Below are positions 1 to 64,000 of a stretch of DNA of 64,000 nt, piece by piece. Numbering within the stretch: position 1 is the first letter of the stretch; each line of letters opens with the position of its first letter. The stretch covers positions 3,980,669 through 4,044,668 of the forward strand of contig NC_017770.1 of assembly GCF_000242635.2 (NCBI RefSeq), read 5' to 3'. Source of the stretch: Solitalea canadensis DSM 3403 (GTDB taxonomy: Bacteria > Bacteroidota > Bacteroidia > Sphingobacteriales > Sphingobacteriaceae). A program made the position numbers and the translations under genes. The notes beneath the pieces are model-generated. The model searched no databases and had not been told where the DNA came from. It saw nothing but the letters and a program-made list of their open reading frames with translations.

Positions 1-152
1 TTATTTCACACGACCGTGTTTTATGCCAAATTCCCAAAACAAACTTTCCCACAATCTCCAAATCAATGTCATTTTTTAGATGTAGATAAAAATGTAAGCC
101 TCAGTAAAAGATTATTAATGCTATTTTTAGTGCTTAATTTTCACACTTATAG

Positions 153-1307
153 ATGCGCGCATTATTTCTTTCACTAACTATATTTACTTCACTTTTCTGT
201 TACCATTCATTTGCTCAAAACAGCACTCCTCAAACTGATTCGATTTCATCTAAACTTAAGAATAGCTTACTTCCTATTCCGGTTATAGGGTCTTCACAAG
301 AGCGGGGATTTGAATTTGGAGTCGCTTCGGTTTATTCATTTTATTTGGATAAGTCTTCTATCGACCAACGTAACTCTACTTTGGGCTTAATTGCATCTTA
401 CACTACTAAAAACCAATCAAAAGTTAGCTTAAATGCAAACTTGTGGTCTAAGGCACACAAATGGCATATTACTGGAGATATAAAGTATTATGATTTTCCT
501 AATTACTATTATGGAATCGGTGATAATACCAAAGAAAGTGACAAAGACTTGATTAATGATCGAAAACTGAGGGTAAATATTGATGCAGAAAGGGCTATTA
601 GCAAAAATTTCTACTTAGGAATTGGGGCTTGGTTTTTACATGAATTTATTAGTGAAAAAGATGAACTCGGTATTTATTCAACAAGTGACCTGGAGGGTAA
701 AAGTGGTGGAAATGTAACATTTCTCTCTCTCTCTGCAACTTATGATAACCGTGATATTGTTAACTATCCAAGTAAAGGAGCTTTCCTCCGTTTTTATATT
801 CAGAACTCCTTTAAAGCATTAGCTAGTAATTACAACTTTGTCCTACTTACGTTGGATGCTCGTAAATACTGGAAAATTCACCCTACCACAATTGTGGCTA
901 TACAAGGATATGGACAATCATTACAAGGGGCCGACCAGCCTTTTTTTATGATACCGCAAATGGGTAATGATCTTCTAATGCGGGGTTACTACACGGGAAG
1001 ATATAGGGACCAAAATTACGTGGCAGCTCAAGCAGAGGTAAGATACAGACCTTTTGCTAATCGCCAGGATAAAGGATGGTTTTCATTATCAAGAGGTGTA
1101 ATTGCCGTTTTTGCGGGAGGCGGAAGTGTATTTAGTAATAGTGGGTTTGACGCTAATTCATTAAAACCGAACTACGGTATTGGCGGACGTTACATATTTG
1201 ACCCGCGGAATAAATTAACCTTGAGAGTGGATTATGGTTTTGGCAGTAAAAATCCTGGAGAGAAACGCAGTCAAGGTTTTTATTTATCACTTAATGAAGC
1301 ATTTTAA
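153..1307 (+). CDS. Omp85/BamA-type surface antigen (D15 domain) barrel protein
   Basis: This is an outer membrane beta-barrel protein of the bacterial surface antigen (D15/Omp85) family. Residues 1-21 form a signal peptide ending SFA before QNS. The rest alternates aromatic and polar residues as in barrel strands, with the D15-type RGYYTGRYRD loop near residue 277 and a C-terminal phenylalanine (LNEAF) expected of a substrate of the barrel assembly machinery. At 384 residues it holds a barrel with no room for the row of POTRA domains of BamA, so it is an accessory Omp85-like protein rather than BamA. It stands alone, facing away from the convergent methyltransferase gene. The barrel assignment is firm; the substrate is unknown. 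Confidence 0.85.
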   Translation: MRALFLSLTIFTSLFCYHSFAQNSTPQTDSISSKLKNSLLPIPVIGSSQERGFEFGVASVYSFYLDKSSIDQRNSTLGLIASYTTKNQSKVSLNANLWSKAHKWHITGDIKYYDFPNYYYGIGDNTKESDKDLINDRKLRVNIDAERAISKNFYLGIGAWFLHEFISEKDELGIYSTSDLEGKSGGNVTFLSLSATYDNRDIVNYPSKGAFLRFYIQNSFKALASNYNFVLLTLDARKYWKIHPTTIVAIQGYGQSLQGADQPFFMIPQMGNDLLMRGYYTGRYRDQNYVAAQAEVRYRPFANRQDKGWFSLSRGVIAVFAGGGSVFSNSGFDANSLKPNYGIGGRYIFDPRNKLTLRVDYGFGSKNPGEKRSQGFYLSLNEAF

Positions 1308-1353
1308 ATCATAAGATTACACTTACTATGTATTGTAATAAGCACTTAAGCGA

Positions 1354-1401
1354 TTATTTCCGATCATTATTTAAAATGAAGTAAATAGCGATCGGAAATA
1401 A
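1354..1401. terminator. Inverted repeat between convergent genes
   Basis: TTATTTCCGATC at 1354-1365 is exactly complementary to GATCGGAAATAA at 1390-1401, separated by 24 bases. It lies between the ends of the barrel gene and the methyltransferase gene. A bidirectional terminator is the simplest role, but the loop is long for one and there is no clean T-run, so another function is possible. Confidence 0.45.
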
Positions 1402-1418
1402 ATACGTTATCGGGAAAA

Positions 1419-2204
1419 CTAATATTTAATTTTAAAGTGCTCTTTTCTTTGCCCTTCTTTAAAGAAGACTAATCCTATTGCAAAAAGGTCTATCGTAACG
1501 GTCACTTTCGGATGATTTTGAATAATCTTCCAAGCTTCTTCCATTCCCTCAGACCAATGAATGTCATCAAAAATGAAAACACTATGCTCGTCGGCCTTTT
1601 TTAAACACAGTTCAAAATAGTTTAAAGTAGCTTCTTTCCGATGATTACCATCAAAGTAAACAAAGTCAAGTTTCTCTTTTCCTTCTACTAACTCGGGCAA
1701 TACAACATCAAAGTTACCTACTAACACTTTCACATTGGAGTTATTAGTTGCATTTATACTTTCCCGTGCAACAGCAGCGGTTTCCGGGCAGCCTTCAATA
1801 GAAGTAACCGAAGCGTTGGGAACTGCTTTAGCGAGATAAGATGTTGTTACTCCTAAACAAGTACCTAATTCGATAATTGAAGTTGGTTTCCTCCATTCAG
1901 CTAGTCGATGAATTAACTGGGCCCATTTTGGAGCCTTAAGTGCATTGGCGGCAATTGTTTTTACCAATTTTTGTTTATTATTGTTATAATGAGAACCTGC
2001 ACCCAAATCTGTTAATGTAATAACACGATTATCACTCAGCAACTTTTGGCGTTGGTTTTCTATTTCATTGTAAACAATTCTTGGACTTCTATTGTATATG
2101 ATCTCATCAACCAGGTTATAAACAAATGGCGAATGTGTTCCATGACGTGTTTTTGCTGTTAACTGATGAGTGATATAAGCGGTAAGGAGTTTGCTATTAA
2201 ACAT
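1419..2204 (-). CDS. Class I SAM-dependent methyltransferase
   Basis: The middle of this 261-residue protein carries a Rossmann-fold methyltransferase core. Motif I is seen as IIELGTCLGVTTSYLA around residues 110-125, followed by an acidic residue closing strand 2 (SIEG) and a DFVYFDGNHRK segment near residue 185, as in the O-methyltransferase-like Methyltransf_24 group. The N-terminal 90 residues are basic and fit no catalytic motif. No signal peptide is present, so it is cytoplasmic. The substrate cannot be read from sequence. The start at 2204 sits only 5 bases from a TAnnTTTG promoter element. Confidence 0.8.
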   Translation of the reverse strand: MFNSKLLTAYITHQLTAKTRHGTHSPFVYNLVDEIIYNRSPRIVYNEIENQRQKLLSDNRVITLTDLGAGSHYNNNKQKLVKTIAANALKAPKWAQLIHRLAEWRKPTSIIELGTCLGVTTSYLAKAVPNASVTSIEGCPETAAVARESINATNNSNVKVLVGNFDVVLPELVEGKEKLDFVYFDGNHRKEATLNYFELCLKKADEHSVFIFDDIHWSEGMEEAWKIIQNHPKVTVTIDLFAIGLVFFKEGQRKEHFKIKY

Positions 2205-2209
2205 ATTGG

Positions 2210-2217
2210 CAAAAGTA
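2210..2217 (-). promoter_or_regulatory. Bacteroidota -7 element (TACTTTTG)
   Basis: On the minus strand the sequence TACTTTTG matches the phylum's TAnnTTTG element. It ends 5 bases before the methyltransferase start codon, so the transcript would have almost no leader. No good -33 TTTG is visible. Confidence 0.5.
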
Positions 2218-2254
2218 CAATATTTAACTTATTGCCGAACATTTGAACTAAACG

Positions 2255-3175
2255 ATGTCGTATATAGATATGGGGAATACATTGAGGGGAGATGAATTTA
2301 TGATTGATAGAAATGAATTAACTTCATTGGTAAAACTTTTAGATGATCCAGACGAGCACGTTTTTGAGCACATCAAAAGCAGGCTTGTTTCTTTAGGGCC
2401 TGAAATAATTGATTTCTTGGAAGATGTATGGCAGCAATCGTTAGATGCTTTATTACAGGAACGGATTGAGAATATTATCCACAAGATTCAATTTAATGAA
2501 GTAAAGAAAGAACTGAACCTGTGGCTGCTTGGTGGAGCCTTTGATTTACTTTCAGGCATATTGGCTGTAAACAAATACCAATACCCTGATCTGGATGAAC
2601 AAAAGATCATTAACCAAATCGATACTATAAAGCGAGATACATGGCTTCAATTAGGCTATGAAATGAGTCCGCTTGAAAAGGTGAAGGTTTTAAATCATGT
2701 GTTCTTCCATATACATGGATTCAGTGGCAACACTGTCAATCATCAGGATCCGCAAAACTCCTATATCAATCTTGTTCTCGAAAGCAAGAGAGGAAATCAA
2801 ATTTCTCTGGCAATTATTTATTCATTAGTTGCTCAAAAGTTGGATATTCCTATCTATGGTGTTAATCTTCCACAACATTTCATTTTAGCTTATGTGGATG
2901 AGCAGGAGCGATTACTTCCGGGATTTGAAGCTGTAAATGGCGTTATTTTCTACATAAATCCGTTCAACAAAGGATTTATCTTCGGTAGAAAGGATGTTGA
3001 CTTCTTTTTAAAGCAACTTAAGCTACCCCAACGTGATGAGTATTATGAACCTTGTTCAAATATTGAAATTATAAAGCGTGTTTTCAGAAATCTAATCAGC
3101 TCTTACAATAAGTTGGGTTATTTAGATAAAGTAGAAGAACTTGAGGAATTGTTGCAGGTAGTTGAAAGTCACTAA
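2255..3175 (+). CDS. SirB1-like transglutaminase-fold protein
   Basis: This is a member of the SirB1/transglutaminase-like family (SirB1_N, Transglut_core2). The diagnostic block is KRGNQISLAIIYSLVAQKL followed by IYGVNLPQHFILAY at roughly residues 178-212. The family keeps this His-containing core without an obvious catalytic triad, so enzymatic activity is doubtful. Residues 1-60 form an acidic helical region of HEAT-like character (DDPDEHVFEHIKSRL). The first ATG at 2255 is used; in-frame ATGs at 2270 and 2300 are also possible. It is divergent from the methyltransferase. The biological role is not established. Confidence 0.75.
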   Translation: MSYIDMGNTLRGDEFMIDRNELTSLVKLLDDPDEHVFEHIKSRLVSLGPEIIDFLEDVWQQSLDALLQERIENIIHKIQFNEVKKELNLWLLGGAFDLLSGILAVNKYQYPDLDEQKIINQIDTIKRDTWLQLGYEMSPLEKVKVLNHVFFHIHGFSGNTVNHQDPQNSYINLVLESKRGNQISLAIIYSLVAQKLDIPIYGVNLPQHFILAYVDEQERLLPGFEAVNGVIFYINPFNKGFIFGRKDVDFFLKQLKLPQRDEYYEPCSNIEIIKRVFRNLISSYNKLGYLDKVEELEELLQVVESH

Positions 3176-3179
3176 TTTT

Positions 3180-3245
3180 ATCACGAGATATAGATTGAGG
3201 GTTACGAGTTCATTTTTACTAAACAATTGTTCAATCGTAACCCCA
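3180..3245. repeat. Intergenic inverted repeat (GGGTTACGA / TCGTAACCC)
   Basis: GGGTTACGA at 3199-3207 pairs with TCGTAACCC at 3235-3243 between convergent genes. It resembles the 'ttacgagtt' word repeats at 19920-19985. It may terminate transcription, but it lacks a T-run. Confidence 0.4.
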
Positions 3246-3251
3246 AATCCA

Positions 3252-4329
3252 TTAAAACTCCATGAGATAGGCCTTGATAAAATCATCAAGTTCTCCGTCC
3301 ATAACAGCTTGTACGTTCGAAGTCTCCTCCCCTGTGCGTAAGTCTTTCACTAATTTATAAGGATGGAATACATAATTCCTGATTTGTGATCCCCATTCAA
3401 TTTTCTTTTTAGTCCCCTCAACAGCCGCTTTGGCTTCATTACGCTTTCTTAATTCCAACTCATACAATTGAGATTTAAGCATTTTCAATGCCTTTTCTTT
3501 ATTCTGCAGCTGTGAACGTTCCTGTTGACATTCAATAATTATACCCGACGGAGCATGCTTCAATCGCACCGCAGTTTCAACCTTGTTCACATTCTGACCG
3601 CCTTTTCCCCCTGCACGAAACGTGTCCCATGAAACATCTGCTGGATTAATTTCCACACTAATAGAATCATCCACTAAAGGATAAACATATACCGATGCGA
3701 ATGAAGTATGGCGCTTAGCATTTGAATCAAATGGTGAAATACGCACTAAACGGTGAACGCCGCTCTCTCCTTTCAAATATCCATAAGTAAAATCGCCTTC
3801 AAACTCAAGCGTACAGGTTGTTATACCTGCTACATCTCCCGGCTGATAATCAATCTCCTTTACTTTATATCCATGCTTCTCGCCCCACATAATATACATA
3901 CGCATCAGCATTTCGGCCCAATCACAGCTTTCTGTTCCACCCGCACCAGCATTAATCTTAAGCACTGCATTAAGCTGATCTTCTTCTCCACTAAGCATGT
4001 TTTTAAACTCGAGTTCTTCAACAACTTTAATTGTAGTGTCAAACTGTTGTTGCATTTCCATTTCAGAAACATCACCTTCTTTATAGAAATCAAAAAGCAC
4101 ATAAGTATCTTCTGCCGATGTGTTTACTATTGCAAACTCATCCGTCCATACTTTCTTGCTTTTAATATTGTGAAGGATTTTTTCAGCAGCCTTAGCATCA
4201 TCCCAAAAAGTTGGGGCTAATGTCTGCTCTTGTTCAGAAGCTATTTCGTTAAGCTTATTGTCGATGTCAAAGATGCCTCCTCAGGGAAGCTATTCTATCC
4301 CTTAAATCTTTTATTTGTTCAATTGTCAT
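3252..4329 (-). CDS. prfB: Peptide chain release factor 2 (programmed +1 frameshift)
   Basis: RF2 recognises UGA and UAA stop codons and triggers peptidyl-tRNA hydrolysis. The GGQ catalytic motif appears as [14 protein letters not shown], and the SPF tripeptide that gives RF2 its specificity is present (RISPFDSN). The gene is read from two frames: a 20-codon first frame starting with ATG at 4329 ([12 protein letters not shown]...) ends at an in-frame TGA (4269-4267), and a +1 shift at CTT TGA C continues as DIDNKLNEI to the stop at 3252. The joined product is about 358 residues, normal for RF2. An ORF finder alone reports only the 282 residues from 4100. The frameshift makes RF2 synthesis self-regulating. 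Confidence 0.97.
4266..4281 (-). promoter_or_regulatory. prfB programmed frameshift site
   Basis: On the minus strand the order is AGGAGG (4281-4276), CAT, the slippery codon CTT (4272-4270), the in-frame stop TGA, then C. This matches the classical RF2 autoregulatory site in both spacing and content. When RF2 is scarce the ribosome pauses at UGA, the AGGAGG pairs with 16S rRNA, and the ribosome slips +1. Confidence 0.95.
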
Positions 4330-4333
4330 GATA

Positions 4334-4365
4334 CAAAGATAAATTTATGATGTGTAGTTGTGAAA
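4334..4365 (-). promoter_or_regulatory. Promoter of prfB
   Basis: TATCTTTG (-7 element, 4341-4334 on the minus strand) is preceded after 20 bases by TTTC, close to the -33 TTTG. The -7 element ends 4 bases before the ATG, implying a leaderless or nearly leaderless mRNA. Confidence 0.55.
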
Positions 4366-4377
4366 ATGAGCACGAAA

Positions 4378-5850
4378 TTACTTAACACGTTTTAATCCAG
4401 CTTTGGCTTTTGCGTCAATGCTACTTTTATACTCATGACCTTTCATACCTAAGCACAACTGATAATATTGTTTAGCTTTCGGAGTATTATTCTGGCGTTC
4501 ATATATTTTGGCCAAAGCTAATGATGAGTTCGCTGCAAAATACCATTGCTTACCAGATCCAGCATTAATAGTCTGCGAGTAATATTGAATAGCTTTAGCC
4601 TCATCCTGCAAACTGTCGTAAATCCGACCCATTCGGTAAGTATATTCCAGTTTATCTTTCTCGTCGGCTAACTCTGTGGTTTTTTTTGCCCTCAGTACAC
4701 TTAAAGCTCTGTCGTAATAACCTCCATCATACAATAACCTTGAACCTAATAAATAAAGATCAGGCACTCCATCTTCAATTTCTTTCAGTGCGTGCTTGTC
4801 TTTATCATTAAAGCTATAACCTTTAGATTTTGCCTGATCAGATAATTCATTATATCTTTTTAAATCGCCTTTTAACAGAGCAGCCCATGCCATTCTGAGG
4901 TATGAATCTTTAATATTAAAAACACCCTGGTAATTATTGAGATATTTCTGGAAATAGGCAGCCGCATCATCATCCATCCTATTAAGCTTAGCTGTTGCAA
5001 GCAAATAGTCGATGTGTTTAAAGGATGTATAACTACTACTAACAGGCCGTGACATAAAAACAGAAATAGCCTCCGTATTATGTGCGGTTTTCATACTTAC
5101 AAATCCTAAAACAAAGCTTTTTAAAAGGCAGCTATCACTAACCGGCTTAAGATACCGCATTGCCTTAGAATAGGCATTTTCGTCAGCAACTACATCATTC
5201 AACACATAGCTTAAATAGAGGGCAGTTTCGTCATAGAAAAACGAATATTCAGATTTAGGCATTTGGGCTAACGCTTGCTCCATAAGACTAACACCTGTTT
5301 TAATATCAGCATTTACACCTAAAGTATTCAACACCGTTTTTAAACTGGATGGCACATTACCCAAAACGATATTTAGTATACCTAAATCTTTATTATTAGG
5401 CAAAAACTGAGGAAATTTAGACCTGTTCTCTTTTAAATAACTATAAGCTCTGTTAATTTCCAGTGCTGAAGTATAATACTCTCCAAATCGAGCCCGCGTG
5501 ATTGCCCACTGCATATTCACCTCTGCCTGACAAAATAGGTAATACGGAGATTTTTCGTCTTCTTTCTCTAAACGCCTCAATCTGGATGATTTATTACCTT
5601 TTAAGCGATTAAAATCAGCATGGCTTTCTGAAGTGAAAATAGTATAGAAATCCAGGTAATTTTCGAGCAACGCAGATATTGCATTGGTCGGACGCTCACG
5701 TTTTTCTTTTTCGATCAAAGCCTTTCCATGTTCCAGACGTAAAGAAACTATAGCCTTGTAAGCTTCAACACAATTAGCATTAAAATCGAAATTAGCTTTA
5801 GTGTGGACACTAATACTTAAGAGTAAAACAAGCGCAAATATTTTCTTCAT
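4378..5850 (-). CDS. Exported tetratricopeptide-repeat protein
   Basis: A 490-residue protein with a signal peptide (MKKIFALVLLLSISVHTKA). The start was placed at the second Met of the open frame because it opens the signal peptide directly; the longer version from 5874 adds eight residues. The C-terminal third holds TPR-like helical pairs, for instance around YRMGRIYDSLQDEAKAIQYY and LALAKIYERQNNTPKAKQYY. The N-terminal half is helical without catalytic motifs. It probably works as a periplasmic protein-interaction scaffold. No specific family name can be given. Confidence 0.75.
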   Translation of the reverse strand: MKKIFALVLLLSISVHTKANFDFNANCVEAYKAIVSLRLEHGKALIEKEKRERPTNAISALLENYLDFYTIFTSESHADFNRLKGNKSSRLRRLEKEDEKSPYYLFCQAEVNMQWAITRARFGEYYTSALEINRAYSYLKENRSKFPQFLPNNKDLGILNIVLGNVPSSLKTVLNTLGVNADIKTGVSLMEQALAQMPKSEYSFFYDETALYLSYVLNDVVADENAYSKAMRYLKPVSDSCLLKSFVLGFVSMKTAHNTEAISVFMSRPVSSSYTSFKHIDYLLATAKLNRMDDDAAAYFQKYLNNYQGVFNIKDSYLRMAWAALLKGDLKRYNELSDQAKSKGYSFNDKDKHALKEIEDGVPDLYLLGSRLLYDGGYYDRALSVLRAKKTTELADEKDKLEYTYRMGRIYDSLQDEAKAIQYYSQTINAGSGKQWYFAANSSLALAKIYERQNNTPKAKQYYQLCLGMKGHEYKSSIDAKAKAGLKRVK

Positions 5851-5942
5851 AAATAATACAAAGCTGTGCCGCAAATTTAGCGGTTATAAGAAAGGAGTAG
5901 CAGCTGAAATTGTAATATTTCCAATAAGTTGGCACCAGATGT

Positions 5943-5974
5943 AAAAAAACACCCAGACGATTGGTCGCCTGGGT
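5943..5974 (-). terminator. Terminator of the zinc-ribbon/NIF3 operon
   Basis: A stem ACCCAG/CTGGGT continued by CGA/TCG around TTGG lies at 5951-5974. In minus-strand orientation it is followed by seven T residues. It is about 26 bases past the stop at 6001. Confidence 0.75.
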
Positions 5975-6000
5975 ATTTATTATTTTTTTCTGATCTTAAA

Positions 6001-6744
6001 TTAGATCGCTACTTCTTCCAAAGTAAATCCTTCATCAACAATGATACGTCCACAGTGTTCGCAAACGATGATTTTTTTACGTTGACGAATATCAGCCTGA
6101 CGTTGAGGCGGGATTTTATTAAAACAACCTGAACATGAATCACGAGAGATCGTTACTACAGCAAGACCATTTTTAGCGTTTGATCTTAACTTTTTGTAAG
6201 CAGTAAGCAAACGATCTTCGATTTTAGCTTCTTGTCCGTTAGCTTTGTCTAACAAAACATCTTCTTCTTTTTGAGTTTCAGCAGTAATGCTATCCAACTC
6301 ATCTTTTTTAAGAGAAAGATCTTTTTTACGTTCTTCTAAAACTGTAACTGCACTATCTAATGCAGTTTTCTTTCCTTGGATATCAGCCTGATGCTCGCGA
6401 ATGCGTTTTTCGTTTACCTGAATATCCAATGACTGAAGCTCGACTTCTTTGCTTAACGCCTCAAATTCACGGTTATTTTTTACGTTATTTTGTTGCGTTT
6501 CGTATTTCTTGATGAGACCTTGCGATTCTTTAATATTGTTCTTACGCGTTACAATAGTATCTTCTAAATCATCAAGTTCATGCTTCAATTTATTGATACG
6601 CGTTTCTAAACCAGCCACTTCATCTTCTAGATCATTTACTTCCATAGGAAGCTCGCCACGTAACGTGCGAATTTTGTCTATTTTAGAATGGATAGTTTGT
6701 AAGTCCCAAAGGGCCTGAAGTTTTTGTTCTACTGTTGCTTCCAT
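6001..6744 (-). CDS. Coiled-coil protein with C-terminal C4 zinc ribbon
   Basis: Residues 1-180 form a long charged coiled coil, and residues 200-240 form a zinc ribbon with CSGC and CEHC knuckles (SCSGCFNKIPPQ...CEHCGRII). This matches the C4-type zinc-ribbon family (zf-RING_7/CdsZ-like) that is commonly encoded beside NIF3 proteins. It is cytoplasmic; the family is proposed to bind nucleic acid or ribosome-associated targets, but its role here is inferred. It follows the NIF3 gene by 27 bases, so the two are probably co-transcribed. Confidence 0.85.
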   Translation of the reverse strand: MEATVEQKLQALWDLQTIHSKIDKIRTLRGELPMEVNDLEDEVAGLETRINKLKHELDDLEDTIVTRKNNIKESQGLIKKYETQQNNVKNNREFEALSKEVELQSLDIQVNEKRIREHQADIQGKKTALDSAVTVLEERKKDLSLKKDELDSITAETQKEEDVLLDKANGQEAKIEDRLLTAYKKLRSNAKNGLAVVTISRDSCSGCFNKIPPQRQADIRQRKKIIVCEHCGRIIVDEGFTLEEVAI

Positions 6745-6771
6745 GTATGGCGAAACAAAAATTTGGATATG

Positions 6772-7866
6772 TTACAGATAGTTAACCGGGTTTGTTTTTA
6801 CCCTGCTTAACAGAACGGCAAAGGTAGGAAATTTTTTTGACAATTTTTCAAGCAATAACTCTGATGTAAACTGCTCACTTTCAAAATGCCCGATATCAGC
6901 AATAACAATCTGACCATCGGCGTCAAAAAACTCATGGTACTTATAATCTGCTGTAATAAAAACATCTGCACCTGCTCGTATTGCATCTCTTAAAAGAAAC
7001 CCTCCGGCTCCTCCACAAACGGCCACTTTTTTAATTCGTTCTTTTACCGGGTCTGTGTACTTTACTACACCAGCTTGCATACTTTGTTTTAGATGACGTA
7101 AAAATTCAATAAGATCTACTTCTTCCTCCAACTCAGCAATCATTCCTGAACCAACTTGAGGTAATACATTACTTATAGGGTAAAGATCATAAGCTACTTC
7201 TTCATATGGATGCGCTTTTAACAATGCTGCTATTATTTTTTTTTCCAGGTGAATTGGGTAAATAGTCTCAATTTTTACTTCTGCTTCTAATTGTAATTTT
7301 CCGGGAACTCCTGCAAAAGGAGAGGTATTATCATCGCCTTTAAAGGTTCCTGTTCCATCAACATTAAAACTACACTCACTGTAATTGCCAATCCGTCCCG
7401 CTCCGGCTACAAACAAGGCTTCTCTAACCTCAGCGGCTTGGGCAGTCGGACAAAAAGTTACTATTTTTTTTAACGTACCTTGTTTGGGTGATAAAATTGA
7501 CTGGTTTATTAACCCTAACCTATCGCAAATCCTGGCGTTTACTCCATCCATCACGCTATCTAAATTAGTGTGAATTGCATACAAGGCAATATCATGTTTA
7601 ATTGCCTTCATTACCACTCTTTCTACGTAACTATTACCATTAAAACGTTTCATCCCTTTAAAAACGATGGGATGATGCGAAACTATGAGATTCGCTCCCA
7701 CTCTTATAGCCTCATCAACTACAGCTTCTGTACAGTCAAGGCTTATAATGGCTTTTGTAATATCCTGATCAAAATTTCCAACAATTAACCCTGCATTATC
7801 ATATTCTTCCTGATAACTTAGCGGCGCAATTTGCTCAAGATAGGATGTTAAATCAATTAGTTTCAT
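6772..7866 (-). CDS. NIF3-like dinuclear metal-centre protein
   Basis: A member of the NIF3/YbgI/YqfO family, which forms hexameric toroids binding two metals per subunit. Metal-site segments are visible: VSHHPIVFKG near residue 64, IHTNLDSVMDGVN near residue 98, and the C-terminal DIGHFESEQF. The length of 364 residues and the central insertion (about residues 130-240) match the YqfO-type members that carry a PII-like domain between the two halves. The reaction is not settled in the family; a GTP cyclohydrolase-like or hydrolase role has been suggested. It is the first gene of the operon with the zinc-ribbon protein. Confidence 0.9.
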   Translation of the reverse strand: MKLIDLTSYLEQIAPLSYQEEYDNAGLIVGNFDQDITKAIISLDCTEAVVDEAIRVGANLIVSHHPIVFKGMKRFNGNSYVERVVMKAIKHDIALYAIHTNLDSVMDGVNARICDRLGLINQSILSPKQGTLKKIVTFCPTAQAAEVREALFVAGAGRIGNYSECSFNVDGTGTFKGDDNTSPFAGVPGKLQLEAEVKIETIYPIHLEKKIIAALLKAHPYEEVAYDLYPISNVLPQVGSGMIAELEEEVDLIEFLRHLKQSMQAGVVKYTDPVKERIKKVAVCGGAGGFLLRDAIRAGADVFITADYKYHEFFDADGQIVIADIGHFESEQFTSELLLEKLSKKFPTFAVLLSRVKTNPVNYL

Positions 7867-7958
7867 TCTAAATAAACTATATAAGTAACTGAAAATCTAA
7901 GAAGTAATTTAGTTTTTAAATAAAAAATATATCTTCGTTCTATCGTTAACAAAAACCA

Positions 7959-8627
7959 ATGGACTACCTGGCGTTTATAGACAAATATGGACTTTATTTA
8001 ATTCCCGCTTTGGTAGTGGCAATTATTAATTATAAAAATACGGCACAAAGTTATAAACCTATTTTATGGTATATCTTTTTTCTTGGTTTCTCACAATTAG
8101 TTGAAATAATTCTGTTAGAAATATATCGAAATAACTTACCTGCTTATAACATTAGTAGCTTAGTTGTCTTTTTACTTTTTCTTTATATCCTAAACTCATG
8201 GGGTTATTTAAATAAAAAAAACAGAAAGCTTATTGTTGCTTTAATAATAGTTTCAACAATTCTTTTTATCGTAGAGGTTATTTATAAGGGTAGCTTATTT
8301 ATTGAAATCAATTACTCTAAAGCACTGTATTCATTTTTATCTATCCTTTTTGCCCTTAACGCTATCAATCAAACCTTATTTAAAGATTCTAGTTTGAGTA
8401 TTTTGAATGCTAAAAATTTGTTTTGCATAACTATTATAATTGAATCTGTATTTTGGATTTACCTTGCCATTTTCTTGAACACAAGCTTCAATTTTACCTC
8501 CGATTTTTTAGAAGCTATTTATTTAGTTTACCGATACTGTAAGATCTTCGTAATTTCCTCTCTTTATTTCTTCACCTGTCTAAAAATTCCAAAATTAAAT
8601 TCAAATTTTATAACTTTTAACAATTAA
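7959..8627 (+). CDS. Multi-pass inner membrane protein of unknown function
   Basis: A 222-residue protein that is almost wholly hydrophobic, with six or seven predicted transmembrane helices (for instance YLIPALVVAIINY, SSLVVFLLFLYIL, LIVALIIVSTILFIVEV, CITIIIESVFWIYLAIFL). No catalytic or transport motif is visible. The gene is notably richer in AT than the housekeeping genes around it. It lies 7 bases before the cysteine-tail gene, so the two form an operon and probably work together. The layout resembles sensor-like short membrane modules, but no function can be assigned. Confidence 0.7.
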   Translation: MDYLAFIDKYGLYLIPALVVAIINYKNTAQSYKPILWYIFFLGFSQLVEIILLEIYRNNLPAYNISSLVVFLLFLYILNSWGYLNKKNRKLIVALIIVSTILFIVEVIYKGSLFIEINYSKALYSFLSILFALNAINQTLFKDSSLSILNAKNLFCITIIIESVFWIYLAIFLNTSFNFTSDFLEAIYLVYRYCKIFVISSLYFFTCLKIPKLNSNFITFNN

Positions 8628-8634
8628 TCTTCGT

Positions 8635-8985
8635 ATGAAAAATTCAATTGACCCGGAAAAAGCAAAAAAAATAATTGAAAAGTTTCAAAAACAGTTTGGC
8701 AAATCCGATAGAAAAGTAGACAATTTTGACTTGCCGAATTCTGTTAGGCTTAGCCGTAAAGATGTTGAAGATATTCTAAAAGATGACTCTGTTGATGGTT
8801 TATTACTCTATTTTGCTATCGGAGAGGTAGAGGTTGATAATATTAAACGTCAATACTTAAATGTAGTAGCCACTGGATTACCTTCAAAAAAAACTGACCA
8901 AGAAGCTGCTGCTTTAAAAATAGCTTCCGAACCAACCTATTCGGAGGGAGGCTGCCCCTGCCCTGTTGTTAAAAGCTGCTGCTAA
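8635..8985 (+). CDS. Small protein with C-terminal cysteine tail, unknown
   Basis: A 116-residue soluble protein with no signal peptide. The N-terminal 45 residues are basic and helical; a short beta-rich core follows (VDGLLLYFAIGEVEVDN, QYLNVVATGL), then a linker and the tail GGCPCPVVKSCC, with all four cysteines of the protein in the last ten residues. The CPC and CC pairs could hold a metal, form disulfides or be modified. Together with the upstream membrane gene it forms a two-gene unit closed by a strong terminator. No family was recognised. Confidence 0.65.
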   Translation: MKNSIDPEKAKKIIEKFQKQFGKSDRKVDNFDLPNSVRLSRKDVEDILKDDSVDGLLLYFAIGEVEVDNIKRQYLNVVATGLPSKKTDQEAAALKIASEPTYSEGGCPCPVVKSCC

Positions 8986-8996
8986 TAATAATTTAT

Positions 8997-9030
8997 AAAA
9001 AGGCCATGTTTGCACTCCATGGCCTTTTTT
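8997..9030 (+). terminator. Rho-independent terminator
   Basis: AAAAAGGCCATG (8997-9008) pairs with CATGGCCTTTTT around a 9-base loop and ends in a T-run. It closes the membrane protein/cysteine-tail operon. Confidence 0.9.
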
Positions 9031-9176
9031 AAACTATTGGCTATACAAAATCAATTATTACTCAATTCCAATCAGTCGCCCGACTACTTTTTATTTATTT
9101 ATAACTGATGCCAATACGCCAATAAAATTCTAACTTGCACCCACCAATCTAAAAAAATCTAAACTAATAAAACCTG

Positions 9177-10598
9177 ATGGAGTCGATAAGTGCATTCGAA
9201 ATCATTAAAGTGGGTATTGGACCATCCAGCTCACACACAATGGGACCTTGGAAAGCAGCAGAGCTTTTCATTGATGAAATTAAACAATCACAACCATTGG
9301 CTAACATTAGCCAAATCAATGTTCATCTTTACGGATCATTAGCCAAAACGGGCCACGGTCATGGTACTGATGTTGCGGTATTAATGGGCCTTGCTGGTGA
9401 AGATTACACCCAGATTAATACAGATACTATTCCAGAGAAAGTTAACGCTATTAAAAGCAGTAAAACTATTTTGCTTGGAGGTGTACATACCATTTCCTTT
9501 GACTACGATAAAAACCTGGTCTTTGAGTATGAACAAACCCTTCCTTTTCATGCAAATGGAATGGAATTTATTGCCATTTTTAATACTGGGGAACTTTTAA
9601 GTAAAAAATATTATTCAGTAGGTGGTGGTTTTGTCGCTACTGAAAATGATAATACGATTACTCAAAACGCCATTGTTACACCTTACCCTTGTCATCATGC
9701 AATTACCATTGCAGAAAACTGTGCAAAACTAGATGTTCGTGTATCAGATTTGGTAATGATTAATGAACAAGCATGGAGAACTGAAGAGGAAATTCGTCAA
9801 CAAGCATTATACATTTGGAACGAAATTAAAAACTGTATTTTCAGAGGAGTTAACAAAACAGGTATACTTCCAGGTGGTTTAAATGTTAAACGCCGTGCCG
9901 CCGAAATGAACGAAAAACTTCTTGCAGGCCGTCACTGTGACAATGTTGATGAGTGGATAAGGGCGGTTAAAGCTTCGGATAAAAGTTTCACGTCCATTAA
10001 TAAATGGATCAGCTGTTTTGCGCTGGCTGTAAATGAAGAAAATGCATCATTTGGCCGCATTATTACAGCACCTACCAATGGAGCTTCCGGAGTAATTCCT
10101 GCCGTATTAATGTATGCATGGTGTTTTGTAGATGGTTTTAATGAAGATAAAGTAATCCGGTTTATCATTACAGCCGGTGAAATTGGCACCATCTTCAAGA
10201 AGAATGCGACCATATCTGCTGCAATGGGTGGTTGCCAGGCAGAAATCGGTGTTTCTTCAGCAATGGCTGCTGCTGGATTAACGGAGTGTCTGGGAGGAAG
10301 TCCAGAACAAGTATTAATGGCGGCTGAAATTGCAATGGAACATCACTTAGGCCTAACCTGCGACCCAATTGGCGGTTTGGTTCAGATTCCTTGTATCGAA
10401 CGCAATTCTATGGGAGCAATTAAAGCCATTACAGCTTCAAATATTGCTATTGAAAGCGATCCTAAATCGGCAAAAGTTAGCTTGGATGCAGTAGTTAAGT
10501 CGATGTGGGATACCGCCAAAGACATGAATAACAAATATAAAGAAACCGCAGAAGGTGGTTTAGCCATAAATATTCCGGTTAATAATGCGGAGTGTTAG
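9177..10598 (+). CDS. sdaA: L-serine ammonia-lyase (iron-sulfur)
   Basis: Converts L-serine to pyruvate and ammonia using a [4Fe-4S] cluster. It is the single-chain form (473 residues): a beta domain opens with GIGPSSSHTMGP (residues 13-24) and the alpha domain carries TAPTNGASGVIPAV. Cluster cysteines are seen in MGGCQAEIG, LTCDPIGG and QIPCIERN. The ATG at 9177 begins directly before the conserved ESISAFEIIKVG. It appears monocistronic; a repeat cluster follows the stop. Confidence 0.95.
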   Translation: MESISAFEIIKVGIGPSSSHTMGPWKAAELFIDEIKQSQPLANISQINVHLYGSLAKTGHGHGTDVAVLMGLAGEDYTQINTDTIPEKVNAIKSSKTILLGGVHTISFDYDKNLVFEYEQTLPFHANGMEFIAIFNTGELLSKKYYSVGGGFVATENDNTITQNAIVTPYPCHHAITIAENCAKLDVRVSDLVMINEQAWRTEEEIRQQALYIWNEIKNCIFRGVNKTGILPGGLNVKRRAAEMNEKLLAGRHCDNVDEWIRAVKASDKSFTSINKWISCFALAVNEENASFGRIITAPTNGASGVIPAVLMYAWCFVDGFNEDKVIRFIITAGEIGTIFKKNATISAAMGGCQAEIGVSSAMAAAGLTECLGGSPEQVLMAAEIAMEHHLGLTCDPIGGLVQIPCIERNSMGAIKAITASNIAIESDPKSAKVSLDAVVKSMWDTAKDMNNKYKETAEGGLAINIPVNNAEC

Positions 10599-10601
10599 AT
10601 A

Positions 10602-10763
10602 GGATTACACTGATAATTGTGGGATTACACTGATTAGTTTTGCTACTGCTATTATTAAGATTTAATATTTGAAGCAATTACGATTTTGTATGTAGAACGA
10701 TAATGTTTTATCTTACAACAATCTTAAAATAATCGGTGTAATCACACTATCATTGGTGTAATC
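10602..10763. repeat. Double direct/inverted 'gattacactgat' repeat cluster
   Basis: GGATTACACTGAT occurs at 10602-10614 and again at 10622-10634. Near-complementary copies (AATCGGTGTAATC at 10731-10743, ATTGGTGTAATC at 10752-10763) lie at the other side of this intergenic region. Two forward and two reverse copies could fold into alternative stem-loops across about 160 bases. The last copy ends 8 bases before the ParA start codon. Confidence 0.75.
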
Positions 10764-10770
10764 ATTTCTT

Positions 10771-11520
10771 ATGAAAATTATCGCTATCTACAATCTGAAA
10801 GGAGGAGTTGGAAAAACAGCTACTGCTGTAAATTTAGCCTATTTAGCTTCTATTGAAGGAGCTAAAACCTTACTTTGGGATCTCGACCCGCAAGCATCAA
10901 CTACCTTTTACTACCAGGTCAAAGCAAAAATAAAAGGTGGAATGAAAAAACTGATGGGTAATAAGTCAGAGATTGAAGAGGCTATCAAATCTACTCATTA
11001 CGACAATCTGGACATTTTACCTGCCGATATTTCCACACGAAATCTTGATATCATCCTGGATGACATGAAGTCTTCTAAGAAAAGACTTAAAAACATTTTA
11101 AGTGAATTAAGCGGTGACTATGATTATGTATTCATCGACTCCCCTCCCGGTTTTTCAGTGCTTTCTGAAAATATTTTTTCAGCAGCTGATTATCTTCTTT
11201 TACCGATGATACCAACAACGCTCTCTGTAAGGGCTTTTGAAACGATCACTGAATATTTTCAGGATAATGGCCTTGAAAAGAAAAAAATAATTCCCTTTTT
11301 CTCAATGGTTGATTTGCGAAAAAACATGCATAAAGACATTGTTGATGAATATCAAAACAATAAGCATCTGCTTAAAACCAGTATAAATTATTCATCAGAG
11401 GTGGAGAAAATGGGCATTTTCCGAGCACCGTTGTCTGCATTTGCTCCCAGATCAAAATCAGCTAAAGCTTATCATTCCTTATGGAAAGAATTTAAATCAT
11501 TGATTACAACAAAAAAATAA
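10771..11520 (+). CDS. ParA/MinD-type ATPase, orphan
   Basis: A 249-residue P-loop ATPase with the deviant Walker A motif KGGVGKTATAVNLA at residues 10-23, LLWDLDPQAST (Walker A') near residue 36 and YDYVFIDSPPGF (Walker B) near residue 120. This is the ParA/Soj group that positions chromosomes, plasmids or protein complexes. No parB or parS-like gene is adjacent: the neighbours are serine ammonia-lyase and an NTF2-like protein. Its cargo is therefore unknown. A repeat cluster fills the leader. Confidence 0.88.
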   Translation: MKIIAIYNLKGGVGKTATAVNLAYLASIEGAKTLLWDLDPQASTTFYYQVKAKIKGGMKKLMGNKSEIEEAIKSTHYDNLDILPADISTRNLDIILDDMKSSKKRLKNILSELSGDYDYVFIDSPPGFSVLSENIFSAADYLLLPMIPTTLSVRAFETITEYFQDNGLEKKKIIPFFSMVDLRKNMHKDIVDEYQNNKHLLKTSINYSSEVEKMGIFRAPLSAFAPRSKSAKAYHSLWKEFKSLITTKK

Positions 11521-11646
11521 TCAGAATCCCCGAAGTAATTTAATTTTTCTTAAAACAAGGGCAACAATGCTTCTGTTACTATTATTGAAAATTCTGTTAA
11601 TTAAATTCTACTAATAACGATCTTTATTTATCCTCAAAAAACGATT

Positions 11647-12000
11647 ATGAGTTACTTAGAAAAAGCAAAAGCCCTTTATGTAATGGTTGGTGAAGGTAAA
11701 ATTCTTGAAGCCTTTGAGAAATTTTACTCGGATAGAGTTACAATGGAAGAATTAGGCGAAGAGCCTCGCAAAGGGAAAGAAATAAACCTCAATTATGAGA
11801 AAAATTGGCTCGCAGGAATAAAAGAGTTTCATGGTTCGGGTGTTGATGCCATTACTTCCAATGAAGAAGAAGGTGTAACAATGGTTGAAAGCTGGATGGA
11901 CTTAACTTTCCAGAATGGTCAGCGAATGAATCTTGAACAAGTTGCAGTTCAGCGTTGGGAAAACGACCATATCGTTTATGAAAAATTCTATCATAAATAA
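11647..12000 (+). CDS. NTF2/SnoaL-like domain protein
   Basis: A single 117-residue NTF2-like (SnoaL) domain: an N-terminal helix with EAFEKFYSDRVTMEE, a central segment with WLAGIKEFHGSGVDAI, and C-terminal sheet strands ending WENDHIVYEKFYH. Such cone-shaped folds serve as isomerases, lyases or ligand binders. No catalytic set can be assigned. There is no signal peptide. It stands between the ParA gene and mfd. Confidence 0.75.
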   Translation: MSYLEKAKALYVMVGEGKILEAFEKFYSDRVTMEELGEEPRKGKEINLNYEKNWLAGIKEFHGSGVDAITSNEEEGVTMVESWMDLTFQNGQRMNLEQVAVQRWENDHIVYEKFYHK

Positions 12001-12011
12001 GAAAATTTCAC

Positions 12012-12073
12012 ACACAGAGCTGCAAAGTATCATAAGAAACTTATTCTTTGGCCTCATTGCAGCTTTGCGTGTA
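12012..12073. repeat. Intergenic inverted repeat 'acacagagctgcaa'
   Basis: AGCTGCAA at 12018-12025 is complementary to TTGCAGCT at 12057-12064, with flanking ACACA and GTGT parts that also pair. It lies past the NTF2-like gene and could act as a terminator, although it resembles the other word-like repeats of the window. Confidence 0.45.
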
Positions 12074-12127
12074 AATTGTCACCTATCATCTTAAATCCTA
12101 CCGATTCTCTAATTATTAAATTCCGAT

Positions 12128-12135
12128 TATCTTTG
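12128..12135 (+). promoter_or_regulatory. Bacteroidota -7 element (TATCTTTG) for mfd
   Basis: TATCTTTG matches TAnnTTTG exactly and ends 10 bases before the mfd start codon, which would give a leader of only a few bases. No clear -33 element is seen. Confidence 0.5.
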
Positions 12136-12145
12136 CTGATAAGCA

Positions 12146-15100
12146 ATGCAAACTATTCAGGAAATTCTTTCTCTCTATCAGAACGATCCTCGCTTACAGC
12201 AATTAGGATCGTTGATTCAATTACAGCAACAACGAATTCATTTAAAAGGATTAATTGGTTCGTCAGATGCAGTATTGTCAAACGCTCTTCATGCCTCTAC
12301 AGAGCAAACTTTCATTTTTGTTCTGCCAACTTATGAAGAAGCGGTTTACTTTTTGAATGATATTGAAAACATTAGCGGTAAATCAGCGCTATTGTTTCCT
12401 GCATCGTATCGAAAACCTTTTGAATTTATTCAACCAGATTCAGGCAATGTTTTGCTAAGAGCAGAAGTTTTAAATGAAATAAAGTCAAAAAGTCGTTTAT
12501 CAAAACTAATTGCTACTTATCCGGAGGCGTTGGCGGAGAAAGTTATTAGCAGAGAGACTTTAGAGAAAAATACGCTTGACATCAAAGTAAATGATAAACT
12601 CAGTATTGATTTCATCAATGAGTTTTTACACGAATATGCTTTCGAACGTGTTGATTTCGTTTACGAGGCTGGACAATACTCTGTGCGTGGAGGAATTGTT
12701 GATATTTTCTCCTTCTCTCATGATCTGCCTTACCGTGTCGAGTTTTTTGGTGATGATGTGGAATCCATTCGAACTTTCGATCCGGAAGACCAGCTTTCGG
12801 TTGCTAAAATGGACCGGATTACCATTGTCCCTAATGTTCAGTCTAAGCTGTTAACAGATAACAATACTTCGTTCTTAGATTATATTGATGAGAATTCGGT
12901 GCTTTGGTTCAAAGATGTAACGTTTACTTATGATATAATTGAAAAAGGTGTCAAAAAAGCGAAAGACCTTTATAAAGCACTTCCTGATGAAGAAAAAGGC
13001 ATTCATACCGAATGGATGGACCCTAAGTATTTATTCGATGAAAGTTCAGCTGTAAAAAGAAACATCGACAGGTTTACAGTCATTGAATTTGGCAAGCAGT
13101 TCACTTATGAGCCAACTTCGGTATTCAATTTCGACTTAAAACCTCAGCCTTCCTTCAACAAAGATTTCAACCTACTTCAGCATAATCTTAACGAAAATAT
13201 TAACGAAGATATCCATAACTTCATTTTTGCAGATAGCGCCAAACAGGTTGAACGGTTATATGCAATCTTTGCTGATCTTCCAAAAGAAGAAGGTGCTAAA
13301 ACAAAAAGTTCCGGATTAAATGAAGTTCCTTTTACGCCTATAAACCTTTCCATTCATGAAGGTTTTGTAGACAAGGAATTAAAAGTCGCTTTTTATACAG
13401 ATCACCAGATATTTGATCGTTATTATAAATATAAATCCCGTAAAACCTATACCCAATCCCAGTCGATTACACTTAAAGAACTTCGTGAACTAAAACCGGG
13501 AGACTTTGTTACGCACATTGATCATGGAATTGGTAAATATGCCGGTTTGCAAAAGATGGAAGTTAATGGCCAAATACAGGAATCTATCCGATTGGTATAT
13601 GCCGACAATGATTTATTGTATGTTAACATCAATTCATTAAACCGAATTTCTAAATATACCGGTAAAGATGGCACTCAACCTAAGTTGAATAAACTAGGAA
13701 CGGATGCCTGGGACAAACTAAAAAAAAACACTAAAAAAAAAGTTAAAGACATAGCCCGTGATCTTATTAAGCTTTATGCCCAACGGAAAGCAAAAGAAGG
13801 ATATGCTTTTATGCCAGACACTTATCTTCAAAACGAACTAGAAGCTTCGTTTATTTACGAAGATACTCCAGACCAGGAAAAATCAACTGCTGATGTTAAA
13901 AAAGACATGGAGGCCCCTCATCCTATGGATCGATTGGTTTGTGGAGATGTCGGTTTCGGTAAAACTGAAGTGGCAATTCGTGCAGCATTTAAAGCAGTTA
14001 CAGACAGTAAACAAGTAGCCGTTTTAGTACCAACTACTATTCTTGCATCACAACATTACCGAACTTTTAAAGAACGTTTAAAGGATTTCCCTTGTAACAT
14101 TGATTATATCAACCGTTTTAAATCAAGTAAACAGATTAAGGAAACACTTAAAAAACTTGAAGAAGGTAAAGTTGATATTATCATCGGAACACATCGCTTG
14201 GTAAGTAAAGATGTGAAATTCAAAGACCTTGGCCTTCTGATTATCGATGAGGAACAAAAATTTGGTGTTACAGTAAAAGAAAAACTAAAATCGATGCGGG
14301 TAAACGTGGATACGCTAACGTTAACGGCTACTCCTATTCCCCGCACCCTCCATTTTTCATTGATGGGAGCCAGAGATCTTTCAATCATAAGTACTCCTCC
14401 AGCAAACAGACAGCCTGTAATAACTGAACTTCATGTTTTTAATGAAAAGATCATTAAGGATGCTGTTGAATTTGAGGTTGACAGGGGCGGACAAGTGTTC
14501 TTTGTTCACAATAGGGTAAGTGATATTCATGATGTTGCCGGGTTAATTCGCAAACTGTGTAAAAATGTAAAAGTTTGTGTTGGTCACGGACAAATGGAAG
14601 GAGAAGATCTGGAGGATGTAATGGCTGATTTTATTGAAGGCAAATACGATGTTTTAGTGGCCACTACTATTATCGAAGCCGGATTAGATATTTCCAATGC
14701 CAATACCATTTTAATTAATCAGGCTCATAATTTCGGTTTAAGTGATTTACATCAGATGCGCGGACGGGTAGGTCGTTCAAACAAAAAAGCTTTTTGTTAT
14801 TTGTTGAGTCCGCCATTATCTGTTTTAACCCCTGAAGCCCGCAAACGATTAAGTGCCATCGAAGAGTTCTCCGATTTAGGAAGCGGCTTTAATGTGGCTA
14901 TGCGCGATTTAGATATTCGCGGAGCAGGAAACCTGTTAGGCTCTGAACAAAGTGGTTTTATTGCAGAAATTGGATACGAAATGTATCATAAAATTTTGGA
15001 TGAAGCTGTTCAGGAGTTAAAAGAGGATGAGTTTAGTGAATTATTTAAAGATGAAAAACCTCGTCCTTTTGTAAGCTTTACCACAATTGATACCGATCTT

Positions 15101-15535
15101 GAACTACTTATTCCAACCGAATACGTAAGCAGTACACAAGAGCGCTATAATTTATACAATGAACTAAGTCGTGTTGAAAATGAGACTGAACTTCAGGCCT
15201 TTTCAGATCAGTTAATCGATCGTTTCGGTCCTTACCCGCGCCAGGTGAAGGAATTACTAAACACGATGCGTTTACAATGGCTTGCAAAAGATATTGGATT
15301 TGAAAAGTTAATGCTAAAGAATAAAACGCTACGTGGGTTCTTTATCGCCAATCAGCAATCTCTTTATTACGAATCGGATCAATTTACCAAAGTGCTTAAT
15401 TATGTGCAAACACACCAAAGGGAAAGCCGATTAAAAGAAGGAAAGAATGCACTTTCTATTACATTCGATAGTGTTCAAAACATTGAACAAGCAATCTCGA
15501 TACTGGCCGAATTAGTTGGCGTGGAAGTATCCTAA
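12146..15535 (+). CDS. mfd: Transcription-repair coupling factor
   Basis: Mfd removes RNA polymerase stalled at DNA damage and recruits UvrA. Domains run in the expected order: the UvrB-like N-terminal region (about 1-330), the RNA polymerase-interacting CarD-like domain (ELKPGDFVTHIDHGIGKYAG near residues 445-470), the helicase with Walker A GDVGFGKTEVA near residue 601 and DEEQ near residue 701, motif VI (QMRGRVGRS), and a C-terminal TRCF domain. At 1129 residues it is full length. It is apparently monocistronic. Confidence 0.97.
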   Translation: MQTIQEILSLYQNDPRLQQLGSLIQLQQQRIHLKGLIGSSDAVLSNALHASTEQTFIFVLPTYEEAVYFLNDIENISGKSALLFPASYRKPFEFIQPDSGNVLLRAEVLNEIKSKSRLSKLIATYPEALAEKVISRETLEKNTLDIKVNDKLSIDFINEFLHEYAFERVDFVYEAGQYSVRGGIVDIFSFSHDLPYRVEFFGDDVESIRTFDPEDQLSVAKMDRITIVPNVQSKLLTDNNTSFLDYIDENSVLWFKDVTFTYDIIEKGVKKAKDLYKALPDEEKGIHTEWMDPKYLFDESSAVKRNIDRFTVIEFGKQFTYEPTSVFNFDLKPQPSFNKDFNLLQHNLNENINEDIHNFIFADSAKQVERLYAIFADLPKEEGAKTKSSGLNEVPFTPINLSIHEGFVDKELKVAFYTDHQIFDRYYKYKSRKTYTQSQSITLKELRELKPGDFVTHIDHGIGKYAGLQKMEVNGQIQESIRLVYADNDLLYVNINSLNRISKYTGKDGTQPKLNKLGTDAWDKLKKNTKKKVKDIARDLIKLYAQRKAKEGYAFMPDTYLQNELEASFIYEDTPDQEKSTADVKKDMEAPHPMDRLVCGDVGFGKTEVAIRAAFKAVTDSKQVAVLVPTTILASQHYRTFKERLKDFPCNIDYINRFKSSKQIKETLKKLEEGKVDIIIGTHRLVSKDVKFKDLGLLIIDEEQKFGVTVKEKLKSMRVNVDTLTLTATPIPRTLHFSLMGARDLSIISTPPANRQPVITELHVFNEKIIKDAVEFEVDRGGQVFFVHNRVSDIHDVAGLIRKLCKNVKVCVGHGQMEGEDLEDVMADFIEGKYDVLVATTIIEAGLDISNANTILINQAHNFGLSDLHQMRGRVGRSNKKAFCYLLSPPLSVLTPEARKRLSAIEEFSDLGSGFNVAMRDLDIRGAGNLLGSEQSGFIAEIGYEMYHKILDEAVQELKEDEFSELFKDEKPRPFVSFTTIDTDLELLIPTEYVSSTQERYNLYNELSRVENETELQAFSDQLIDRFGPYPRQVKELLNTMRLQWLAKDIGFEKLMLKNKTLRGFFIANQQSLYYESDQFTKVLNYVQTHQRESRLKEGKNALSITFDSVQNIEQAISILAELVGVEVS

Positions 15536-15650
15536 ATCTTTTACAAATTATTTTATTCCAAATTGTTTAATTTGAGGTTAATAAACTTTATACTCAGCCC
15601 GAAAGTAATTAACCTTAATCAAACATATTTTGAATTATAGATCGCATTTC

Positions 15651-17258
15651 ATGACTAAAACACTCTCTATTTCATTATTTGCATTGTTAGCGAGTTCTGC
15701 CGCATTTGCACAAGCTCCAACACAAGCACCTGATAACTGGTTCAATCTTGATCCTAAATTGGATAAAGTACAAGGTGTCAGCACTGAAAAGACTTACAAA
15801 GAGCTATTAAAAGGCAAAAAATATCAATCAATTGTTGTTGCCGTAATTGACGGTGGGGTAGATACTACTCACGAAGACCTTAAATCAGTTTTGTGGAAAA
15901 ACAGCAAAGAAATTCCGGGTAATGGAATTGACGATGATAAAAACGGGTACATTGACGACGTTTACGGATGGAATTTCATAGGCGGTAAAGACGGTCGCAA
16001 TATCAACCATGAAACGATGGAGTTAACCCGTTTATATGCACCATTAGCTACAAAATTTAAAGACGGAAAACCACTCGATGCTTCATTGCAGCCGGAGTAT
16101 GAAAAATACCTGAAGCTTAAATCAGACTACGAGAAAGAATTTAACGAAACTAAAGAGCGTTATGCTAACTACGAAGGATTTTTGCAGCAGTTAAACAAGA
16201 TCAACTCCATGCTAAAAATGCAATTAAAAGTTGAAAAGCTAGATGTTGCTACTTTATCGAAGGTAAATACAGGAGATGAAAACATTAATAAGCTTGCCGG
16301 CAATCTAAAAAACATGTTGGAAGCCAATGGTAGCCCTGATTTGGATGACCAGATTGAAAAATTAGGTGAAGCCGTAGATGATTTAAAGGGACGCCTTGAT
16401 TTCGGCTTAAATACAACCATTAATGAGCGTACAATTGTCGGAGATGATCCTACCAATTCAAGTGAGCGTTATTACGGAAACAATGATGTTACCGGCCCTG
16501 ATGCAGGTCATGGTTCACATGTTGCAGGTATTATTGCAGCAGCCCGGAACAATGGAATTGGAATGAACGGCGTGGCAGATCATGTTAAAATCATGGCTGT
16601 TCGTGCAGTTCCAAACGGTGACGAACGTGATAAGGATGTTGCCAATGCGATCCGTTATGCTGTTGACAATGGAGCCAAAGTAATCAATATGAGTTTTGGT
16701 AAATCCTATGATTATGATAAAAAAGCAGTTGATGAAGCTGTTAAATATGCAGCATCAAAAGATGTTTTATTAATTCATGCTGCAGGAAATGACGCTTCTA
16801 ACAATGACACAGTTGGTAATTACCCTAATAAAAACTTTATCAGCGGCGGAAGCGCAGCCAACTGGATTGAGGTCGGGGCACTTTCTTGGAAAAGTGGAGA
16901 AGAGTCAGTTGCAAACTTTTCAAATTATGGCAAAAAAACAGTTGACGTATTTGCACCTGGTGTAGATATTTACTCAACAGTTCCTTTCTCAAAATACAAA
17001 TCGAATAGCGGAACAAGTATGGCCGCGCCTGTTGTTGCAGGTATTGCAGCTGTAATTCGTTCTTACTTTCCTAAGTTAACTGCCGAGCAGGTAAAAACTA
17101 TCATTGTTAATTCAACTGAGAAATTCCCAACACTGCAGGTTGTTGCACCTGGTGCTGAAGATAAAAAACAAGTTAAGTTCAGTGACTTATCTATAACAGG
17201 TGGAGTAGTTAATCTTTACGATGCTGTTAAATTAGCGGCTACAATGTCAAAGAAATAG
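15651..17258 (+). CDS. Exported S8 subtilisin-like serine peptidase
   Basis: The 535-residue protein begins with a signal peptide (MTKTLSISLFALLASSAAFA). The ATG at 15651 was preferred over an upstream in-frame TTG. The catalytic triad is present: Asp in VVAVIDGGVDTTHED (near residue 67), His in AGHGSHVAGIIAA (near 287) and Ser in NSGTSMAAPVVAG (near 455), with the oxyanion Asn in HAAGNDASN. About 150 charged, helix-rich residues separate Asp from His, including the IDDDKNGYIDDVYGWNF segment common in Bacteroidota subtilases. It is periplasmic or secreted. Confidence 0.93.
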   Translation: MTKTLSISLFALLASSAAFAQAPTQAPDNWFNLDPKLDKVQGVSTEKTYKELLKGKKYQSIVVAVIDGGVDTTHEDLKSVLWKNSKEIPGNGIDDDKNGYIDDVYGWNFIGGKDGRNINHETMELTRLYAPLATKFKDGKPLDASLQPEYEKYLKLKSDYEKEFNETKERYANYEGFLQQLNKINSMLKMQLKVEKLDVATLSKVNTGDENINKLAGNLKNMLEANGSPDLDDQIEKLGEAVDDLKGRLDFGLNTTINERTIVGDDPTNSSERYYGNNDVTGPDAGHGSHVAGIIAAARNNGIGMNGVADHVKIMAVRAVPNGDERDKDVANAIRYAVDNGAKVINMSFGKSYDYDKKAVDEAVKYAASKDVLLIHAAGNDASNNDTVGNYPNKNFISGGSAANWIEVGALSWKSGEESVANFSNYGKKTVDVFAPGVDIYSTVPFSKYKSNSGTSMAAPVVAGIAAVIRSYFPKLTAEQVKTIIVNSTEKFPTLQVVAPGAEDKKQVKFSDLSITGGVVNLYDAVKLAATMSKK

Positions 17259-17283
17259 AAAACTAATTTCTTATAAATAAAGG

Positions 17284-17315
17284 AAAGACGATCATGTACA
17301 TGATCGTCTTTTTTT
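17284..17315 (+). terminator. Rho-independent terminator
   Basis: A perfect palindromic stem (AAAGACGATCAT and complement, 17284-17311) closes on a GTAC loop and runs into T residues, 25 bases after the subtilase stop codon. Confidence 0.9.
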
Positions 17316-17391
17316 GTGAGACACAGTCAATAACTATTGAATATCAGTTATTTATAATGTATTTTTAAGTAACATATTTAAACCATTGACT

Positions 17392-17859
17392 ATGAACGCT
17401 CTTTCTCTCCTACCCAAAACTTTACAAGCCGGATTGGTGTTATTGCTTCTTTTTAGTTTGTCAACTTCAATATCTTGTAAAAAAAGTGATGATGATAATA
17501 ATCCCACTTCCACAACATATGATAAACTTAAAGGTAAATGGACGGTATTATCCATAAATGAAAAGAAGTACGAGAATAACGCTTTAGTAAAGGAAGAAAA
17601 TCAACATCTTCCGTCCGGAGCTTATACAATTGAATTCAAGGAAAAGGAAGTAACATTTGTTATTCCTAACGGAACCTTTACCCATCCAATTGACTATAAT
17701 AAAGATTTAAATGAATTCGAATATGATGATTCGGGATTGAAAATAAAAAGCTCAGTAACTTTTAATGGAGATAAGGCCACCTTTATTGCTACGGAGGAAC
17801 ATACAGATGACGGAGTAGTAAAGAAAGAAGTGATTACTACCTTGTTGCAAAAAATATAA
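17392..17859 (+). CDS. Lipocalin-like lipoprotein
   Basis: A 155-residue lipoprotein. The hydrophobic leader ends in LSTSISC, so the Cys is lipidated, and the acidic KKSDDDNN stretch after it fits the Bacteroidota surface-export type of signal. The body begins YDKLKGKWTVLSINEKKY, typical of lipocalin-like DUF domains, and ends in beta strands. The ATG at 17392 was preferred to an upstream TTG. The ligand is unknown. Confidence 0.75.
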   Translation: MNALSLLPKTLQAGLVLLLLFSLSTSISCKKSDDDNNPTSTTYDKLKGKWTVLSINEKKYENNALVKEENQHLPSGAYTIEFKEKEVTFVIPNGTFTHPIDYNKDLNEFEYDDSGLKIKSSVTFNGDKATFIATEEHTDDGVVKKEVITTLLQKI

Positions 17860-17863
17860 ACTT

Positions 17864-17899
17864 AATAAATGGAAGACACTATACTGTCTTCCATTTATT
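17864..17899 (+). terminator. Terminator of the lipocalin-like gene
   Basis: A 15-bp perfect stem (17864-17878 with 17885-17899; core GGAAGACA/TGTCTTCC) around a CTATAC loop, just past the stop codon. The A/T-rich outer stem makes it work in either direction. Confidence 0.8.
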
Positions 17900-17961
17900 G
17901 TTTATCCAGACATTTATGAAATTCATTTACCTAGCCTGGTTGGACTGATTTAATTATGGGG

Positions 17962-17991
17962 AGTTCCGGCGGAAAACTGGCTGCCGGAACT
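17962..17991. terminator. Hairpin after hpt
   Basis: AGTTCCGGC at 17962-17970 pairs with GCCGGAACT at 17983-17991, 4 bases from the hpt stop codon. T-rich sequence follows on the plus strand, so it may serve as a second terminator for the convergent lipoprotein gene as well. Confidence 0.6.
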
Positions 17992-17994
17992 GTT

Positions 17995-18525
17995 TTATTT
18001 TACCACATAAATATCTTTATAGTTTCTTCCCAATCCATCATAGTCTAATCCGTAGCCTACAATAAAATCATTAGGAATTTCAAAACCGGTATAATCTACT
18101 TTAATCGGATATTTTAATGCATTAGGTTTTAACAATAACGAAGCGATTTTAACAGATGCAGGAGTATGTTTAAATAACTCATCTAAAAACACACTTAATG
18201 TTTTTCCGGTATCTACAATATCTTCAAGGATAATTATATCCCGTCCTGATAAATCAACATCAATACCAACGCTTTGGGTTACTGTTCCTGTACTTTCTGT
18301 CCCGTGGTAAGATTTGAATTTCACAAAACTTACTTCACAGTTTCCGTCATAATTCTTGAGCAGGTCGGCTGTAAACCAAAATGCACCGTTAAGCATTGAA
18401 ATAAATACAGGTGTTTTTCCCTTATAATCATCACTTATCTGTTCTGCAATTGCGTTAATTCTATTTTGAATAGCAACCTCCTTAATATAAGGTTCAAAGC
18501 TTTTATCGTGTAGCGTAATTATCAT
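17995..18525 (-). CDS. hpt: Hypoxanthine phosphoribosyltransferase
   Basis: Salvages hypoxanthine (and guanine) with PRPP to the nucleotide. The type I phosphoribosyltransferase PRPP-binding motif is seen as IIILEDIVDTGKTLS, and the product ends in the usual VGYGLDYDGLGRNYKDIYV. The open frame reaches 18603, but family members begin near MIITLHDKSF, so the start is placed at 18525, giving 176 residues. It is divergent from the M16 peptidase gene. Confidence 0.93.
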   Translation of the reverse strand: MIITLHDKSFEPYIKEVAIQNRINAIAEQISDDYKGKTPVFISMLNGAFWFTADLLKNYDGNCEVSFVKFKSYHGTESTGTVTQSVGIDVDLSGRDIIILEDIVDTGKTLSVFLDELFKHTPASVKIASLLLKPNALKYPIKVDYTGFEIPNDFIVGYGLDYDGLGRNYKDIYVVK

Positions 18526-18624
18526 ATCGTTTATATGTATTCTTTTATGATAGTATAAGTTAAAAATAATTCGTGTATCTATTGTCGTTATTCTGTTACA
18601 CATTCTTTATCAACCATTAAGCAA

Positions 18625-19917
18625 ATGGCAAAACCCGATCAAAAATTAATCCTCCAACCTAAATATGTATCTTTGCCGGTTCAAATGGAATATAGTTTAA
18701 TAACACTCAAAAACGGTATCAGAGTTCTGCATAAGCCAGCTCAGGAGTCAGGCATTATGCACATGTGTTTGGTGGTTAATACCGGTTCGCGCGATGAAAC
18801 AGCCGAAAAAGCAGGCCTTGCGCACTTTATTGAACATCTATTATTTAAAGGCACAAAGAAACGCAATACTTACCAAATTTTAAACAGACTGGAAGTAGTT
18901 GGTGCAGATCTGAATGCTTATACCACAAAGGAACAAACCTGTATACACGCCTCCTTCTTAAACGAACATTTAGAACGTTCGTTAGATTTACTAACGGATA
19001 TTATGTTCTATTCAACATTTCCGGAAAATGAATTGGAAAAAGAAAAAGGTATTGTACTTGATGAATTAGACTCTTATAAAGACACACCTGAGGAACACAT
19101 ACAGGATGAATTTGATGAAATAGTCTTTAAAGGACATGTGTTAGGGCAAAACATCCTCGGTACTCCTGAAACCATTAAGGCATTTAAACAAAGTGACATT
19201 TTCAACTTTGTGAATGATAATTATAACACCCATGAAATCGTATTAGGTGTTTACGGAAACATTTCGGAGAAGAAACTTCAGAAACTCACAGAAAAGTACT
19301 TGGGCTCGATCCCTGAAAATAATCATAAAAAAAATCGGGTTGAAGCAAATGGCTATTCTCCTCAAATAATTCAATTAGAAAAGAACTGTAATCAATCTCA
19401 TTGTATAATTGGTTCCAGATCGTATAATCTTACAGACTCGCACAAAATGGGCATGCTGTTACTGAATAATTTATTGGGCGGTCCTGGCATGAGTTCTAAG
19501 CTTAATCTTGAAATCAGAGAACGTTTCGGAGCGTGTTATACAATTGAATCCAACTTTGTTCCAATGACTGACACAGGAATGTTTTCGATCTATTTTGGAA
19601 CAGATGCAGAGAAAACAAATCGTTGTATCAAGCTTATTCACAAAGAATTAAAAAAACTTAGGGAACAACCATTAAGTACCCTGCTACTTCAGCAAGCTAA
19701 AAGACGTTTTAAAGGACAAATTGCATTAGCTGAAGAATCCCGTATCTCAGTAATTATTGCCATGTCTAAAAGCTTATTAGATTATGGTCGCGTTGATAGC
19801 CTGGAAGAAATCTTTAATAAGATAGATGCAGTAACCTCTGTAGAATTACTCGAAATAGCCAACCAAAATTTTGACCCGGCACAGTTAAGTATGTTAACAT
19901 TTATGCCAACAGAATAA
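18625..19917 (+). CDS. M16 family zinc peptidase
   Basis: A processing-peptidase-like protein of 430 residues, the size of single-chain PqqL/MPP-like M16B enzymes. The inverted zinc site HxxEH is present as HFIEHLLFKGT near residue 71, with the downstream glutamates in ELEKEKGIVLDELD. The C-terminal M16 domain follows with its usual LLGGPGMSSKL loop. No signal peptide is present. It is followed at 71 bases by the O-methyltransferase gene; the word-like repeat between them does not preclude co-transcription. Confidence 0.9.
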   Translation: MAKPDQKLILQPKYVSLPVQMEYSLITLKNGIRVLHKPAQESGIMHMCLVVNTGSRDETAEKAGLAHFIEHLLFKGTKKRNTYQILNRLEVVGADLNAYTTKEQTCIHASFLNEHLERSLDLLTDIMFYSTFPENELEKEKGIVLDELDSYKDTPEEHIQDEFDEIVFKGHVLGQNILGTPETIKAFKQSDIFNFVNDNYNTHEIVLGVYGNISEKKLQKLTEKYLGSIPENNHKKNRVEANGYSPQIIQLEKNCNQSHCIIGSRSYNLTDSHKMGMLLLNNLLGGPGMSSKLNLEIRERFGACYTIESNFVPMTDTGMFSIYFGTDAEKTNRCIKLIHKELKKLREQPLSTLLLQQAKRRFKGQIALAEESRISVIIAMSKSLLDYGRVDSLEEIFNKIDAVTSVELLEIANQNFDPAQLSMLTFMPTE

Positions 19918-19919
19918 TT

Positions 19920-19985
19920 ACGAGTTACGAGTTATTTATTACGTGTTAAACGAATTCGCAACTCGCAACCCTTAATTCGCAATCA
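19920..19985. repeat. Intergenic 'acgagtt' word repeats
   Basis: TTACGAGTT-like units are repeated directly at 19919-19934 and reappear in near-inverted form as AACTCGCAACCC and AATTCGCAA at about 19962-19983. They occupy nearly the whole space between the M16 peptidase and O-methyltransferase genes. Confidence 0.6.
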
Positions 19986-19988
19986 ACA

Positions 19989-20624
19989 ATGGAAATTATC
20001 AATAAAAAAATAGACGCATATATAGATGCTCATACAGATATAGAACCTGAAGTTCTAAAAATTCTCAACAGAGAAACCCACCTGAAAGTATTATTACCCC
20101 GTATGCTGTCGGGGCATTTCCAGGGACGTGTATTGAGTATGATCAGCAAAATGATAAAACCTCACCGCATTCTGGAACTTGGAACTTATACCGGTTATTC
20201 AGCTATTTGCCTATCAGAAGGATTAGCTGAAGAGGGAAAGCTCACTACTATAGACATTAATGCTGAATTGGAACCATTTGTACGTTCTTTTTTTGAAAAA
20301 GCTAAAGTGGATCACAAAATCGAATATATTATTGGTGACGGCACACAAGTAGTACCTGAACTGAATGAACTATTTGACCTTGTTTTTATAGATGCCGATA
20401 AGAAAAACAATGGTACCTATTATGACCTTGTATTTGATAAAGTAAAACCAGGTGGATTCATTTTAATTGATAATGTATTGTGGAGCGGCAAGGTTATTGA
20501 CGAGAATCCTGATAAGGACACCAAAGTTATTCTTGCATTTAATGAAAAAGTGCAAAACGATGAACGTGTAGAAAATGTAATGCTACCTATCAGAGACGGC
20601 GTTTTATTAGTTCGCAAGAGATAA
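19989..20624 (+). CDS. O-methyltransferase, family 3 (CCoAOMT-like)
   Basis: A 211-residue class I SAM enzyme. Motif I reads ILELGTYTGYSAICLS (about residues 60-75), followed by LTTIDIN, then LVFIDADKKNNGTYYD and the strand GGFILIDNVLWSGKV, the signature of the catechol/caffeoyl-CoA O-methyltransferase family with metal-binding acidic residues (DAD, DN). The substrate in this organism is not known. Confidence 0.9.
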   Translation: MEIINKKIDAYIDAHTDIEPEVLKILNRETHLKVLLPRMLSGHFQGRVLSMISKMIKPHRILELGTYTGYSAICLSEGLAEEGKLTTIDINAELEPFVRSFFEKAKVDHKIEYIIGDGTQVVPELNELFDLVFIDADKKNNGTYYDLVFDKVKPGGFILIDNVLWSGKVIDENPDKDTKVILAFNEKVQNDERVENVMLPIRDGVLLVRKR

Positions 20625-20751
20625 CAATTACCTAAAAAAACCGTTCAATAGGTTGTTTGTGTTCTAACTACTTGTATTTTCAAATAAAATAATAGTTATT
20701 TATAGCAATAATTAAAACTTATAAGAATTTTTATTAACTAAAATTTAGCTA

Positions 20752-21486
20752 ATGAAGAAATTAAAGCTCTTTTTGTTGCTTTCAATAATTAATATATATG
20801 CATACGGACAAAATCGTTTGGCAACAACGTATGCAAAAAAATATGGAGAACTTGCCGTTTCAGAGATGAAACGTACCGGTATTCCGGCAAGCATAACACT
20901 TGCTCAGGGCATAATTGAGTCTGGAGGAGGAACAACATCACTTGCCAGAAAAGCTAACAATCATTTCGGAGTAAAAGCCGGTCGTAGCTGGAAGGGTAAA
21001 CGCCATGGAAATTTTAGAAAGTATGAAACCGCTGAAGAAGCGTTTGACGATCGTTCCGATTTCCTTTCTCAAAAAAAGACTTACGCTTCTTTATTTAAGC
21101 TCGACCTTTGTGACTATAAAGGATGGGCCAGGGGTTTACAAAAAGCCGGATATGCCACAAGTAAGCGATATGCAACTGATCTAATTCGTTGCATTGAACA
21201 AAATAATTTACACGAGTGGGATAAGCTGGTTTGTACAGATAAAGAAGACAATAATGAGTTAGTTGTCCCAACCGAATTAATTGCGTCGGTTGACAGTGTG
21301 GCGGTAACGACGGCCTCAAAACCTACAGTTCGTGCTAAATCTGCGCATACTTACCATAAGATAAAAAGCGGAGAGTCTCTTTATACAATCGCGAAAAAAT
21401 ATAAAACTACCGTAAATAAGCTTAAATCATTAAATTCGTTGCAATCTGCAAAAATTAAACCCGGACAACGTATTCGCATTAACTAA
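20752..21486 (+). CDS. Exported glucosaminidase with LysM domain
   Basis: A peptidoglycan hydrolase of 244 residues. A signal peptide (residues 1-19, ending YAYG) is followed by a GH73-type glucosaminidase domain (about 25-155) with the catalytic Glu in ITLAQGIIESGGG, then a LysM domain (about 195-243, YHKIKSGESLYTIAKKY). It would cleave between GlcNAc and MurNAc in the periplasm. Its stop codon overlaps the start of the next gene by one base (TAATG), and the next product has the same architecture. Confidence 0.9.
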   Translation: MKKLKLFLLLSIINIYAYGQNRLATTYAKKYGELAVSEMKRTGIPASITLAQGIIESGGGTTSLARKANNHFGVKAGRSWKGKRHGNFRKYETAEEAFDDRSDFLSQKKTYASLFKLDLCDYKGWARGLQKAGYATSKRYATDLIRCIEQNNLHEWDKLVCTDKEDNNELVVPTELIASVDSVAVTTASKPTVRAKSAHTYHKIKSGESLYTIAKKYKTTVNKLKSLNSLQSAKIKPGQRIRIN

Positions 21487-22343
21487 TGAACAATTGGAAA
21501 ATTTTTACGCTGTGTATTATCACGCTCTCACTTGCATCATGTTCAGCAAGCAAAACTTCAGTAAACTCTCAATCAAAGGCAAGTGTTACTAGCAGTAGCG
21601 CTGGAGGAGGTTCAGTAACTTCTTACCCTAAATCAAACAGTACCCAACAATACATCAATAAATATAAACAAATCGCAGTTGAAGAGATGCGACGTACGGG
21701 TATACCTGCAAGTATCACTTTAGCTCAAGGTATTTTTGAGTCTGCAAGTGGTAATAGTGATTTAGCTATTAAAGCCAATAACCATTTCGGAGTTAAATGC
21801 ACCAGTGACTGGAATGGAGAAACCTATCATAAAGATGATGATAAACCGAACGAGTGCTTCAGAAAATACCCTCATGCTGAAGGATCGTTTCACGATCACT
21901 CTCAGTTTCTTCAACGCCCTCGTTATGCTTCTTTATTTAAACTTGACCCTGCCGACTACAAAGGATGGGCAAATGGATTAAAAGCAGCCGGCTATGCAAC
22001 TAATCCTCAATATGGCCCTAAACTAATCGAATTAATTGAGCGATATGAGCTGAATAAATTCGACAAAGCAGGACAAAAGGATATGGTAGTTGCCTCAACC
22101 AATAGAGGTAGCTTATACTTTGAGCAAAAACCGGTAAATGAAGAAGGTTATGTAAAAAAAACAGCCTCAGTTCCTTCAATTGTTGAAGAAGTGGTACCGG
22201 AAGGCTTTTACAGAGTTAAAGCAGGAGATACTTTATACGGTATCGCTAAAAAATTTAATGTAAAAGTTGAAAATATTGTAACCTGGAACAGCCTTGAGTC
22301 GTATTCAATTGAAGTTGGTCAAAAACTAAAAGTTTCTAAATAA
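21486..22343 (+). CDS. Glucosaminidase/LysM lipoprotein (tandem paralogue)
   Basis: A 285-residue paralogue of the preceding protein, but made as a lipoprotein: the leader ends SLASCSASKTS with the Cys near residue 19, followed by a Ser/Gly-rich linker. The glucosaminidase domain (about 55-190) has ITLAQGIFESASG with the catalytic Glu, and a LysM domain closes the protein (about 240-284). The one-base overlap implies translational coupling. The pair probably acts on the same wall at two locations: soluble and membrane-anchored. Confidence 0.9.
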   Translation: MNNWKIFTLCIITLSLASCSASKTSVNSQSKASVTSSSAGGGSVTSYPKSNSTQQYINKYKQIAVEEMRRTGIPASITLAQGIFESASGNSDLAIKANNHFGVKCTSDWNGETYHKDDDKPNECFRKYPHAEGSFHDHSQFLQRPRYASLFKLDPADYKGWANGLKAAGYATNPQYGPKLIELIERYELNKFDKAGQKDMVVASTNRGSLYFEQKPVNEEGYVKKTASVPSIVEEVVPEGFYRVKAGDTLYGIAKKFNVKVENIVTWNSLESYSIEVGQKLKVSK

Positions 22344-22379
22344 TATTTCGGATAGCACTTTTAATAACATAAGTTAATA

Positions 22380-23201
22380 ATGATTCTTCATGTGTTAAAT
22401 GGCGATGCGCTACTTCCAAATTTCAAGCGCTGTAGCTTTTTAGGTGATGTAATGATTTGGCGAGAGTGTCTCGTAGAGGGACCGGTGAGCGCTAAAACGG
22501 ATGAAGAATTTTGGGAGCAACGTAGTAATTACATTTGCGAGACTTATCAGGTTACTAATGAGGAGTATCACCACCAGGTTATTGAGAAGCTATATAAAAT
22601 TGAAAATCCTGCCAGATACTCCGAAATAAATCTTTGGTTTGAATTTGACCTCTTTTGTCAGGCCAATCTGTTTTTTATTCTTCAACGCCTGGCCAAACAT
22701 ACTTTAAACCATACTACTATTTACTGGGTTCAGCCGGAACAACAATCGGTTAATGAATATTTCAGTGGATTTGGAAACACGAATAATCAGCAGTTAAGAA
22801 CCTATTTTTCAAACCGTTTGCTGCTTACTTCTACTGATCTGGGATTTGGAACGCAAGTTTGGGAGGCCTACGCGCAAAACAAAAAAAACCTTCTCCACGA
22901 ACTTACTTCTAACCCTCCTCCAAATTTTCATTTCTTTGCTGAAGTATTCAGGGCTCATCTGCAACGAAGCAATGACGACGAATCTTCTGCTAACAGAATA
23001 GAGAAACGATTATTGGAAGCGATAAAAAACGGCGTAGATTCTGAAATTGACTTATTGCATCGCTTTTGGGAAACGGAGAGTATTTATGGACTGGGTGATT
23101 TACAAGTTGTAAATTATATTAATAACCTCCAACAAAAAAACTGGATCGACGGACTTGAGCTTACTTCTGAAGGAGAAATAGCACTTAACAAAGCTTTTTA
23201 A
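22380..23201 (+). CDS. DUF1835 domain protein
   Basis: A 273-residue cytoplasmic protein that begins with the DUF1835 signature (ILHVLNGDALLP, then GDVMIWRECLVEGPVS). The family has a fold suggestive of nucleotide or phosphate binding, with no assigned reaction. The C-terminal part is helical, with GVDSEIDLLHRFWETESIYGLGD, like the DUF3658 partner domain often found with DUF1835. It is 36 bases after the glucosaminidase gene and convergent with nadD, separated by four bases only. Confidence 0.8.
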   Translation: MILHVLNGDALLPNFKRCSFLGDVMIWRECLVEGPVSAKTDEEFWEQRSNYICETYQVTNEEYHHQVIEKLYKIENPARYSEINLWFEFDLFCQANLFFILQRLAKHTLNHTTIYWVQPEQQSVNEYFSGFGNTNNQQLRTYFSNRLLLTSTDLGFGTQVWEAYAQNKKNLLHELTSNPPPNFHFFAEVFRAHLQRSNDDESSANRIEKRLLEAIKNGVDSEIDLLHRFWETESIYGLGDLQVVNYINNLQQKNWIDGLELTSEGEIALNKAF

Positions 23202-23205
23202 TGAT

Positions 23206-23793
23206 TTAAGCCTTTATTATTTTTCTGTATAAACCTTTCTTTTCAATAAACTCACGCACTCCATCAGTAACTAAAAAACGGATGCTTTTATTCTCAGCAA
23301 CGGCCTTGCGAATAAATGTTGCTGAAATATCCATTTGAGGTGTATCCGTAATTATTACTGCCGGATGATTAGCCCACTCGCTCACATCTGCTCCCGGACG
23401 AGGATAAACAACTATTTTATAGTATTTGAGAATAGACTCGTAATTCTTCCATTTTTTCAGCGATTTCAGGTTATCGGCTCCCATAATTAGCCAAAACTCA
23501 TGCTGTGGATATTTCTCTGATAAATAAGTAAGCGTATCAATGGTATACGAGGGCCGTGGAAGCTTTAATTCAACATCGCTCACTTCGATCTCATCCGTAT
23601 CTTCGGTTGCAATCTTAGCCATTTCCAGCCTATCGTGGACATGAATCAGATCGCCTATCGCTTTAAAAGGATTATGCGGAGACACCACCAACCACACTTT
23701 ATCCAGTTCAGTATAATTAGCCATATAACTGGCAATCACCAAATGTCCTAAATGAATAGGATTAAATGACCCAAAGAATAATCCGATTTTCAT
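23206..23793 (-). CDS. nadD: Nicotinate-nucleotide adenylyltransferase
   Basis: Adenylates nicotinate mononucleotide in NAD synthesis. The nucleotidyltransferase signature GSFNPIHLGHLVIA is at the N terminus and the ISATFIRK motif near residue 165. The start at 23793 (MKIGLFFGSF) was chosen over an upstream Met that adds only a repeat-derived peptide. The product has 195 residues, normal for the family. It is the last gene of a yicC–gmk–nadD run. Confidence 0.95.
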   Translation of the reverse strand: MKIGLFFGSFNPIHLGHLVIASYMANYTELDKVWLVVSPHNPFKAIGDLIHVHDRLEMAKIATEDTDEIEVSDVELKLPRPSYTIDTLTYLSEKYPQHEFWLIMGADNLKSLKKWKNYESILKYYKIVVYPRPGADVSEWANHPAVIITDTPQMDISATFIRKAVAENKSIRFLVTDGVREFIEKKGLYRKIIKA

Positions 23794-23795
23794 GA

Positions 23796-23861
23796 TTGAT
23801 GGTTCATAGATCATGGTTCATAGATCATGGCAACTATTGGCTATGATCTATGAACCATGAA
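23796..23861. repeat. 'ggttcatagatcat' direct and inverted repeat
   Basis: GGTTCATAGATCATGG occurs twice in tandem (23801-23816 and 23815-23830), and the exact reverse complement ATGATCTATGAACC lies at 23843-23856. Either forward copy can pair with the inverted one, so two alternative 14-bp hairpins are possible between gmk and nadD. The first copy abuts the nadD start codon. Confidence 0.85.
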
Positions 23862-23869
23862 CTAACTCG

Positions 23870-24466
23870 CTATTTCACTTCCCTTTTTCCAAATTTCATT
23901 TTATCCTTCAGGAAATATTTAACGAACACTTCTGATTCTTCACAAGCTGTTTCGAGTTCGTAATTTTCCAGGATTACATCAAATTGAGGGGCGTAAGCTA
24001 ATTCCTTTTCAGCTTTTGCATAACGTTCTGCAAGTTTTTCAACGCTATCAGTACCGCGACCAGCCAAGCGCTCTCGAAGAACCTCTATTGACGGCGGTTG
24101 AACAAATATGGCGATAGCCTGTTCTGGATATTTACGTTTTAAACGCAAACCTCCAATTACATCTACATCAAAAATAACATGCTTACCCTCCGCCCAAATC
24201 CGTTCAATCTCAGCCCGTAAAGTACCATAAATAGTCCCATTGTATACTTCTTCAAACTCAACAAACTCATGATTAGCAACCCGATGAAGAAACTCTTCCT
24301 TACTTATAAAATAATAATCTTTATTATTTACCTCTTCACCGCGAGGCTCCCTAGTTGTCGCCGATATAGAAAACTGCAAATCAGGGAATCTGGTAAGCAA
24401 GTGTTTTACAATGGTAGTTTTACCTGCTCCTGATGGAGCTGAAAATATGATAAGTTTACCTGACAT
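23870..24466 (-). CDS. gmk: Guanylate kinase
   Basis: Phosphorylates GMP to GDP with ATP. The P-loop is FSAPSGAGKTTIVKHLL (residues 8-24), followed by the GMP-binding part (TTREPRGEEVNNKDYYFISKEEF, in two parts around residues 39-60) and the lid (RLAGRGTDSVEKLAERY). At 198 residues it is full length. It sits between yicC and nadD on the minus strand, an order common in Bacteroidota. Confidence 0.96.
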   Translation of the reverse strand: MSGKLIIFSAPSGAGKTTIVKHLLTRFPDLQFSISATTREPRGEEVNNKDYYFISKEEFLHRVANHEFVEFEEVYNGTIYGTLRAEIERIWAEGKHVIFDVDVIGGLRLKRKYPEQAIAIFVQPPSIEVLRERLAGRGTDSVEKLAERYAKAEKELAYAPQFDVILENYELETACEESEVFVKYFLKDKMKFGKREVK

Positions 24467-24476
24467 TTTTTTATTG

Positions 24477-24560
24477 TATTGGCTATTAGCATTTAGCCAC
24501 TAGCCATTAGTATTCTTTATTAAAATTAATTGCTAATCACTAACAGCTAATGGCTGATAG
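24477..24560. repeat. 'tagccattag' word repeats between gmk and yicC
   Basis: Units such as TTGGCTATTAG, TTAGCCACTAGCCATTAG and CTAATGGCTGATAGC follow one another in this spacer. AGCCATTAG (24502-24510) is exactly complementary to CTAATGGCT (24547-24555). It is similar in style, but not in sequence, to the repeat before nadD. Confidence 0.75.
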
Positions 24561-25439
24561 CTATAAAACATTCAATAACTGCTCTTTAATTTTTTCGAGT
24601 TCGTCTTTCATTTCAACTACCAGTTTCTGAATACTGGCATCGTTCGCTTTTGAACCCATTGTATTGATCTCACGACCAATCTCCTGGCTGATAAAACCTA
24701 ATTTTTTACCTCCTGCATCCTTACTGTTCAAGGTAACCAGAAAATAATCACAATGACTGCGTAAACGCACTTTTTCCTCCGTTATATCAAACTTCTCAAT
24801 GTAATACACAAGTTCTTGTTCCAAACGATTTTGATCGATATTCTCAGTACCAACTGCATCTTCCAGGTATTTGTTAATACGCTCCCGAACAACAGGCATA
24901 CGACTAGGCTCAGCAAGCTCTACATCTGCTAAACGATTCATAATAGTAGAGATACGCTTTACAAGGTCTTTCTCAAGCTCAGCCCCTTCGGTAGCCCTAA
25001 AATCATTAAAAGCATTTACAGAGGCCTCAAAGGTAGTATAAACTGCTTTCCACTCCTCTTCATCAACATCTTGTTCATCCTGCTTAATTACTTCAGGCAT
25101 TTGTACCGCTAAAGCAAATAGATCTGTGGTATTAGCATTTAACTCATTTGCACCCTGCAGCAGCTGTTCATAATATGCTTTTAGTAAGGCCTGATTTATG
25201 GAGACAGGTTTACGTTCAGCACCTGCGTTATATTCAATAGAAATAGTAAGATTGACCTTACCACGTTCGATCAATCGATTACAATCCGTTCGGATTAATA
25301 ACTCTTTATCGGAATGCGCTTTAGGTAGCTTTAAGGTAAGTTCCAGAAATTTACTATTTAATGACTTGATCTCAACGGTAATTTTGGCTTTGCTTGTTTC
25401 TTTGGTAGCAATTCCAAATCCGGTCATGGATTTAAGCAT
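24561..25439 (-). CDS. yicC: YicC family endoribonuclease-like protein
   Basis: A 292-residue member of the YicC/YloC family. The conserved start LKSMTGFGIATKE places the initiation at 25439 rather than at the first Met of the frame. The conserved C-terminal DUF1732 block is seen as KKLGFISQEIGREINTMGSK and the final LVVEMKDELEKIKEQLLNVL. E. coli YicC has been reported as an RNase affecting small RNA turnover; that function is transferred by family only. It is followed by gmk. Confidence 0.9.
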   Translation of the reverse strand: MLKSMTGFGIATKETSKAKITVEIKSLNSKFLELTLKLPKAHSDKELLIRTDCNRLIERGKVNLTISIEYNAGAERKPVSINQALLKAYYEQLLQGANELNANTTDLFALAVQMPEVIKQDEQDVDEEEWKAVYTTFEASVNAFNDFRATEGAELEKDLVKRISTIMNRLADVELAEPSRMPVVRERINKYLEDAVGTENIDQNRLEQELVYYIEKFDITEEKVRLRSHCDYFLVTLNSKDAGGKKLGFISQEIGREINTMGSKANDASIQKLVVEMKDELEKIKEQLLNVL

Positions 25440-25515
25440 AGTTAAACGGTTAGAGAGTGACACTATTACAATTTAGCGTCATACAAATGAATATACAATT
25501 AAGGATGAAATAGAA

Positions 25516-26415
25516 TTAATTTGCTACTGCAACCTTGGGCCTTAGACTCACCAGATAAACTCCGGCAAAAATCATTGCTGCAAAAATAAACTTTTGCAAC
25601 GTTATTTCATCTTTTCCAAGTGCAATGGCGATAATAGATGCAAGAACCGGTTGCAAATAAATATAGGCTCCAACAACTGACGAGTTCACGTATTTTAGGG
25701 CCCATCCATTGAGTAAGTACGTGAGAAACGTGGTACAAACTATCACAAATATAATAGCTATCCAAATACTATATGGAATATGCAACCAATCTACCTTTAA
25801 GATATCTGTTATCCCGAAAGGAAAAACCAATACGGCTCCCAGGATAAAAGTCCATTTTACAATATGAATTGCCTGGTACTTCTGAATCAGTGGTTTTGCT
25901 ATAATCAGGTAATAAGCATAAATAATTGCATTCAGGATAACATAAATATCGCCGAGAACAGTCCCACCACTCAATGAGAAATCAGGCCAAAGAATCATAA
26001 AAACGGCACCAGATAATCCTAATATCAATCCGCCGATTTTCAGCACTGTAACCTTTTCTTTCAATACCCAAAAAGCAAGTAAAGCCACAAATAGTGGGGT
26101 ACAAACCATTTCAACGGCAGCCTTAATAGGCGTTGTTAATGATAATCCCTGAAAAAACAATAACATATTTGCGCCCACTCCCGTAACTGCCGACAAGAAT
26201 AAAAGTTTATAGTCTTTCTTTTCAATGGGTTGTGATACACCTCCAGAAACCTTGCTCATTAGAATAAAAAGCAATGCTGCACCCCAAACGCGGATCACAA
26301 TAAAACCATACGGTTTTATATAAACAGGCATTACTTCTTTAGCGATGATAAATGTTGCTCCGTAGATAAATGATACAATAAAAAGTGCGAAATGCACTTG
26401 TAAAGTTTTATTCAT
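25516..26415 (-). CDS. EamA/DMT-superfamily permease
   Basis: A 299-residue inner membrane protein with about ten hydrophobic helices in two EamA repeats (roughly residues 5-140 and 150-292). It opens with FALFIVSFIYGATFIIAKEV and contains the repeat-typical AAVEMVCTPLFVALLAFWVLKE segment before an LKIGGLILGLSGA helix. Such carriers export metabolites or amino acids; the substrate is not deducible. It has its own spacing on both sides. Confidence 0.88.
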   Translation of the reverse strand: MNKTLQVHFALFIVSFIYGATFIIAKEVMPVYIKPYGFIVIRVWGAALLFILMSKVSGGVSQPIEKKDYKLLFLSAVTGVGANMLLFFQGLSLTTPIKAAVEMVCTPLFVALLAFWVLKEKVTVLKIGGLILGLSGAVFMILWPDFSLSGGTVLGDIYVILNAIIYAYYLIIAKPLIQKYQAIHIVKWTFILGAVLVFPFGITDILKVDWLHIPYSIWIAIIFVIVCTTFLTYLLNGWALKYVNSSVVGAYIYLQPVLASIIAIALGKDEITLQKFIFAAMIFAGVYLVSLRPKVAVAN

Positions 26416-26468
26416 AAGATTGTTTAAGGCGGAGCAAATATGGTGTTTTAAGTTGACTTACAGTACTA

Positions 26469-27230
26469 TTAAATCAACTTTGGAAGCACAAATGAAGTAG
26501 GAGCAATTAATAATTTCTCCATGGATTGATAAACATGTTCTTTTAAATAAGGAAGATCATCCATTGTTAATCCGGCTGTCTCAACTACGTCAGCATACAC
26601 CACTTTAACTATACCAGGCTTAATAGCTAAAGGGTTTTTACGAGGCAATAGTTGTTTCGAATTTACAATCACGACAGGAGCAATTGGAGTTTGCGTTTCA
26701 ATAGCGATACGAAAAGCGCCGTCATAAAATTCAGTCAGCGGTTGATCAGTCTTGTTCATCGTTCCCTCCGGAAAGATTAAAACCGACATTCCATTATTTA
26801 GTTCCAGCTTAAGATCTTCAACACATCTCTGACGGCTTTCCTTACTGCTTCGATCGATCATCACTACTAACCGCTTATAAATAATATCAAACAAAGGAAC
26901 TTTAGCCATCTCAATCTTGCCTAATGGCTTAAAAGATTGATGAATACCTAACACAACAGCAAGTGAATCAAGATACGAGCCATGGTTGCAAACATATACA
27001 TAGGCGCGATTTTCAGGTGCTTTATACTTATTGAATGACTTAAATAGAATAAGTGAACCCAATGAAGCTAACAAGGCCCAAATACGAAGAAAGATGAATG
27101 ATACATCTGTTCCGGTTTTCCCGGGAAGAATTAATGTGGCTAATACAACAAAAGGCAATGCTGCAATCAAGCCAACAACAAATGCTACTAATCCTAAAAA
27201 CAACTGAACTACAGCAAAAACCTTACGCAT
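26469..27230 (-). CDS. plsC: 1-acyl-sn-glycerol-3-phosphate acyltransferase
   Basis: Acylates lysophosphatidic acid in phospholipid synthesis at the inner face of the membrane. The catalytic HX4D motif reads NHGSYLDSLAV near residue 83 and the substrate-binding block is VLIFPEGTMNK near residue 152. Two hydrophobic helices occupy the first 65 residues. The 253-residue length is usual. A well-formed promoter precedes the gene. The exact acceptor (lysophosphatidate or an ornithine-type lipid) is not certain. Confidence 0.85.
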   Translation of the reverse strand: MRKVFAVVQLFLGLVAFVVGLIAALPFVVLATLILPGKTGTDVSFIFLRIWALLASLGSLILFKSFNKYKAPENRAYVYVCNHGSYLDSLAVVLGIHQSFKPLGKIEMAKVPLFDIIYKRLVVMIDRSSKESRQRCVEDLKLELNNGMSVLIFPEGTMNKTDQPLTEFYDGAFRIAIETQTPIAPVVIVNSKQLLPRKNPLAIKPGIVKVVYADVVETAGLTMDDLPYLKEHVYQSMEKLLIAPTSFVLPKLI

Positions 27231-27256
27231 ACTTCTTTATTACTAAGTGAAAGACA

Positions 27257-27287
27257 CAAGAATAAAGATTGATTTTAGCATTACAAA
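27257..27287 (-). promoter_or_regulatory. Promoter of the acyltransferase gene
   Basis: On the minus strand TTTG (27287-27284), a 19-base spacer and TATTCTTG (27264-27257) match the phylum's -33/-7 consensus with one mismatch. The start codon lies 26 bases downstream. Confidence 0.6.
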
Positions 27288-27370
27288 GTTTTTTTAGCAA
27301 TTGGCAGTGAGCTGATCAGCAATTAGTAAGAAAATAGAGAATGGTTGATTATGTCCCGGATAATGGGATA

Positions 27371-28099
27371 TTAAATATTCAAGAATGTGCAGGCTCTCTC
27401 TGCAGCGGTTTTCTCTGCATTCTTTTTGGTAAAATCCTGACCGGTACCGCATTCATCTCCATCAACAAAAACTTTTACCGTAAATAATTTTGACTTACTG
27501 CCTTCTTCATTCGGCATCAGTTCAAATAATACTTCTTTGCCGTGGCGTTGGCACCATTCAATAAGTTTGCTTTTAAAGTTAGTTTCTGTTTGCTCAAGTG
27601 CATCTACATCAACATGTGCTTTTAGAATTCGCTTTAAAATAAATGATTTGGTAAATGCATAGCCCTTATCCAAATAAACAGCACCGATCAACGCCTCAAA
27701 AGCGTCACCCATTAACGAGCCTTGCTTAATTGGATTATTGATCATTCGGGTATCATAATCCATAAGATCACCAATGCCAATTTTTTTGGCCAGCTGATTT
27801 AAATGATTACGATTTACGATTTTGGAACGCATTTCGGTAAGGAAACCTTCGTCCCTAAACGGATACTTTTTAAATAACATCTCTCCCACCACTGCACCCA
27901 AAACAGCATCGCCTAAAAATTCCAGACGTTCATTACTGTTTTTCAATCCTTCTTTTAATTGAGGAGCTACAGACTTATGGCGAAATGCCAGCTTATATAA
28001 GGTGAGATTTCCAGGAACAAATCCCAGCATGTTATTCAAAGCTCTGACATAATTTCGCTCACGAGAAATATAAAGCCTGTATAAACGCATTGCGGGCAT
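27371..28099 (-). CDS. rnc: Ribonuclease III
   Basis: Cleaves double-stranded RNA in rRNA and mRNA processing. The catalytic signature is NERLEFLGDAVLGAVVGE (about residues 55-72), with further metal-site residues in GDAFEALIGAVYLDKG. The C-terminal double-stranded RNA-binding domain spans about residues 168-240. Translation may begin at 28099 or at the Met four codons later. The gene follows fabF, with a long hairpin between them. Confidence 0.95.
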   Translation of the reverse strand: MPAMRLYRLYISRERNYVRALNNMLGFVPGNLTLYKLAFRHKSVAPQLKEGLKNSNERLEFLGDAVLGAVVGEMLFKKYPFRDEGFLTEMRSKIVNRNHLNQLAKKIGIGDLMDYDTRMINNPIKQGSLMGDAFEALIGAVYLDKGYAFTKSFILKRILKAHVDVDALEQTETNFKSKLIEWCQRHGKEVLFELMPNEEGSKSKLFTVKVFVDGDECGTGQDFTKKNAEKTAAERACTFLNI

Positions 28100-28135
28100 T
28101 CTGTATCCTAATTATTTGTAAAGAATGGGAGATAT

Positions 28136-28192
28136 AAATAAGTTACAGGTATTCCAGCGGAAGGCACTTCCGTAAAAACCTGTAACTTATTT
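28136..28192 (-). promoter_or_regulatory. Long hairpin in the fabF–rnc leader
   Basis: A 15-bp perfect stem (28136-28150 with 28178-28192; core AAGTTACAGGT) encloses a second stem CGGAAG/CTTCCG. It starts 37 bases upstream of the rnc start and 7 bases after the fabF stop. It may terminate fabF transcription or be an RNase III target. The T-run on the minus strand is interrupted. Confidence 0.7.
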
Positions 28193-28198
28193 TTGGTA

Positions 28199-29452
28199 TT
28201 ATTCTTCAAATTTCTTGAAAATTACCGAAGTATTATGGCCACCAAAACCAAAAGTATTTGATAAAGCAGCACGTATAACACGTTTCTGAGCTTTATTAAA
28301 TGTAAGGTTTAATTTCGGATCAATTGCCGGATCATCGGTAAAATGATTAATAGTAGGAGGAACAATATCATTAACAACAGCCAGGATAGAAGCAATTGCC
28401 TCTACAGCACCGGCCGCACCTAACAAGTGACCTGTCATTGATTTTGTTGAGCTAATATTAAGCTTGTAGGCGCTTTCGCCGAACAAATTAACAATAGCTG
28501 TAGTTTCACTAATATCGCCTAATGGAGTTGAAGTTCCGTGAACGTTGATATAATCAATATCATCAACACTCATACCAGCATCTTCAAGCGCCGCAATCAT
28601 TACATTACGAGCACCTAATCCTTCAGGATGTGGCGCAGTAATATGATTAGCATCGGCACTCATACCGCCACCAACAATTTCAGCATAGATTTTAGCACCG
28701 CGTTTCTTAGCATGCTCATACTCTTCCAGAATGATAGCACCTGCACCCTCACCGGCAACGAAACCGTCGCGGTCAAGATCAAACGGACGAGAAGCCGTTT
28801 CAGGAGAATCATTTCGGGTTGACAATGCATGCATCGCATTAAATCCACCGATACCGGCCTCATTAATGATCGCTTCTGAACCACCGGTAATAAACATATT
28901 AGCTTTGCCTAAACGGATATAGTTAAAGGCATCAATAATAGCATTATTAGAGGAAGCACAAGCCGAAACTGTTGCAAAATTAGGGCCGCGTAAGCCATAT
29001 TTGATAGAAATGTGACCGGCCGCAATATCAATGATCATCTTAGGGATGAAGAAAGGATTGAGACGCGGAGTTCCATCGCCTTTAGCAAACGTAGAGACCT
29101 CATCAAGGAAAGTTTTCAGACCGCCAATTCCGGCGCCCCAAATAACTCCGATACGATCGGTGTCAAGTTCTTCAAAGTTTACTCCCGAGTCTACAACAGC
29201 CTCGTGAGTTGCAGCCATAGCGTATTGAACAAAAGGATCTACCTTACGGGCTTCCTTTTTGTCCATAAAGTCTTCAGGGTTGAAATTCTTTACCTCGCAG
29301 GCGAACTTCGTCTTGAATTTTTCGGTATCGAACTTTGTGATCATGGCTGCGCCACTCACGCCATTGATCAAACCATTCCAGTACTCTGGAACGGTATTAC
29401 CCAACGGCGTAAGTGCACCTAGCCCTGTAACAACAACACGTTTAAGTTGCAT
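28199..29452 (-). CDS. fabF: Beta-ketoacyl-ACP synthase II
   Basis: Condenses malonyl-ACP with acyl-ACP in fatty acid elongation. The Cys-His-His catalytic triad is present: TVSACASSNNAI (Cys near residue 165), NVHGTSTPLGD (His near 305) and MTGHLLGAAGAVE (His near 340). The 417-residue length and LKRVVVTGLGALTPLG start are typical. It lies 25 bases downstream of acpP in the classic acpP–fabF–rnc order. Confidence 0.97.
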   Translation of the reverse strand: MQLKRVVVTGLGALTPLGNTVPEYWNGLINGVSGAAMITKFDTEKFKTKFACEVKNFNPEDFMDKKEARKVDPFVQYAMAATHEAVVDSGVNFEELDTDRIGVIWGAGIGGLKTFLDEVSTFAKGDGTPRLNPFFIPKMIIDIAAGHISIKYGLRGPNFATVSACASSNNAIIDAFNYIRLGKANMFITGGSEAIINEAGIGGFNAMHALSTRNDSPETASRPFDLDRDGFVAGEGAGAIILEEYEHAKKRGAKIYAEIVGGGMSADANHITAPHPEGLGARNVMIAALEDAGMSVDDIDYINVHGTSTPLGDISETTAIVNLFGESAYKLNISSTKSMTGHLLGAAGAVEAIASILAVVNDIVPPTINHFTDDPAIDPKLNLTFNKAQKRVIRAALSNTFGFGGHNTSVIFKKFEE

Positions 29453-29477
29453 TAAATACTTTTAAGATGAAATTTTC

Positions 29478-29714
29478 TTATTTAACGTTCTTTTCAAGGT
29501 AGGCGATAGCCTGACCTACAGTAGCAATTTGCTCAGCTTGTTCGTCAGGAATAGCCACGTTAAATTCTTTCTCGAATTCCATGATAAGCTCAACTGTATC
29601 AAGCGAATCGGCACCTAAATCGTTAGTAAAGCTAGCCTCAGGTGTAACTTCGTTCTCGTCAACACCTAATTTCTCAACGATAATCGCTTTTACTCTTGAT
29701 GCAATATCTGACAT
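29478..29714 (-). CDS. acpP: Acyl carrier protein
   Basis: A 78-residue acidic helical carrier of fatty acyl chains. The phosphopantetheine attachment serine is in [16 protein letters not shown]. It starts with [18 protein letters not shown]. It is the first gene of the acpP–fabF–rnc operon. Confidence 0.98.
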
Positions 29715-29755
29715 AGTTTTTTGTGTTTAAAAGGTTATTTTTCTAAAATTTTCTG

Positions 29756-29787
29756 CAAATAAAAGTAAATTAAGGGAACTATTCAAA
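29756..29787 (-). promoter_or_regulatory. Promoter of acpP–fabF
   Basis: On the minus strand TTTG (29787-29784), a 20-base spacer and TTTATTTG (29763-29756; one mismatch to TAnnTTTG) lie 41 bases upstream of the acpP start codon. Confidence 0.5.
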
Positions 29788-29850
29788 ACTTTTTTTCGTT
29801 GTGGCAAGTAATCGCTCATTTATATAGCTTTGCATTAAGTTTAGCTCCTC

Positions 29851-30267
29851 TTGAATAAAAAAATATTAAAGGTATCATTTGACTACGATTTTACGCTGAT
29901 CGGCATTATTGCTCCGGCCAGAGACTATCGTTTCTGTTGGTTCTTCAATAAAGAATTGTTTTTCAATTTAGTAAAAACTGATGAGATTATTCTTACGAAT
30001 AAATTAAATCAGGAAGTTTATTTTTCTAAATACCACCAATTTTTTGAAGAAGGCGAACAAGATTTTTACGTGCTGGCCAATAAAGGTTCGGAAGGATACC
30101 TTGTACCCGAAAGAAAAGAAGTCGACTTTTTTCTTCTTATCCATAATATGAACTATAAAGCCGACAAAGAGACCTTATTAAGCCGTATTAACAAAATGAG
30201 CATCACGCAAACTGCCTTTTTTATAGATGCCAATCAACTAAAATCGAGAGATAATTTGCTCTTTTAG
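29851..30267 (+). CDS. IPExxxVDY family protein
   Basis: A 138-residue protein of the Bacteroidota IPExxxVDY family, seen here as VPERKEVDFFLLIHN. The function is unknown. There is no ATG near the N terminus: the only plausible start is the TTG at 29851, since an in-frame TAG lies three codons upstream. The product then begins MNKKILKVSFDYDFTLIGI. It lies 93 bases upstream of pyruvate kinase, in the same orientation. Confidence 0.8.
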   Translation: MNKKILKVSFDYDFTLIGIIAPARDYRFCWFFNKELFFNLVKTDEIILTNKLNQEVYFSKYHQFFEEGEQDFYVLANKGSEGYLVPERKEVDFFLLIHNMNYKADKETLLSRINKMSITQTAFFIDANQLKSRDNLLF

Positions 30268-30329
30268 ACTATTAACATATTATTATATTGTTGATATAAA
30301 AGTTAGCATACAGTTATAGAAACAAATTG

Positions 30330-30337
30330 TATTTTTG
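30330..30337 (+). promoter_or_regulatory. Bacteroidota -7 element (TATTTTTG) for pyk
   Basis: TATTTTTG fits TAnnTTTG and ends 23 bases before the pyruvate kinase ATG. The upstream -33 element is unclear. Confidence 0.5.
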
Positions 30338-30360
30338 CCCCCGCAAACTCGAAACTTATT

Positions 30361-31788
30361 ATGAACGAATTACACAACAGAACAAAGATTGTGGCTACCC
30401 TTGGGCCTGCTTCCGCAAAAAAGGAAGTACTGCTGCAAATGATAAAGGCAGGCCTTAACGTTTGTCGAATTAATTTCTCCCACGGCAAACACGAAGAACA
30501 CCTCCAAACCATCAACCTCATCCGCGAAATCAATCTAGAAAATAATTTTAATGTGGGAATACTTGCTGACCTTCAAGGCCCTAAGATCCGTATTGGTGAT
30601 ATGGAGAATAATGGGGTGGCGTTTGCTGCAGGTGATATCGTTAACATCATTACTACTCCTAAAGTAGGTGATAAGGAATCTATCTACATTACTTATACAG
30701 CTTTTCCTAAAGATGTTAATCCGGGTGAAATTTTCTTGTTGGATGACGGTAAAATGCAGATGCGTGTTTTAGATACCAACAAAACTGATACCGTTAAAGC
30801 TGAAGTAATTTATGGCGGCATCTTGTCTTCTAAGAAAGGTGTTAACCTTCCGTTTACGAAAACAAGTACCCCAAGCTTAACGGAAAAAGACCGTGAAGAT
30901 CTTGAATTTGCTTTAAAGCATAATATTGACTGGATCGGACTTTCATTTGTTCGAGAAGCAAAAGACATTATTGATCTTAAAAAGATCATTGCTAAAAGTG
31001 GCAGTACAGCTAAAGTTGTTGCTAAGATTGAAAAACCAGAAGCTATTGACAACATTGATTCAATTATCGATGTTACGGATGGTGTGATGGTTGCTCGTGG
31101 TGACTTGGGTGTTGAAATGCCAATGGAAGAGGTTCCATTATTGCAAAAGCAAATCGTTAGAAAATGTAATGCCTTGGCAAAACCGGTAATTATTGCTACT
31201 CAAATGATGGATTCGATGGTTGCTAACCCTCGTCCAACACGTGCAGAAGCAAATGACGTTGCCAACTCAGTATTAGATGGTGCTGATGCAGTAATGTTAA
31301 GTAACGAAACCTCAGTTGGTTTATACCCTGTTATTGTTATTGAGGCCATGAGCTCTATTGTCCGCAATATTGAAAACGGAATGTACCCTTATTATAATGA
31401 TTCTCAGATTGAGGAGCATCCTGAGACTTTCTTAGCGGACTCAGTTTGTAATTCAGCCGTTTATCTTGCTGAGAAAACCAGTGCAAAAGCAATCGTTGCC
31501 ATGACATTCTCAGGCTATTCAGCTTATCAAATTGCAAGTCAGCGCCCTAAAGCACGTACCTTTGTCTTTACTGGTAATCGTGATTTAATGAACAGTATAA
31601 GTTTAGTATGGGGTGTAAAAGCATTTTACTATGATAAGTTTGAAACCACTGACCAAACAATCAAAGAGGTGAACAACATTTTAAAAGAGAATGGATTTGT
31701 TCAAGAAGGTGAAGTGATCATCAATACTTTCTCTACTCCTATTGCTGAAAAAGGAAGAACAAACACGATCAAAGTAAGTGTAGCTTAA
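30361..31788 (+). CDS. pyk: Pyruvate kinase
   Basis: Transfers phosphate from phosphoenolpyruvate to ADP, the last step of glycolysis. Conserved blocks are RINFSHGKHEEH near residue 36, ILADLQGPKIRIG, the active-site VAKIEKPEAIDNID and VMVARGDLGVEMPMEEV near residue 240, and PTRAEANDVANSVLDG. At 475 residues it has the full catalytic barrel, B domain and C-terminal allosteric domain. A strong terminator follows. Confidence 0.97.
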   Translation: MNELHNRTKIVATLGPASAKKEVLLQMIKAGLNVCRINFSHGKHEEHLQTINLIREINLENNFNVGILADLQGPKIRIGDMENNGVAFAAGDIVNIITTPKVGDKESIYITYTAFPKDVNPGEIFLLDDGKMQMRVLDTNKTDTVKAEVIYGGILSSKKGVNLPFTKTSTPSLTEKDREDLEFALKHNIDWIGLSFVREAKDIIDLKKIIAKSGSTAKVVAKIEKPEAIDNIDSIIDVTDGVMVARGDLGVEMPMEEVPLLQKQIVRKCNALAKPVIIATQMMDSMVANPRPTRAEANDVANSVLDGADAVMLSNETSVGLYPVIVIEAMSSIVRNIENGMYPYYNDSQIEEHPETFLADSVCNSAVYLAEKTSAKAIVAMTFSGYSAYQIASQRPKARTFVFTGNRDLMNSISLVWGVKAFYYDKFETTDQTIKEVNNILKENGFVQEGEVIINTFSTPIAEKGRTNTIKVSVA

Positions 31789-31813
31789 TAGCTGTTCTCG
31801 ACGTATAAATTTT

Positions 31814-31845
31814 AAAAAGGCGACTTCTGCAGAGTCGCCTTTTTT
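31814..31845 (+). terminator. Terminator of pyk
   Basis: AAAAAGGCGACT (31814-31825) pairs with AGTCGCCTTTTT around TCTGCAG, ending in six T residues. Confidence 0.92.
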
Positions 31846-31862
31846 ATGTCTCCCTCACTAAG

Positions 31863-32033
31863 TTTTCCACATCCTTACTTCCTCAATTTCAGGCAATAAT
31901 ATTTCACCTTGCGCCTCTGGTAAGGCTCTGTATTTTTTATGTGGAAAACTGTAAATCACATTCTTATCATAGCATCGTTAAATTTAATGTACGGCTCTCC
32001 TGCTTAAAAATGCAATCGTTTGACTGTGGAAAA
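31863..32033. promoter_or_regulatory. Cluster of three DnaA-box-like 9-mers before nrdJ
   Basis: The 357-base gap between pyk and the ribonucleotide reductase gene holds TTTTCCACA at 31863-31871 and its reverse complement TGTGGAAAA at 31940-31948 and 32025-32033. All three match the relaxed DnaA-box consensus TTWTNCACA. The rest of the gap contains a small palindrome (GATCTTAAAGATC near 32064) and a CCTGCA/TGCAGG inverted repeat (about 32092-32114). No cobalamin riboswitch elements were recognised. Confidence 0.5.
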
Positions 32034-32145
32034 CGTGTTCATTTTTTATAGCACTTACTGTCATGATCTTAAAGATCAAACTTATGAAACCTGCACAATA
32101 TCATGCATGCAGGATAGAGCAAAACCTACATTTAAACAATAATAA

Positions 32146-35100
32146 TTGATTCGTATGAAAAAGAACACTGACCAACGTAGAGGGTTAAAAGTCAACCGGC
32201 ATTTTACCCAGGAAGGCATAAGTCCACTCGACATGTTTAGCTATGAAAAGCGATCATCAGTAATCAGAAATCCGGCAGGCGATGCCGTTTTTGAGATGAA
32301 CAATGTTGAAGTGCCTACTTCGTGGTCGCAAGTGGCTACCGATATTCTTGCTCAAAAATATTTCAGAAGAGCCGGCGTCCCTCAGCCTGATGGAACATTA
32401 GGATCAGAAACTTCAATTAAACAAGTAGCACACCGTATGGCCAATTGTTGGATGGACTGGGGTAAACGCTACAACTATTTTGCTTCTGATGAAGATGCAC
32501 AAGTATTTTATGACGAATTAGTGTACACCCTTACAGCACAAATGGCAGCACCTAATTCACCTCAATGGTTTAACACCGGACTTTATACTTCCTACGGCAT
32601 ATCAGGATCGCCGCAAGGACATTATTATGTTGACCCTAAAACCGAAGAGTTAAAAAAATCTACTTCTGCCTATGAGCGACCTCAACCTCACGCATGTTTT
32701 ATACTATCTGTTGATGATGATTTAGTGAATGATGGTGGAATTATGGACCTGTGGGTACGTGAAGCACGCATTTTTAAATATGGATCAGGAGTTGGAACCA
32801 ATTATTCTAAGATAAGAGGTGAATATGAAAAACTTTCTGGCGGCGGAACTTCATCAGGCTTAATGTCATTCTTAAAAGTTGGAGACAGAGCTGCTGGAGC
32901 AATCAAATCAGGAGGAACAACCAGACGCGCAGCCAAAATGGTATGTCTTGACCTTGATCATCCAGAAATCGTTCAATTTATCGACTGGAAAGTTGAAGAA
33001 GAAAAAAAAGTAGCCGCCTTAATTGCAGCCGGATACGCATCTGACTACGAAGGTGAGGCTTATCGAACAGTTGCCGGTCAAAACTCCAATAATTCTGTTC
33101 GCATACCAAATTCATTCTTCAAAGCATTGGAGCAAGATCTGGACTGGGAAACAAAAGCCCGAACCAATGGTAAAACAATGAGCAGCATACCATCCAAAAA
33201 ACTTTGGGATAAGATTGGTTTTGCGGCCTGGGCTTGCGCAGATCCGGGCGTTCAGTACGACACCACCATCAATGAATGGCATACCTGTCCGGAAGGAGGT
33301 AGAATCAATGCATCTAATCCGTGTTCGGAATACATGTTCCTTGATAATACAGCCTGTAATTTAGCTTCAATCAATTTACAACACTTCTTTAATCCCGAGA
33401 CATTAACTTTTGATGTTAAAGGATTTGAACATATTTGTCGCCTATGGACCATGGTACTCGAAATATCAGTATTAATGGCTCAATTCCCATCTAAAGAAGT
33501 TGCTCAACTATCTTATGATTACCGTACACTTGGACTAGGTTATGCTAACCTTGGCTCTATGTTAATGGTAGCAGGCATTCCGTATGACAGTGAGAAAGCT
33601 CGCGCCATTGGAGGAGCTCTAACAGCTATCATGACTGGAACAGCTTACGCAACTTCAGCCGAAATGGCTCAGCATTTAGGCGCATTTAAAGAGTTTAAAA
33701 AAAATAAAGAGCACATGATGCGCGTTATGCGCAATCATCGTTATGCAGCTTACAACACAACTGATGCCTACGAAAATTTAGAGATAGCTCCACCGGGTAT
33801 TGATCCTAAATTCTGTCCGGACTATTTATTGTCAGCAGCATGCAATGCGTGGGATAAAGCAGTTGAACTGGGTGAGAAATATGGCTACCGAAATGCACAA
33901 ACCACTGTTATCGCCCCTACCGGAACCATCGGATTAGTAATGGATTGCGATACCACTGGAATAGAGCCTGATTTTGCTTTGGTAAAATTCAAGAAACTTT
34001 CAGGTGGTGGTTATTTCAAAATCATTAACCAGGCCATTCCAACTGCTCTTAAAAATCTTGGATATCAGTCTCATGAAATTGAAGGAATTGTGAATTATGC
34101 CAAAGGTACAGGCTCTATCCAAAATGCACCGCATATCAACTTTAAATCATTAGCAGCAAAAGGCTTTACTGATGCTGATCTTGAGCGTTTGGATAAAGCA
34201 ATTCTTTCAGCATTCGAAATCAGTTTTGCTTTTAATGTTTGGACCTTAGGAGAAGAGTGCCTTTCGCGCTTAGGGTTTAAGTCGGAACAGTACAGTGATT
34301 CATCTTTTAGTTTATTGAAAGCACTTGGCTTTAGCAATCAACAAATTTCGCAAGCAAATGATTTTGTTTGTGGAACCATGACTATAGAAGGTGCACCTTA
34401 TTTAAAACAAGAACATTACCCTATTTTTGATTGTGCTAACCGATGTGGAAATATTGGTAAACGCTATATACATGCACATGGCCACATCCGCATGATGGCA
34501 TCAGCTCAGCCTTTCTTATCTGGAGCCATTTCTAAAACAATTAATCTTCCAAATGAAGCTACAGTTGATCAAATTTTAGATTGTTATCAATTGAGCTGGG
34601 AATTAGGTTTAAAAGCCAATGCGCTTTATCGGGACGGTTGTAAACTTTCGCAACCATTGTCAACCAAGTCTGATGTTAAGGAAGAAGAAAAAATTGATGC
34701 TGTTGAAGATGCTTTAGGTAGAGCTGCTGAACTAAAAATACAAGAATTATCACCTGAACAGGTGTTGGAGGCAGCAATCCATATTCTAAATAAATCGGAA
34801 GATACCGTATTTAAACGTCAGCTTTCGAGCATAGTGGAACGCAAACGTTTACCACAAAGGCGTGGTGGATTTACTCAGAAAGCACATGTTGGAGGCCAAA
34901 CTATCTTTGTTCGCACTGGTGAATACCAAGATGGCACATTAGGAGAAATCTTTGTTGATATGCACAAAGAAGGGGCTTCTTTCCGTTCGTTGATGAACTG
35001 CTTTTCAATAGCTGTATCCCTTGGACTTCAATATGGGGTTCCTCTGGAAGAGTTTGTAGATAAATTTACTTTCACCCGTTTCGAACCATCTGGAATGGTT

Positions 35101-35460
35101 ATAGGCCATGACAATATTAAAAGCTCGACATCGGTAATTGATTATATTTTCAGGTTACTGGGTTATGAATACCTTAACCGCACAGATTTGGTACATGTTA
35201 TTACTAAACAAAATGCATCCTTAAATAATCCTCAATTAATTGATGAGGATATTAATCCAGATAAAAACAATGTGTTTGAATCATCCGTTATTAATACAAG
35301 AGTAACTTCTGATTCTTCAGAAATGAAATTTAAGTCACTTGATATCAGCGGTGGAGTTCAATCAGATGCACCTGCTTGCAACACTTGCGGACATATTACT
35401 GTTAGATCAGGTACTTGTTATAAATGCTTAAACTGCGGTAATTCATTAGGCTGCAGTTAA
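32146..35460 (+). CDS. nrdJ: Adenosylcobalamin-dependent (class II) ribonucleotide reductase
   Basis: Reduces ribonucleotides to deoxyribonucleotides using a B12-derived radical. The 1104-residue length and motifs fit the NrdJ/NrdZ type: NPCSEYMFLDNTACNLASINL (split here around residues 385-405) with active-site cysteines, VIAPTGTIGLVMDCDTTGIE near residue 590, and a C-terminal zinc-ribbon-like tail CNTCG...CYKCLNCGNSLGC that holds the reducing cysteines. The ATG at 32155 (three codons in) is an alternative start. A class II enzyme works with or without oxygen. No other ribonucleotide reductase is in the window. Confidence 0.95.
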   Translation: MIRMKKNTDQRRGLKVNRHFTQEGISPLDMFSYEKRSSVIRNPAGDAVFEMNNVEVPTSWSQVATDILAQKYFRRAGVPQPDGTLGSETSIKQVAHRMANCWMDWGKRYNYFASDEDAQVFYDELVYTLTAQMAAPNSPQWFNTGLYTSYGISGSPQGHYYVDPKTEELKKSTSAYERPQPHACFILSVDDDLVNDGGIMDLWVREARIFKYGSGVGTNYSKIRGEYEKLSGGGTSSGLMSFLKVGDRAAGAIKSGGTTRRAAKMVCLDLDHPEIVQFIDWKVEEEKKVAALIAAGYASDYEGEAYRTVAGQNSNNSVRIPNSFFKALEQDLDWETKARTNGKTMSSIPSKKLWDKIGFAAWACADPGVQYDTTINEWHTCPEGGRINASNPCSEYMFLDNTACNLASINLQHFFNPETLTFDVKGFEHICRLWTMVLEISVLMAQFPSKEVAQLSYDYRTLGLGYANLGSMLMVAGIPYDSEKARAIGGALTAIMTGTAYATSAEMAQHLGAFKEFKKNKEHMMRVMRNHRYAAYNTTDAYENLEIAPPGIDPKFCPDYLLSAACNAWDKAVELGEKYGYRNAQTTVIAPTGTIGLVMDCDTTGIEPDFALVKFKKLSGGGYFKIINQAIPTALKNLGYQSHEIEGIVNYAKGTGSIQNAPHINFKSLAAKGFTDADLERLDKAILSAFEISFAFNVWTLGEECLSRLGFKSEQYSDSSFSLLKALGFSNQQISQANDFVCGTMTIEGAPYLKQEHYPIFDCANRCGNIGKRYIHAHGHIRMMASAQPFLSGAISKTINLPNEATVDQILDCYQLSWELGLKANALYRDGCKLSQPLSTKSDVKEEEKIDAVEDALGRAAELKIQELSPEQVLEAAIHILNKSEDTVFKRQLSSIVERKRLPQRRGGFTQKAHVGGQTIFVRTGEYQDGTLGEIFVDMHKEGASFRSLMNCFSIAVSLGLQYGVPLEEFVDKFTFTRFEPSGMVIGHDNIKSSTSVIDYIFRLLGYEYLNRTDLVHVITKQNASLNNPQLIDEDINPDKNNVFESSVINTRVTSDSSEMKFKSLDISGGVQSDAPACNTCGHITVRSGTCYKCLNCGNSLGCS

Positions 35461-35502
35461 TTAAGAGAAACCTTATAGAGCGTAAATATAGGTTTAAAAT
35501 GG

Positions 35503-35530
35503 AATAAGCCGGTCGGGAGATCGGCTTATT
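35503..35530 (+). terminator. Terminator of nrdJ
   Basis: A 12-bp stem (AATAAGCCGGTC with GATCGGCTTATT, one G·U) closes on a GGGA tetraloop, 42 bases after the nrdJ stop. Confidence 0.8.
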
Positions 35531-35638
35531 TCGTTGTGTAAGTTTTAAATTAGTTAATTATAGAGAGAGGTAACATTAAGATATCTGTGTTACAATAAAA
35601 ACCTTTTTAAAGTTACTTGGAATATCTTTGATACAGAT

Positions 35639-36235
35639 TTAAAACAACTTGTATGCCAACGATATCTGGAACATACGGTTTTTAAATTCCAAACCGTCAT
35701 TTTCAACCTTGCTTAAACCCCAAACATAACGGGCATCCAGTTGAATGTTTGAAATAGACACACCGGCACCAATTACAGCTCCCCAATCGCCGCTTTTAAA
35801 ACTGTCAGCATTTAAAGCACTGGTAAAATCACTTGGACCACTGATTTTGTCAGCTAATTTAATTGACACCTGTGGACCAGCAACAAAATGAAGTAATGGT
35901 AATGGTTTGAACTTAGCTAATAAAGGAATATCCAGGTAATTCATCTTTACTTCAGCCTCTTGCCCAGTCTCATTAGTGGTTTTAAAACCTTTACGAGAAT
36001 ACAACAACTCAGGCTGGAAAGAAATCGTAGGAATACCCACTTCAGCCCAAACACCTAAATGATAACCGGTAACTCCGTCAGCTGTTTGTTTATAGGAGTC
36101 ACTTAAATCTCCTGTAAATTTAATGTCATTTGCACTCGCAAAGTTCACCCCACCTTTAATACCGAAATCTAATTTCTGAGCACTTGCAGATAATGATATG
36201 AATGCTACTGTTATAGCTAAAAGAATTCTTTTCAT
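35639..36235 (-). CDS. PorT-like outer membrane beta-barrel protein
   Basis: A 198-residue protein with a signal peptide (MKRILLAITVAFISLSASA) and a beta-barrel body typical of the PorT/OMP_b-brl_2 family: LDFGIKGGVNFA at the N terminus, FQPELLYSRKGFK and YLDIPLLAKFK in the middle, and an aromatic C-terminal strand (ISLAYKLF). It lies in the outer membrane. Two similar genes are nearby (37177 and 38018), suggesting local duplication. The role is unknown. Confidence 0.85.
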   Translation of the reverse strand: MKRILLAITVAFISLSASAQKLDFGIKGGVNFASANDIKFTGDLSDSYKQTADGVTGYHLGVWAEVGIPTISFQPELLYSRKGFKTTNETGQEAEVKMNYLDIPLLAKFKPLPLLHFVAGPQVSIKLADKISGPSDFTSALNADSFKSGDWGAVIGAGVSISNIQLDARYVWGLSKVENDGLEFKNRMFQISLAYKLF

Positions 36236-36489
36236 ATGGTTTTTTAAGTTTAATTATGAACAGGGCGAAAATAAACAAAAGGCATTCCACTTTCCTATAT
36301 ATTATTGTAACGCAATGTTGACAATTGTATACTTCCTTGAATAGAATTGAACACAATGACATAAAAAAAGCTATTAGGTAAAACCCCTAAAACAGCTTTA
36401 AAACAAAGAATCCAAAATATTGTCACACAGTTTGTTATTAACCATAATTATGTAACATATTTATCAAAAAACCTTATTATTTACGCTCT

Positions 36490-37113
36490 ATGAAATTAAA
36501 AGCAGTAATGGCCTTAATGGCCATTGGCGGCCTCATTGCCGTAGGAATGTACAGTTGTCAAAAATCGGAATCAGATGTAAAAGAGAAACCTAAATCAGTC
36601 AGTTGCGCAAACTACAAAGACACTGGAACTGAAGGTGTTATCAATCCATGCTCAACCCCGCAAGAGTATCCACTTTATGCAGGTAACCCAGCAAACAATC
36701 CGGAAGACAAGTTAATTGGAAGTATTAAAGTTTTCAGAGATGAAAATTATTTATACGTTCAATACTCTGTTAACAAAGAAGGATGGAGTTTACATCTAAC
36801 TCACACTTATGTAGGCCCTTGTGATGAAGTACCAAGCACTAGAGGAGGTGCAACTCCTGGCCAGTTTGATAAAACTGAGTGGGGTGTTGCCACAGAACAA
36901 CCTGATTGTGGTGTTACTTGCTGGGTAGAAAAATTCCCATTATCAAAATTCGCAGGGTTAGAATGTATTTGTATTCTTACTCATGCTGAGGCTTGGAAAG
37001 ATTGCAAACCAGCAGAAACAGCTTGGGGCGGTAATGAAGAGTTCCCTGGAAACAATTGGGGTCGTTACATCAGCTGCTTCCAAATACCTGATTGCGGTAA
37101 TGGAAATGACTAA
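36490..37113 (+). CDS. Cysteine-rich lipoprotein of unknown function
   Basis: A 207-residue lipoprotein: leader MKLKAVMALMAIGGLIAVGMYSC with the lipidated Cys near residue 23. The mature part has about ten further cysteines, spaced through the protein (SCANYKDTG, NPCSTP, GPCDEV, QPDCGVTCW, LECIC, KDCKP, SCFQIPDC), which suggests disulfide bonds after export. The first half has beta-strand character (YLYVQYSVNKEGWSLHLTH). No family was recognised. It is monocistronic, between two outer membrane barrel genes on the other strand. Confidence 0.7.
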   Translation: MKLKAVMALMAIGGLIAVGMYSCQKSESDVKEKPKSVSCANYKDTGTEGVINPCSTPQEYPLYAGNPANNPEDKLIGSIKVFRDENYLYVQYSVNKEGWSLHLTHTYVGPCDEVPSTRGGATPGQFDKTEWGVATEQPDCGVTCWVEKFPLSKFAGLECICILTHAEAWKDCKPAETAWGGNEEFPGNNWGRYISCFQIPDCGNGND

Positions 37114-37132
37114 TTCCAATAAAGAAGTCAAC

Positions 37133-37173
37133 TAAAAAAAGTCCCGTCTAGGTTGAACCTAGACGGGACTTTT
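37133..37173. terminator. Bidirectional terminator
   Basis: GTCCCGTCTAGG (37141-37152) pairs with CCTAGACGGGAC (37158-37169) around TTGAA, with an A-run before and T-run after. It serves both convergent genes. Confidence 0.93.
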
Positions 37174-37176
37174 CTA

Positions 37177-37779
37177 TTATAATTCATACCTAAACGTGAG
37201 TAGCAGATTTTGGTACTTGCCTGATTTATCAAAAATGTTGGTAGCCGGATCAAAAGTTTTAGCAAAAGACATCTTATAGTTTAAGCCGATGCGGAAATAC
37301 GAAACCTTATAATCAACCAACGTCGATAAACCATAAGTAAAATCGGTAAAATTAACGACATCATAACGATCACTCTTTGTCCGTATCAGATAATTAACTT
37401 CAGGACCAATTCCTACCCTAATTTTATTAAAAACATATTGTACAGTAATCGGTAATGCGAGGTAAGTATTCTTAACCTCATAGCCCACCTTAGCACCGGC
37501 AGTTCCAACGGTAAGTTGTTCGGTGAAATTATTCGCTATAAATCCGAAGCCAGGCTCCAATACCAAATGCTCAGTAAAGAAGTAATTATAATACCCAATA
37601 ATATGTAAACAAAAACCCGGATCATAGCTATGCTCAAAACCGTCACTTGATTGGGCGGGAGCAATTGTACTGGCACCAACCGCAAATAATACTCCCACCT
37701 TATTATCGGGTTTATCTTGCGCACGGCAAACGCCTGTGATTAATAAAACAACTGAGACTGCGTATATAAATTTTACCAT
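37177..37779 (-). CDS. PorT-like outer membrane beta-barrel protein
   Basis: An outer membrane barrel protein of about 200 residues with a signal peptide (MVKFIYAVSVVLLITGVCRA). The start at 37779 gives a clean signal; the open frame begins eight codons earlier at 37803. Strands such as HLVLEPGFGFIANNF, TYLALPITVQYVFNKIRVGIG and the C-terminal YQNLLLTFRYEL support the PorT-family barrel. The ligand and function are unknown. Confidence 0.8.
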   Translation of the reverse strand: MVKFIYAVSVVLLITGVCRAQDKPDNKVGVLFAVGASTIAPAQSSDGFEHSYDPGFCLHIIGYYNYFFTEHLVLEPGFGFIANNFTEQLTVGTAGAKVGYEVKNTYLALPITVQYVFNKIRVGIGPEVNYLIRTKSDRYDVVNFTDFTYGLSTLVDYKVSYFRIGLNYKMSFAKTFDPATNIFDKSGKYQNLLLTFRYEL

Positions 37780-37947
37780 AAGTTTAGATGTATTGCTATA
37801 CATTTTTACAAATGCCTAACTATCAAAACATATACCTTAATAAGAACAAGCCTGCAGTTAACTAAAAAAAGCCATTTTCAGCATCAATTAACTAATTTTC
37901 GGCAACTATGGCTTTCCTTAAATTGATTAGAACTGTATACACATAAA

Positions 37948-37980
37948 CAAAAAACCGTCCCGGTAAACTACCGAAACGGT
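37948..37980 (-). terminator. Terminator of the second PorT-like gene
   Basis: ACCGT/ACGGT and CGGTA/TACCG stems stack around a short loop (37954-37980), followed on the minus strand by a T-run. It lies 38 bases after the stop at 38018. Confidence 0.8.
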
Positions 37981-38017
37981 CCATTATTGCTTAAAACTTA
38001 GTTATATCAACTATAGG

Positions 38018-38653
38018 TTAGAAGTTAAACCCTAAGGAAACCTGAATATTATTGTTTCGGGCTTTAACACTAGCATCATTTTTATCCAGCTTTTGTAGTC
38101 CAAAATTGTAACGGGCTCCCAGATTAAATTTTCCAAAATCATACTCGCCTCCAACAACTCCCCCTATATCAGCTTTACGAAAATTATCCTCATCAATTAC
38201 CCCATCTCCAGTTTCGAAGCTACCATCATCTCCACTGTCTTTAACTTTTCTATCCATCAAAAACGAAACAGCTGGCCCGGCGAAAACATTAAAGCCTGTA
38301 CCGGTTTTTATTTTTGCCATAAATGGGATATCAAGGTAGTTGTAGGAAACAGTTGTTGTTCTGTCGACTCCTAAAAATGAATAATTGGTTCTATACCCCT
38401 TTTGAGAATAGATAATCTCAGGCTGGATAGAAATCAAATTGTTAATTCCAATATCAGCATAAACACCTGCATGAAACCCCGGCTTATATTCAGTTGACAC
38501 CGCCTGCTCAGAGGTTCCGTTGTTTGTTTTGTAACTAAAAGAACTAACCTTTGAAAGATTTAAACCACCCCTAATACCAAATTTTACATTCTGGGCTACT
38601 ACATTTCCTGTAATAAAAACACCCATCGCTATAGCTAACATCAATTTTTTCAT
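38018..38653 (-). CDS. PorT-like outer membrane beta-barrel protein
   Basis: A 211-residue protein with a signal peptide (MKKLMLAIAMGVFITGNVVA) and barrel body: KFGIRGGLNLSKVSSF, IQPEIIYSQKGYRTN, YNYLDIPFMAKIKTGTG and a final IQVSLGFNF strand. The start at 38653 (or two codons upstream, at 38659) is preferred over the frame start at 38701. It is clearly related to the 35639 gene, with which it shares the QPE(I/L)(I/L)YS(R/Q)KG and YLDIP segments. Function is unknown. Confidence 0.85.
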   Translation of the reverse strand: MKKLMLAIAMGVFITGNVVAQNVKFGIRGGLNLSKVSSFSYKTNNGTSEQAVSTEYKPGFHAGVYADIGINNLISIQPEIIYSQKGYRTNYSFLGVDRTTTVSYNYLDIPFMAKIKTGTGFNVFAGPAVSFLMDRKVKDSGDDGSFETGDGVIDEDNFRKADIGGVVGGEYDFGKFNLGARYNFGLQKLDKNDASVKARNNNIQVSLGFNF

Positions 38654-38710
38654 ATGCATATTAAATTTGTTACTAAAGCAGAAATGACAAAAGCATGCCA
38701 CTATAAACAG

Positions 38711-38718
38711 TATATTTG
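38711..38718 (+). promoter_or_regulatory. Bacteroidota -7 element (TATATTTG) for the GH3 gene
   Basis: TATATTTG is an exact TAnnTTTG match, 54 bases before the GH3 start codon. The -33 element is not clear. Confidence 0.5.
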
Positions 38719-38772
38719 GGGATTTAGGAGTTCCTTTTTGACATTAAGCACTAAATAAGAAATACTTACAGA

Positions 38773-40512
38773 ATGATTCTTAAACAGAAATTATTTTTCA
38801 CTACCCTAGTTTTTTGCCTATTGGCTTGCTTCGGAGTAAAAGCTCAAACGGAAAACATTTCCCCACTTCGCGCTTCGGCTTCTTCTTTTTTCCACCCAAC
38901 CGGGGCTGATTCGGCTTGGGTTGATTCGGTATTCAGAAAAATGAGCCGTAAAGAGCGTTTGGCGCAATTATTTATGGTACCGGTTTATTCACGGGACCCG
39001 CAAAATAAACAAGACTCCGTTATTAACCTGATCCATAAATACAAGGCAGGAGGAATTATAACCTTCCAGGGTGGACCAGTAAGAAATGCCATACTAGTTA
39101 ATCGAATCCAACAAGGTTTGGATGTTCCTGCATTGGTAGCTACGGATGGTGAATGGGGATTAGGAATGCGATTAGATAGCACAGTTTCGTACCCATTCCA
39201 AATGACTTTGGGAGCTATTCAGGATAATAAACTGATTTATGAAGTAGGACAGCAAATGGCAACTCAGTTCAGACGAGCAGGGATGAATGTAAACTTTGCT
39301 CCTGTAGTGGATGTGAACAATAACATTAACAACCCGGTTATCAACTTCCGTTCTTTCGGCGAAAACAAGTACAACGTAGCTGCTAAAGGAATTGCAATTG
39401 TTAAGGGTATGCAGGATGGAGGATTATTAACCACCGCCAAACACTTTCCGGGCCATGGTGATACTGATGTGGACTCTCATTATGATTTACCACAACTTAA
39501 GTTTACTCGTGAGCGACTTGACTCATTAGAGATGTATCCTTTTAAGCAACTAATCATTGAAGGAATAAGTGGAGTAATGGTGGCTCACATGAATATTCCG
39601 TCGCTTGATACAACCAAAAACCTTCCTTCTACCCTTTCACAGCCAATTGTTACCGATTTATTAAAAAACAAACTCGGATTTAAAGGACTGGTATTTACTG
39701 ATGCCATGAACATGAAAGGTGTTGTGAAATATCATCCTAAAGGAGAGGCTGCGGTTTTAGCTATTAAGGCAGGAAACGACATGCTTGAAATGGTTGAAAA
39801 CCTACCTGAATCTATCAATGCGGTAAGAAAAGCAATCAGAAAACGCGAAATACGTAGAAAAGATGTTAACGCTCGTTGCAAGAAAATTTTGGCAGCAAAA
39901 TACTGGGCAGGATTAAATAATTATCAACCTGTGTACCTTGAAAACCTGACCAAGGACCTTAACCCTGCATCAGCAACCGATCTGAATACCCGTTTGGCAG
40001 AAGCGGCCGCTACAACATTAGTAGCTCCTGCAGACACAATTATTAAAACAACAGAAAAAGTAGTAGTACTTTCAATTGGATCAGTGGATTTAACTGTTTT
40101 TCAGAAAAGCATTTCATCCAATAACCAGGTAACACTTTTAAACCTAGCTAAAGATGCCGATGCAAAAAAGGTGGATGCAATCCGTAAACAATTACAAAGT
40201 GCTGATAAGATCATCGTGGGAGTACATGATTTAAGAGAGCGTCCACGCAGTGTGCTAGACCATAACTCTGCAGTTATTAATTTCGTAAATGAACTGGTGC
40301 TCACCAACAAAGCTTACATCAATATATTGGCCAATGCCTATGCTATGGCAGGATTTAAAGACCTGGAGAAAAGCCGTGGATTGTGGGTGTATTACCAGGA
40401 TTCACCTTTTACTGAGCAAGCAGCAGCCAAAGTAATGCAAGGGGAGCTTACTACATCAGGAAAGCTTCCGGTAACCGTTAATACTACATTCTTATCCGCC
40501 CAGGGATTATAA
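38773..40512 (+). CDS. Exported GH3 beta-N-acetylglucosaminidase-like enzyme
   Basis: A 579-residue glycoside hydrolase family 3 enzyme with a signal peptide (residues 1-24, ending GVKA). NagZ-type motifs are clear: KHFPGHGDTDVDSHYDLP (catalytic His-Asp dyad loop) and VFTDAMNMKGV (nucleophile Asp near residue 313). It would release GlcNAc from peptidoglycan or chitin fragments in the periplasm. Residues 400-579 form a C-terminal GH3-like domain, but the beta-lactamase-like tail seen in many Bacteroidota homologues is absent. Confidence 0.9.
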   Translation: MILKQKLFFTTLVFCLLACFGVKAQTENISPLRASASSFFHPTGADSAWVDSVFRKMSRKERLAQLFMVPVYSRDPQNKQDSVINLIHKYKAGGIITFQGGPVRNAILVNRIQQGLDVPALVATDGEWGLGMRLDSTVSYPFQMTLGAIQDNKLIYEVGQQMATQFRRAGMNVNFAPVVDVNNNINNPVINFRSFGENKYNVAAKGIAIVKGMQDGGLLTTAKHFPGHGDTDVDSHYDLPQLKFTRERLDSLEMYPFKQLIIEGISGVMVAHMNIPSLDTTKNLPSTLSQPIVTDLLKNKLGFKGLVFTDAMNMKGVVKYHPKGEAAVLAIKAGNDMLEMVENLPESINAVRKAIRKREIRRKDVNARCKKILAAKYWAGLNNYQPVYLENLTKDLNPASATDLNTRLAEAAATTLVAPADTIIKTTEKVVVLSIGSVDLTVFQKSISSNNQVTLLNLAKDADAKKVDAIRKQLQSADKIIVGVHDLRERPRSVLDHNSAVINFVNELVLTNKAYINILANAYAMAGFKDLEKSRGLWVYYQDSPFTEQAAAKVMQGELTTSGKLPVTVNTTFLSAQGL

Positions 40513-40513
40513 A

Positions 40514-40547
40514 AATAAAGGCAGACCTTAAAAAGTCTGCCTTTATT
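40514..40547 (+). terminator. Terminator of the GH3 gene
   Basis: AATAAAGGCAGAC (40514-40526) pairs with GTCTGCCTTTATT (40535-40547). Confidence 0.85.
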
Positions 40548-40600
40548 CGTAAATTGGAACTACAAACTTCCTATTCATCTATTCTTAAAAGCATAAGGTC

Positions 40601-41785
40601 ATGTTCGGATCAATTGTTCTTGATGTAGTTATAGGGCTTGTTTTTATCTATCTCCTATACAGTCTACTCGCCACCATTTTGCAGGAAATTATTGCTACCT
40701 GGTTAGGGTTCAGGGCAAAAATTCTTGAGCGTGCGATTATTCGAATGCTTAGTGATATTAGTGAAGGAAACGCAAAAGGCTTTTGGGCACGATATTATGA
40801 TCGCATAAAGAGTTTCGTCGCGTTGTTTGTTCCGCCCAATCTTGCTCCCACGACTAAAATTGTAGAAGGACATAATACTACCCTGGCTAACGCTTTTTAT
40901 AAACATCCGCTAATAAAATACCTTGCTGAAGATACCTGGCACGATAAACCCGGTTACATTAATGCACAGAACTTCTCTAAAGTTATTGTTGATCTTTTAA
41001 AGGGAATTGATCATGATTCCGATGAGAGTCAGATGTTACGGATTCAGAAAATCCTCAAAACCGGAAAAGTTCCGATTAAAACGAAAGATGGCGAAATCGA
41101 GATTCAGCTGGATGAAGAAACATTGAGTTTTTTAAGGGGATTGGTAGAGGATGCAGAGTTTGAACTTGAAAAATTCAAGCATCTGTTAGAGGGATGGTTC
41201 AATGATACGATGGAGCGTGCCACCGGTTGGTACAAACGACACATTCAACTGGTTCTACTAATTATTGGATTCAGCATTTCATTCGCGTTTAATGTCGATT
41301 CTATTCAGATTGCCCAAAAGCTTATGAAGGATAAAGATGCGCGGGATAAAATGGTTGAACTTGCCGGCAATTTTAATGAAAACGCACAGCGAACTAAATT
41401 TGAAATTTATAGAACAATTAGAGATACCGTTACTGAAGATACAGCAATGGGCAAAAGAATGGATACGTTACTTGTAAACAGAGCCACTAGTCTTGTTAAG
41501 AAAGCCGACTCGTTGTTAAGCACCGATCTCAACAAAGCGCATGAAATATTAGGGCTAAAGAAAGGTATTATTGAATGTGAAGGAGGACACTTTTGGGGCA
41601 AAATCGGGTGTTACCTGAAAGCTATTCCCGGCTATTTGATCACAGCCTTAGCTTTGTCATTAGGAGCACCGTTTTGGTATGATTTGCTCAATAAGCTTAT
41701 GCAATTAAGAGGCGCCGGAAAGAAACCGGAGGAAACCACAGGAGCTTCTATTTCTGCAACCATACAACGAAAGGTAAATAAATAA
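40601..41785 (+). CDS. Conserved three-helix membrane protein, unknown
   Basis: A 394-residue inner membrane protein with three likely membrane helices: residues about 8-30 (VVIGLVFIYLLYSLLATIL), 213-232 (IQLVLLIIGFSISFAF) and 343-363. The last carries the segment ALSLGAPFWYDLLNKL followed by MQLRGAGKKPEE, a pattern that recurs in a widespread bacterial family of unknown function. A large helical soluble region lies between helices 1 and 2, and another between 2 and 3. It is monocistronic. Confidence 0.7.
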   Translation: MFGSIVLDVVIGLVFIYLLYSLLATILQEIIATWLGFRAKILERAIIRMLSDISEGNAKGFWARYYDRIKSFVALFVPPNLAPTTKIVEGHNTTLANAFYKHPLIKYLAEDTWHDKPGYINAQNFSKVIVDLLKGIDHDSDESQMLRIQKILKTGKVPIKTKDGEIEIQLDEETLSFLRGLVEDAEFELEKFKHLLEGWFNDTMERATGWYKRHIQLVLLIIGFSISFAFNVDSIQIAQKLMKDKDARDKMVELAGNFNENAQRTKFEIYRTIRDTVTEDTAMGKRMDTLLVNRATSLVKKADSLLSTDLNKAHEILGLKKGIIECEGGHFWGKIGCYLKAIPGYLITALALSLGAPFWYDLLNKLMQLRGAGKKPEETTGASISATIQRKVNK

Positions 41786-41841
41786 GTTAAGGCCGATTCA
41801 TAAAGCGAAACGACCTGTAACCATCACTAAGAAGAAGCTCT

Positions 41842-42387
41842 TTAATTCATTTGCATTGCGGGAATTGAATTCTTAAATAAATTGGTCATCCCTTCTGCAT
41901 ATTTGTCAATCTCTGCTGTTAGTTGAGCCACTAATGCTTTTTTAGCATCACCTTTTCCATCAACTCTCACTACCCACTTTACTTCAGCTTTATCATCAAC
42001 AGCTTTGGTAAAAACTGCAATATTAACTTGGGTGATTCCTGCCGGCAATGAGTTTTCTTTAAATTGATAAGCCATAAACTTATATCGTTGATCCACCTGA
42101 TCAATTTGTTCTGTTCTCTTAGTGCCGTCTGCAAAAGTAATTATTCGATCAAATGGCAACTCTGAACCTTTTATTTCAACATCGCTGATATATCCCTTTG
42201 TATACATTTTGATCTCCCTTAAATTAGAAAGCAAGCTCCAGGCGCCGTCCTGATCAGCTTTTACGACTGCTACTTTTGTAATATCCCACTGAATCGTTTG
42301 AGCTGCTCCCATTTGTGCATGTGCATGTTTAGGAGAAGCAATAACCACTAGTGAAAGTATAAGTGCAGAAAATAGTATTTTTTTCAT
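41842..42387 (-). CDS. Exported SRPBCC-fold protein
   Basis: A 181-residue protein with a signal peptide ending HAHA before QMG. The body looks like a START/polyketide-cyclase (SRPBCC) fold that binds hydrophobic ligands: VKADQDGAWSLLSNLREI, ITFADGTKRTEQIDQVDQRYKFMAYQF, and a C-terminal helix KKALVAQLTAEIDKYAEG. It follows the thioredoxin genes of the SusCD locus with a hairpin between, so it may be expressed separately. The ligand is unknown. Confidence 0.7.
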   Translation of the reverse strand: MKKILFSALILSLVVIASPKHAHAQMGAAQTIQWDITKVAVVKADQDGAWSLLSNLREIKMYTKGYISDVEIKGSELPFDRIITFADGTKRTEQIDQVDQRYKFMAYQFKENSLPAGITQVNIAVFTKAVDDKAEVKWVVRVDGKGDAKKALVAQLTAEIDKYAEGMTNLFKNSIPAMQMN

Positions 42388-42417
42388 AATGAACTTTTTT
42401 AGAAGATTTTAGGATAA

Positions 42418-42437
42418 GGGGCTTTTAGGAAAGCCCC
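42418..42437 (-). terminator. Terminator after the TlpA-like gene
   Basis: GGGGCTTT (42418-42425) pairs with AAAGCCCC (42430-42437) around TAGG, 34 bases past the stop at 42471. The downstream minus-strand sequence is only moderately T-rich. Confidence 0.6.
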
Positions 42438-42470
42438 CATCGCTGATTTAGGTTATATGAAAAAGAAGAA

Positions 42471-43658
42471 TTAAAATCCAAATAGCTCTTTAAGTTTCTT
42501 ATCAAGTGTTTCACCTCTAAGGTTCTTTTCGATGATTTTTCCATCTTTATCCACTACTACTAAGTAAGGAATACCACTAAACAGATAAGAACTCATTACT
42601 TCCTTAGATTGAGGAGCATTAACTTGTGGCCAAGTCATCTTTTCCTCATCTAACGCTTTTTTCCATTGATCAGCCTTTGCATCAATTGATACCGCAAGTA
42701 TGTCGAGACCTTTCTCTTTGTATTTTTTATACACCTCTTTTAAGTGAGGAATTTCCTGACGACAAGGACCACACCATGAAGCCCAAAAATCGACAATCAG
42801 GTATTTACCGCGGAAATCTTTAGGCCCCCATTTCTTACCACTCAAATCAGCGTAAGCAAAATCAGGTGCTGGCATACCGTTGGCAATTTTTTTGGTTTGA
42901 GCCATGTTGTCCAAAATTTCCTTTTTTTGTTTTTTAACCTGTGGCATGTTTGGATATTTCTTCTCCAATGCATCCAGTGTTTCCATAATTAACGCTCCAT
43001 CACGTTTCCAGTTCAGCATTTGAAGTGGATATAAAACAGTAGGCCTGTCTTTATACATTTTAATCAGGTAACGGATTCTTGAAGTAAAGTCGGTAGAAAG
43101 ACTATCCGTATTTCTTGTCGCACTTTCTATCCAAAGTGAATCTTTGGCCTTCTGAGCTTTGTACAATTGATTATAGAACAATATTTGTCCCTGATAATGT
43201 CTATAAAGTGCAAAATTGGTGTGATTGATCACATCATTATCTGCTGATCCTTCAATATGTATGTGTGGAGGATTCTTGATCTTCATTTTTGCGGTATCAA
43301 TTCCTCTAAAGGAAATTGACAAGTCGTCTTTATCTGCCCAAATATCAATTCTGTCCATATAATACACACGGATTTGATAAAAATCAGGGTTTGTGGTATT
43401 AATCTTAAACTTAAAAGTATTATCAGCAGATAATGTTGCACTATCCATTGGTTTAAAGGCTTTGTTGAATCCTTCTCCAACATATTGCCCTAAATAGATT
43501 TTATCCTTTCCGGTAGGGTCTGGAAACTTCACCTTTCCGGTTACAGTAATTTGCTTACCAGTCTGAGCATACAGAGACCCTGCTGCCATTAGCATTGTCA
43601 TTACAACGCCTAATCCTTTTTTAATTGTCATTTTCACGTTTATTCCTTTGGTTTTCAT
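42471..43658 (-). CDS. TlpA-like thioredoxin with N-terminal DUF4369 domain
   Basis: A 395-residue exported protein. The signal peptide is MTIKKGLGVVMTMLMAAGSLYA, after a short basic stretch; the Met at residue 10 may be the real start. Residues about 30-150 form a DUF4369-like beta domain (ITVTGKVKFPDPTGKDKIYLG, in parts). The C-terminal thioredoxin domain (about 255-395) contains FWASWCGPCRQEIP with the redox CxxC. Such proteins reduce or relay disulfides in the periplasm. It sits 6 bases downstream of another thioredoxin gene. Confidence 0.9.
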   Translation of the reverse strand: MKTKGINVKMTIKKGLGVVMTMLMAAGSLYAQTGKQITVTGKVKFPDPTGKDKIYLGQYVGEGFNKAFKPMDSATLSADNTFKFKINTTNPDFYQIRVYYMDRIDIWADKDDLSISFRGIDTAKMKIKNPPHIHIEGSADNDVINHTNFALYRHYQGQILFYNQLYKAQKAKDSLWIESATRNTDSLSTDFTSRIRYLIKMYKDRPTVLYPLQMLNWKRDGALIMETLDALEKKYPNMPQVKKQKKEILDNMAQTKKIANGMPAPDFAYADLSGKKWGPKDFRGKYLIVDFWASWCGPCRQEIPHLKEVYKKYKEKGLDILAVSIDAKADQWKKALDEEKMTWPQVNAPQSKEVMSSYLFSGIPYLVVVDKDGKIIEKNLRGETLDKKLKELFGF

Positions 43659-43664
43659 TCTATA

Positions 43665-44885
43665 TTAATCTTTCATTAGTTGAGGCGTCATGCTTCCTTT
43701 TTGAGCGGCTTGCTTTCTAAGGCTTTCTGATTTGGCTGCAAAAACCTGTGCTTCCTCCTTCTTCCCTTGTTTTTTGCTTACCATTTTATGTAAATCACTG
43801 ATCATGATTTGAGTGTACAAGTCATTTTCCTGTTGTTCATAATGAGCAGCCCATGCCAACACTTTAGTACAATAACTTGCAGGTGCTTCTTTAACCATTT
43901 CCATTCCGGCCCATAATAATGTCGAAGGATTTGATTTTCTGGTCTCCGGAGTTTCTTCCTGAATAATTTTATCGATCAGTGCACAGTAATTATCCCATTG
44001 TTTAGTCCCTGCAAACTGAGTTAGATGCAGGTTAAGTAATAAGCGTGTTGATGCTTTGAACGACTCATTTGGAAGCAACTTCTCAATTGCTGCAATTCTA
44101 TCCTTAAAGACATCCACATTTTCTTTCTTGCCATAAGCACGTTTAAGTGCGTAAATCGTAGTTCCAAAAACCTGGTTATAATACATATCTACTTCCCCTG
44201 TTCCGTAAGCCGTACCTAGTTCTTTACTATGGTTGAAGAGATAGGCAAAAGCCTTCGAACTTGGGTCCATTAAAAATCGCTTAGCCATATCCCAGTTTTT
44301 ACTTTCGATTAGCGTTGCTTCTGGGAGTTTATCGAAATACACTTTGGCCACCACTCCCATTTTATCGTTTTCATATGCAGCTTCAAGGGCTGTCATATAA
44401 GCAATGCAAGTAGCATCCGAATGATCGCCTGCATTAAATTTCTTTGCCAGACCAAAAACTGTTTTCTCCGGATCTAAGGCCTTGCGAGCCTCAGCCATAA
44501 ATTCTTTCACCGGAGCTGAACCAACCATTTTATGCACCAGATTTCCATCACCATCAATAAATAATAAAGTTGGGTAAGCACTTACTCCAAATCGTTGTTG
44601 TAATGCCGGCCCTTCTCCTTTTTCCATATCTACTTTAAGGTTCACAAAAGTTTGGTTAAAGAAATCGGCCACACTATCAGTTTTAAAAACTGTATTTGCC
44701 ATTACCTTACATGGACCACACCATGACGTGTAAGCATCAAAAAAGATAAGCTTATGCTGTTTTTTGGCCTCAGCAAGAACCTCTTTAAAAGGAGCATCAT
44801 GTTTAAAATTAATCTCACGGGTTTGTGCAAATGCACCCAGAGATATCGAACAGCCAATGGCTGCTGACAAAAGAAACTTGTTCAT
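43665..44885 (-). CDS. Exported thioredoxin-fold protein with long helical C-terminus
   Basis: A 406-residue protein with a signal peptide (MNKFLLSAAIGCSISLGAFA). The thioredoxin domain (about 25-145) contains FFDAYTSWCGPCKVMA, with VFKTDSVADFFNQTFVNLKVDMEKGEG and the cis-proline segment AYPTLLFIDGDG. Residues 150-406 are helical, with no enzyme motif, probably a repeat-like interaction region. It lies between SusD and the TlpA-like gene, so it belongs to the SusCD locus. Confidence 0.88.
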   Translation of the reverse strand: MNKFLLSAAIGCSISLGAFAQTREINFKHDAPFKEVLAEAKKQHKLIFFDAYTSWCGPCKVMANTVFKTDSVADFFNQTFVNLKVDMEKGEGPALQQRFGVSAYPTLLFIDGDGNLVHKMVGSAPVKEFMAEARKALDPEKTVFGLAKKFNAGDHSDATCIAYMTALEAAYENDKMGVVAKVYFDKLPEATLIESKNWDMAKRFLMDPSSKAFAYLFNHSKELGTAYGTGEVDMYYNQVFGTTIYALKRAYGKKENVDVFKDRIAAIEKLLPNESFKASTRLLLNLHLTQFAGTKQWDNYCALIDKIIQEETPETRKSNPSTLLWAGMEMVKEAPASYCTKVLAWAAHYEQQENDLYTQIMISDLHKMVSKKQGKKEEAQVFAAKSESLRKQAAQKGSMTPQLMKD

Positions 44886-44975
44886 TACTTTTTCCTGTTA
44901 GTTAACAAATTAGCCAAACGGCTACTGATCAAGTAAAAATGTTCTATAGGCCTCTTTAGCTAGTTTAGTAAAGTA

Positions 44976-45006
44976 ACGGGGCCTTTAATCCACGAAGCGG
45001 CCCCGT
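44976..45006 (-). terminator. Hairpin between susD and the thioredoxin genes
   Basis: ACGGGGCC (44976-44983) pairs with GGCCCCGT (44999-45006), 28 bases after the SusD stop. It may reduce transcription into the downstream thioredoxin genes, or stabilise the upstream mRNA. Confidence 0.65.
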
Positions 45007-45034
45007 ACTTTATAGTGTATTGATTGGTTTAGGT

Positions 45035-46438
45035 TTAATAGCCTGAATTTTGCTTGATCAATCCATTAGTGATATCGATCTCACGCTGTGGAATTGGCAA
45101 TGCATATTTATTAGCAGGTAATGTTGCATTAGGCTGTCTTCCGGTACGGATGAAATCGTATCGATCATGACCTTCAAAAGCCAGTTCCCATCTACGTTCC
45201 TGTAATATTCTGTCGATCAAAGCTTGCTTTGAAGAAAAGTCGCTAACAGTATATGGTAGTGGTTTTTTATTATCAGGAAAAGCACGCTGATAAACCTGAT
45301 TTAATAGATCAACAGCAATTGTTGTTACACCATTTTGATTAGCTTCTGCTTCTGCCTTGTTCAATAAAACTTCTGAAAGGCGGATCATCATCAAATTATC
45401 TACAGAACCCGGACTTGAGAACTTAAGAGTTCTGTTTTTATTAGTTGGATCAACAAAAAACTCTGTTCTTCTCATATCATCTGCATTGTAGGTTTTTAAG
45501 AAAACCGTTGTATCAGGCTTCAGATAACCAAAGTAATAGCCAATATTATGCTCTTTGTATTGTGTTACATCCTTATTCCAGCTGAAAGGAAACCCGAACA
45601 ACACTTCTTTGCTAAAAGGAACATCTTTAACACCTTGATTATAGATTGGAAAAACAGACTTCAGAGAACTCTCCAAAGAAAAACTCGCATCAGCTAAAAC
45701 CTCATTACTATAATCTATGGTTGCCGTATAGTCTCTTTTATAAAGACTCACTCTTGATGCCAATGCGCGGGCTGATGCTCTGGTTGCACGTGCATGTAAA
45801 TCAACATTAGTGGTAAATGTTGCATTTAACTCAGGAATTGCCTCGTTGAGATCTTTTAGGATCTGGCTGTAAACCTGCCCATTAGTTGATCTTGGAATAT
45901 TTTGCGAACCATCATAACCATCAAAAGCAGATAATCGTAAAGGAACACCTAAGTTCTCCATTTTGCCTTCCAAAGCCCCTTCTCCAAACAATTTGATAAG
46001 ATTCAAATAAGAAGCAGCTCTTATAAACTTGGCTTCAGCAATAAATTGTTTTTGTATAGCCTTGTCATAAGTTGCATAAACAGGTAATTTATCAATGATA
46101 ACATTCACCAGATTAATGGTAGCATAATTATCAGACCACATAGCTCCTGTAATGCTATTACGAGAATCAATAGTTCCGTTTTCATAATTCTTTGAAAAAC
46201 CGGTTGATAATTTGGTGGTCATATCACCTATGATGTAGGCATCTCCTTTAGATGCTTTCATTAGATTGATATAAGCATTTGCCAATAAACGTTCCGATCC
46301 TTTCTGATAGGTTAGCGCATCCTTTTCTGTTATAATGGATTCAGGAGCAAGATCGATTTGTTTATCACAAGCGGTAAATAACATCAAACCTGATAGTACT
46401 GCCGCAAACAATGTTTTATGAAGGGTTAACTTGTTCAT
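45035..46438 (-). CDS. SusD/RagB family surface lipoprotein
   Basis: A nutrient-capturing lipoprotein that caps the SusC barrel. The 467-residue protein has a lipoprotein leader ending SGLMLFTAC near residue 23. SusD features follow: helices with IAEAKFIRAASYLNLIKLFG, RASARALASRVSLYKRDY, and the C-terminal LLNKAEAEANQNG and RILQERRWELAFEGHDRYDFIRTG. No carbohydrate enzymes are nearby, so the substrate may not be a glycan. It lies 22 bases downstream of SusC. Confidence 0.94.
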   Translation of the reverse strand: MNKLTLHKTLFAAVLSGLMLFTACDKQIDLAPESIITEKDALTYQKGSERLLANAYINLMKASKGDAYIIGDMTTKLSTGFSKNYENGTIDSRNSITGAMWSDNYATINLVNVIIDKLPVYATYDKAIQKQFIAEAKFIRAASYLNLIKLFGEGALEGKMENLGVPLRLSAFDGYDGSQNIPRSTNGQVYSQILKDLNEAIPELNATFTTNVDLHARATRASARALASRVSLYKRDYTATIDYSNEVLADASFSLESSLKSVFPIYNQGVKDVPFSKEVLFGFPFSWNKDVTQYKEHNIGYYFGYLKPDTTVFLKTYNADDMRRTEFFVDPTNKNRTLKFSSPGSVDNLMMIRLSEVLLNKAEAEANQNGVTTIAVDLLNQVYQRAFPDNKKPLPYTVSDFSSKQALIDRILQERRWELAFEGHDRYDFIRTGRQPNATLPANKYALPIPQREIDITNGLIKQNSGY

Positions 46439-46460
46439 AATTAAATTTGATGGTTAAAAA

Positions 46461-49400
46461 TTAAAGCCCAACTTGTAATCCTAATCTGAAAGTGCGCATT
46501 GGAGGCAAGGTTAACTCATCGTAACCTGTATTAAGCGCTGATGATCCGAATGCACTTACTTCCGGATCTAATCCGGTGTATTTAGTAATGGTGAATAAAT
46601 TATTTCCTTCAACAAATACTTTAACACGATACAGATTTGAAGCCCACTTTTTCTTAAGTGTATAAGCAAGTGTTAAGCTGCGTAATTTTATATAAGAAGC
46701 ATCCTCCAGGAATCGTGAAGTGTAACGTCCTTGTGTATAATCAGTTGAACTACCAAAACCACCTACATTATTTGAAGGATTTACCAATGATGGGATTTCA
46801 GTTTGATCTCCTGCATTTTTCCAATAAGCTAACATGTCTGTTGAAAGATTAACAGCATTTATTCCTGTCATTGTTCCTTCTGTGTAATTCATCATGGAAG
46901 CTTTTGCACCGTTGAATAGTTTATTTCCATAAGAGAAAGACAGAAATGCATTTAACTCAAATCCTTTGTAGATGAATGTATTACCCAATCCGCCAAAGAA
47001 TTTTGGCAAAGCGTCTCCTAATACCTTGCGTTGGCTATTAGGATTGGTTGTATAAGCAACTGGTATTGGTTTATCACCTTTGTTCCCATCCTTATCGATC
47101 CAAGCCGGATTACCTGTTTCGCTGTTTACACCACCCCATTCATACATATAGAACGAAGTAGCTGAGGCGCCTGGCATCCAGTAACGACCACCGTTAAGTT
47201 CTATATCTCGAGCATTTTGCTCCGGATCAATAGCATGCAGTTTATTAATGGTATTGCTGTTTCTTGAAATATTGAATGTGGTAAACCATCCGAATTTCTT
47301 GCCTTGAATGTTTTGAGAATTTACTGTCAACTCCCAACCTTTATTGGTAAGATCAGCCAGATTTTGTTGTTGATTGCTGAAGCCCATAAAGCTTGGCAAA
47401 GGTGAACTAACAATAGAGTTACGAGTATCCTTTTTATAATAATCAACACCTAAAGTAACTCGTGAACGAAGCAAGGTCAGATCCATACCTACGTCAATCA
47501 TAGTAGTAGTTTCCCATTCCAGATTCGGGTTATTCGGAGAGGTTACTTCCAGTGGGCTTAAGGTTCCGTAAGTTGCACTATATGAACTAGGTTTATAAGT
47601 TCCCTGGTTACCGTAATATCCTGTTCCGCCATCATTTCCGGTAAATCCTAAACTACCACGGAACTTAAGTTGATCAATCCAGTTAACATCTTTCATGAAA
47701 GTTTCTTCACTAGGTATCCATCCTAAAGAGAAAGAGGGGAAACCTACATAACGATGATTCTTTCCAAATTTAGAGGAGCCATCCAAACGATAAGTTACTC
47801 CCGCCAGGTAACGATTATTGAATTGATAATTCAAACGACCGAAATACGATACCAATGCCCATTTTTGATCTAATGAATTGGTTACTTTTTTGGTTGTCGC
47901 GGCATTTATACTTAAAATATCATCACTCTGAAAACCTTCTCCTACTACACTATTTATACCTTCAACAGATGATTCGAATGATTGTCCAAGTGTAGCATTA
48001 AATGCATGTTTGTAGTTAAGCACTTTATTAATGCGTAACTCATTACTAATTACCCAGCGACGATTATTATTTGTCGTCGAAACCGCCATTCCTTCACGAG
48101 TGCTAATTTTATCAGCTTCACGAGAATAAGCCTTTCCATCGATCCAGTCTACACCAAAATCGGTATGCCAGGTAACCCAAGATGCAAATTTGATATCCGC
48201 ATAAATATTTCCAAGCACACGTGTATCGATACGACTATTTTTGCCTGTATTGGCCCAGGCCACAGGATTAGTATCCTCATTAACACCTTGAGGGTTACTG
48301 CCGTAACGCCATACATATTTACCTTGTCCATCCATAATTGGTGTATTTGGAGCCCGCAATACAGCATTACGATAAATACGTTGTGTGTTTAATGCATTAT
48401 TATCAACATAAGACATCCCTATATTGGTACCGATCTTTATGCTTTTTGAAAGATTACCCTCCAAATTCACGCGACCTTGATATCGGCTAAAATCATTATT
48501 AACGATATAACTTTGTTGGTTGTCAAAACCACCGCTAATAGAGTAGATCATATTATCAGAACCACCTGATATTGCCAGGGCAGCGTTAGTTCCTAATGCT
48601 ATACGGGTAACTTGATCCAGCCAGTTGGTACTTATTCCTTTCGGAAAAACAACTGTCGAAGCCGGATTCTTAGCCTTTAAATAACTGGTATAAAACTCGG
48701 CGTATTGATCACCATCCATCATTGAAGGTGTTTTTACAGGATCACTAACTGAAGATGATAAAGAGAAATCAACTTTCATTTTACCGCTCTTACCTTTTTT
48801 AGTAGTAATTAAAATTACACCTGCCGCGCCACGAGAACCATAAATGGCCGTTGCATAAGCATCTTTCAATACCTCAATGGATTCAATATCGTCCGGGTTA
48901 ATACTTGCCAAAGGATTATTCTCAAAAGAGCTTTCTGCACCATTTTTATAATTTTCATTTACACCCGTGCCTCCAAACGTAAATTGAGGAGCTTTTGCGC
49001 CACTAAAATCGGTGGTATTATTATTACGGTCGATGCTGTAAACCGGAACTCCATCAACAACTACCAATGGAGTATTGCCATTTTTATTCAACGTACTTAC
49101 ACCGCGAATAATAATTGCAGAAGCGCTTCCGGGTATACCTGACGATGGAGCAACCTGAACACCGGCGATTTTACCAATAAGTGCATTATCGATTGTCATT
49201 GGCACTTTACCAACCTCTTCCAGAGGTTTATAGGTACCAATAGCACCTGTAAGATTACGCTTTTCTTGAACACCGTAACCTACAACCACTGCTTCTTGCA
49301 GGTAAGCAATAGAAGGTTTCATACTGATGTTTATCTCGCGAACTTTGCCATCTTCTACTACCACATTATCAACTACACGGGTATCGAAACCAACAAATGA

Positions 49401-49934
49401 AAATACTAAACGATACTTACCAGGAGATAAACTCAATTTATAGTTACCATCGGCATCTGTTGAGGAAGCCATTGAAGAACCATCAATACGCACGGTTACT
49501 CCAGGAATTGGTGTGCCATCTGAAGAATTTTCTACAACTCGGCCCTTAATAAAACCTGTTACTTTATTATTTTCCTTCGGTGCTTTGACAATCAGAATGG
49601 TATTGTTCTTTACTGAAAAAGTTAAACCGTTTGAGGATAAAAGGGCATCTAAAATCTGATCTAATGACTCATTAAAGAAGCGGTGCGGCGCTACTTTAAT
49701 ATTTTTTAACAAATCGTAATCGTATGCAAACCCGATCTTACTCGTAGTTTCGATACGCCTGATAGCAGATTCGAGAGATCCACTTTCAATGTTAATACTT
49801 ACTTTTCGATCCTTCAGCATTTGGCCCCAGCTTTTTTCAGCTTTGAGCACTCCGAAGGTCATCATAACAATGCTTACTACAATTACACTGAGCCTCATAG
49901 TTTCCCAGATTAGCTTTGTAAACGTTTTCTTCAT
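46461..49934 (-). CDS. SusC/RagA TonB-dependent transporter with STN domain
   Basis: An outer membrane transporter of 1157 residues. After the signal peptide (start MKKTFTKLIWETMR at 49934; the frame opens 23 codons earlier) there is an STN domain (about residues 45-110, VSINIESGSLESAIRRIE) that passes signals to FecR. A carboxypeptidase-like domain follows (GRVVENSSDGTPIPGVTVRI), then the plug with ALIGKIAGVQV, the SusC-typical DDIESIEVLKDAYATAIYGS, and a barrel ending RLGLQVGL. The STN domain and the FecR and sigma genes upstream make it a signal-transducing receptor. Confidence 0.95.
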   Translation of the reverse strand: MKKTFTKLIWETMRLSVIVVSIVMMTFGVLKAEKSWGQMLKDRKVSINIESGSLESAIRRIETTSKIGFAYDYDLLKNIKVAPHRFFNESLDQILDALLSSNGLTFSVKNNTILIVKAPKENNKVTGFIKGRVVENSSDGTPIPGVTVRIDGSSMASSTDADGNYKLSLSPGKYRLVFSFVGFDTRVVDNVVVEDGKVREINISMKPSIAYLQEAVVVGYGVQEKRNLTGAIGTYKPLEEVGKVPMTIDNALIGKIAGVQVAPSSGIPGSASAIIIRGVSTLNKNGNTPLVVVDGVPVYSIDRNNNTTDFSGAKAPQFTFGGTGVNENYKNGAESSFENNPLASINPDDIESIEVLKDAYATAIYGSRGAAGVILITTKKGKSGKMKVDFSLSSSVSDPVKTPSMMDGDQYAEFYTSYLKAKNPASTVVFPKGISTNWLDQVTRIALGTNAALAISGGSDNMIYSISGGFDNQQSYIVNNDFSRYQGRVNLEGNLSKSIKIGTNIGMSYVDNNALNTQRIYRNAVLRAPNTPIMDGQGKYVWRYGSNPQGVNEDTNPVAWANTGKNSRIDTRVLGNIYADIKFASWVTWHTDFGVDWIDGKAYSREADKISTREGMAVSTTNNNRRWVISNELRINKVLNYKHAFNATLGQSFESSVEGINSVVGEGFQSDDILSINAATTKKVTNSLDQKWALVSYFGRLNYQFNNRYLAGVTYRLDGSSKFGKNHRYVGFPSFSLGWIPSEETFMKDVNWIDQLKFRGSLGFTGNDGGTGYYGNQGTYKPSSYSATYGTLSPLEVTSPNNPNLEWETTTMIDVGMDLTLLRSRVTLGVDYYKKDTRNSIVSSPLPSFMGFSNQQQNLADLTNKGWELTVNSQNIQGKKFGWFTTFNISRNSNTINKLHAIDPEQNARDIELNGGRYWMPGASATSFYMYEWGGVNSETGNPAWIDKDGNKGDKPIPVAYTTNPNSQRKVLGDALPKFFGGLGNTFIYKGFELNAFLSFSYGNKLFNGAKASMMNYTEGTMTGINAVNLSTDMLAYWKNAGDQTEIPSLVNPSNNVGGFGSSTDYTQGRYTSRFLEDASYIKLRSLTLAYTLKKKWASNLYRVKVFVEGNNLFTITKYTGLDPEVSAFGSSALNTGYDELTLPPMRTFRLGLQVGL

Positions 49935-50070
49935 ATATTTGAACTGTTTTGGGTTGAACACTAAAACACAAAGCCATCCCATTATAGTTGCGAAAGCAAC
50001 CATTCATAATGGCTTTAAAAAACACGACATTTTTGTTCGTTCAGCGCTTGTTGCAGCAAGCGCTGATTTT

Positions 50071-51084
50071 TTATTCTTTATTACAGCCTTTTGTACTTAC
50101 TGTTACCTCATTGCCTTTGATCTCATACTTTATTGTGTGAATTCCATTTACAATTTCCAGTACCTCTTCTACCTTTAATCGGGTGTTAAAACGAAGGTTG
50201 AATTTGCATGCTTTGAACTGGGCTGTATCGTATTTTACGTTTACCCCATATACATTATGAAGTGTGGTAAAAAGTTCATCAAATCCTGCTCGTTGCATCA
50301 CAATATCTCCGTTAACAAAACCGGCAGAAGCCGCTGTATTAAACTCTTCTATCTCAGCCTTTGCAGAAGCTTTATGATAGGTTAGCCTTTTATTAGGAGT
50401 AAGTTCTCCGATTACATTTTTATCATGACTCACACGTACCCGGCCGGTAAGTAACTCAACTTGCACATCCTCCAACTGTTTGTAAGTTTTGACAACGAAG
50501 GAGGTTCCCAGCACTCTCGTGTCAATCTGAGGAGTATGTACTATGAATGGCTTACTTTCATTATGAGTAACTTCAAAATATGCCAATCCATCTTCCAGGT
50601 ATACTTCCCGGCTGGTATCGCTGAATCTTTTCGGATATTTCAACGTGGTTCCTGCCTGCAACCAGATGGAAGTGCTGTCGGGTAAAATCACCTGCATTAC
50701 TTTTCCATTAGTTGCAGTTACTGCAACATACTCTATTGCTTTTACATCGGGTTTAGCTACATATTTATATGCGGCCCAACCAATTACAGAGATCAATGCA
50801 ACGGATGCAGCAATCCTTAACCATGGCCAACTTATTTTTCGAACGTTTGTACTGCTGTTCTCCTGCTCTCTTTCATTGATTCTGGTCAACACATTATCAA
50901 AAATGTGCTGCTTTAGCATCTCTTTATCAGCTTCATTTACAAAAGGCTTAGTTGATTCATTGGTATTTAATGAATCAAACCACTCATCAAGACGCTGCTG
51001 CTCTTCGGCATTGGCCGGCAGGTTCAGGTTTGACTTTGATTGATTAATATCCTTTTGTACCACTTTATTTCGGTTTTCAGTCAT
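50071..51084 (-). CDS. FecR family anti-sigma factor
   Basis: A 337-residue membrane regulator that holds the ECF sigma in check and senses the transporter's STN domain. One transmembrane helix is at about residues 85-103 (WLRIAASVALISVIGWAAY). The periplasmic FecR domain begins with EYVAVTATNGKVMQVILPDS and TLKYPKRFSDTSREVYLEDGLAYFEV; a DUF4974 domain closes the protein (ELFTTLHNVYGVNVKY). The start at 51084 (MTENRNKVV) was chosen because the longer open frame upstream reads through the sigma gene's end. Confidence 0.93.
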   Translation of the reverse strand: MTENRNKVVQKDINQSKSNLNLPANAEEQQRLDEWFDSLNTNESTKPFVNEADKEMLKQHIFDNVLTRINEREQENSSTNVRKISWPWLRIAASVALISVIGWAAYKYVAKPDVKAIEYVAVTATNGKVMQVILPDSTSIWLQAGTTLKYPKRFSDTSREVYLEDGLAYFEVTHNESKPFIVHTPQIDTRVLGTSFVVKTYKQLEDVQVELLTGRVRVSHDKNVIGELTPNKRLTYHKASAKAEIEEFNTAASAGFVNGDIVMQRAGFDELFTTLHNVYGVNVKYDTAQFKACKFNLRFNTRLKVEEVLEIVNGIHTIKYEIKGNEVTVSTKGCNKE

Positions 51085-51175
51085 AAGGACAATTATGAGA
51101 ATAGATAGTACTATAGAGGTGTGAAATTTTTTATAGATTTTATATTCGAATGCAAAATTTTTATTGGCTGAACGC

Positions 51176-51730
51176 TTATTCAGCCGAATAATTACCGCCA
51201 AACTTTGCGCGCAAACGCTTAATCGCATTACTAACCTGGTTTTTCACGGTTTGCTCTGAAATAGATAAACGGCTGGCAATTTCACTCACAGGCAACCCGT
51301 CTTCACGACTTAACATAAATATCTCACGCATTTTTTCAGGCATGGCATTTATTTCTATTGCCAAGGATTTGTTCAGCTCATTAAAGTTCAATTGGTTCAA
51401 GGTAGATTGATCTGAATCATTATGAGTAGCCTTTACATGATCTTTGTGCTTTTGTTTTACTTGCGTATGCTTGTAAAAATTAAACACCCTGTGCTTAAAC
51501 ATTACATTTAAATAAGACGAGACAGATTCAGAAATAACAATCTCTTCCCGCTTCTCCCAAAGCAGGAAAAACAGGTCTTGAAGCAAATCGATAGCATCAT
51601 CTTTTGAGGGAAGTTTTTGACAGGCAAGAACAAATAATCGTTCCCAATGTCGCTCATATAACTCCCCAAAAGCATTTTTGTTACCTTGCTTCACTAGTTC
51701 AAAGAGTTCTATATCTGAATACTTATTCAC
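51176..51730 (-). CDS. ECF sigma factor, RpoE-like
   Basis: A 184-residue sigma factor of the group that serves SusC/D loci. Region 2 is seen in DAIDLLQDLFFLLWEKREEI, and region 4 in REIFMLSREDGLPVSEIASRLSIS, ending with the helix SEQTVKNQVSNAIKRLRAKFG. The start is a GTG at 51730: an in-frame stop lies four codons upstream, and no ATG is available. A 5-codon reading frame (51740-51723) overlaps the GTG. It is the first gene of the sigma–FecR–SusC–SusD series. Confidence 0.94.
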   Translation of the reverse strand: MNKYSDIELFELVKQGNKNAFGELYERHWERLFVLACQKLPSKDDAIDLLQDLFFLLWEKREEIVISESVSSYLNVMFKHRVFNFYKHTQVKQKHKDHVKATHNDSDQSTLNQLNFNELNKSLAIEINAMPEKMREIFMLSREDGLPVSEIASRLSISEQTVKNQVSNAIKRLRAKFGGNYSAE

Positions 51731-51892
51731 CGGAAAGCATTAAGCAGGAGGTGAATATAGAAAAGAAATTTAAAAAAGTAATAAGTGTGAATTTGATATT
51801 TCTCCGATGTCCAACACTTTATAAAGGCCATTTCTTGTCCATTTTGATCAAAAAAGCTTAAAAATCATGATCACAACAAATGATACTTTTTT

Positions 51893-51923
51893 CAAAAAAA
51901 AGGCGATCAATTTATGACCGCCT
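51893..51923 (-). terminator. Terminator of the small thioredoxin-like gene
   Basis: AGGCG/CGCCT and TCA/TGA pair around a short loop at 51901-51923, and minus-strand T residues follow. It closes the gene ending at 51944. Confidence 0.8.
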
Positions 51924-51943
51924 CCCAGCTTAACTTGAATATC

Positions 51944-52441
51944 TTATTTTCCAGTATAAGACTTAGGATCTAATGCCTTCGGACTCCATTGTTTAAAGAA
52001 CTCCATAACTTTTTCTTTGCTGTAACTTTTATCCTGTTCGAGATAAGCGCTATTCTGCGTGTGAAGCCTATTTCCTTTTCCGTCTAAAATTACAAATACC
52101 GGAAATCCAAATCGTTGTGGATAACCTAAGCCAGCTAATACCGCTTCGTTTTTATTTTCTTTACTATAGTTGAGATGATAGATCACGTAATTTGCATTTA
52201 GTGTAGAATCAAGCTGCTTATCTTCTGTAACCATTTTATTAAAACGAAGACACCAACCACACCAATTACCTCCAATTTGTAGCATTACATGCTTACCTTC
52301 CTTTTCAGCTTTAGATACAGCAGCTTTCACGTCGGCTTTGGCATCTGCAGCCGGGTTATAGATTTTAGGAGCAGCATCTTGCGCATATGCTGTAACAATA
52401 CCGCCGATAATGATTAACGTAATTAAAAAACTTTTCTTCAT
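51944..52441 (-). CDS. Exported thioredoxin-fold protein with WCGWC motif
   Basis: A 165-residue protein with a signal peptide (MKKSFLITLIIIGGIVTAYA). The thioredoxin fold has the active site GGNWCGWCLRFNKMV near residue 62, where Gly-Trp between the cysteines is of the DUF255/thioredoxin_7 type rather than classical GP. It is periplasmic and presumably a disulfide or thiol-reducing partner. It lies upstream of the ECF sigma gene on the same strand, with its own terminator. Its link to the SusCD locus rests on proximity. Confidence 0.85.
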   Translation of the reverse strand: MKKSFLITLIIIGGIVTAYAQDAAPKIYNPAADAKADVKAAVSKAEKEGKHVMLQIGGNWCGWCLRFNKMVTEDKQLDSTLNANYVIYHLNYSKENKNEAVLAGLGYPQRFGFPVFVILDGKGNRLHTQNSAYLEQDKSYSKEKVMEFFKQWSPKALDPKSYTGK

Positions 52442-52561
52442 AGCTTAACTTTAATTTATTGCAAAAATAACCAAGAGGTTTATTATTTTATCGTTTCAAG
52501 TTCATATATTGTATACTTAATCAACGATCTTCTGCAGTGTTCCCTTGTTAAAAAATTCTAA

Positions 52562-53539
52562 ATGGATAATTTAACTAAATACAAAGCTTTCTGTGATGTA
52601 GAAGACACCTTACCAATATATTCAACTTACTGGTGGCTCGACGCAGTATGCGGCACAAACAATTGGAACGTATTAATTATTGAACGCGATAATAAAATTA
52701 TTGCGTCATGGCCAATTTACATCAAAAAGAAATTGGGTTTTAGAATGATTACTTCACCCCTACTAACACCCATTTTAGGTATATGGCTGAAAGATCTTCC
52801 TAATATTTCTCTTACAAACAAAATTAGCCACGAAATTGAAATCTGTAATGAGCTTATCGATATGCTACCAAAACATGATTTCTTTTTTCAGCGATTTGGC
52901 TATCAATTCACCAATTGGCTGCCCTTTTATTGGCATCATTATAAACAACAGACGCATTATTCTTATGTTATCAATAACATAAAAGACTATGAACATGTTT
53001 TAAAAGGTTACCCTCAAGAAAAAAGAAGAAAAATCAGACGGGCAGCAGAGCTGCTTTCCATTAAATATGATTTATCGGCACATCAGTTTTATGAGTTCCA
53101 TACTAAAATACTCCAACAAATAGGAAAAACCATTTCATATCCATTTGCTATTTTTGAAAGATTATATAATGCTTTATATAAGCATAATGCTGGAAGAGTT
53201 ATTTATGCAGTAGATAAAGATGGTAATATACATGCTGCACTTTTTATTGCCTGGGATAAAATGAGTGCCTATGGAATTTTAAGCGCAATTGATAGAAATT
53301 TTGGAAGTGTTGGAGGAGCGAGTCTATTAGCATTTGAGGCCATAAAAATGGCATCTTCATTTGTCGACACCTTTGACTTTGAAGGAAGTATGATTCCAAA
53401 GGTTGAAGAAGTAAATCGACGCTCAGGAGGAATTCAGACTCCTTTCTTTGAAATTAGTAAAACACCTTCAAAGATTTTAAGTTTAGGATTATTTCTATTT
53501 AAAAACCTATATCTGAAACGGAAAGGTTTTTTTCAATAA
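52562..53539 (+). CDS. GNAT/FemAB-like acyltransferase
   Basis: A 325-residue cytoplasmic protein of the GNAT-like FemAB group. Around residues 140-260 it resembles the FemAB second domain: YPQEKRRKIRRAAELLSIKYDL, then YAVDKDGNIHAALFIAWDKMSAYGIL and the SVGGASLLAFEAIKMAS helix, and ends with FDFEGSMIPKVEEVNR. Related proteins attach amino acids to cell-wall or lipid-linked precursors. The acceptor is unknown. It stands alone, upstream of the helicase gene. Confidence 0.7.
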   Translation: MDNLTKYKAFCDVEDTLPIYSTYWWLDAVCGTNNWNVLIIERDNKIIASWPIYIKKKLGFRMITSPLLTPILGIWLKDLPNISLTNKISHEIEICNELIDMLPKHDFFFQRFGYQFTNWLPFYWHHYKQQTHYSYVINNIKDYEHVLKGYPQEKRRKIRRAAELLSIKYDLSAHQFYEFHTKILQQIGKTISYPFAIFERLYNALYKHNAGRVIYAVDKDGNIHAALFIAWDKMSAYGILSAIDRNFGSVGGASLLAFEAIKMASSFVDTFDFEGSMIPKVEEVNRRSGGIQTPFFEISKTPSKILSLGLFLFKNLYLKRKGFFQ

Positions 53540-53585
53540 AGCACTTCACCGTACCCACTCTTTTTTCTTATTTATTAATGATATT

Positions 53586-53593
53586 TACTTTTG
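53586..53593 (+). promoter_or_regulatory. Bacteroidota -7 element (TACTTTTG)
   Basis: TACTTTTG fits TAnnTTTG and lies 84 bases before the helicase start. A TTTT stretch 20 bases upstream could be a weak -33 element. Confidence 0.45.
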
Positions 53594-53677
53594 TAAAAAC
53601 GTTACGACTGCAATCCCAAGTTCGCTCAAGGTTATTACAGTCAGGAAGGTTCTTACTTACCACTTTAGAGTTATCAG

Positions 53678-56600
53678 ATGTCATCACAATATAATCAACA
53701 ATTTCAACAGGCTCTTGAAAAATTAAACCAAAAACAACGAGAAGCTGTTGAAACCATCGACGGACCTGTATTAGTTGTTGCAGGGCCGGGAACAGGAAAA
53801 ACCCAAATATTAGCCGCACGTATAGGTAAAATTTTGAAGGATACAGATACGGATGCTCGTAATATTTTGTGTTTAACGTTTACCGATGCCGGTGCGATTA
53901 ACATGCGCAAGCGTTTGGTTGATTTTATTGGCCCCGATGCCTACCGGGTGAATATTTACACCTTCCACTCATTTTGTAATGAAGTAATCCAGGAGAATCT
54001 TGAATATTTCGGAAAAATTAATCTGGACCCGATTTCTGATTTAGAAGAAGCTGAATTACTAAAAGAACTAATTGACGAATTTCTAAAAGACAGTCCGTTA
54101 AAAAGATATACCGGCGAGGTTTATTTTGAACGTGACCGCTTACGAAATCTCTTTGCGTTAATAAAAAAGGAGGGCTGGAAAACAGACTTTATCAATGAAC
54201 GCATTGATGAATATATAACAGACTTACCTCTCCGTGATGAGTTTATGTATAAACGTAAACATAAGCATCATAATCCGGGAGATCTCAAAGAAGATAAAAT
54301 AGCCGAAGAGATCCATAAAATGGAGATTTTCAGAGCGGCTGTGCAAGAGTATCCAAAATATCAGGCAAAAATGCGCTCACGAAATCGCTATGATTTTGAT
54401 GATATGATTGTTTGGGTATTAGAGGCGTTTAATAACGATAGCAATCTGTTAGCACGGTATCAAGAACAGTTTCAGTATTTACTTGTGGACGAATATCAGG
54501 ATACTAGTGGTGCTCAAAATGAACTGATTCAATTATTGATTGCTGACCGTGAAAAACCTGATATTTTTGTTGTTGGAGACGACGACCAATCTATTTTCAG
54601 GTTTCAGGGAGCGAATATGAGCAATATCCTTGATTTTGCTTACGCTTATCAGAGTGACCTTAAAACAATTGTTTTAACCGAGAATTATCGGTCTACACAA
54701 GCTATTCTGAATGCTTCACGGCAATTGATCAATAATAATATTGAACGACTAACCAAAGCCCTTAATCTGGATAAAAACCTGAATTCGTCTAACCCAGCAA
54801 TTTCAGAGCTAACGGTATTACCTCAAATTATTGAATATAGCAATACAGACCATGAGACGGTGGGTGTTGCCGATTCTATTATTGAATTGTTGGATGACGG
54901 AGTTCCTGCGGAAGAAATTGCTATTATTTACCGCAACCATAGTCAGGTAGAGGAATTGGCAAAATACCTCGCTTCTAAAGGTATCCCGATTAATACAAAG
55001 CGGAAGATTAACATACTTACTTTGCCATTTGTCGAAAATATCATTAATATTTTGCGTTACCTGGCAATGGAGACTGATACGCCATATAGTGGTGATGAAC
55101 TGCTTTTTGAGATCATGCATTATGATTTCTTTAAAATACCGCCTATTGAAACAGCTAAAATTAGTGTGGAGGTTTTCCAAAAGAACTATACCTATAACAG
55201 CAAAGAGAGTGAAATAGCATTTGGTAAATCTTCCATCCGTCGCTGGATTGCCGATATGGCTAATCCTAAAAAATTGACCTTATTTGATCAATATACAGCA
55301 GTTGAAATTAAAGAGCTAAGTAACAACCTTGAGCTCTGGATAAAAGAGTCGCAGAATTTAACACTACAAGAGCTTTTTGAAAAGATCATTCTTCGTGCAG
55401 GAATTTTAAAATACATTATGCATTCCACTGAGCGAAACTGGTATATGGAAGTTTTAACCAGTTTGTTCGATTTCATGAAGGAAGAAAACCGCAAGAAAAC
55501 AGACCTCACTCTTCAGCAGTTTGTGGACACAATTGATTTAATGAACCTGAACAATATTGCCATTGATCTGAATAAAACACTATTCGCTGAAAAAGGAGTA
55601 AACTTTATGACTGCCCACGGAGCCAAAGGATTAGAGTTTGAGTACGTTTTTGTGATGGGTTGTACGAAAAAGATTTGGGATACCGGTAAAAAGAATGGAG
55701 GAACTAAAAATTACAAATACCCCGATACACTGACGCTAAAAGTGGCTGAAGGTTCTGAGTTGGAAGAATCACGTCGATTATTCTACGTAGCCTTAACCCG
55801 TTCTAAACACTCTTTATTTGTTTCCTATCCTGCTGAAGATAAGAATGGAAAAGAACAAGAGCATTCACAGTTTATTTATGAAATGCGCCAAGAGTCATCC
55901 TTGAGCATTGATCGTAAGCAAATAAACGATGATACTATGTTTGATTTCATTGCAGCTCAATTCAGTAGCGATAATAAACCAAACATTCAGTTAATTGATA
56001 AAAACTACCTCGATCAGTTATTACAAAAATATACACTAAGTGTTACCCACTTAAGCAGTTATCTAGATTGTCCGTTGCGGTTTTATTTCCAAAATCTTAT
56101 ACGTGTTCCCGCAGGCAAGAGTCCAAGTGCCACATTTGGTTTGGCCATTCACTGGGCACTAAACAGGTTATATTTACGCATGCATGAAAACAATCAATTC
56201 CCTGATGAAAACTATCTCTTTGAACAGTTTGAGTGGTTCATGAAGCGAAACCGCGAATCGTTTACCAAGGATCAGTTTAAATTACGAATGGAGTACGGTC
56301 AACGGATCATTACTCCGTATTATCTTAAATATGTAACTACTTGGAATAAAGTGGCAGTTACCGAAAGAAGCATTAAAAATGTGATCATTAATGATGTTCC
56401 TATCAAAGGTAACCTAGATAAAATCGAGTTTCAAGGAAAACAGGCAAACGTTGTCGATTACAAGACCGGAAAATATAAAAATGCTAAAGATAAATTTAAG
56501 CGACCTGACGAGAAGCATCCTACTGGTGGCGATTATTGGCGCCAAGCTGTTTTCTATAAGATATTGGTAGACAATGACAAAAGCAATGATTGGGAAGTGG

Positions 56601-56839
56601 TAAGCACCGAATTCGATTTTGTTGAACCGGTTAATGACAATGAATATCACAAAGAAAAAGTAATAATAACTCCTGAAGATATTGAAATTGTAAAAGAGCA
56701 GATCTCCAGCACCTACTCTAAGATCATGAACTATGAGTTTTCACAAGGCTGCGGAAAAGAAGATTGCCACTGGTGTAATTTTGTTCGAAGCAATTTTGAG
56801 CAGCAAGATATTTTAATAGCTGAAGAAGAGAAGGAATAG
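53678..56839 (+). CDS. UvrD-type helicase fused to PD-(D/E)XK nuclease with Fe-S staple
   Basis: A 1053-residue superfamily 1A helicase-nuclease. Walker A is VVAGPGTGKTQILAARI near residue 30; motif II is LLVDEYQDTS; later motifs include VVGDDDQSIFRFQGA and VFMGCTKKIW with FYVALTRSK. The C-terminal nuclease has GNLDKIEF and VVDYKTGK as the metal-binding D...DxK. Cysteine 798 (LDCPLRFYF) with 1025, 1030 and 1033 (CGKEDCHWC) has the layout of the [4Fe-4S] staple of AddB-type nucleases. It would process broken DNA ends. No partner subunit gene is next to it. Confidence 0.9.
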   Translation: MSSQYNQQFQQALEKLNQKQREAVETIDGPVLVVAGPGTGKTQILAARIGKILKDTDTDARNILCLTFTDAGAINMRKRLVDFIGPDAYRVNIYTFHSFCNEVIQENLEYFGKINLDPISDLEEAELLKELIDEFLKDSPLKRYTGEVYFERDRLRNLFALIKKEGWKTDFINERIDEYITDLPLRDEFMYKRKHKHHNPGDLKEDKIAEEIHKMEIFRAAVQEYPKYQAKMRSRNRYDFDDMIVWVLEAFNNDSNLLARYQEQFQYLLVDEYQDTSGAQNELIQLLIADREKPDIFVVGDDDQSIFRFQGANMSNILDFAYAYQSDLKTIVLTENYRSTQAILNASRQLINNNIERLTKALNLDKNLNSSNPAISELTVLPQIIEYSNTDHETVGVADSIIELLDDGVPAEEIAIIYRNHSQVEELAKYLASKGIPINTKRKINILTLPFVENIINILRYLAMETDTPYSGDELLFEIMHYDFFKIPPIETAKISVEVFQKNYTYNSKESEIAFGKSSIRRWIADMANPKKLTLFDQYTAVEIKELSNNLELWIKESQNLTLQELFEKIILRAGILKYIMHSTERNWYMEVLTSLFDFMKEENRKKTDLTLQQFVDTIDLMNLNNIAIDLNKTLFAEKGVNFMTAHGAKGLEFEYVFVMGCTKKIWDTGKKNGGTKNYKYPDTLTLKVAEGSELEESRRLFYVALTRSKHSLFVSYPAEDKNGKEQEHSQFIYEMRQESSLSIDRKQINDDTMFDFIAAQFSSDNKPNIQLIDKNYLDQLLQKYTLSVTHLSSYLDCPLRFYFQNLIRVPAGKSPSATFGLAIHWALNRLYLRMHENNQFPDENYLFEQFEWFMKRNRESFTKDQFKLRMEYGQRIITPYYLKYVTTWNKVAVTERSIKNVIINDVPIKGNLDKIEFQGKQANVVDYKTGKYKNAKDKFKRPDEKHPTGGDYWRQAVFYKILVDNDKSNDWEVVSTEFDFVEPVNDNEYHKEKVIITPEDIEIVKEQISSTYSKIMNYEFSQGCGKEDCHWCNFVRSNFEQQDILIAEEEKE

Positions 56840-56852
56840 TTTTAACTTAGTA

Positions 56853-57053
56853 TTGATGAAATTTAAATTAGATAGAAGCCAGTTTCAGGCTTATAATTAT
56901 GCAGAATCGAAAAAACATTCTGTGTATTATAAGTATTTACCTTGGCAAGAACGCTTAAGAATTGCTTTTTACCTAAACAGTATTGCTTACAATTATCCAT
57001 TAAACAATCCACCACAAATGGATAAATCCGCCTTTACTATAAAAAAACGATAG
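56853..57053 (+). CDS. Small protein, likely partner of the following nucleotidyltransferase pseudogene
   Basis: A 66-residue protein beginning MKFKLDRSQFQAYNYAES and ending NNPPQMDKSAFTIKKR. In Bacteroidota such short basic proteins commonly lie directly upstream of a nucleotidyltransferase gene, an arrangement of the toxin-antitoxin kind. Here the downstream gene is decayed, so this frame may be a remnant. It starts 13 bases after the helicase stop. Nothing catalytic is visible. Confidence 0.55.
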   Translation: MMKFKLDRSQFQAYNYAESKKHSVYYKYLPWQERLRIAFYLNSIAYNYPLNNPPQMDKSAFTIKKR

Positions 57054-57430
57054 GTTGGGAAATATTTTCAATGATGACTTTAGAGAATTTATTCAATGCT
57101 TTACGAAAGCAGTGTTGAATATATTTTAGTTGGCGGTTATTCTGAAGCTGGTCAAAGCCTTTCAATTTCATATGCCTGTGTTTGATATGACATTGGAAAA
57201 TTACCTATATCATCCATCTTGGGATGTTTATTCATTTGGAATTCCTCCCGTTTCAATTGACATCATGACTAGTGTAAAAGGGTTGAATTTCGATGAATGC
57301 TTCAAATCATCGGTATTGTTTAAGGATGATGATCTTACGATAAGAACCATTAATATAAATCATTTATTAGCTGCGAAAAGAGCTTCATCGCCCCAAAGAT
57401 TTGCATGATATCGAAAATCTTGAAGATTAA
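57054..57430 (+). pseudogene. Decayed nucleotidyltransferase (AbiEii/DUF6036-like)
   Basis: Pieces of one protein lie in all three frames. NIFNDDFREFIQ is followed, after a frameshift, by EYILVGGYSE, the start of the nucleotidyltransferase G-G/S-x motif region. The catalytic part with the aspartates is deleted. Another frame continues from VKAFQFHMPVFDMTLENYLY to INHLLAAKRAS, and a last frameshift leads to PKDLHDIENLED and a stop at 57430. At least three frame disruptions and one deletion make it non-functional. Its conserved remnants show which protein it was. Confidence 0.75.
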
Positions 57431-57479
57431 GCAAATAAGTAAAATCGCTAAGAGATACTGTAAATTGCTTTGCATTTGA

Positions 57480-57487
57480 TATATTTG
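57480..57487 (+). promoter_or_regulatory. Bacteroidota -7 element (TATATTTG) for pdhB
   Basis: TATATTTG matches TAnnTTTG exactly and lies 52 bases before the pdhB start. The -33 element is weak. Confidence 0.5.
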
Positions 57488-57539
57488 CCACGCTTTAACT
57501 ACGACCATAAGGTTTAGGTTTAACAAACACACAAACATA

Positions 57540-58523
57540 ATGAGAGAAATACAATTCCGTGAAGCGCTTCGCGAAGCTATGAGCGAAGAAATGCGCAAAG
57601 ACGAGAACATATTTATTATGGGTGAAGAAGTAGCTGAATACAATGGCGCTTACAAAGTTAGCCAGGGTATGTTAGCCGAATTTGGCGCAAAACGCGTTAT
57701 TGACACCCCGATTTCTGAACTTGGCTTCGCCGGTATTGGTGTAGGAGCTGCAATGAACGGCTTGCGTCCGATCATCGAGTTCATGACTTTCAACTTTTCG
57801 TTAGTTGCTATTGACCAGGTTATCAATGCTGCTGCTAAAATGTACTCAATGAGTGGCGGTCAGTATTCTATCCCTATGGTTTTCCGTGGCCCAACAGGTA
57901 ATGCCGGACAATTAGGAGCTCAACACTCTCAAAACTTTGAAAACTGGTATGCAAACTGTCCAGGCTTAAAGGTTGTTGTACCTTCAAACCCTTATGATGC
58001 AAAAGGTTTATTAAAAAGCTCAATCTTAGATCCAGATCCGGTAATTTTCATGGAGTCGGAAGTAATGTACGGCGAAAAAGGTGAAGTTCCGGAAGAAGAA
58101 TATTACTTACCAATTGGCAAAGCTAACGTTGTTCGTCAAGGAACTGATGTTACTTTAGTTGGTTTTGGTAAAATTATGAAAGTTGCTATTGCTGCTGCTG
58201 CTGAACTTGAAAAAGAAGGTATAAGTGCAGAAGTAATCGACTTACGTAGTGTACGTCCGATCGATTATTTAACAGTAACTGAATCGGTAAGAAAAACTAA
58301 TCGTATGGTATTTGTTGAAGAATCTTGGCCTTTAGCTTCTATCTCGTCAGAGGTAGCATTTAAAGTGCAAAAAGATGCATTTGATTATTTAGATGCTCCG
58401 ATTCTTCGTGTTACAGGCGCAGATGTACCTCTTCCTTATGCCCCTACTTTAATTGCTGAGTATTTACCAAATCCAGCTAAAGTAGTAAAAGCGGTGAAAG
58501 AAGTTATGTACATTAAAAAATAA
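57540..58523 (+). CDS. pdhB: Pyruvate dehydrogenase E1 component, beta subunit
   Basis: The beta chain of the thiamine-diphosphate E1 enzyme, which decarboxylates pyruvate. MREIQFREALREAMSEEM, GEEVAEYNGAYKVSQGML, the cofactor-domain segment RVIDTPISELGFAGIGVGAA and the C-terminal transketolase domain (VEVIDLRSVRPID-like, here AEVIDLRSVRPIDYLT) identify it. At 327 residues it is full length. The alpha subunit is not in the window, so the genes are split. It is flanked on both sides by pseudogenes. Confidence 0.95.
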   Translation: MREIQFREALREAMSEEMRKDENIFIMGEEVAEYNGAYKVSQGMLAEFGAKRVIDTPISELGFAGIGVGAAMNGLRPIIEFMTFNFSLVAIDQVINAAAKMYSMSGGQYSIPMVFRGPTGNAGQLGAQHSQNFENWYANCPGLKVVVPSNPYDAKGLLKSSILDPDPVIFMESEVMYGEKGEVPEEEYYLPIGKANVVRQGTDVTLVGFGKIMKVAIAAAAELEKEGISAEVIDLRSVRPIDYLTVTESVRKTNRMVFVEESWPLASISSEVAFKVQKDAFDYLDAPILRVTGADVPLPYAPTLIAEYLPNPAKVVKAVKEVMYIKK

Positions 58524-58552
58524 GCACCCAATTTATCTATTTCCTTATAATG

Positions 58553-58583
58553 AACCTCAGTCCGAAAAAGACTGAGGTTTTTT
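58553..58583 (+). terminator. Terminator of pdhB
   Basis: AACCTCAGTC (58553-58562) pairs with GACTGAGGTT (58570-58579) and runs into six T residues. Confidence 0.93.
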
Positions 58584-58597
58584 ATTGACTATCTCAA

Positions 58598-59314
58598 CTA
58601 CTTCTTTAAGTTCCTTTTAGAAGTATTTTTTAAGATGTTGTTGCTATCCACCTTCAACTTTCGCTGAACTTTTTTAACATCTTCATCGGCAGGAAGATTC
58701 TCTGGTTTGATACCACGTCCTAATAACATTTGTCTTACTGCATTACTATTTTCTATATGCTCATTCTCAATAGGATTATGTTTCTTCAAATCTTTACTCT
58801 GAACATTTAAGCTTGTCATTTCTGCTGCTAAATCCTTGGCTTTAATACTAATTGTTGGTAAAAAATCAGCAATTGGTCTTTTTTCAGGAATGCCTAATTT
58901 ATTTTTCAGTTGTTGAGTTGATAAAAGAAAAAGAGGTCTTATCTCCTTTGAACGAATTATAGCAAAACCTTTTTCAATAAGTCTGAGCAAACGCTATCTC
59001 GGATTTACGGCTATCTCCATTTTGAGCAACTAAGTAACAAGCATAGCGTGTTAATGCAATGTCATTGACTAATTGTTGTGCACCTTTTCCTGCTTCTATC
59101 ACTTTCCTGACGTCAGGTAAGTGATCCTCTGCTGATCCTCCAACCTGCTTGCAAGCCTCTTTAGCTTTTTAAGATTACCTTTTCAAAGTTTTCCCATTTA
59201 CTATAACCCTAATAAGAATTGTAATTCTCTTGCGCTCCAGCATTCAACATCTTCTACTATTAGGGTAGCTTGCTCAAATCGATTAAATAATTGTTGAATT
59301 TCTTCATTTTTCAT
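58598..59314 (-). pseudogene. dinD: Decayed DNA-damage-inducible protein D
   Basis: A minus-strand gene related to E. coli DinD, broken by several frameshifts. Its start (ATG at 59314, MKNEEIQQLFNRFEQ) leads to ARELQFLLG, then in other frames KWENFEKVI, KAKEACKQVG, VIEAGKGAQQLVNDIALTRY, ACYLVAQNGDSRKSEI and FAQTY, as in the BRO-like N-terminal part. The C-terminal 130 residues (58598-58990; AKDLAAEMTSLNVQSK, NSNAVRQMLLGRGI, PENLPADEDVKKVQ) are still open. DinD binds RecA filaments in E. coli; this copy cannot produce a whole protein. Confidence 0.8.
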
Positions 59315-59345
59315 AGCTGCTAACGTTTATGTGATTTTTAACCAA

Positions 59346-59375
59346 AAACAGGTCACCTATAAAGGCAACCTGTTT
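59346..59375 (-). terminator. Terminator of the BamE-like gene
   Basis: AAACAGGT (59346-59353) pairs with ACCTGTTT (59368-59375), followed on the minus strand by T residues, 21 bases past the stop. Confidence 0.75.
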
Positions 59376-59396
59376 AATTTATTTTCTAATATTTGC

Positions 59397-59705
59397 TTAT
59401 TGATTGATATCTGCCGAATCGAGGCTATCATGGATGCCGTTTTTTAACGAGTCCATTTTACTGCTATCATCTAAAACCTGAACAACTGTATCGCTATTCA
59501 ACACAATCACTTTTCCGGCAGATGTATACTTCCACATCTCTACCATGATTAAATTGGTTTCTTTTTCGGGCTTACCTACCAATTTAATCACTTCACTTTT
59601 TGTCATTCCTTGTTTAACAGCAGAGAAGTCTTGCTTGTCAGCTGTTTTATTTGAGCAGGAAATAACAATGCTAGCTAATACCAACAGACCAAAAACTTTT
59701 TTCAT
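59397..59705 (-). CDS. BamE/SmpA-like small lipoprotein
   Basis: A 102-residue lipoprotein with the leader MKKVFGLLVLASIVISC. The mature part has the BamE-like core VKQGMTKSEVIKLVGKPEKE followed by MVEMWKYTSAGKVIVLNSDTVVQV, as in the SmpA/OmlA superfamily. The true BamE sits in the outer membrane assembly complex, but several unrelated lipoproteins share this fold, so that role is only a possibility. It lies 11 bases after the AsnC-family gene, and the two could be co-transcribed. Confidence 0.75.
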   Translation of the reverse strand: MKKVFGLLVLASIVISCSNKTADKQDFSAVKQGMTKSEVIKLVGKPEKETNLIMVEMWKYTSAGKVIVLNSDTVVQVLDDSSKMDSLKNGIHDSLDSADINQ

Positions 59706-59716
59706 TTATCATACAA

Positions 59717-60205
59717 TTACTTCTCGTTATCAAGCAAGGTGATCTGACGTTTTATACTTTCTTCCAACGAAATGAAAGTTTCTGTACGCTGAATACCTGA
59801 GATAACTTGAATCTTCTCATTTAATACTTCACGTAAATGTGCCGTATCACGACAGATAATTTTTGCGAACATACTGTACAAGCCAGTTGTATAATGCAAC
59901 TCCACGATCTCCTTTACTTCATGCAGGCGGTTAACCGCATCATGATATTGAGAACCTTTCTCAAGGAAAATCCCAAGGAACGCGCATACATCGAAGCCGA
60001 TACGCTGTGGATTAACAACAAGATTAGATCCTATTACAATACCCATTTCCTGGAGTTTTTTCATACGTACGTGTACGGTACCGCCAGAGATGATCAACTC
60101 TTTTGCAATATCGGTGTAAGGAATAGTAGCATCATTCATTAACATCGATAAGATTTGTAAATCGAGTTTATCAACTTGTAAAATTTGAAGCTTCTTTTCA
60201 AACAT
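59717..60205 (-). CDS. Lrp/AsnC family transcriptional regulator
   Basis: A 162-residue feast/famine regulator. The N-terminal winged helix-turn-helix (about 12-60) reads LDLQILSMLMNDATIPYTDIAKELIISGGTV (in part), and the C-terminal RAM domain (about 75-150) has IVELHYTTGLYSMFAKIICRD. Such proteins respond to amino acids and often control transport or metabolism. The targets are not evident; the tRNA-like gene lies in the region upstream of it, on the other strand. Confidence 0.92.
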   Translation of the reverse strand: MFEKKLQILQVDKLDLQILSMLMNDATIPYTDIAKELIISGGTVHVRMKKLQEMGIVIGSNLVVNPQRIGFDVCAFLGIFLEKGSQYHDAVNRLHEVKEIVELHYTTGLYSMFAKIICRDTAHLREVLNEKIQVISGIQRTETFISLEESIKRQITLLDNEK

Positions 60206-60278
60206 AAATTTTTATTTTAATACCGAATCAGTTATTTATTTGTTAATATAATAATTTTTAAAGTTTTTTCATAAAAAA

Positions 60279-60310
60279 TTTGCAACAAATCACACTTCCT
60301 TCTATATTTG
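60279..60310 (+). promoter_or_regulatory. Strong promoter of the tRNA-like gene
   Basis: TTTG (60279-60282), a 20-base spacer and TATATTTG (60303-60310) match the phylum's housekeeping -33/-7 consensus completely. The tRNA-like gene begins about 50 bases after the expected start of transcription. Confidence 0.75.
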
Positions 60311-60365
60311 TATCAACAACAACGGCAAAGAAGTTGAAACTTTAACAGCCGAAGTTATTTAACAA

Positions 60366-60479
60366 TGTAGGGTGGTGAAATTGGCAGACACACCTCCTTG
60401 TCTCGGTGGCGGAGAGTCCGGAAAATCAAGCCTCGGCTTGGCTAACCGCTCCGTGAAGGTTCGACTCCTTCCCCTACAG
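60366..60479 (+). tRNA. Non-standard class II tRNA-like gene with giant variable arm
   Basis: A cloverleaf of 114 bases. The acceptor stem TGTAGGG/CCCTACA is perfect, and the T arm is GAAGG-TTCGACT-CCTTC. The D arm (GTG/CAC, loop containing GG) resembles tRNA-Leu. The anticodon stem CCTCC/GGTGG has a U·U mismatch; the loop TTGTCTC places GUC (60400-60402) at the anticodon, with an unusual pyrimidine at position 37. The variable arm (60410-60454) is about 45 bases with stems CGGAG/CTCCG, CGG/CCG and CAAGC/GCTTG. The discriminator is G. CCA is not encoded. Automatic tools may call it tRNA-Leu, Asp or nothing; its identity is open. Confidence 0.75.
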
Positions 60480-60489
60480 CAAACTTCAT

Positions 60490-60554
60490 AAGGTTTATTG
60501 ATTGGTACTAAAACAACCTGTCTCCCCGGCAGGGTTTTTAGTTTTATAAACCTT
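60490..60554. other. Long imperfect inverted repeat after the tRNA-like gene
   Basis: AAGGTTTAT (60490-60498) pairs with ATAAACCTT (60546-60554), and ACTAAAA (60507-60513) with TTTTAGT (60536-60542), closed by a further ACCTG/CAGGGT stem around a C-rich loop. It starts 11 bases after the tRNA-like gene. It could be a terminator, a 3' processing signal or a separate element. The DNA between 60555 and 60761 is AT-rich with no gene seen. Confidence 0.6.
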
Positions 60555-60761
60555 ATTGCAAATAATCTACTATTTTAGCAATTATTATTTTATTTCTGCA
60601 ACAAAAATTATCATTTTTTTAAAATAAAGCTCAAAAACTGCATCTATGTTAAAATTACAACGGTTTTTAAAAATCGTGTCATTTTGAATTATTGCTTCTT
60701 TCCTTTAACCATAAGTCACAAAAAGGAAAAATTAACATCAGAGGCTGATTTTCTAAAACAA

Positions 60762-60794
60762 ACAATCCGTTCAGCTTGTGACTGAACGGATTGT
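60762..60794 (-). terminator. Terminator of the amidohydrolase operon
   Basis: ACAATCCGTTCAG (60762-60774) pairs with CTGAACGGATTGT (60782-60794), 20 bases past the stop at 60814. Confidence 0.88.
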
Positions 60795-60813
60795 GTTTTC
60801 AAAAATTAGTTTA

Positions 60814-62106
60814 TTACTTAAGACTGTATTTATCAGCAAATTTTTGCATTAACTGTTTTTGCTTATTAGTCAGGTTGATTTTTCGACCTTGAATATAAGC
60901 TTCGTCAGTTACACTCTCTTTCATATCCAGCAAATCACCACTGGTAATAAGTAAATTAGCATCTTTTCCAACTTCTAAACTCCCAGTGCTTTTATCAATT
61001 CCTAAAATCCTTGCGGTATTTAATGTAACTGACGATAATGCTTTTTCTCTATCAACACCATAAGCTACGGTTGTTCCGGCCATAAATGGCAAATTACGCT
61101 GTTGCCAGAAGCCATCCATACTTAAACCATATAAAATTCCCGCTTCATCTAACTGCTTAGCGAGCTTATACGGTTGGTCTACATCATTATCTTCTCTCCC
61201 AGGCAGAGAATGTACTCGTTGCACCAATACTTGCACATCATTTTCTTTCAAAAATGACAACAAAAGGTAGGCGTCACTTGCTCCAACAATTACAGGCGAT
61301 ATACCATAAGACTTTGCAAAATTAGTTGCCGCTATGATTTCTTTGGCCGAATTAGCTGAAATAAATAATCTCTTTGATCCAGTGAACAATCCTCGCATCG
61401 ACTCAAATTTTGGATTCTTAACTGAATAAGATGCTACTTCTGCATAAGCTTTTGCCTGCTTGAAATAAGAGTTAAGCAACTGCAGATTCTTCTCCCTTTG
61501 TTCTTTCTGTTGCTCTGCCGGCGGTGCAAACGGACTATTAAAATTAGTCATCGACGGCCAGTTAAGATGCACTACATTATCGGCAGCATAGGCTGCATCT
61601 TCCCAGTTCCAGGCATCCAATTGTACAACAGAAGAGGTTCCACTAATTAAGCCTCCCTGAGGTACAACTTGGGCAAGTAAAACTCCGTTTGATCGTACCG
61701 TTGCAGGAACGTCAGAATCTGTATTATAAGAAACTAATGAACGCACGTTTGGATTAATATTGCCCACTTCTGCATCATCATTTGTGGAGCGAACGGCTTC
61801 TACTTCCACCAAACCAAGCGTAGTATTAGGTGCTATAATCCCAGGGTAAACGTGTTTTCCACCGGCATTAATTACCGTTGCATTAGTTAAGTCGAACTTT
61901 ACAGTAGTTGCATCAGCTACTATAGTCAGCTTTCCTTTATCGAACACAATCAGCGAATTATTGATAACTGTTCCATTGCCAATATGGGCAATTGCTCCCA
62001 TTATTGCCACGGGCTTGCTTTGGGCTGGTGCCGGAGTTGGCGTTTGGGCATTAACAACGCCAATAAGCGCTATCGATGATATTATTGATAGAAATACTTT
62101 TTTCAT
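60814..62106 (-). CDS. Exported amidohydrolase-like protein lacking the HxH metal motif
   Basis: A 430-residue protein with a signal peptide (MKKVFLSIISSIALIGVVNA). It has the amidohydrolase framework: VINAGGKHVYPGIIAPNTTLG at the start of the barrel and TARILGIDKSTGSLEVGKDANLLI at the end. Where active relatives have HxH after PGIID, this one has APNTT, so the binuclear metal site should be missing. The middle contains KRLFISANSAKEIIAATNFA. It lies 5 bases downstream of a paralogue with an intact HxH, suggesting a heteromeric pair. It is periplasmic. Confidence 0.85.
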   Translation of the reverse strand: MKKVFLSIISSIALIGVVNAQTPTPAPAQSKPVAIMGAIAHIGNGTVINNSLIVFDKGKLTIVADATTVKFDLTNATVINAGGKHVYPGIIAPNTTLGLVEVEAVRSTNDDAEVGNINPNVRSLVSYNTDSDVPATVRSNGVLLAQVVPQGGLISGTSSVVQLDAWNWEDAAYAADNVVHLNWPSMTNFNSPFAPPAEQQKEQREKNLQLLNSYFKQAKAYAEVASYSVKNPKFESMRGLFTGSKRLFISANSAKEIIAATNFAKSYGISPVIVGASDAYLLLSFLKENDVQVLVQRVHSLPGREDNDVDQPYKLAKQLDEAGILYGLSMDGFWQQRNLPFMAGTTVAYGVDREKALSSVTLNTARILGIDKSTGSLEVGKDANLLITSGDLLDMKESVTDEAYIQGRKINLTNKQKQLMQKFADKYSLK

Positions 62107-62111
62107 GTTAA

Positions 62112-64000
62112 TTAATGTTGATTTTCCGAGTGGTCTAAACGATACTGGAAGTTATATTCTGCATCACCTTCATTTCCTCCAAAATGATAGTCAGAATCAC
62201 AGTGATAATCGAATGCAATTTCGCTTGAAGGCTTTTGTGTCTTTGCTCCCTTAGATTTTGCTTCAATCATTTTTTGGATAAGGCGAGCCCGTTCTGTTTT
62301 TACTTCCTGTTGCATTTGCTTATCCTTCTCGATATCGAAATAGGCAATTCCATCCACAAATGTTTTTTCAGCTTTTGCATAAATAGAAAGTGGATGATTA
62401 CTCCACAACACTAAGTCGGCATCTTTTCCAACTTTAACACTGCCTACTTCATTATCAACATGAAGCATTTTTGCCGGGTTAAGTGTCACAAACATCAGCG
62501 CTTCTTCTTCAGAAACATTTCCATATTTAACCGCTTTTGCTGCTTCCTGGTTTAAGCGACGCGCCATTTCTGCATCATCTGAATTAAATGCAGTTAACAG
62601 ACCCACATTATGCATAATTGCCCCATTATAAGGAATCGCATCTTTCACTTCCATTTTATACGCCCACCAATCAGAAAAGGTAGAACCGGCAGCTCCATGT
62701 GCCTTCATTTTATCGGCAACTTTGTAACCTTCCAAAATGTGGGTAAACGTGTTTACTTTGAAACCCATTGAGTCTGCCACATGCATCAACATATTTATTT
62801 CCGACTGAACATAAGAGTGACAAGTAATAAATCGTTTTTTGTTCAGAATTTCAACTAAAGCATCTAGCTCTAAATCTCTACGAGGACTCAATCCGTTTTT
62901 AGCTTTTGCGGCAGCTTCGTTTAGTTTTTGATATTCCTTAGCCCGTTGAAAAGCATCTGTCATAACCTGCTCAACACCCATACGGGTTTGAGGAAAACGA
63001 TAACGCTGATTTTCGCCCCAGTTTGCTTGTTTAACGTTTTCGCCTAATGCAAACTTGATGAAACCGTCGGACCCTTCAAATTTCAATTCTTCAGGAGCTT
63101 TACCCCAGCGAAGCTTAATCAACTGACTTTGCCCTCCAATCGGGTTAGCAGAGCCGTGCAATAGGTGCGAACTGGTTACTCCTCCAGCCAGCTGACGATA
63201 AATATTGATATCTTCAGAATTAAGCGCATCACCAATTCTAACTTCAGAAGTAACTGCTTGCGTACCTTCATTTACTCCACGAGTAATTGCAATATGTGAA
63301 TGCTCGTCAATAATTCCTGGAGTTAAGTGCTTACCGGTTCCATCTACTACTTTTGCTCCTACAGCTGAGAGATTCTTTCCAACCTGAATAATTTTACCAC
63401 CATCTATTAAGACATCGGTATTTTCTAGTTTCCCTTCTTTTTCGTTGGTCCATACCGTTGCATTTTTGATTAATACCTTTTCTGCTTTAGGTTGTTCGCT
63501 CCAACCGAATGCTACAAATGGATAAGTAACTTTTCCTAAATTCTGATCTGCTTTTTCTGCCTCTTTTTTACCGTTCTCCTTACCGGCTTCTTTCCAATCA
63601 GCAACCCAGTTTACAGAATTTCCATTTGGAAGAACTGCTGTTCCTTTTAACTGAGCAGGCTGACGATTAGCAACATACCCACTTAACGAAACAGCCCCCT
63701 GAGTAAGGTTTTTGAGTGAAAAACTAAGGGTAAGCATGTCGTTTAATCGAGTACTTGTTACCTTGCCTTTAACAGTATCCAATTGAACACTCCACTCCGC
63801 TGCAAAAGGAGAATTTCCTGAAGCAGTTAACTTAACCGGCTGCATCCCATCAATTTTCAACTCATAAACTCCACGAACATCAGCCAATGAGGCATCATTA
63901 ATCACCAATCGCTGACCTTGGGACCAGTTTTCCAAAATCAAATTATCCTTTTTAAATAAGTTTCCTGATGAAATAATAAAGTTAGCGTACATGCCTGTTT
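62112..64000 (-). CDS. Exported amidohydrolase (5' end outside the window)
   Basis: The last 630 or so residues of a large amidohydrolase. The N-terminal portion in view is a beta-rich domain with VTSTRLNDMLTLSFSLKNLTQ. The catalytic barrel starts at GKHLTPGIIDEHSHIAITRG with the HxH metal site, and continues through THILEGYKVADKM and LLTAFNSDDAEMARRLNQE, whose Asp completes the site, to VGSVKVGKDADLVLWSNHPL. The frame has no stop before the window edge, so the Met at 63992 is probably internal. Together with the downstream paralogue it forms an operon. Confidence 0.88.
   Translation of the reverse strand, partial: TGMYANFIISSGNLFKKDNLILENWSQGQRLVINDASLADVRGVYELKIDGMQPVKLTASGNSPFAAEWSVQLDTVKGKVTSTRLNDMLTLSFSLKNLTQGAVSLSGYVANRQPAQLKGTAVLPNGNSVNWVADWKEAGKENGKKEAEKADQNLGKVTYPFVAFGWSEQPKAEKVLIKNATVWTNEKEGKLENTDVLIDGGKIIQVGKNLSAVGAKVVDGTGKHLTPGIIDEHSHIAITRGVNEGTQAVTSEVRIGDALNSEDINIYRQLAGGVTSSHLLHGSANPIGGQSQLIKLRWGKAPEELKFEGSDGFIKFALGENVKQANWGENQRYRFPQTRMGVEQVMTDAFQRAKEYQKLNEAAAKAKNGLSPRRDLELDALVEILNKKRFITCHSYVQSEINMLMHVADSMGFKVNTFTHILEGYKVADKMKAHGAAGSTFSDWWAYKMEVKDAIPYNGAIMHNVGLLTAFNSDDAEMARRLNQEAAKAVKYGNVSEEEALMFVTLNPAKMLHVDNEVGSVKVGKDADLVLWSNHPLSIYAKAEKTFVDGIAYFDIEKDKQMQQEVKTERARLIQKMIEAKSKGAKTQKPSSEIAFDYHCDSDYHFGGNEGDAEYNFQYRLDHSENQH

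Follow-up and report, generated by a model that had tools for sequence, protein, structure and literature searches.

A conserved long-armed tRNA-like RNA beside an AsnC-like regulator gene in Bacteroidota, a probable non-decoding carrier for asparagine synthesis

In this study, we analyzed a tRNA-like gene of Solitalea canadensis DSM 3403, together with its flanks and its relatives. The window, that is, the whole stretch of 64,000 nucleotides that was analyzed (NC_017770.1, positions 3,980,669 to 4,044,668), carries the gene near its end, and a gene for a regulator of the Lrp/AsnC type diverges from it (Table 1). A putative promoter stands ahead of the RNA, and a trailer element and a putative intrinsic terminator follow. 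The gene is present as one copy in the single-contig 5.2-Mb genome, as determined by blastn.

Table 1. Features of the tRNA-like gene and its flanks (positions of the window)
Feature	Position	Strand	Description and basis
tRNA-like RNA, 114 nt	60366..60479	+	Sequence, RF00005 match, alignments of relatives
Acceptor stem	60366-60372/60472-60478	+	TGTAGGG/CCCTACA, 7 pairs, all matched
D stem	60375-60377/60389-60391	+	D arm GTG-AAATTGGCAGA-CAC, Leu-like
Anticodon stem	60393-60397/60405-60409	+	CCTCC/GGTGG, one U.U mismatch
Anticodon loop	60398-60404	+	TTGTCTC; GTC 60400-60402, T37, C38 60404
Variable arm, exactly 45 nt, three stacked stems	60410..60454	+	Sequence; double changes among relatives
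Arm stem V1	60411-60414/60449-60452	+	GGAG/CTCC
Arm stem V2	60419-60421/60446-60448	+	CGG/CCG; internal loop between V2 and V3
Arm stem V3	60427-60431/60436-60440	+	CAAGC/GCTTG
T stem	60455-60459/60467-60471	+	GAAGG/CCTTC, all paired; loop TTCGACT
Discriminator G73	60479	+	
Putative Bacteroidota-type promoter	60279..60310	+	TTTG-N20-TATATTTG; sequence
3' trailer element	60491..60498	+	AGGTTTAT, then ATTGGT; common to part of the family
Putative intrinsic terminator	60517..60540	+	CCTG...CAGG hairpin and T run; sequence, by eye
AsnC-like Lrp/AsnC regulator, 162 aa	59717..60205	-	Divergent from the RNA gene

The gene encodes a complete cloverleaf of class II-like form. Its architecture agrees with the initial annotation, which had described fully paired acceptor and T stems, a D arm like that of tRNA-Leu, a G discriminator, a three-stem variable arm of about 45 bases and a loop with GUC followed by pyrimidines at 37 and 38. 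The acceptor and T stems are of the 7/5 type both in the window and in the alignment of relatives, and a two-base spacer precedes the T stem. The U.U mismatch reported in the anticodon stem is also present and is kept in 27 of the 29 closer rows; in the wider set, 49 of the 84 distinct rows have a standard pair instead, which makes the mismatch a trait of the lineage. Neither ARAGORN nor the fast Rfam scan, both run on the whole window, reported the RNA, and it was not among the 60 matches of an RF00005 search of the whole genome. A local scan gave a match to the Rfam tRNA model RF00005 of 34.8 bits (gathering threshold 29) over model positions 1-71 of 71. Folding of the single sequence was unremarkable (z -1.18; 22 of 200 shuffles equally stable) and was set aside as support for the RNA.

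The promoter was called with TTTG-N20-TAnnTTTG, which we take to be the Bacteroidota consensus. Of 87 copies of the RNA, 65 have TAnnTTTG in the 160 nt ahead of them, against a mean of 9.4 in shuffles, and in 51 of the 87 upstream regions a TTG lies 16-24 nt before it. The strong promoter claimed initially is a plausible, putative promoter of this type. In the downstream 110 nt, AGGTTTAT was found after 21 of 87 copies and ATTGGT after 24, and a comparable hairpin with a T run was seen by eye after many relatives.

The RNA is a real and widely conserved family of many Bacteroidota, and it is apparently undescribed. Searching 60 related genomes by blastn gave matches in 31, of which some were short and were assigned to ordinary tRNA-Leu. 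When 295 genomes of the class were scanned with a covariance model, the matches listed included a separate group scoring at least 67 bits over at least 107 nt, and these two bounds were used to define membership. The overall tally of 282 of 295 genomes with a match is not the frequency of the family, since most matches listed are 76-87 nt long and below 64 bits, and these were taken as ordinary class II tRNAs after a few had been inspected. Relatives, found across many families in the class, measure 107-194 nt; the 194-nt copy (genome G260) was missed by the 295-genome scan and picked up by the R2 search, so strict filters drop members of the family. Carriers among the matches listed include Mucilaginibacter, Pedobacter, Chitinophaga, Niabella and Algoriphagus, as well as Cyclobacterium, Echinicola, Marivirga, Fulvivirga and Neolewinella. 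Outside the class, the search with strict filters (E ≤ 1e-11) gave only matches of 84-87 nt and 57-60 bits, which were taken as ordinary tRNAs without inspection. A metagenome-assembled genome labelled Ignavibacteriales (locus L244) holds a typical member with a divergent AsnC gene (57% identity), which points to a mislabelled bin or to transfer. Among the class II tRNA matches, one contig (G287:C4, 18835-67971) has five identical-scoring 85-nt matches on both strands over about 50 kb, perhaps part of a mobile element.

Compensatory change in relatives had been named as a check on the gene, and it was found in each alignment. Alignment A2 (29 rows, MAFFT) represents 29 of 39 distinct sequences, with the atypical copies L024 and L026 left out; its structure was drawn by hand after the rows had been inspected and was not fitted to a model. 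In it, 94.0% of cells pair, 11 of 30 pairs show double changes, and 0 of 500 shuffles matched this. L031 and short partial matches had been omitted from the early locus comparison. The fetched copies gave 87 aligned rows, 84 of them distinct, of 107-175 nt. Over these 84 distinct rows (alignment A4, which excludes one ordinary tRNA row of A3), 97.0% of cells pair and double changes occur in 21 of 30 pairs and 300 cells, again with 0 of 500 shuffles. A further sample of named loci (80 of 120 listed; 118 rows, 115 distinct), searched with GTC and C38 fixed and the acceptor free, showed the same pattern; this sample and A4 were fitted to the covariance model. All three helices of the variable arm carry double changes in all three sets. 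These findings agree with the initial judgment that the gene is no simple pseudogene.

The arm contains TAAC in 71 of 84 rows, and in longer members an extra GTTGACCAC motif (21 of 84 distinct rows, e.g., L016 1701-1844, L102 and L139; also L207). Some loci hold several copies: L062 (605-1320) is a tandem array of five with 150-bp spacing, and L063 (799-2327) has three about 705 bp apart, each with its own promoter-like region.

Bacterial aspartate identity is described, in the part of PMC9976931 that treats it, as residing in G73, G10, G34, U35, C36 and C38, with G2-C71 as a minor element; Table 1 of that source assigns A73 to tRNA-Leu and C72, among others, to tRNA-Ser, and a passage of PMC4206432 states that bacterial GatCAB recognises U1-A72. 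Among the 84 distinct rows, U1-A72, G2-C71 and G73 are invariant (84/84 each), GTC is present in 81 and C38 in 82; the named sample gave U1-A72 in 114, G2-C71 in 115 and G73 in 115 of 115 distinct rows. Acceptor pairs 3-7 are variable and mostly compensated. G73 together with A at position 72 in every row does not agree with tRNA-Leu or tRNA-Ser. The AspRS determinants G73, G34 U35 C36 and C38 are those of a decoding tRNA-Asp, and the U33 with purine 37 of such a tRNA is not a feature of the family: position 37 is T in 67 rows, C in 8, G in 7, A in 1 and a gap in 1, and position 33 is T in 72, G in 9 and C in 2 of 84, with the window copy having T33 but T37. Two features count against a role in asparagine synthesis. 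G10 is not conserved among the A4 rows, and G1-C72, said in the same part of PMC9976931 to help the AspRS of E. coli position the acceptor end, is replaced by U1-A72 in 84/84. The organism's own tRNA-Asp has G1-C72 and the loop CTGTCAC, its tRNA-Gln has A1-U72 and its tRNA-Asn has U1-A72. Since G73, GUC and C38 are conserved along with U1-A72, the RNA joins AspRS determinants to the GatCAB determinant, unlike the organism's own tRNA-Asp. The base 3' of G73 is C in 87/87 copies, with a full CCA in 4, and most of the organism's own ordinary tRNA genes, among those listed, also have C after the discriminator.

The conserved nucleotides thus suggest the aspartate set plus the GatCAB determinant, placed on a loop that seems unsuited to decoding. 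The identity, called ambiguous initially, is less so once relatives are considered. A non-translational role, raised as one option, is judged probable; the recoding role offered beside it found no support.

The divergent gene was compared with known regulators. Its best solved structure is E. coli AsnC (2CG4, E 3.2e-34), and its best family is NCBIfam AsnC NF008384 at 172.5 bits, under the cut-off of 227; the predicted product is therefore called AsnC-like, below the AsnC equivalog cut-off. Of 56 loci, 37 have such an ORF upstream in divergent orientation, and in the other 19 it was not within the fetched stretch; its spacing to the RNA is 28-211 bp in 36 loci (stop-to-stop frames), with one overlap at a contig end. 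In 120 further loci, from among the matches listed, AsnC was present in 79, in 76 of them within 400 bp, and was not in the fetched stretch of 41. Every AsnC match in both sets (37 and 79) is upstream and on the opposite strand, and AsnC alone is widely recurrent, other clustered neighbour ORFs recurring in at most 6 of 56 loci. No clear shared AsnC box was seen when the upstream regions were compared by eye. AsnC does not require the RNA, since an AsnC-like protein (E ≤ 1e-25) was found in 18 of 37 genomes lacking the RNA as well as in 43 of 43 carrying it. In E. coli, asnC is divergent from asnA. The RNA gene, being divergent from the AsnC-like gene, would occupy the place of E. coli asnA.

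Co-occurrence with genes of asparagine and glutamine metabolism was surveyed in 80 hand-picked genomes, at least 95% complete, from a set of 326; RNA-negative picks lean toward families that also contain RNA-positive genomes. The initial split of 42 positive and 38 negative became 43 and 37 when G260 was moved to the positives; G093, with a 76-nt remnant, was kept negative, and G014 (truncated copy) and G219 (C34) were kept positive. The 80 genomes are interrelated, and Fisher P values on their counts ignore kinship. AsnRS was found in all 80. gatB was present in 43/43 RNA-positive and 13/37 RNA-negative genomes. Among the 54 genomes with GlnRS over cut-off, all 30 RNA-positive genomes have gatB and all 24 RNA-negative genomes lack it; with G014 recounted as negative, the numbers with gatB are 29/29 and 1/25. 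The remaining 26 genomes, without GlnRS over cut-off, all have gatB (13 RNA-positive, 13 RNA-negative), so the 13 gatB-positive genomes without the RNA need GatCAB for Gln-tRNA.

The RNA is also nearly exclusive with AsnA and E. coli-type AsnB. AsnA occurs in 1/43 RNA-positive vs. 7/37 RNA-negative genomes, and AsnA or E. coli-type AsnB in 1/43 vs. 17/37. E. coli-type AsnB here means a TIGR01536 match ending at model position 384-389 in a frame of 528-578 aa; of 14 in all, three were read as sequence and one was compared with structures, and the frame of G167 holds a stop. For the protein of RNA-negative G006, comparison with E. coli AsnB (1CT9) gave E 1e-253. TIGR01536 matches over cut-off occur in 37 of the 43 RNA-positive genomes, the frames being about 600-660 aa long in most cases, and these AsnB-like paralogs may or may not make free asparagine. 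The best match of the long paralog of G117 is a hydroxyamidotransferase (E 9.7e-53; E. coli AsnB E 2.1e-44), and the paralog sits, by eye, between glycosyltransferase-like and epimerase-like genes. Given these matches, absence of an asparagine synthetase is firm in six RNA-positive genomes only, which have neither AsnA nor a TIGR01536 match over cut-off. One of the six is the complete genome of the window, in which AsnRS, AspRS and GatB are present. In the family of the window (f1), gatB is present in all 15 RNA-positive genomes, and neither AsnA nor E. coli-type AsnB occurs in any of them; among the 10 RNA-negative genomes, gatB is missing from 9, and 8 encode AsnA or E. coli-type AsnB. Counting against a role in asparagine synthesis, 8 of the 24 genomes without gatB and RNA also lack AsnA and E. 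coli-type AsnB. Two genomes (G007 and G111) have AsnRS and are without the RNA, gatB, AsnA or any TIGR01536 match over cut-off; they are possible asparagine auxotrophs.

Sites where the RNA is lost or damaged were also compared. The two genomes of family f49 tested both have AsnA, and both copies have lost G34: one has the loop CTCTCTC, and the other is a 76-nt remnant with CTATCTC and without the long arm. These copies represent decay where the RNA is not needed, AsnA being present. In G023, which lacks the RNA and gatB and has an E. coli-type AsnB, the syntenic site is empty: nothing scored as the RNA between the neighbours, which were located by tblastn (pdhB-like 83% identity, asnC 72%, amidohydrolase 56%). 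Some damaged copies count against asparagine synthesis on the RNA. The sole copy of RNA-positive G014, which has gatB and GlnRS (L024 1456-1564, beside asnC), is truncated at the 3' side, lacks both the T arm and the 3' strand of the acceptor stem, and runs into the trailer and terminator. RNA-positive G219 has lost G34, and the GTC triplet is lost at L118 2437-2543 (G192; loop CGTTCTA) and at L119 2457-2602 (G152; five-base loop deletion).

The specificity of AspRS was considered at a single position, which we take to separate discriminating from relaxed enzymes. The residue is His in the P. aeruginosa Asp/Asn enzyme (4WJ3) and Leu in the organism's own AspRS, as it is in E. coli 1C0A and in 1EFW; in 6WOM, the closest solved AspRS, it is Lys. 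Both RNA-positive and RNA-negative genomes have Leu here (Phe or Met in 3 of 11), so the residue does not track the RNA.

Taking the observed family, its covariation and near-invariant nucleotides, the AsnC linkage and the gatB co-occurrence together, we consider it probable that the RNA is a tRNA that does not decode and is dedicated to tRNA-dependent asparagine synthesis, with charging by AspRS, amidation by GatCAB, release of the product and control by AsnC. AspRS would recognise G73 and the GUC...C38 loop and attach aspartate to the RNA, and GatCAB would read U1-A72 and amidate the aspartate to asparagine; we infer from sequence that the RNA is transcribed, charged and amidated, and AspRS is assumed to tolerate the long arm. 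The pyrimidine or G at 37, the variable position 33 and the large arm would keep the RNA off the ribosome, where a GUC anticodon charged with asparagine would lead to misreading of Asp codons. The structured arm may dock AspRS or GatCAB. Asparagine would then be freed and feed AsnRS, and the conserved position of the divergent AsnC-type regulator suggests that it controls the RNA gene. Release is the weakest step of this mechanism. By our estimate, spontaneous ester hydrolysis looks too slow for growth with a few hundred RNA molecules, so a hydrolase or a direct hand-over would be required, and the arm with its TAAC and GTTGACCAC motifs is a candidate dock for such a partner.

Several other explanations were weighed against asparagine synthesis on the RNA. 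A decayed tRNA-Leu gene would account for the Leu-like D arm and the two-base spacer before the T stem, yet conservation in many families with compensatory changes, and the C encoded after G73 in every copy, leave it almost no chance, and it was rejected on the covariation. A bacterial Y RNA (YrlA), a class expected to co-occur with Rsr/Ro60 (TROVE), was considered too and was set aside once the linkage to AsnC and gatB emerged. Allo-tRNAs are defined by acceptor/T stems of 8/4 or 9/3 and by serine identity. That the RNA is such a tRNA, or a recoding tRNA acting on the ribosome, was suggested by the long arm and G73, to which the formal Asp anticodon in the loop may be added; it is hardly credible here, as the stems are 7/5, position 37 is not A in 83/84 rows and position 33 is not U in 12/84 (one gap in each), and GTC is a sense anticodon already read by two ordinary tRNA-Asp. 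The serine identity itself was rejected on the 7/5 stems and the Asp determinants. A relaxed AspRS together with GatCAB could instead produce asparagine on the ordinary tRNA-Asn, leaving the RNA with an unrelated role. The organism's tRNA-Asn has the U1-A72 that this needs, and a passage of PMC4206432 deems the route possible for genera, Bacteroidetes included, with AsnRS, GlnRS and GatCAB and no Asn synthetase. The one-to-one link of RNA and gatB among GlnRS-positive genomes would then be unexplained, and AspRS looks discriminating at the position compared above, in RNA-positive and RNA-negative genomes alike, so we regard this explanation as very improbable.

Two further explanations keep the same RNA and change its purpose. 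The RNA might be a donor, charged with Asp or, by way of GatCAB, with Asn, for another non-ribosomal reaction such as cell-wall, lipid or peptide modification. The same nucleotides and the same gatB association would be expected, and the AsnB-like proteins over cut-off in 37/43 RNA-positive genomes might supply free asparagine otherwise; we nevertheless hold a donor role to be unlikely, with AsnC the only widely recurrent neighbour (37/56, next clusters 6) and the RNA nearly exclusive with AsnA or E. coli-type AsnB. The RNA might also be a regulator or sensor whose charging or amidation state informs AsnC, AspRS or some other partner of the Asp/Asn supply and which carries no metabolic flux, as the divergent AsnC gene and the elaborate conserved arm, with GTTGACCAC in part of the rows, would allow. 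Sensing alone would leave unexplained both the persistence of gatB beside GlnRS only where the RNA is present and the tandem amplification to five copies, and we would give it a small chance.

Asparagine synthesis on the RNA has parallels in known systems. As in the asnC-asnA pair of E. coli, an AsnC-type regulator is divergent from what would be an asparagine-synthesis gene, but here a tRNA-like gene stands in asnA's place. Staphylococcus has non-proteinogenic tRNA-Gly species of ordinary size that serve peptidoglycan synthesis with Fem enzymes; these too come from tRNA genes specialised for work outside the ribosome and are at a disadvantage in translation, but have no structured arm, no amidation and no AsnC. 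Allo-tRNAs and tRNA-Sec share the long variable arm and G73, and differ in serine identity, in branches of 8/4, 9/3 or 8/5, and in ribosomal use. The closest route in its chemistry, that on tRNA-Asn in Deinococcus, Thermus, Bdellovibrio and S. aureus, likewise combines AspRS and GatCAB, U1-A72 and AsnRS, there without Asn synthetase, as summarized in a section of PMC4206432. That route uses the decoding tRNA-Asn (GUU) as its carrier and depends on a non-discriminating AspRS. The carrier proposed here is, in contrast, a separate RNA with an Asp anticodon and a loop poorly suited to decoding, for which an ordinary AspRS would suffice. By the count of the same section, 18 genera, some of them Bacteroidetes, have AsnRS, GlnRS and GatCAB while lacking an Asn synthetase, and asparagine synthesis on tRNA-Asn is regarded there as possible for them (PMC4206432); we infer that the RNA is an alternative carrier for such genera. 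Among the matches listed in a search of open-licence PMC text, no description of the RNA was found.

The broader proposition, that a purpose-built non-decoding tRNA under AsnC control replaces an enzyme gene as the main scaffold for free asparagine across many Bacteroidota families, has in our view an even chance of being right. The analysis adds a structured RNA family that ARAGORN and the fast Rfam scan left unreported. If asparagine synthesis on this RNA is true, a tRNA would be dedicated to amino-acid metabolism and not to translation across a large bacterial group, which would suggest a source of asparagine for organisms that have AsnRS and in which no asparagine synthetase is recognised, and would explain the persistence of GatCAB beside GlnRS.
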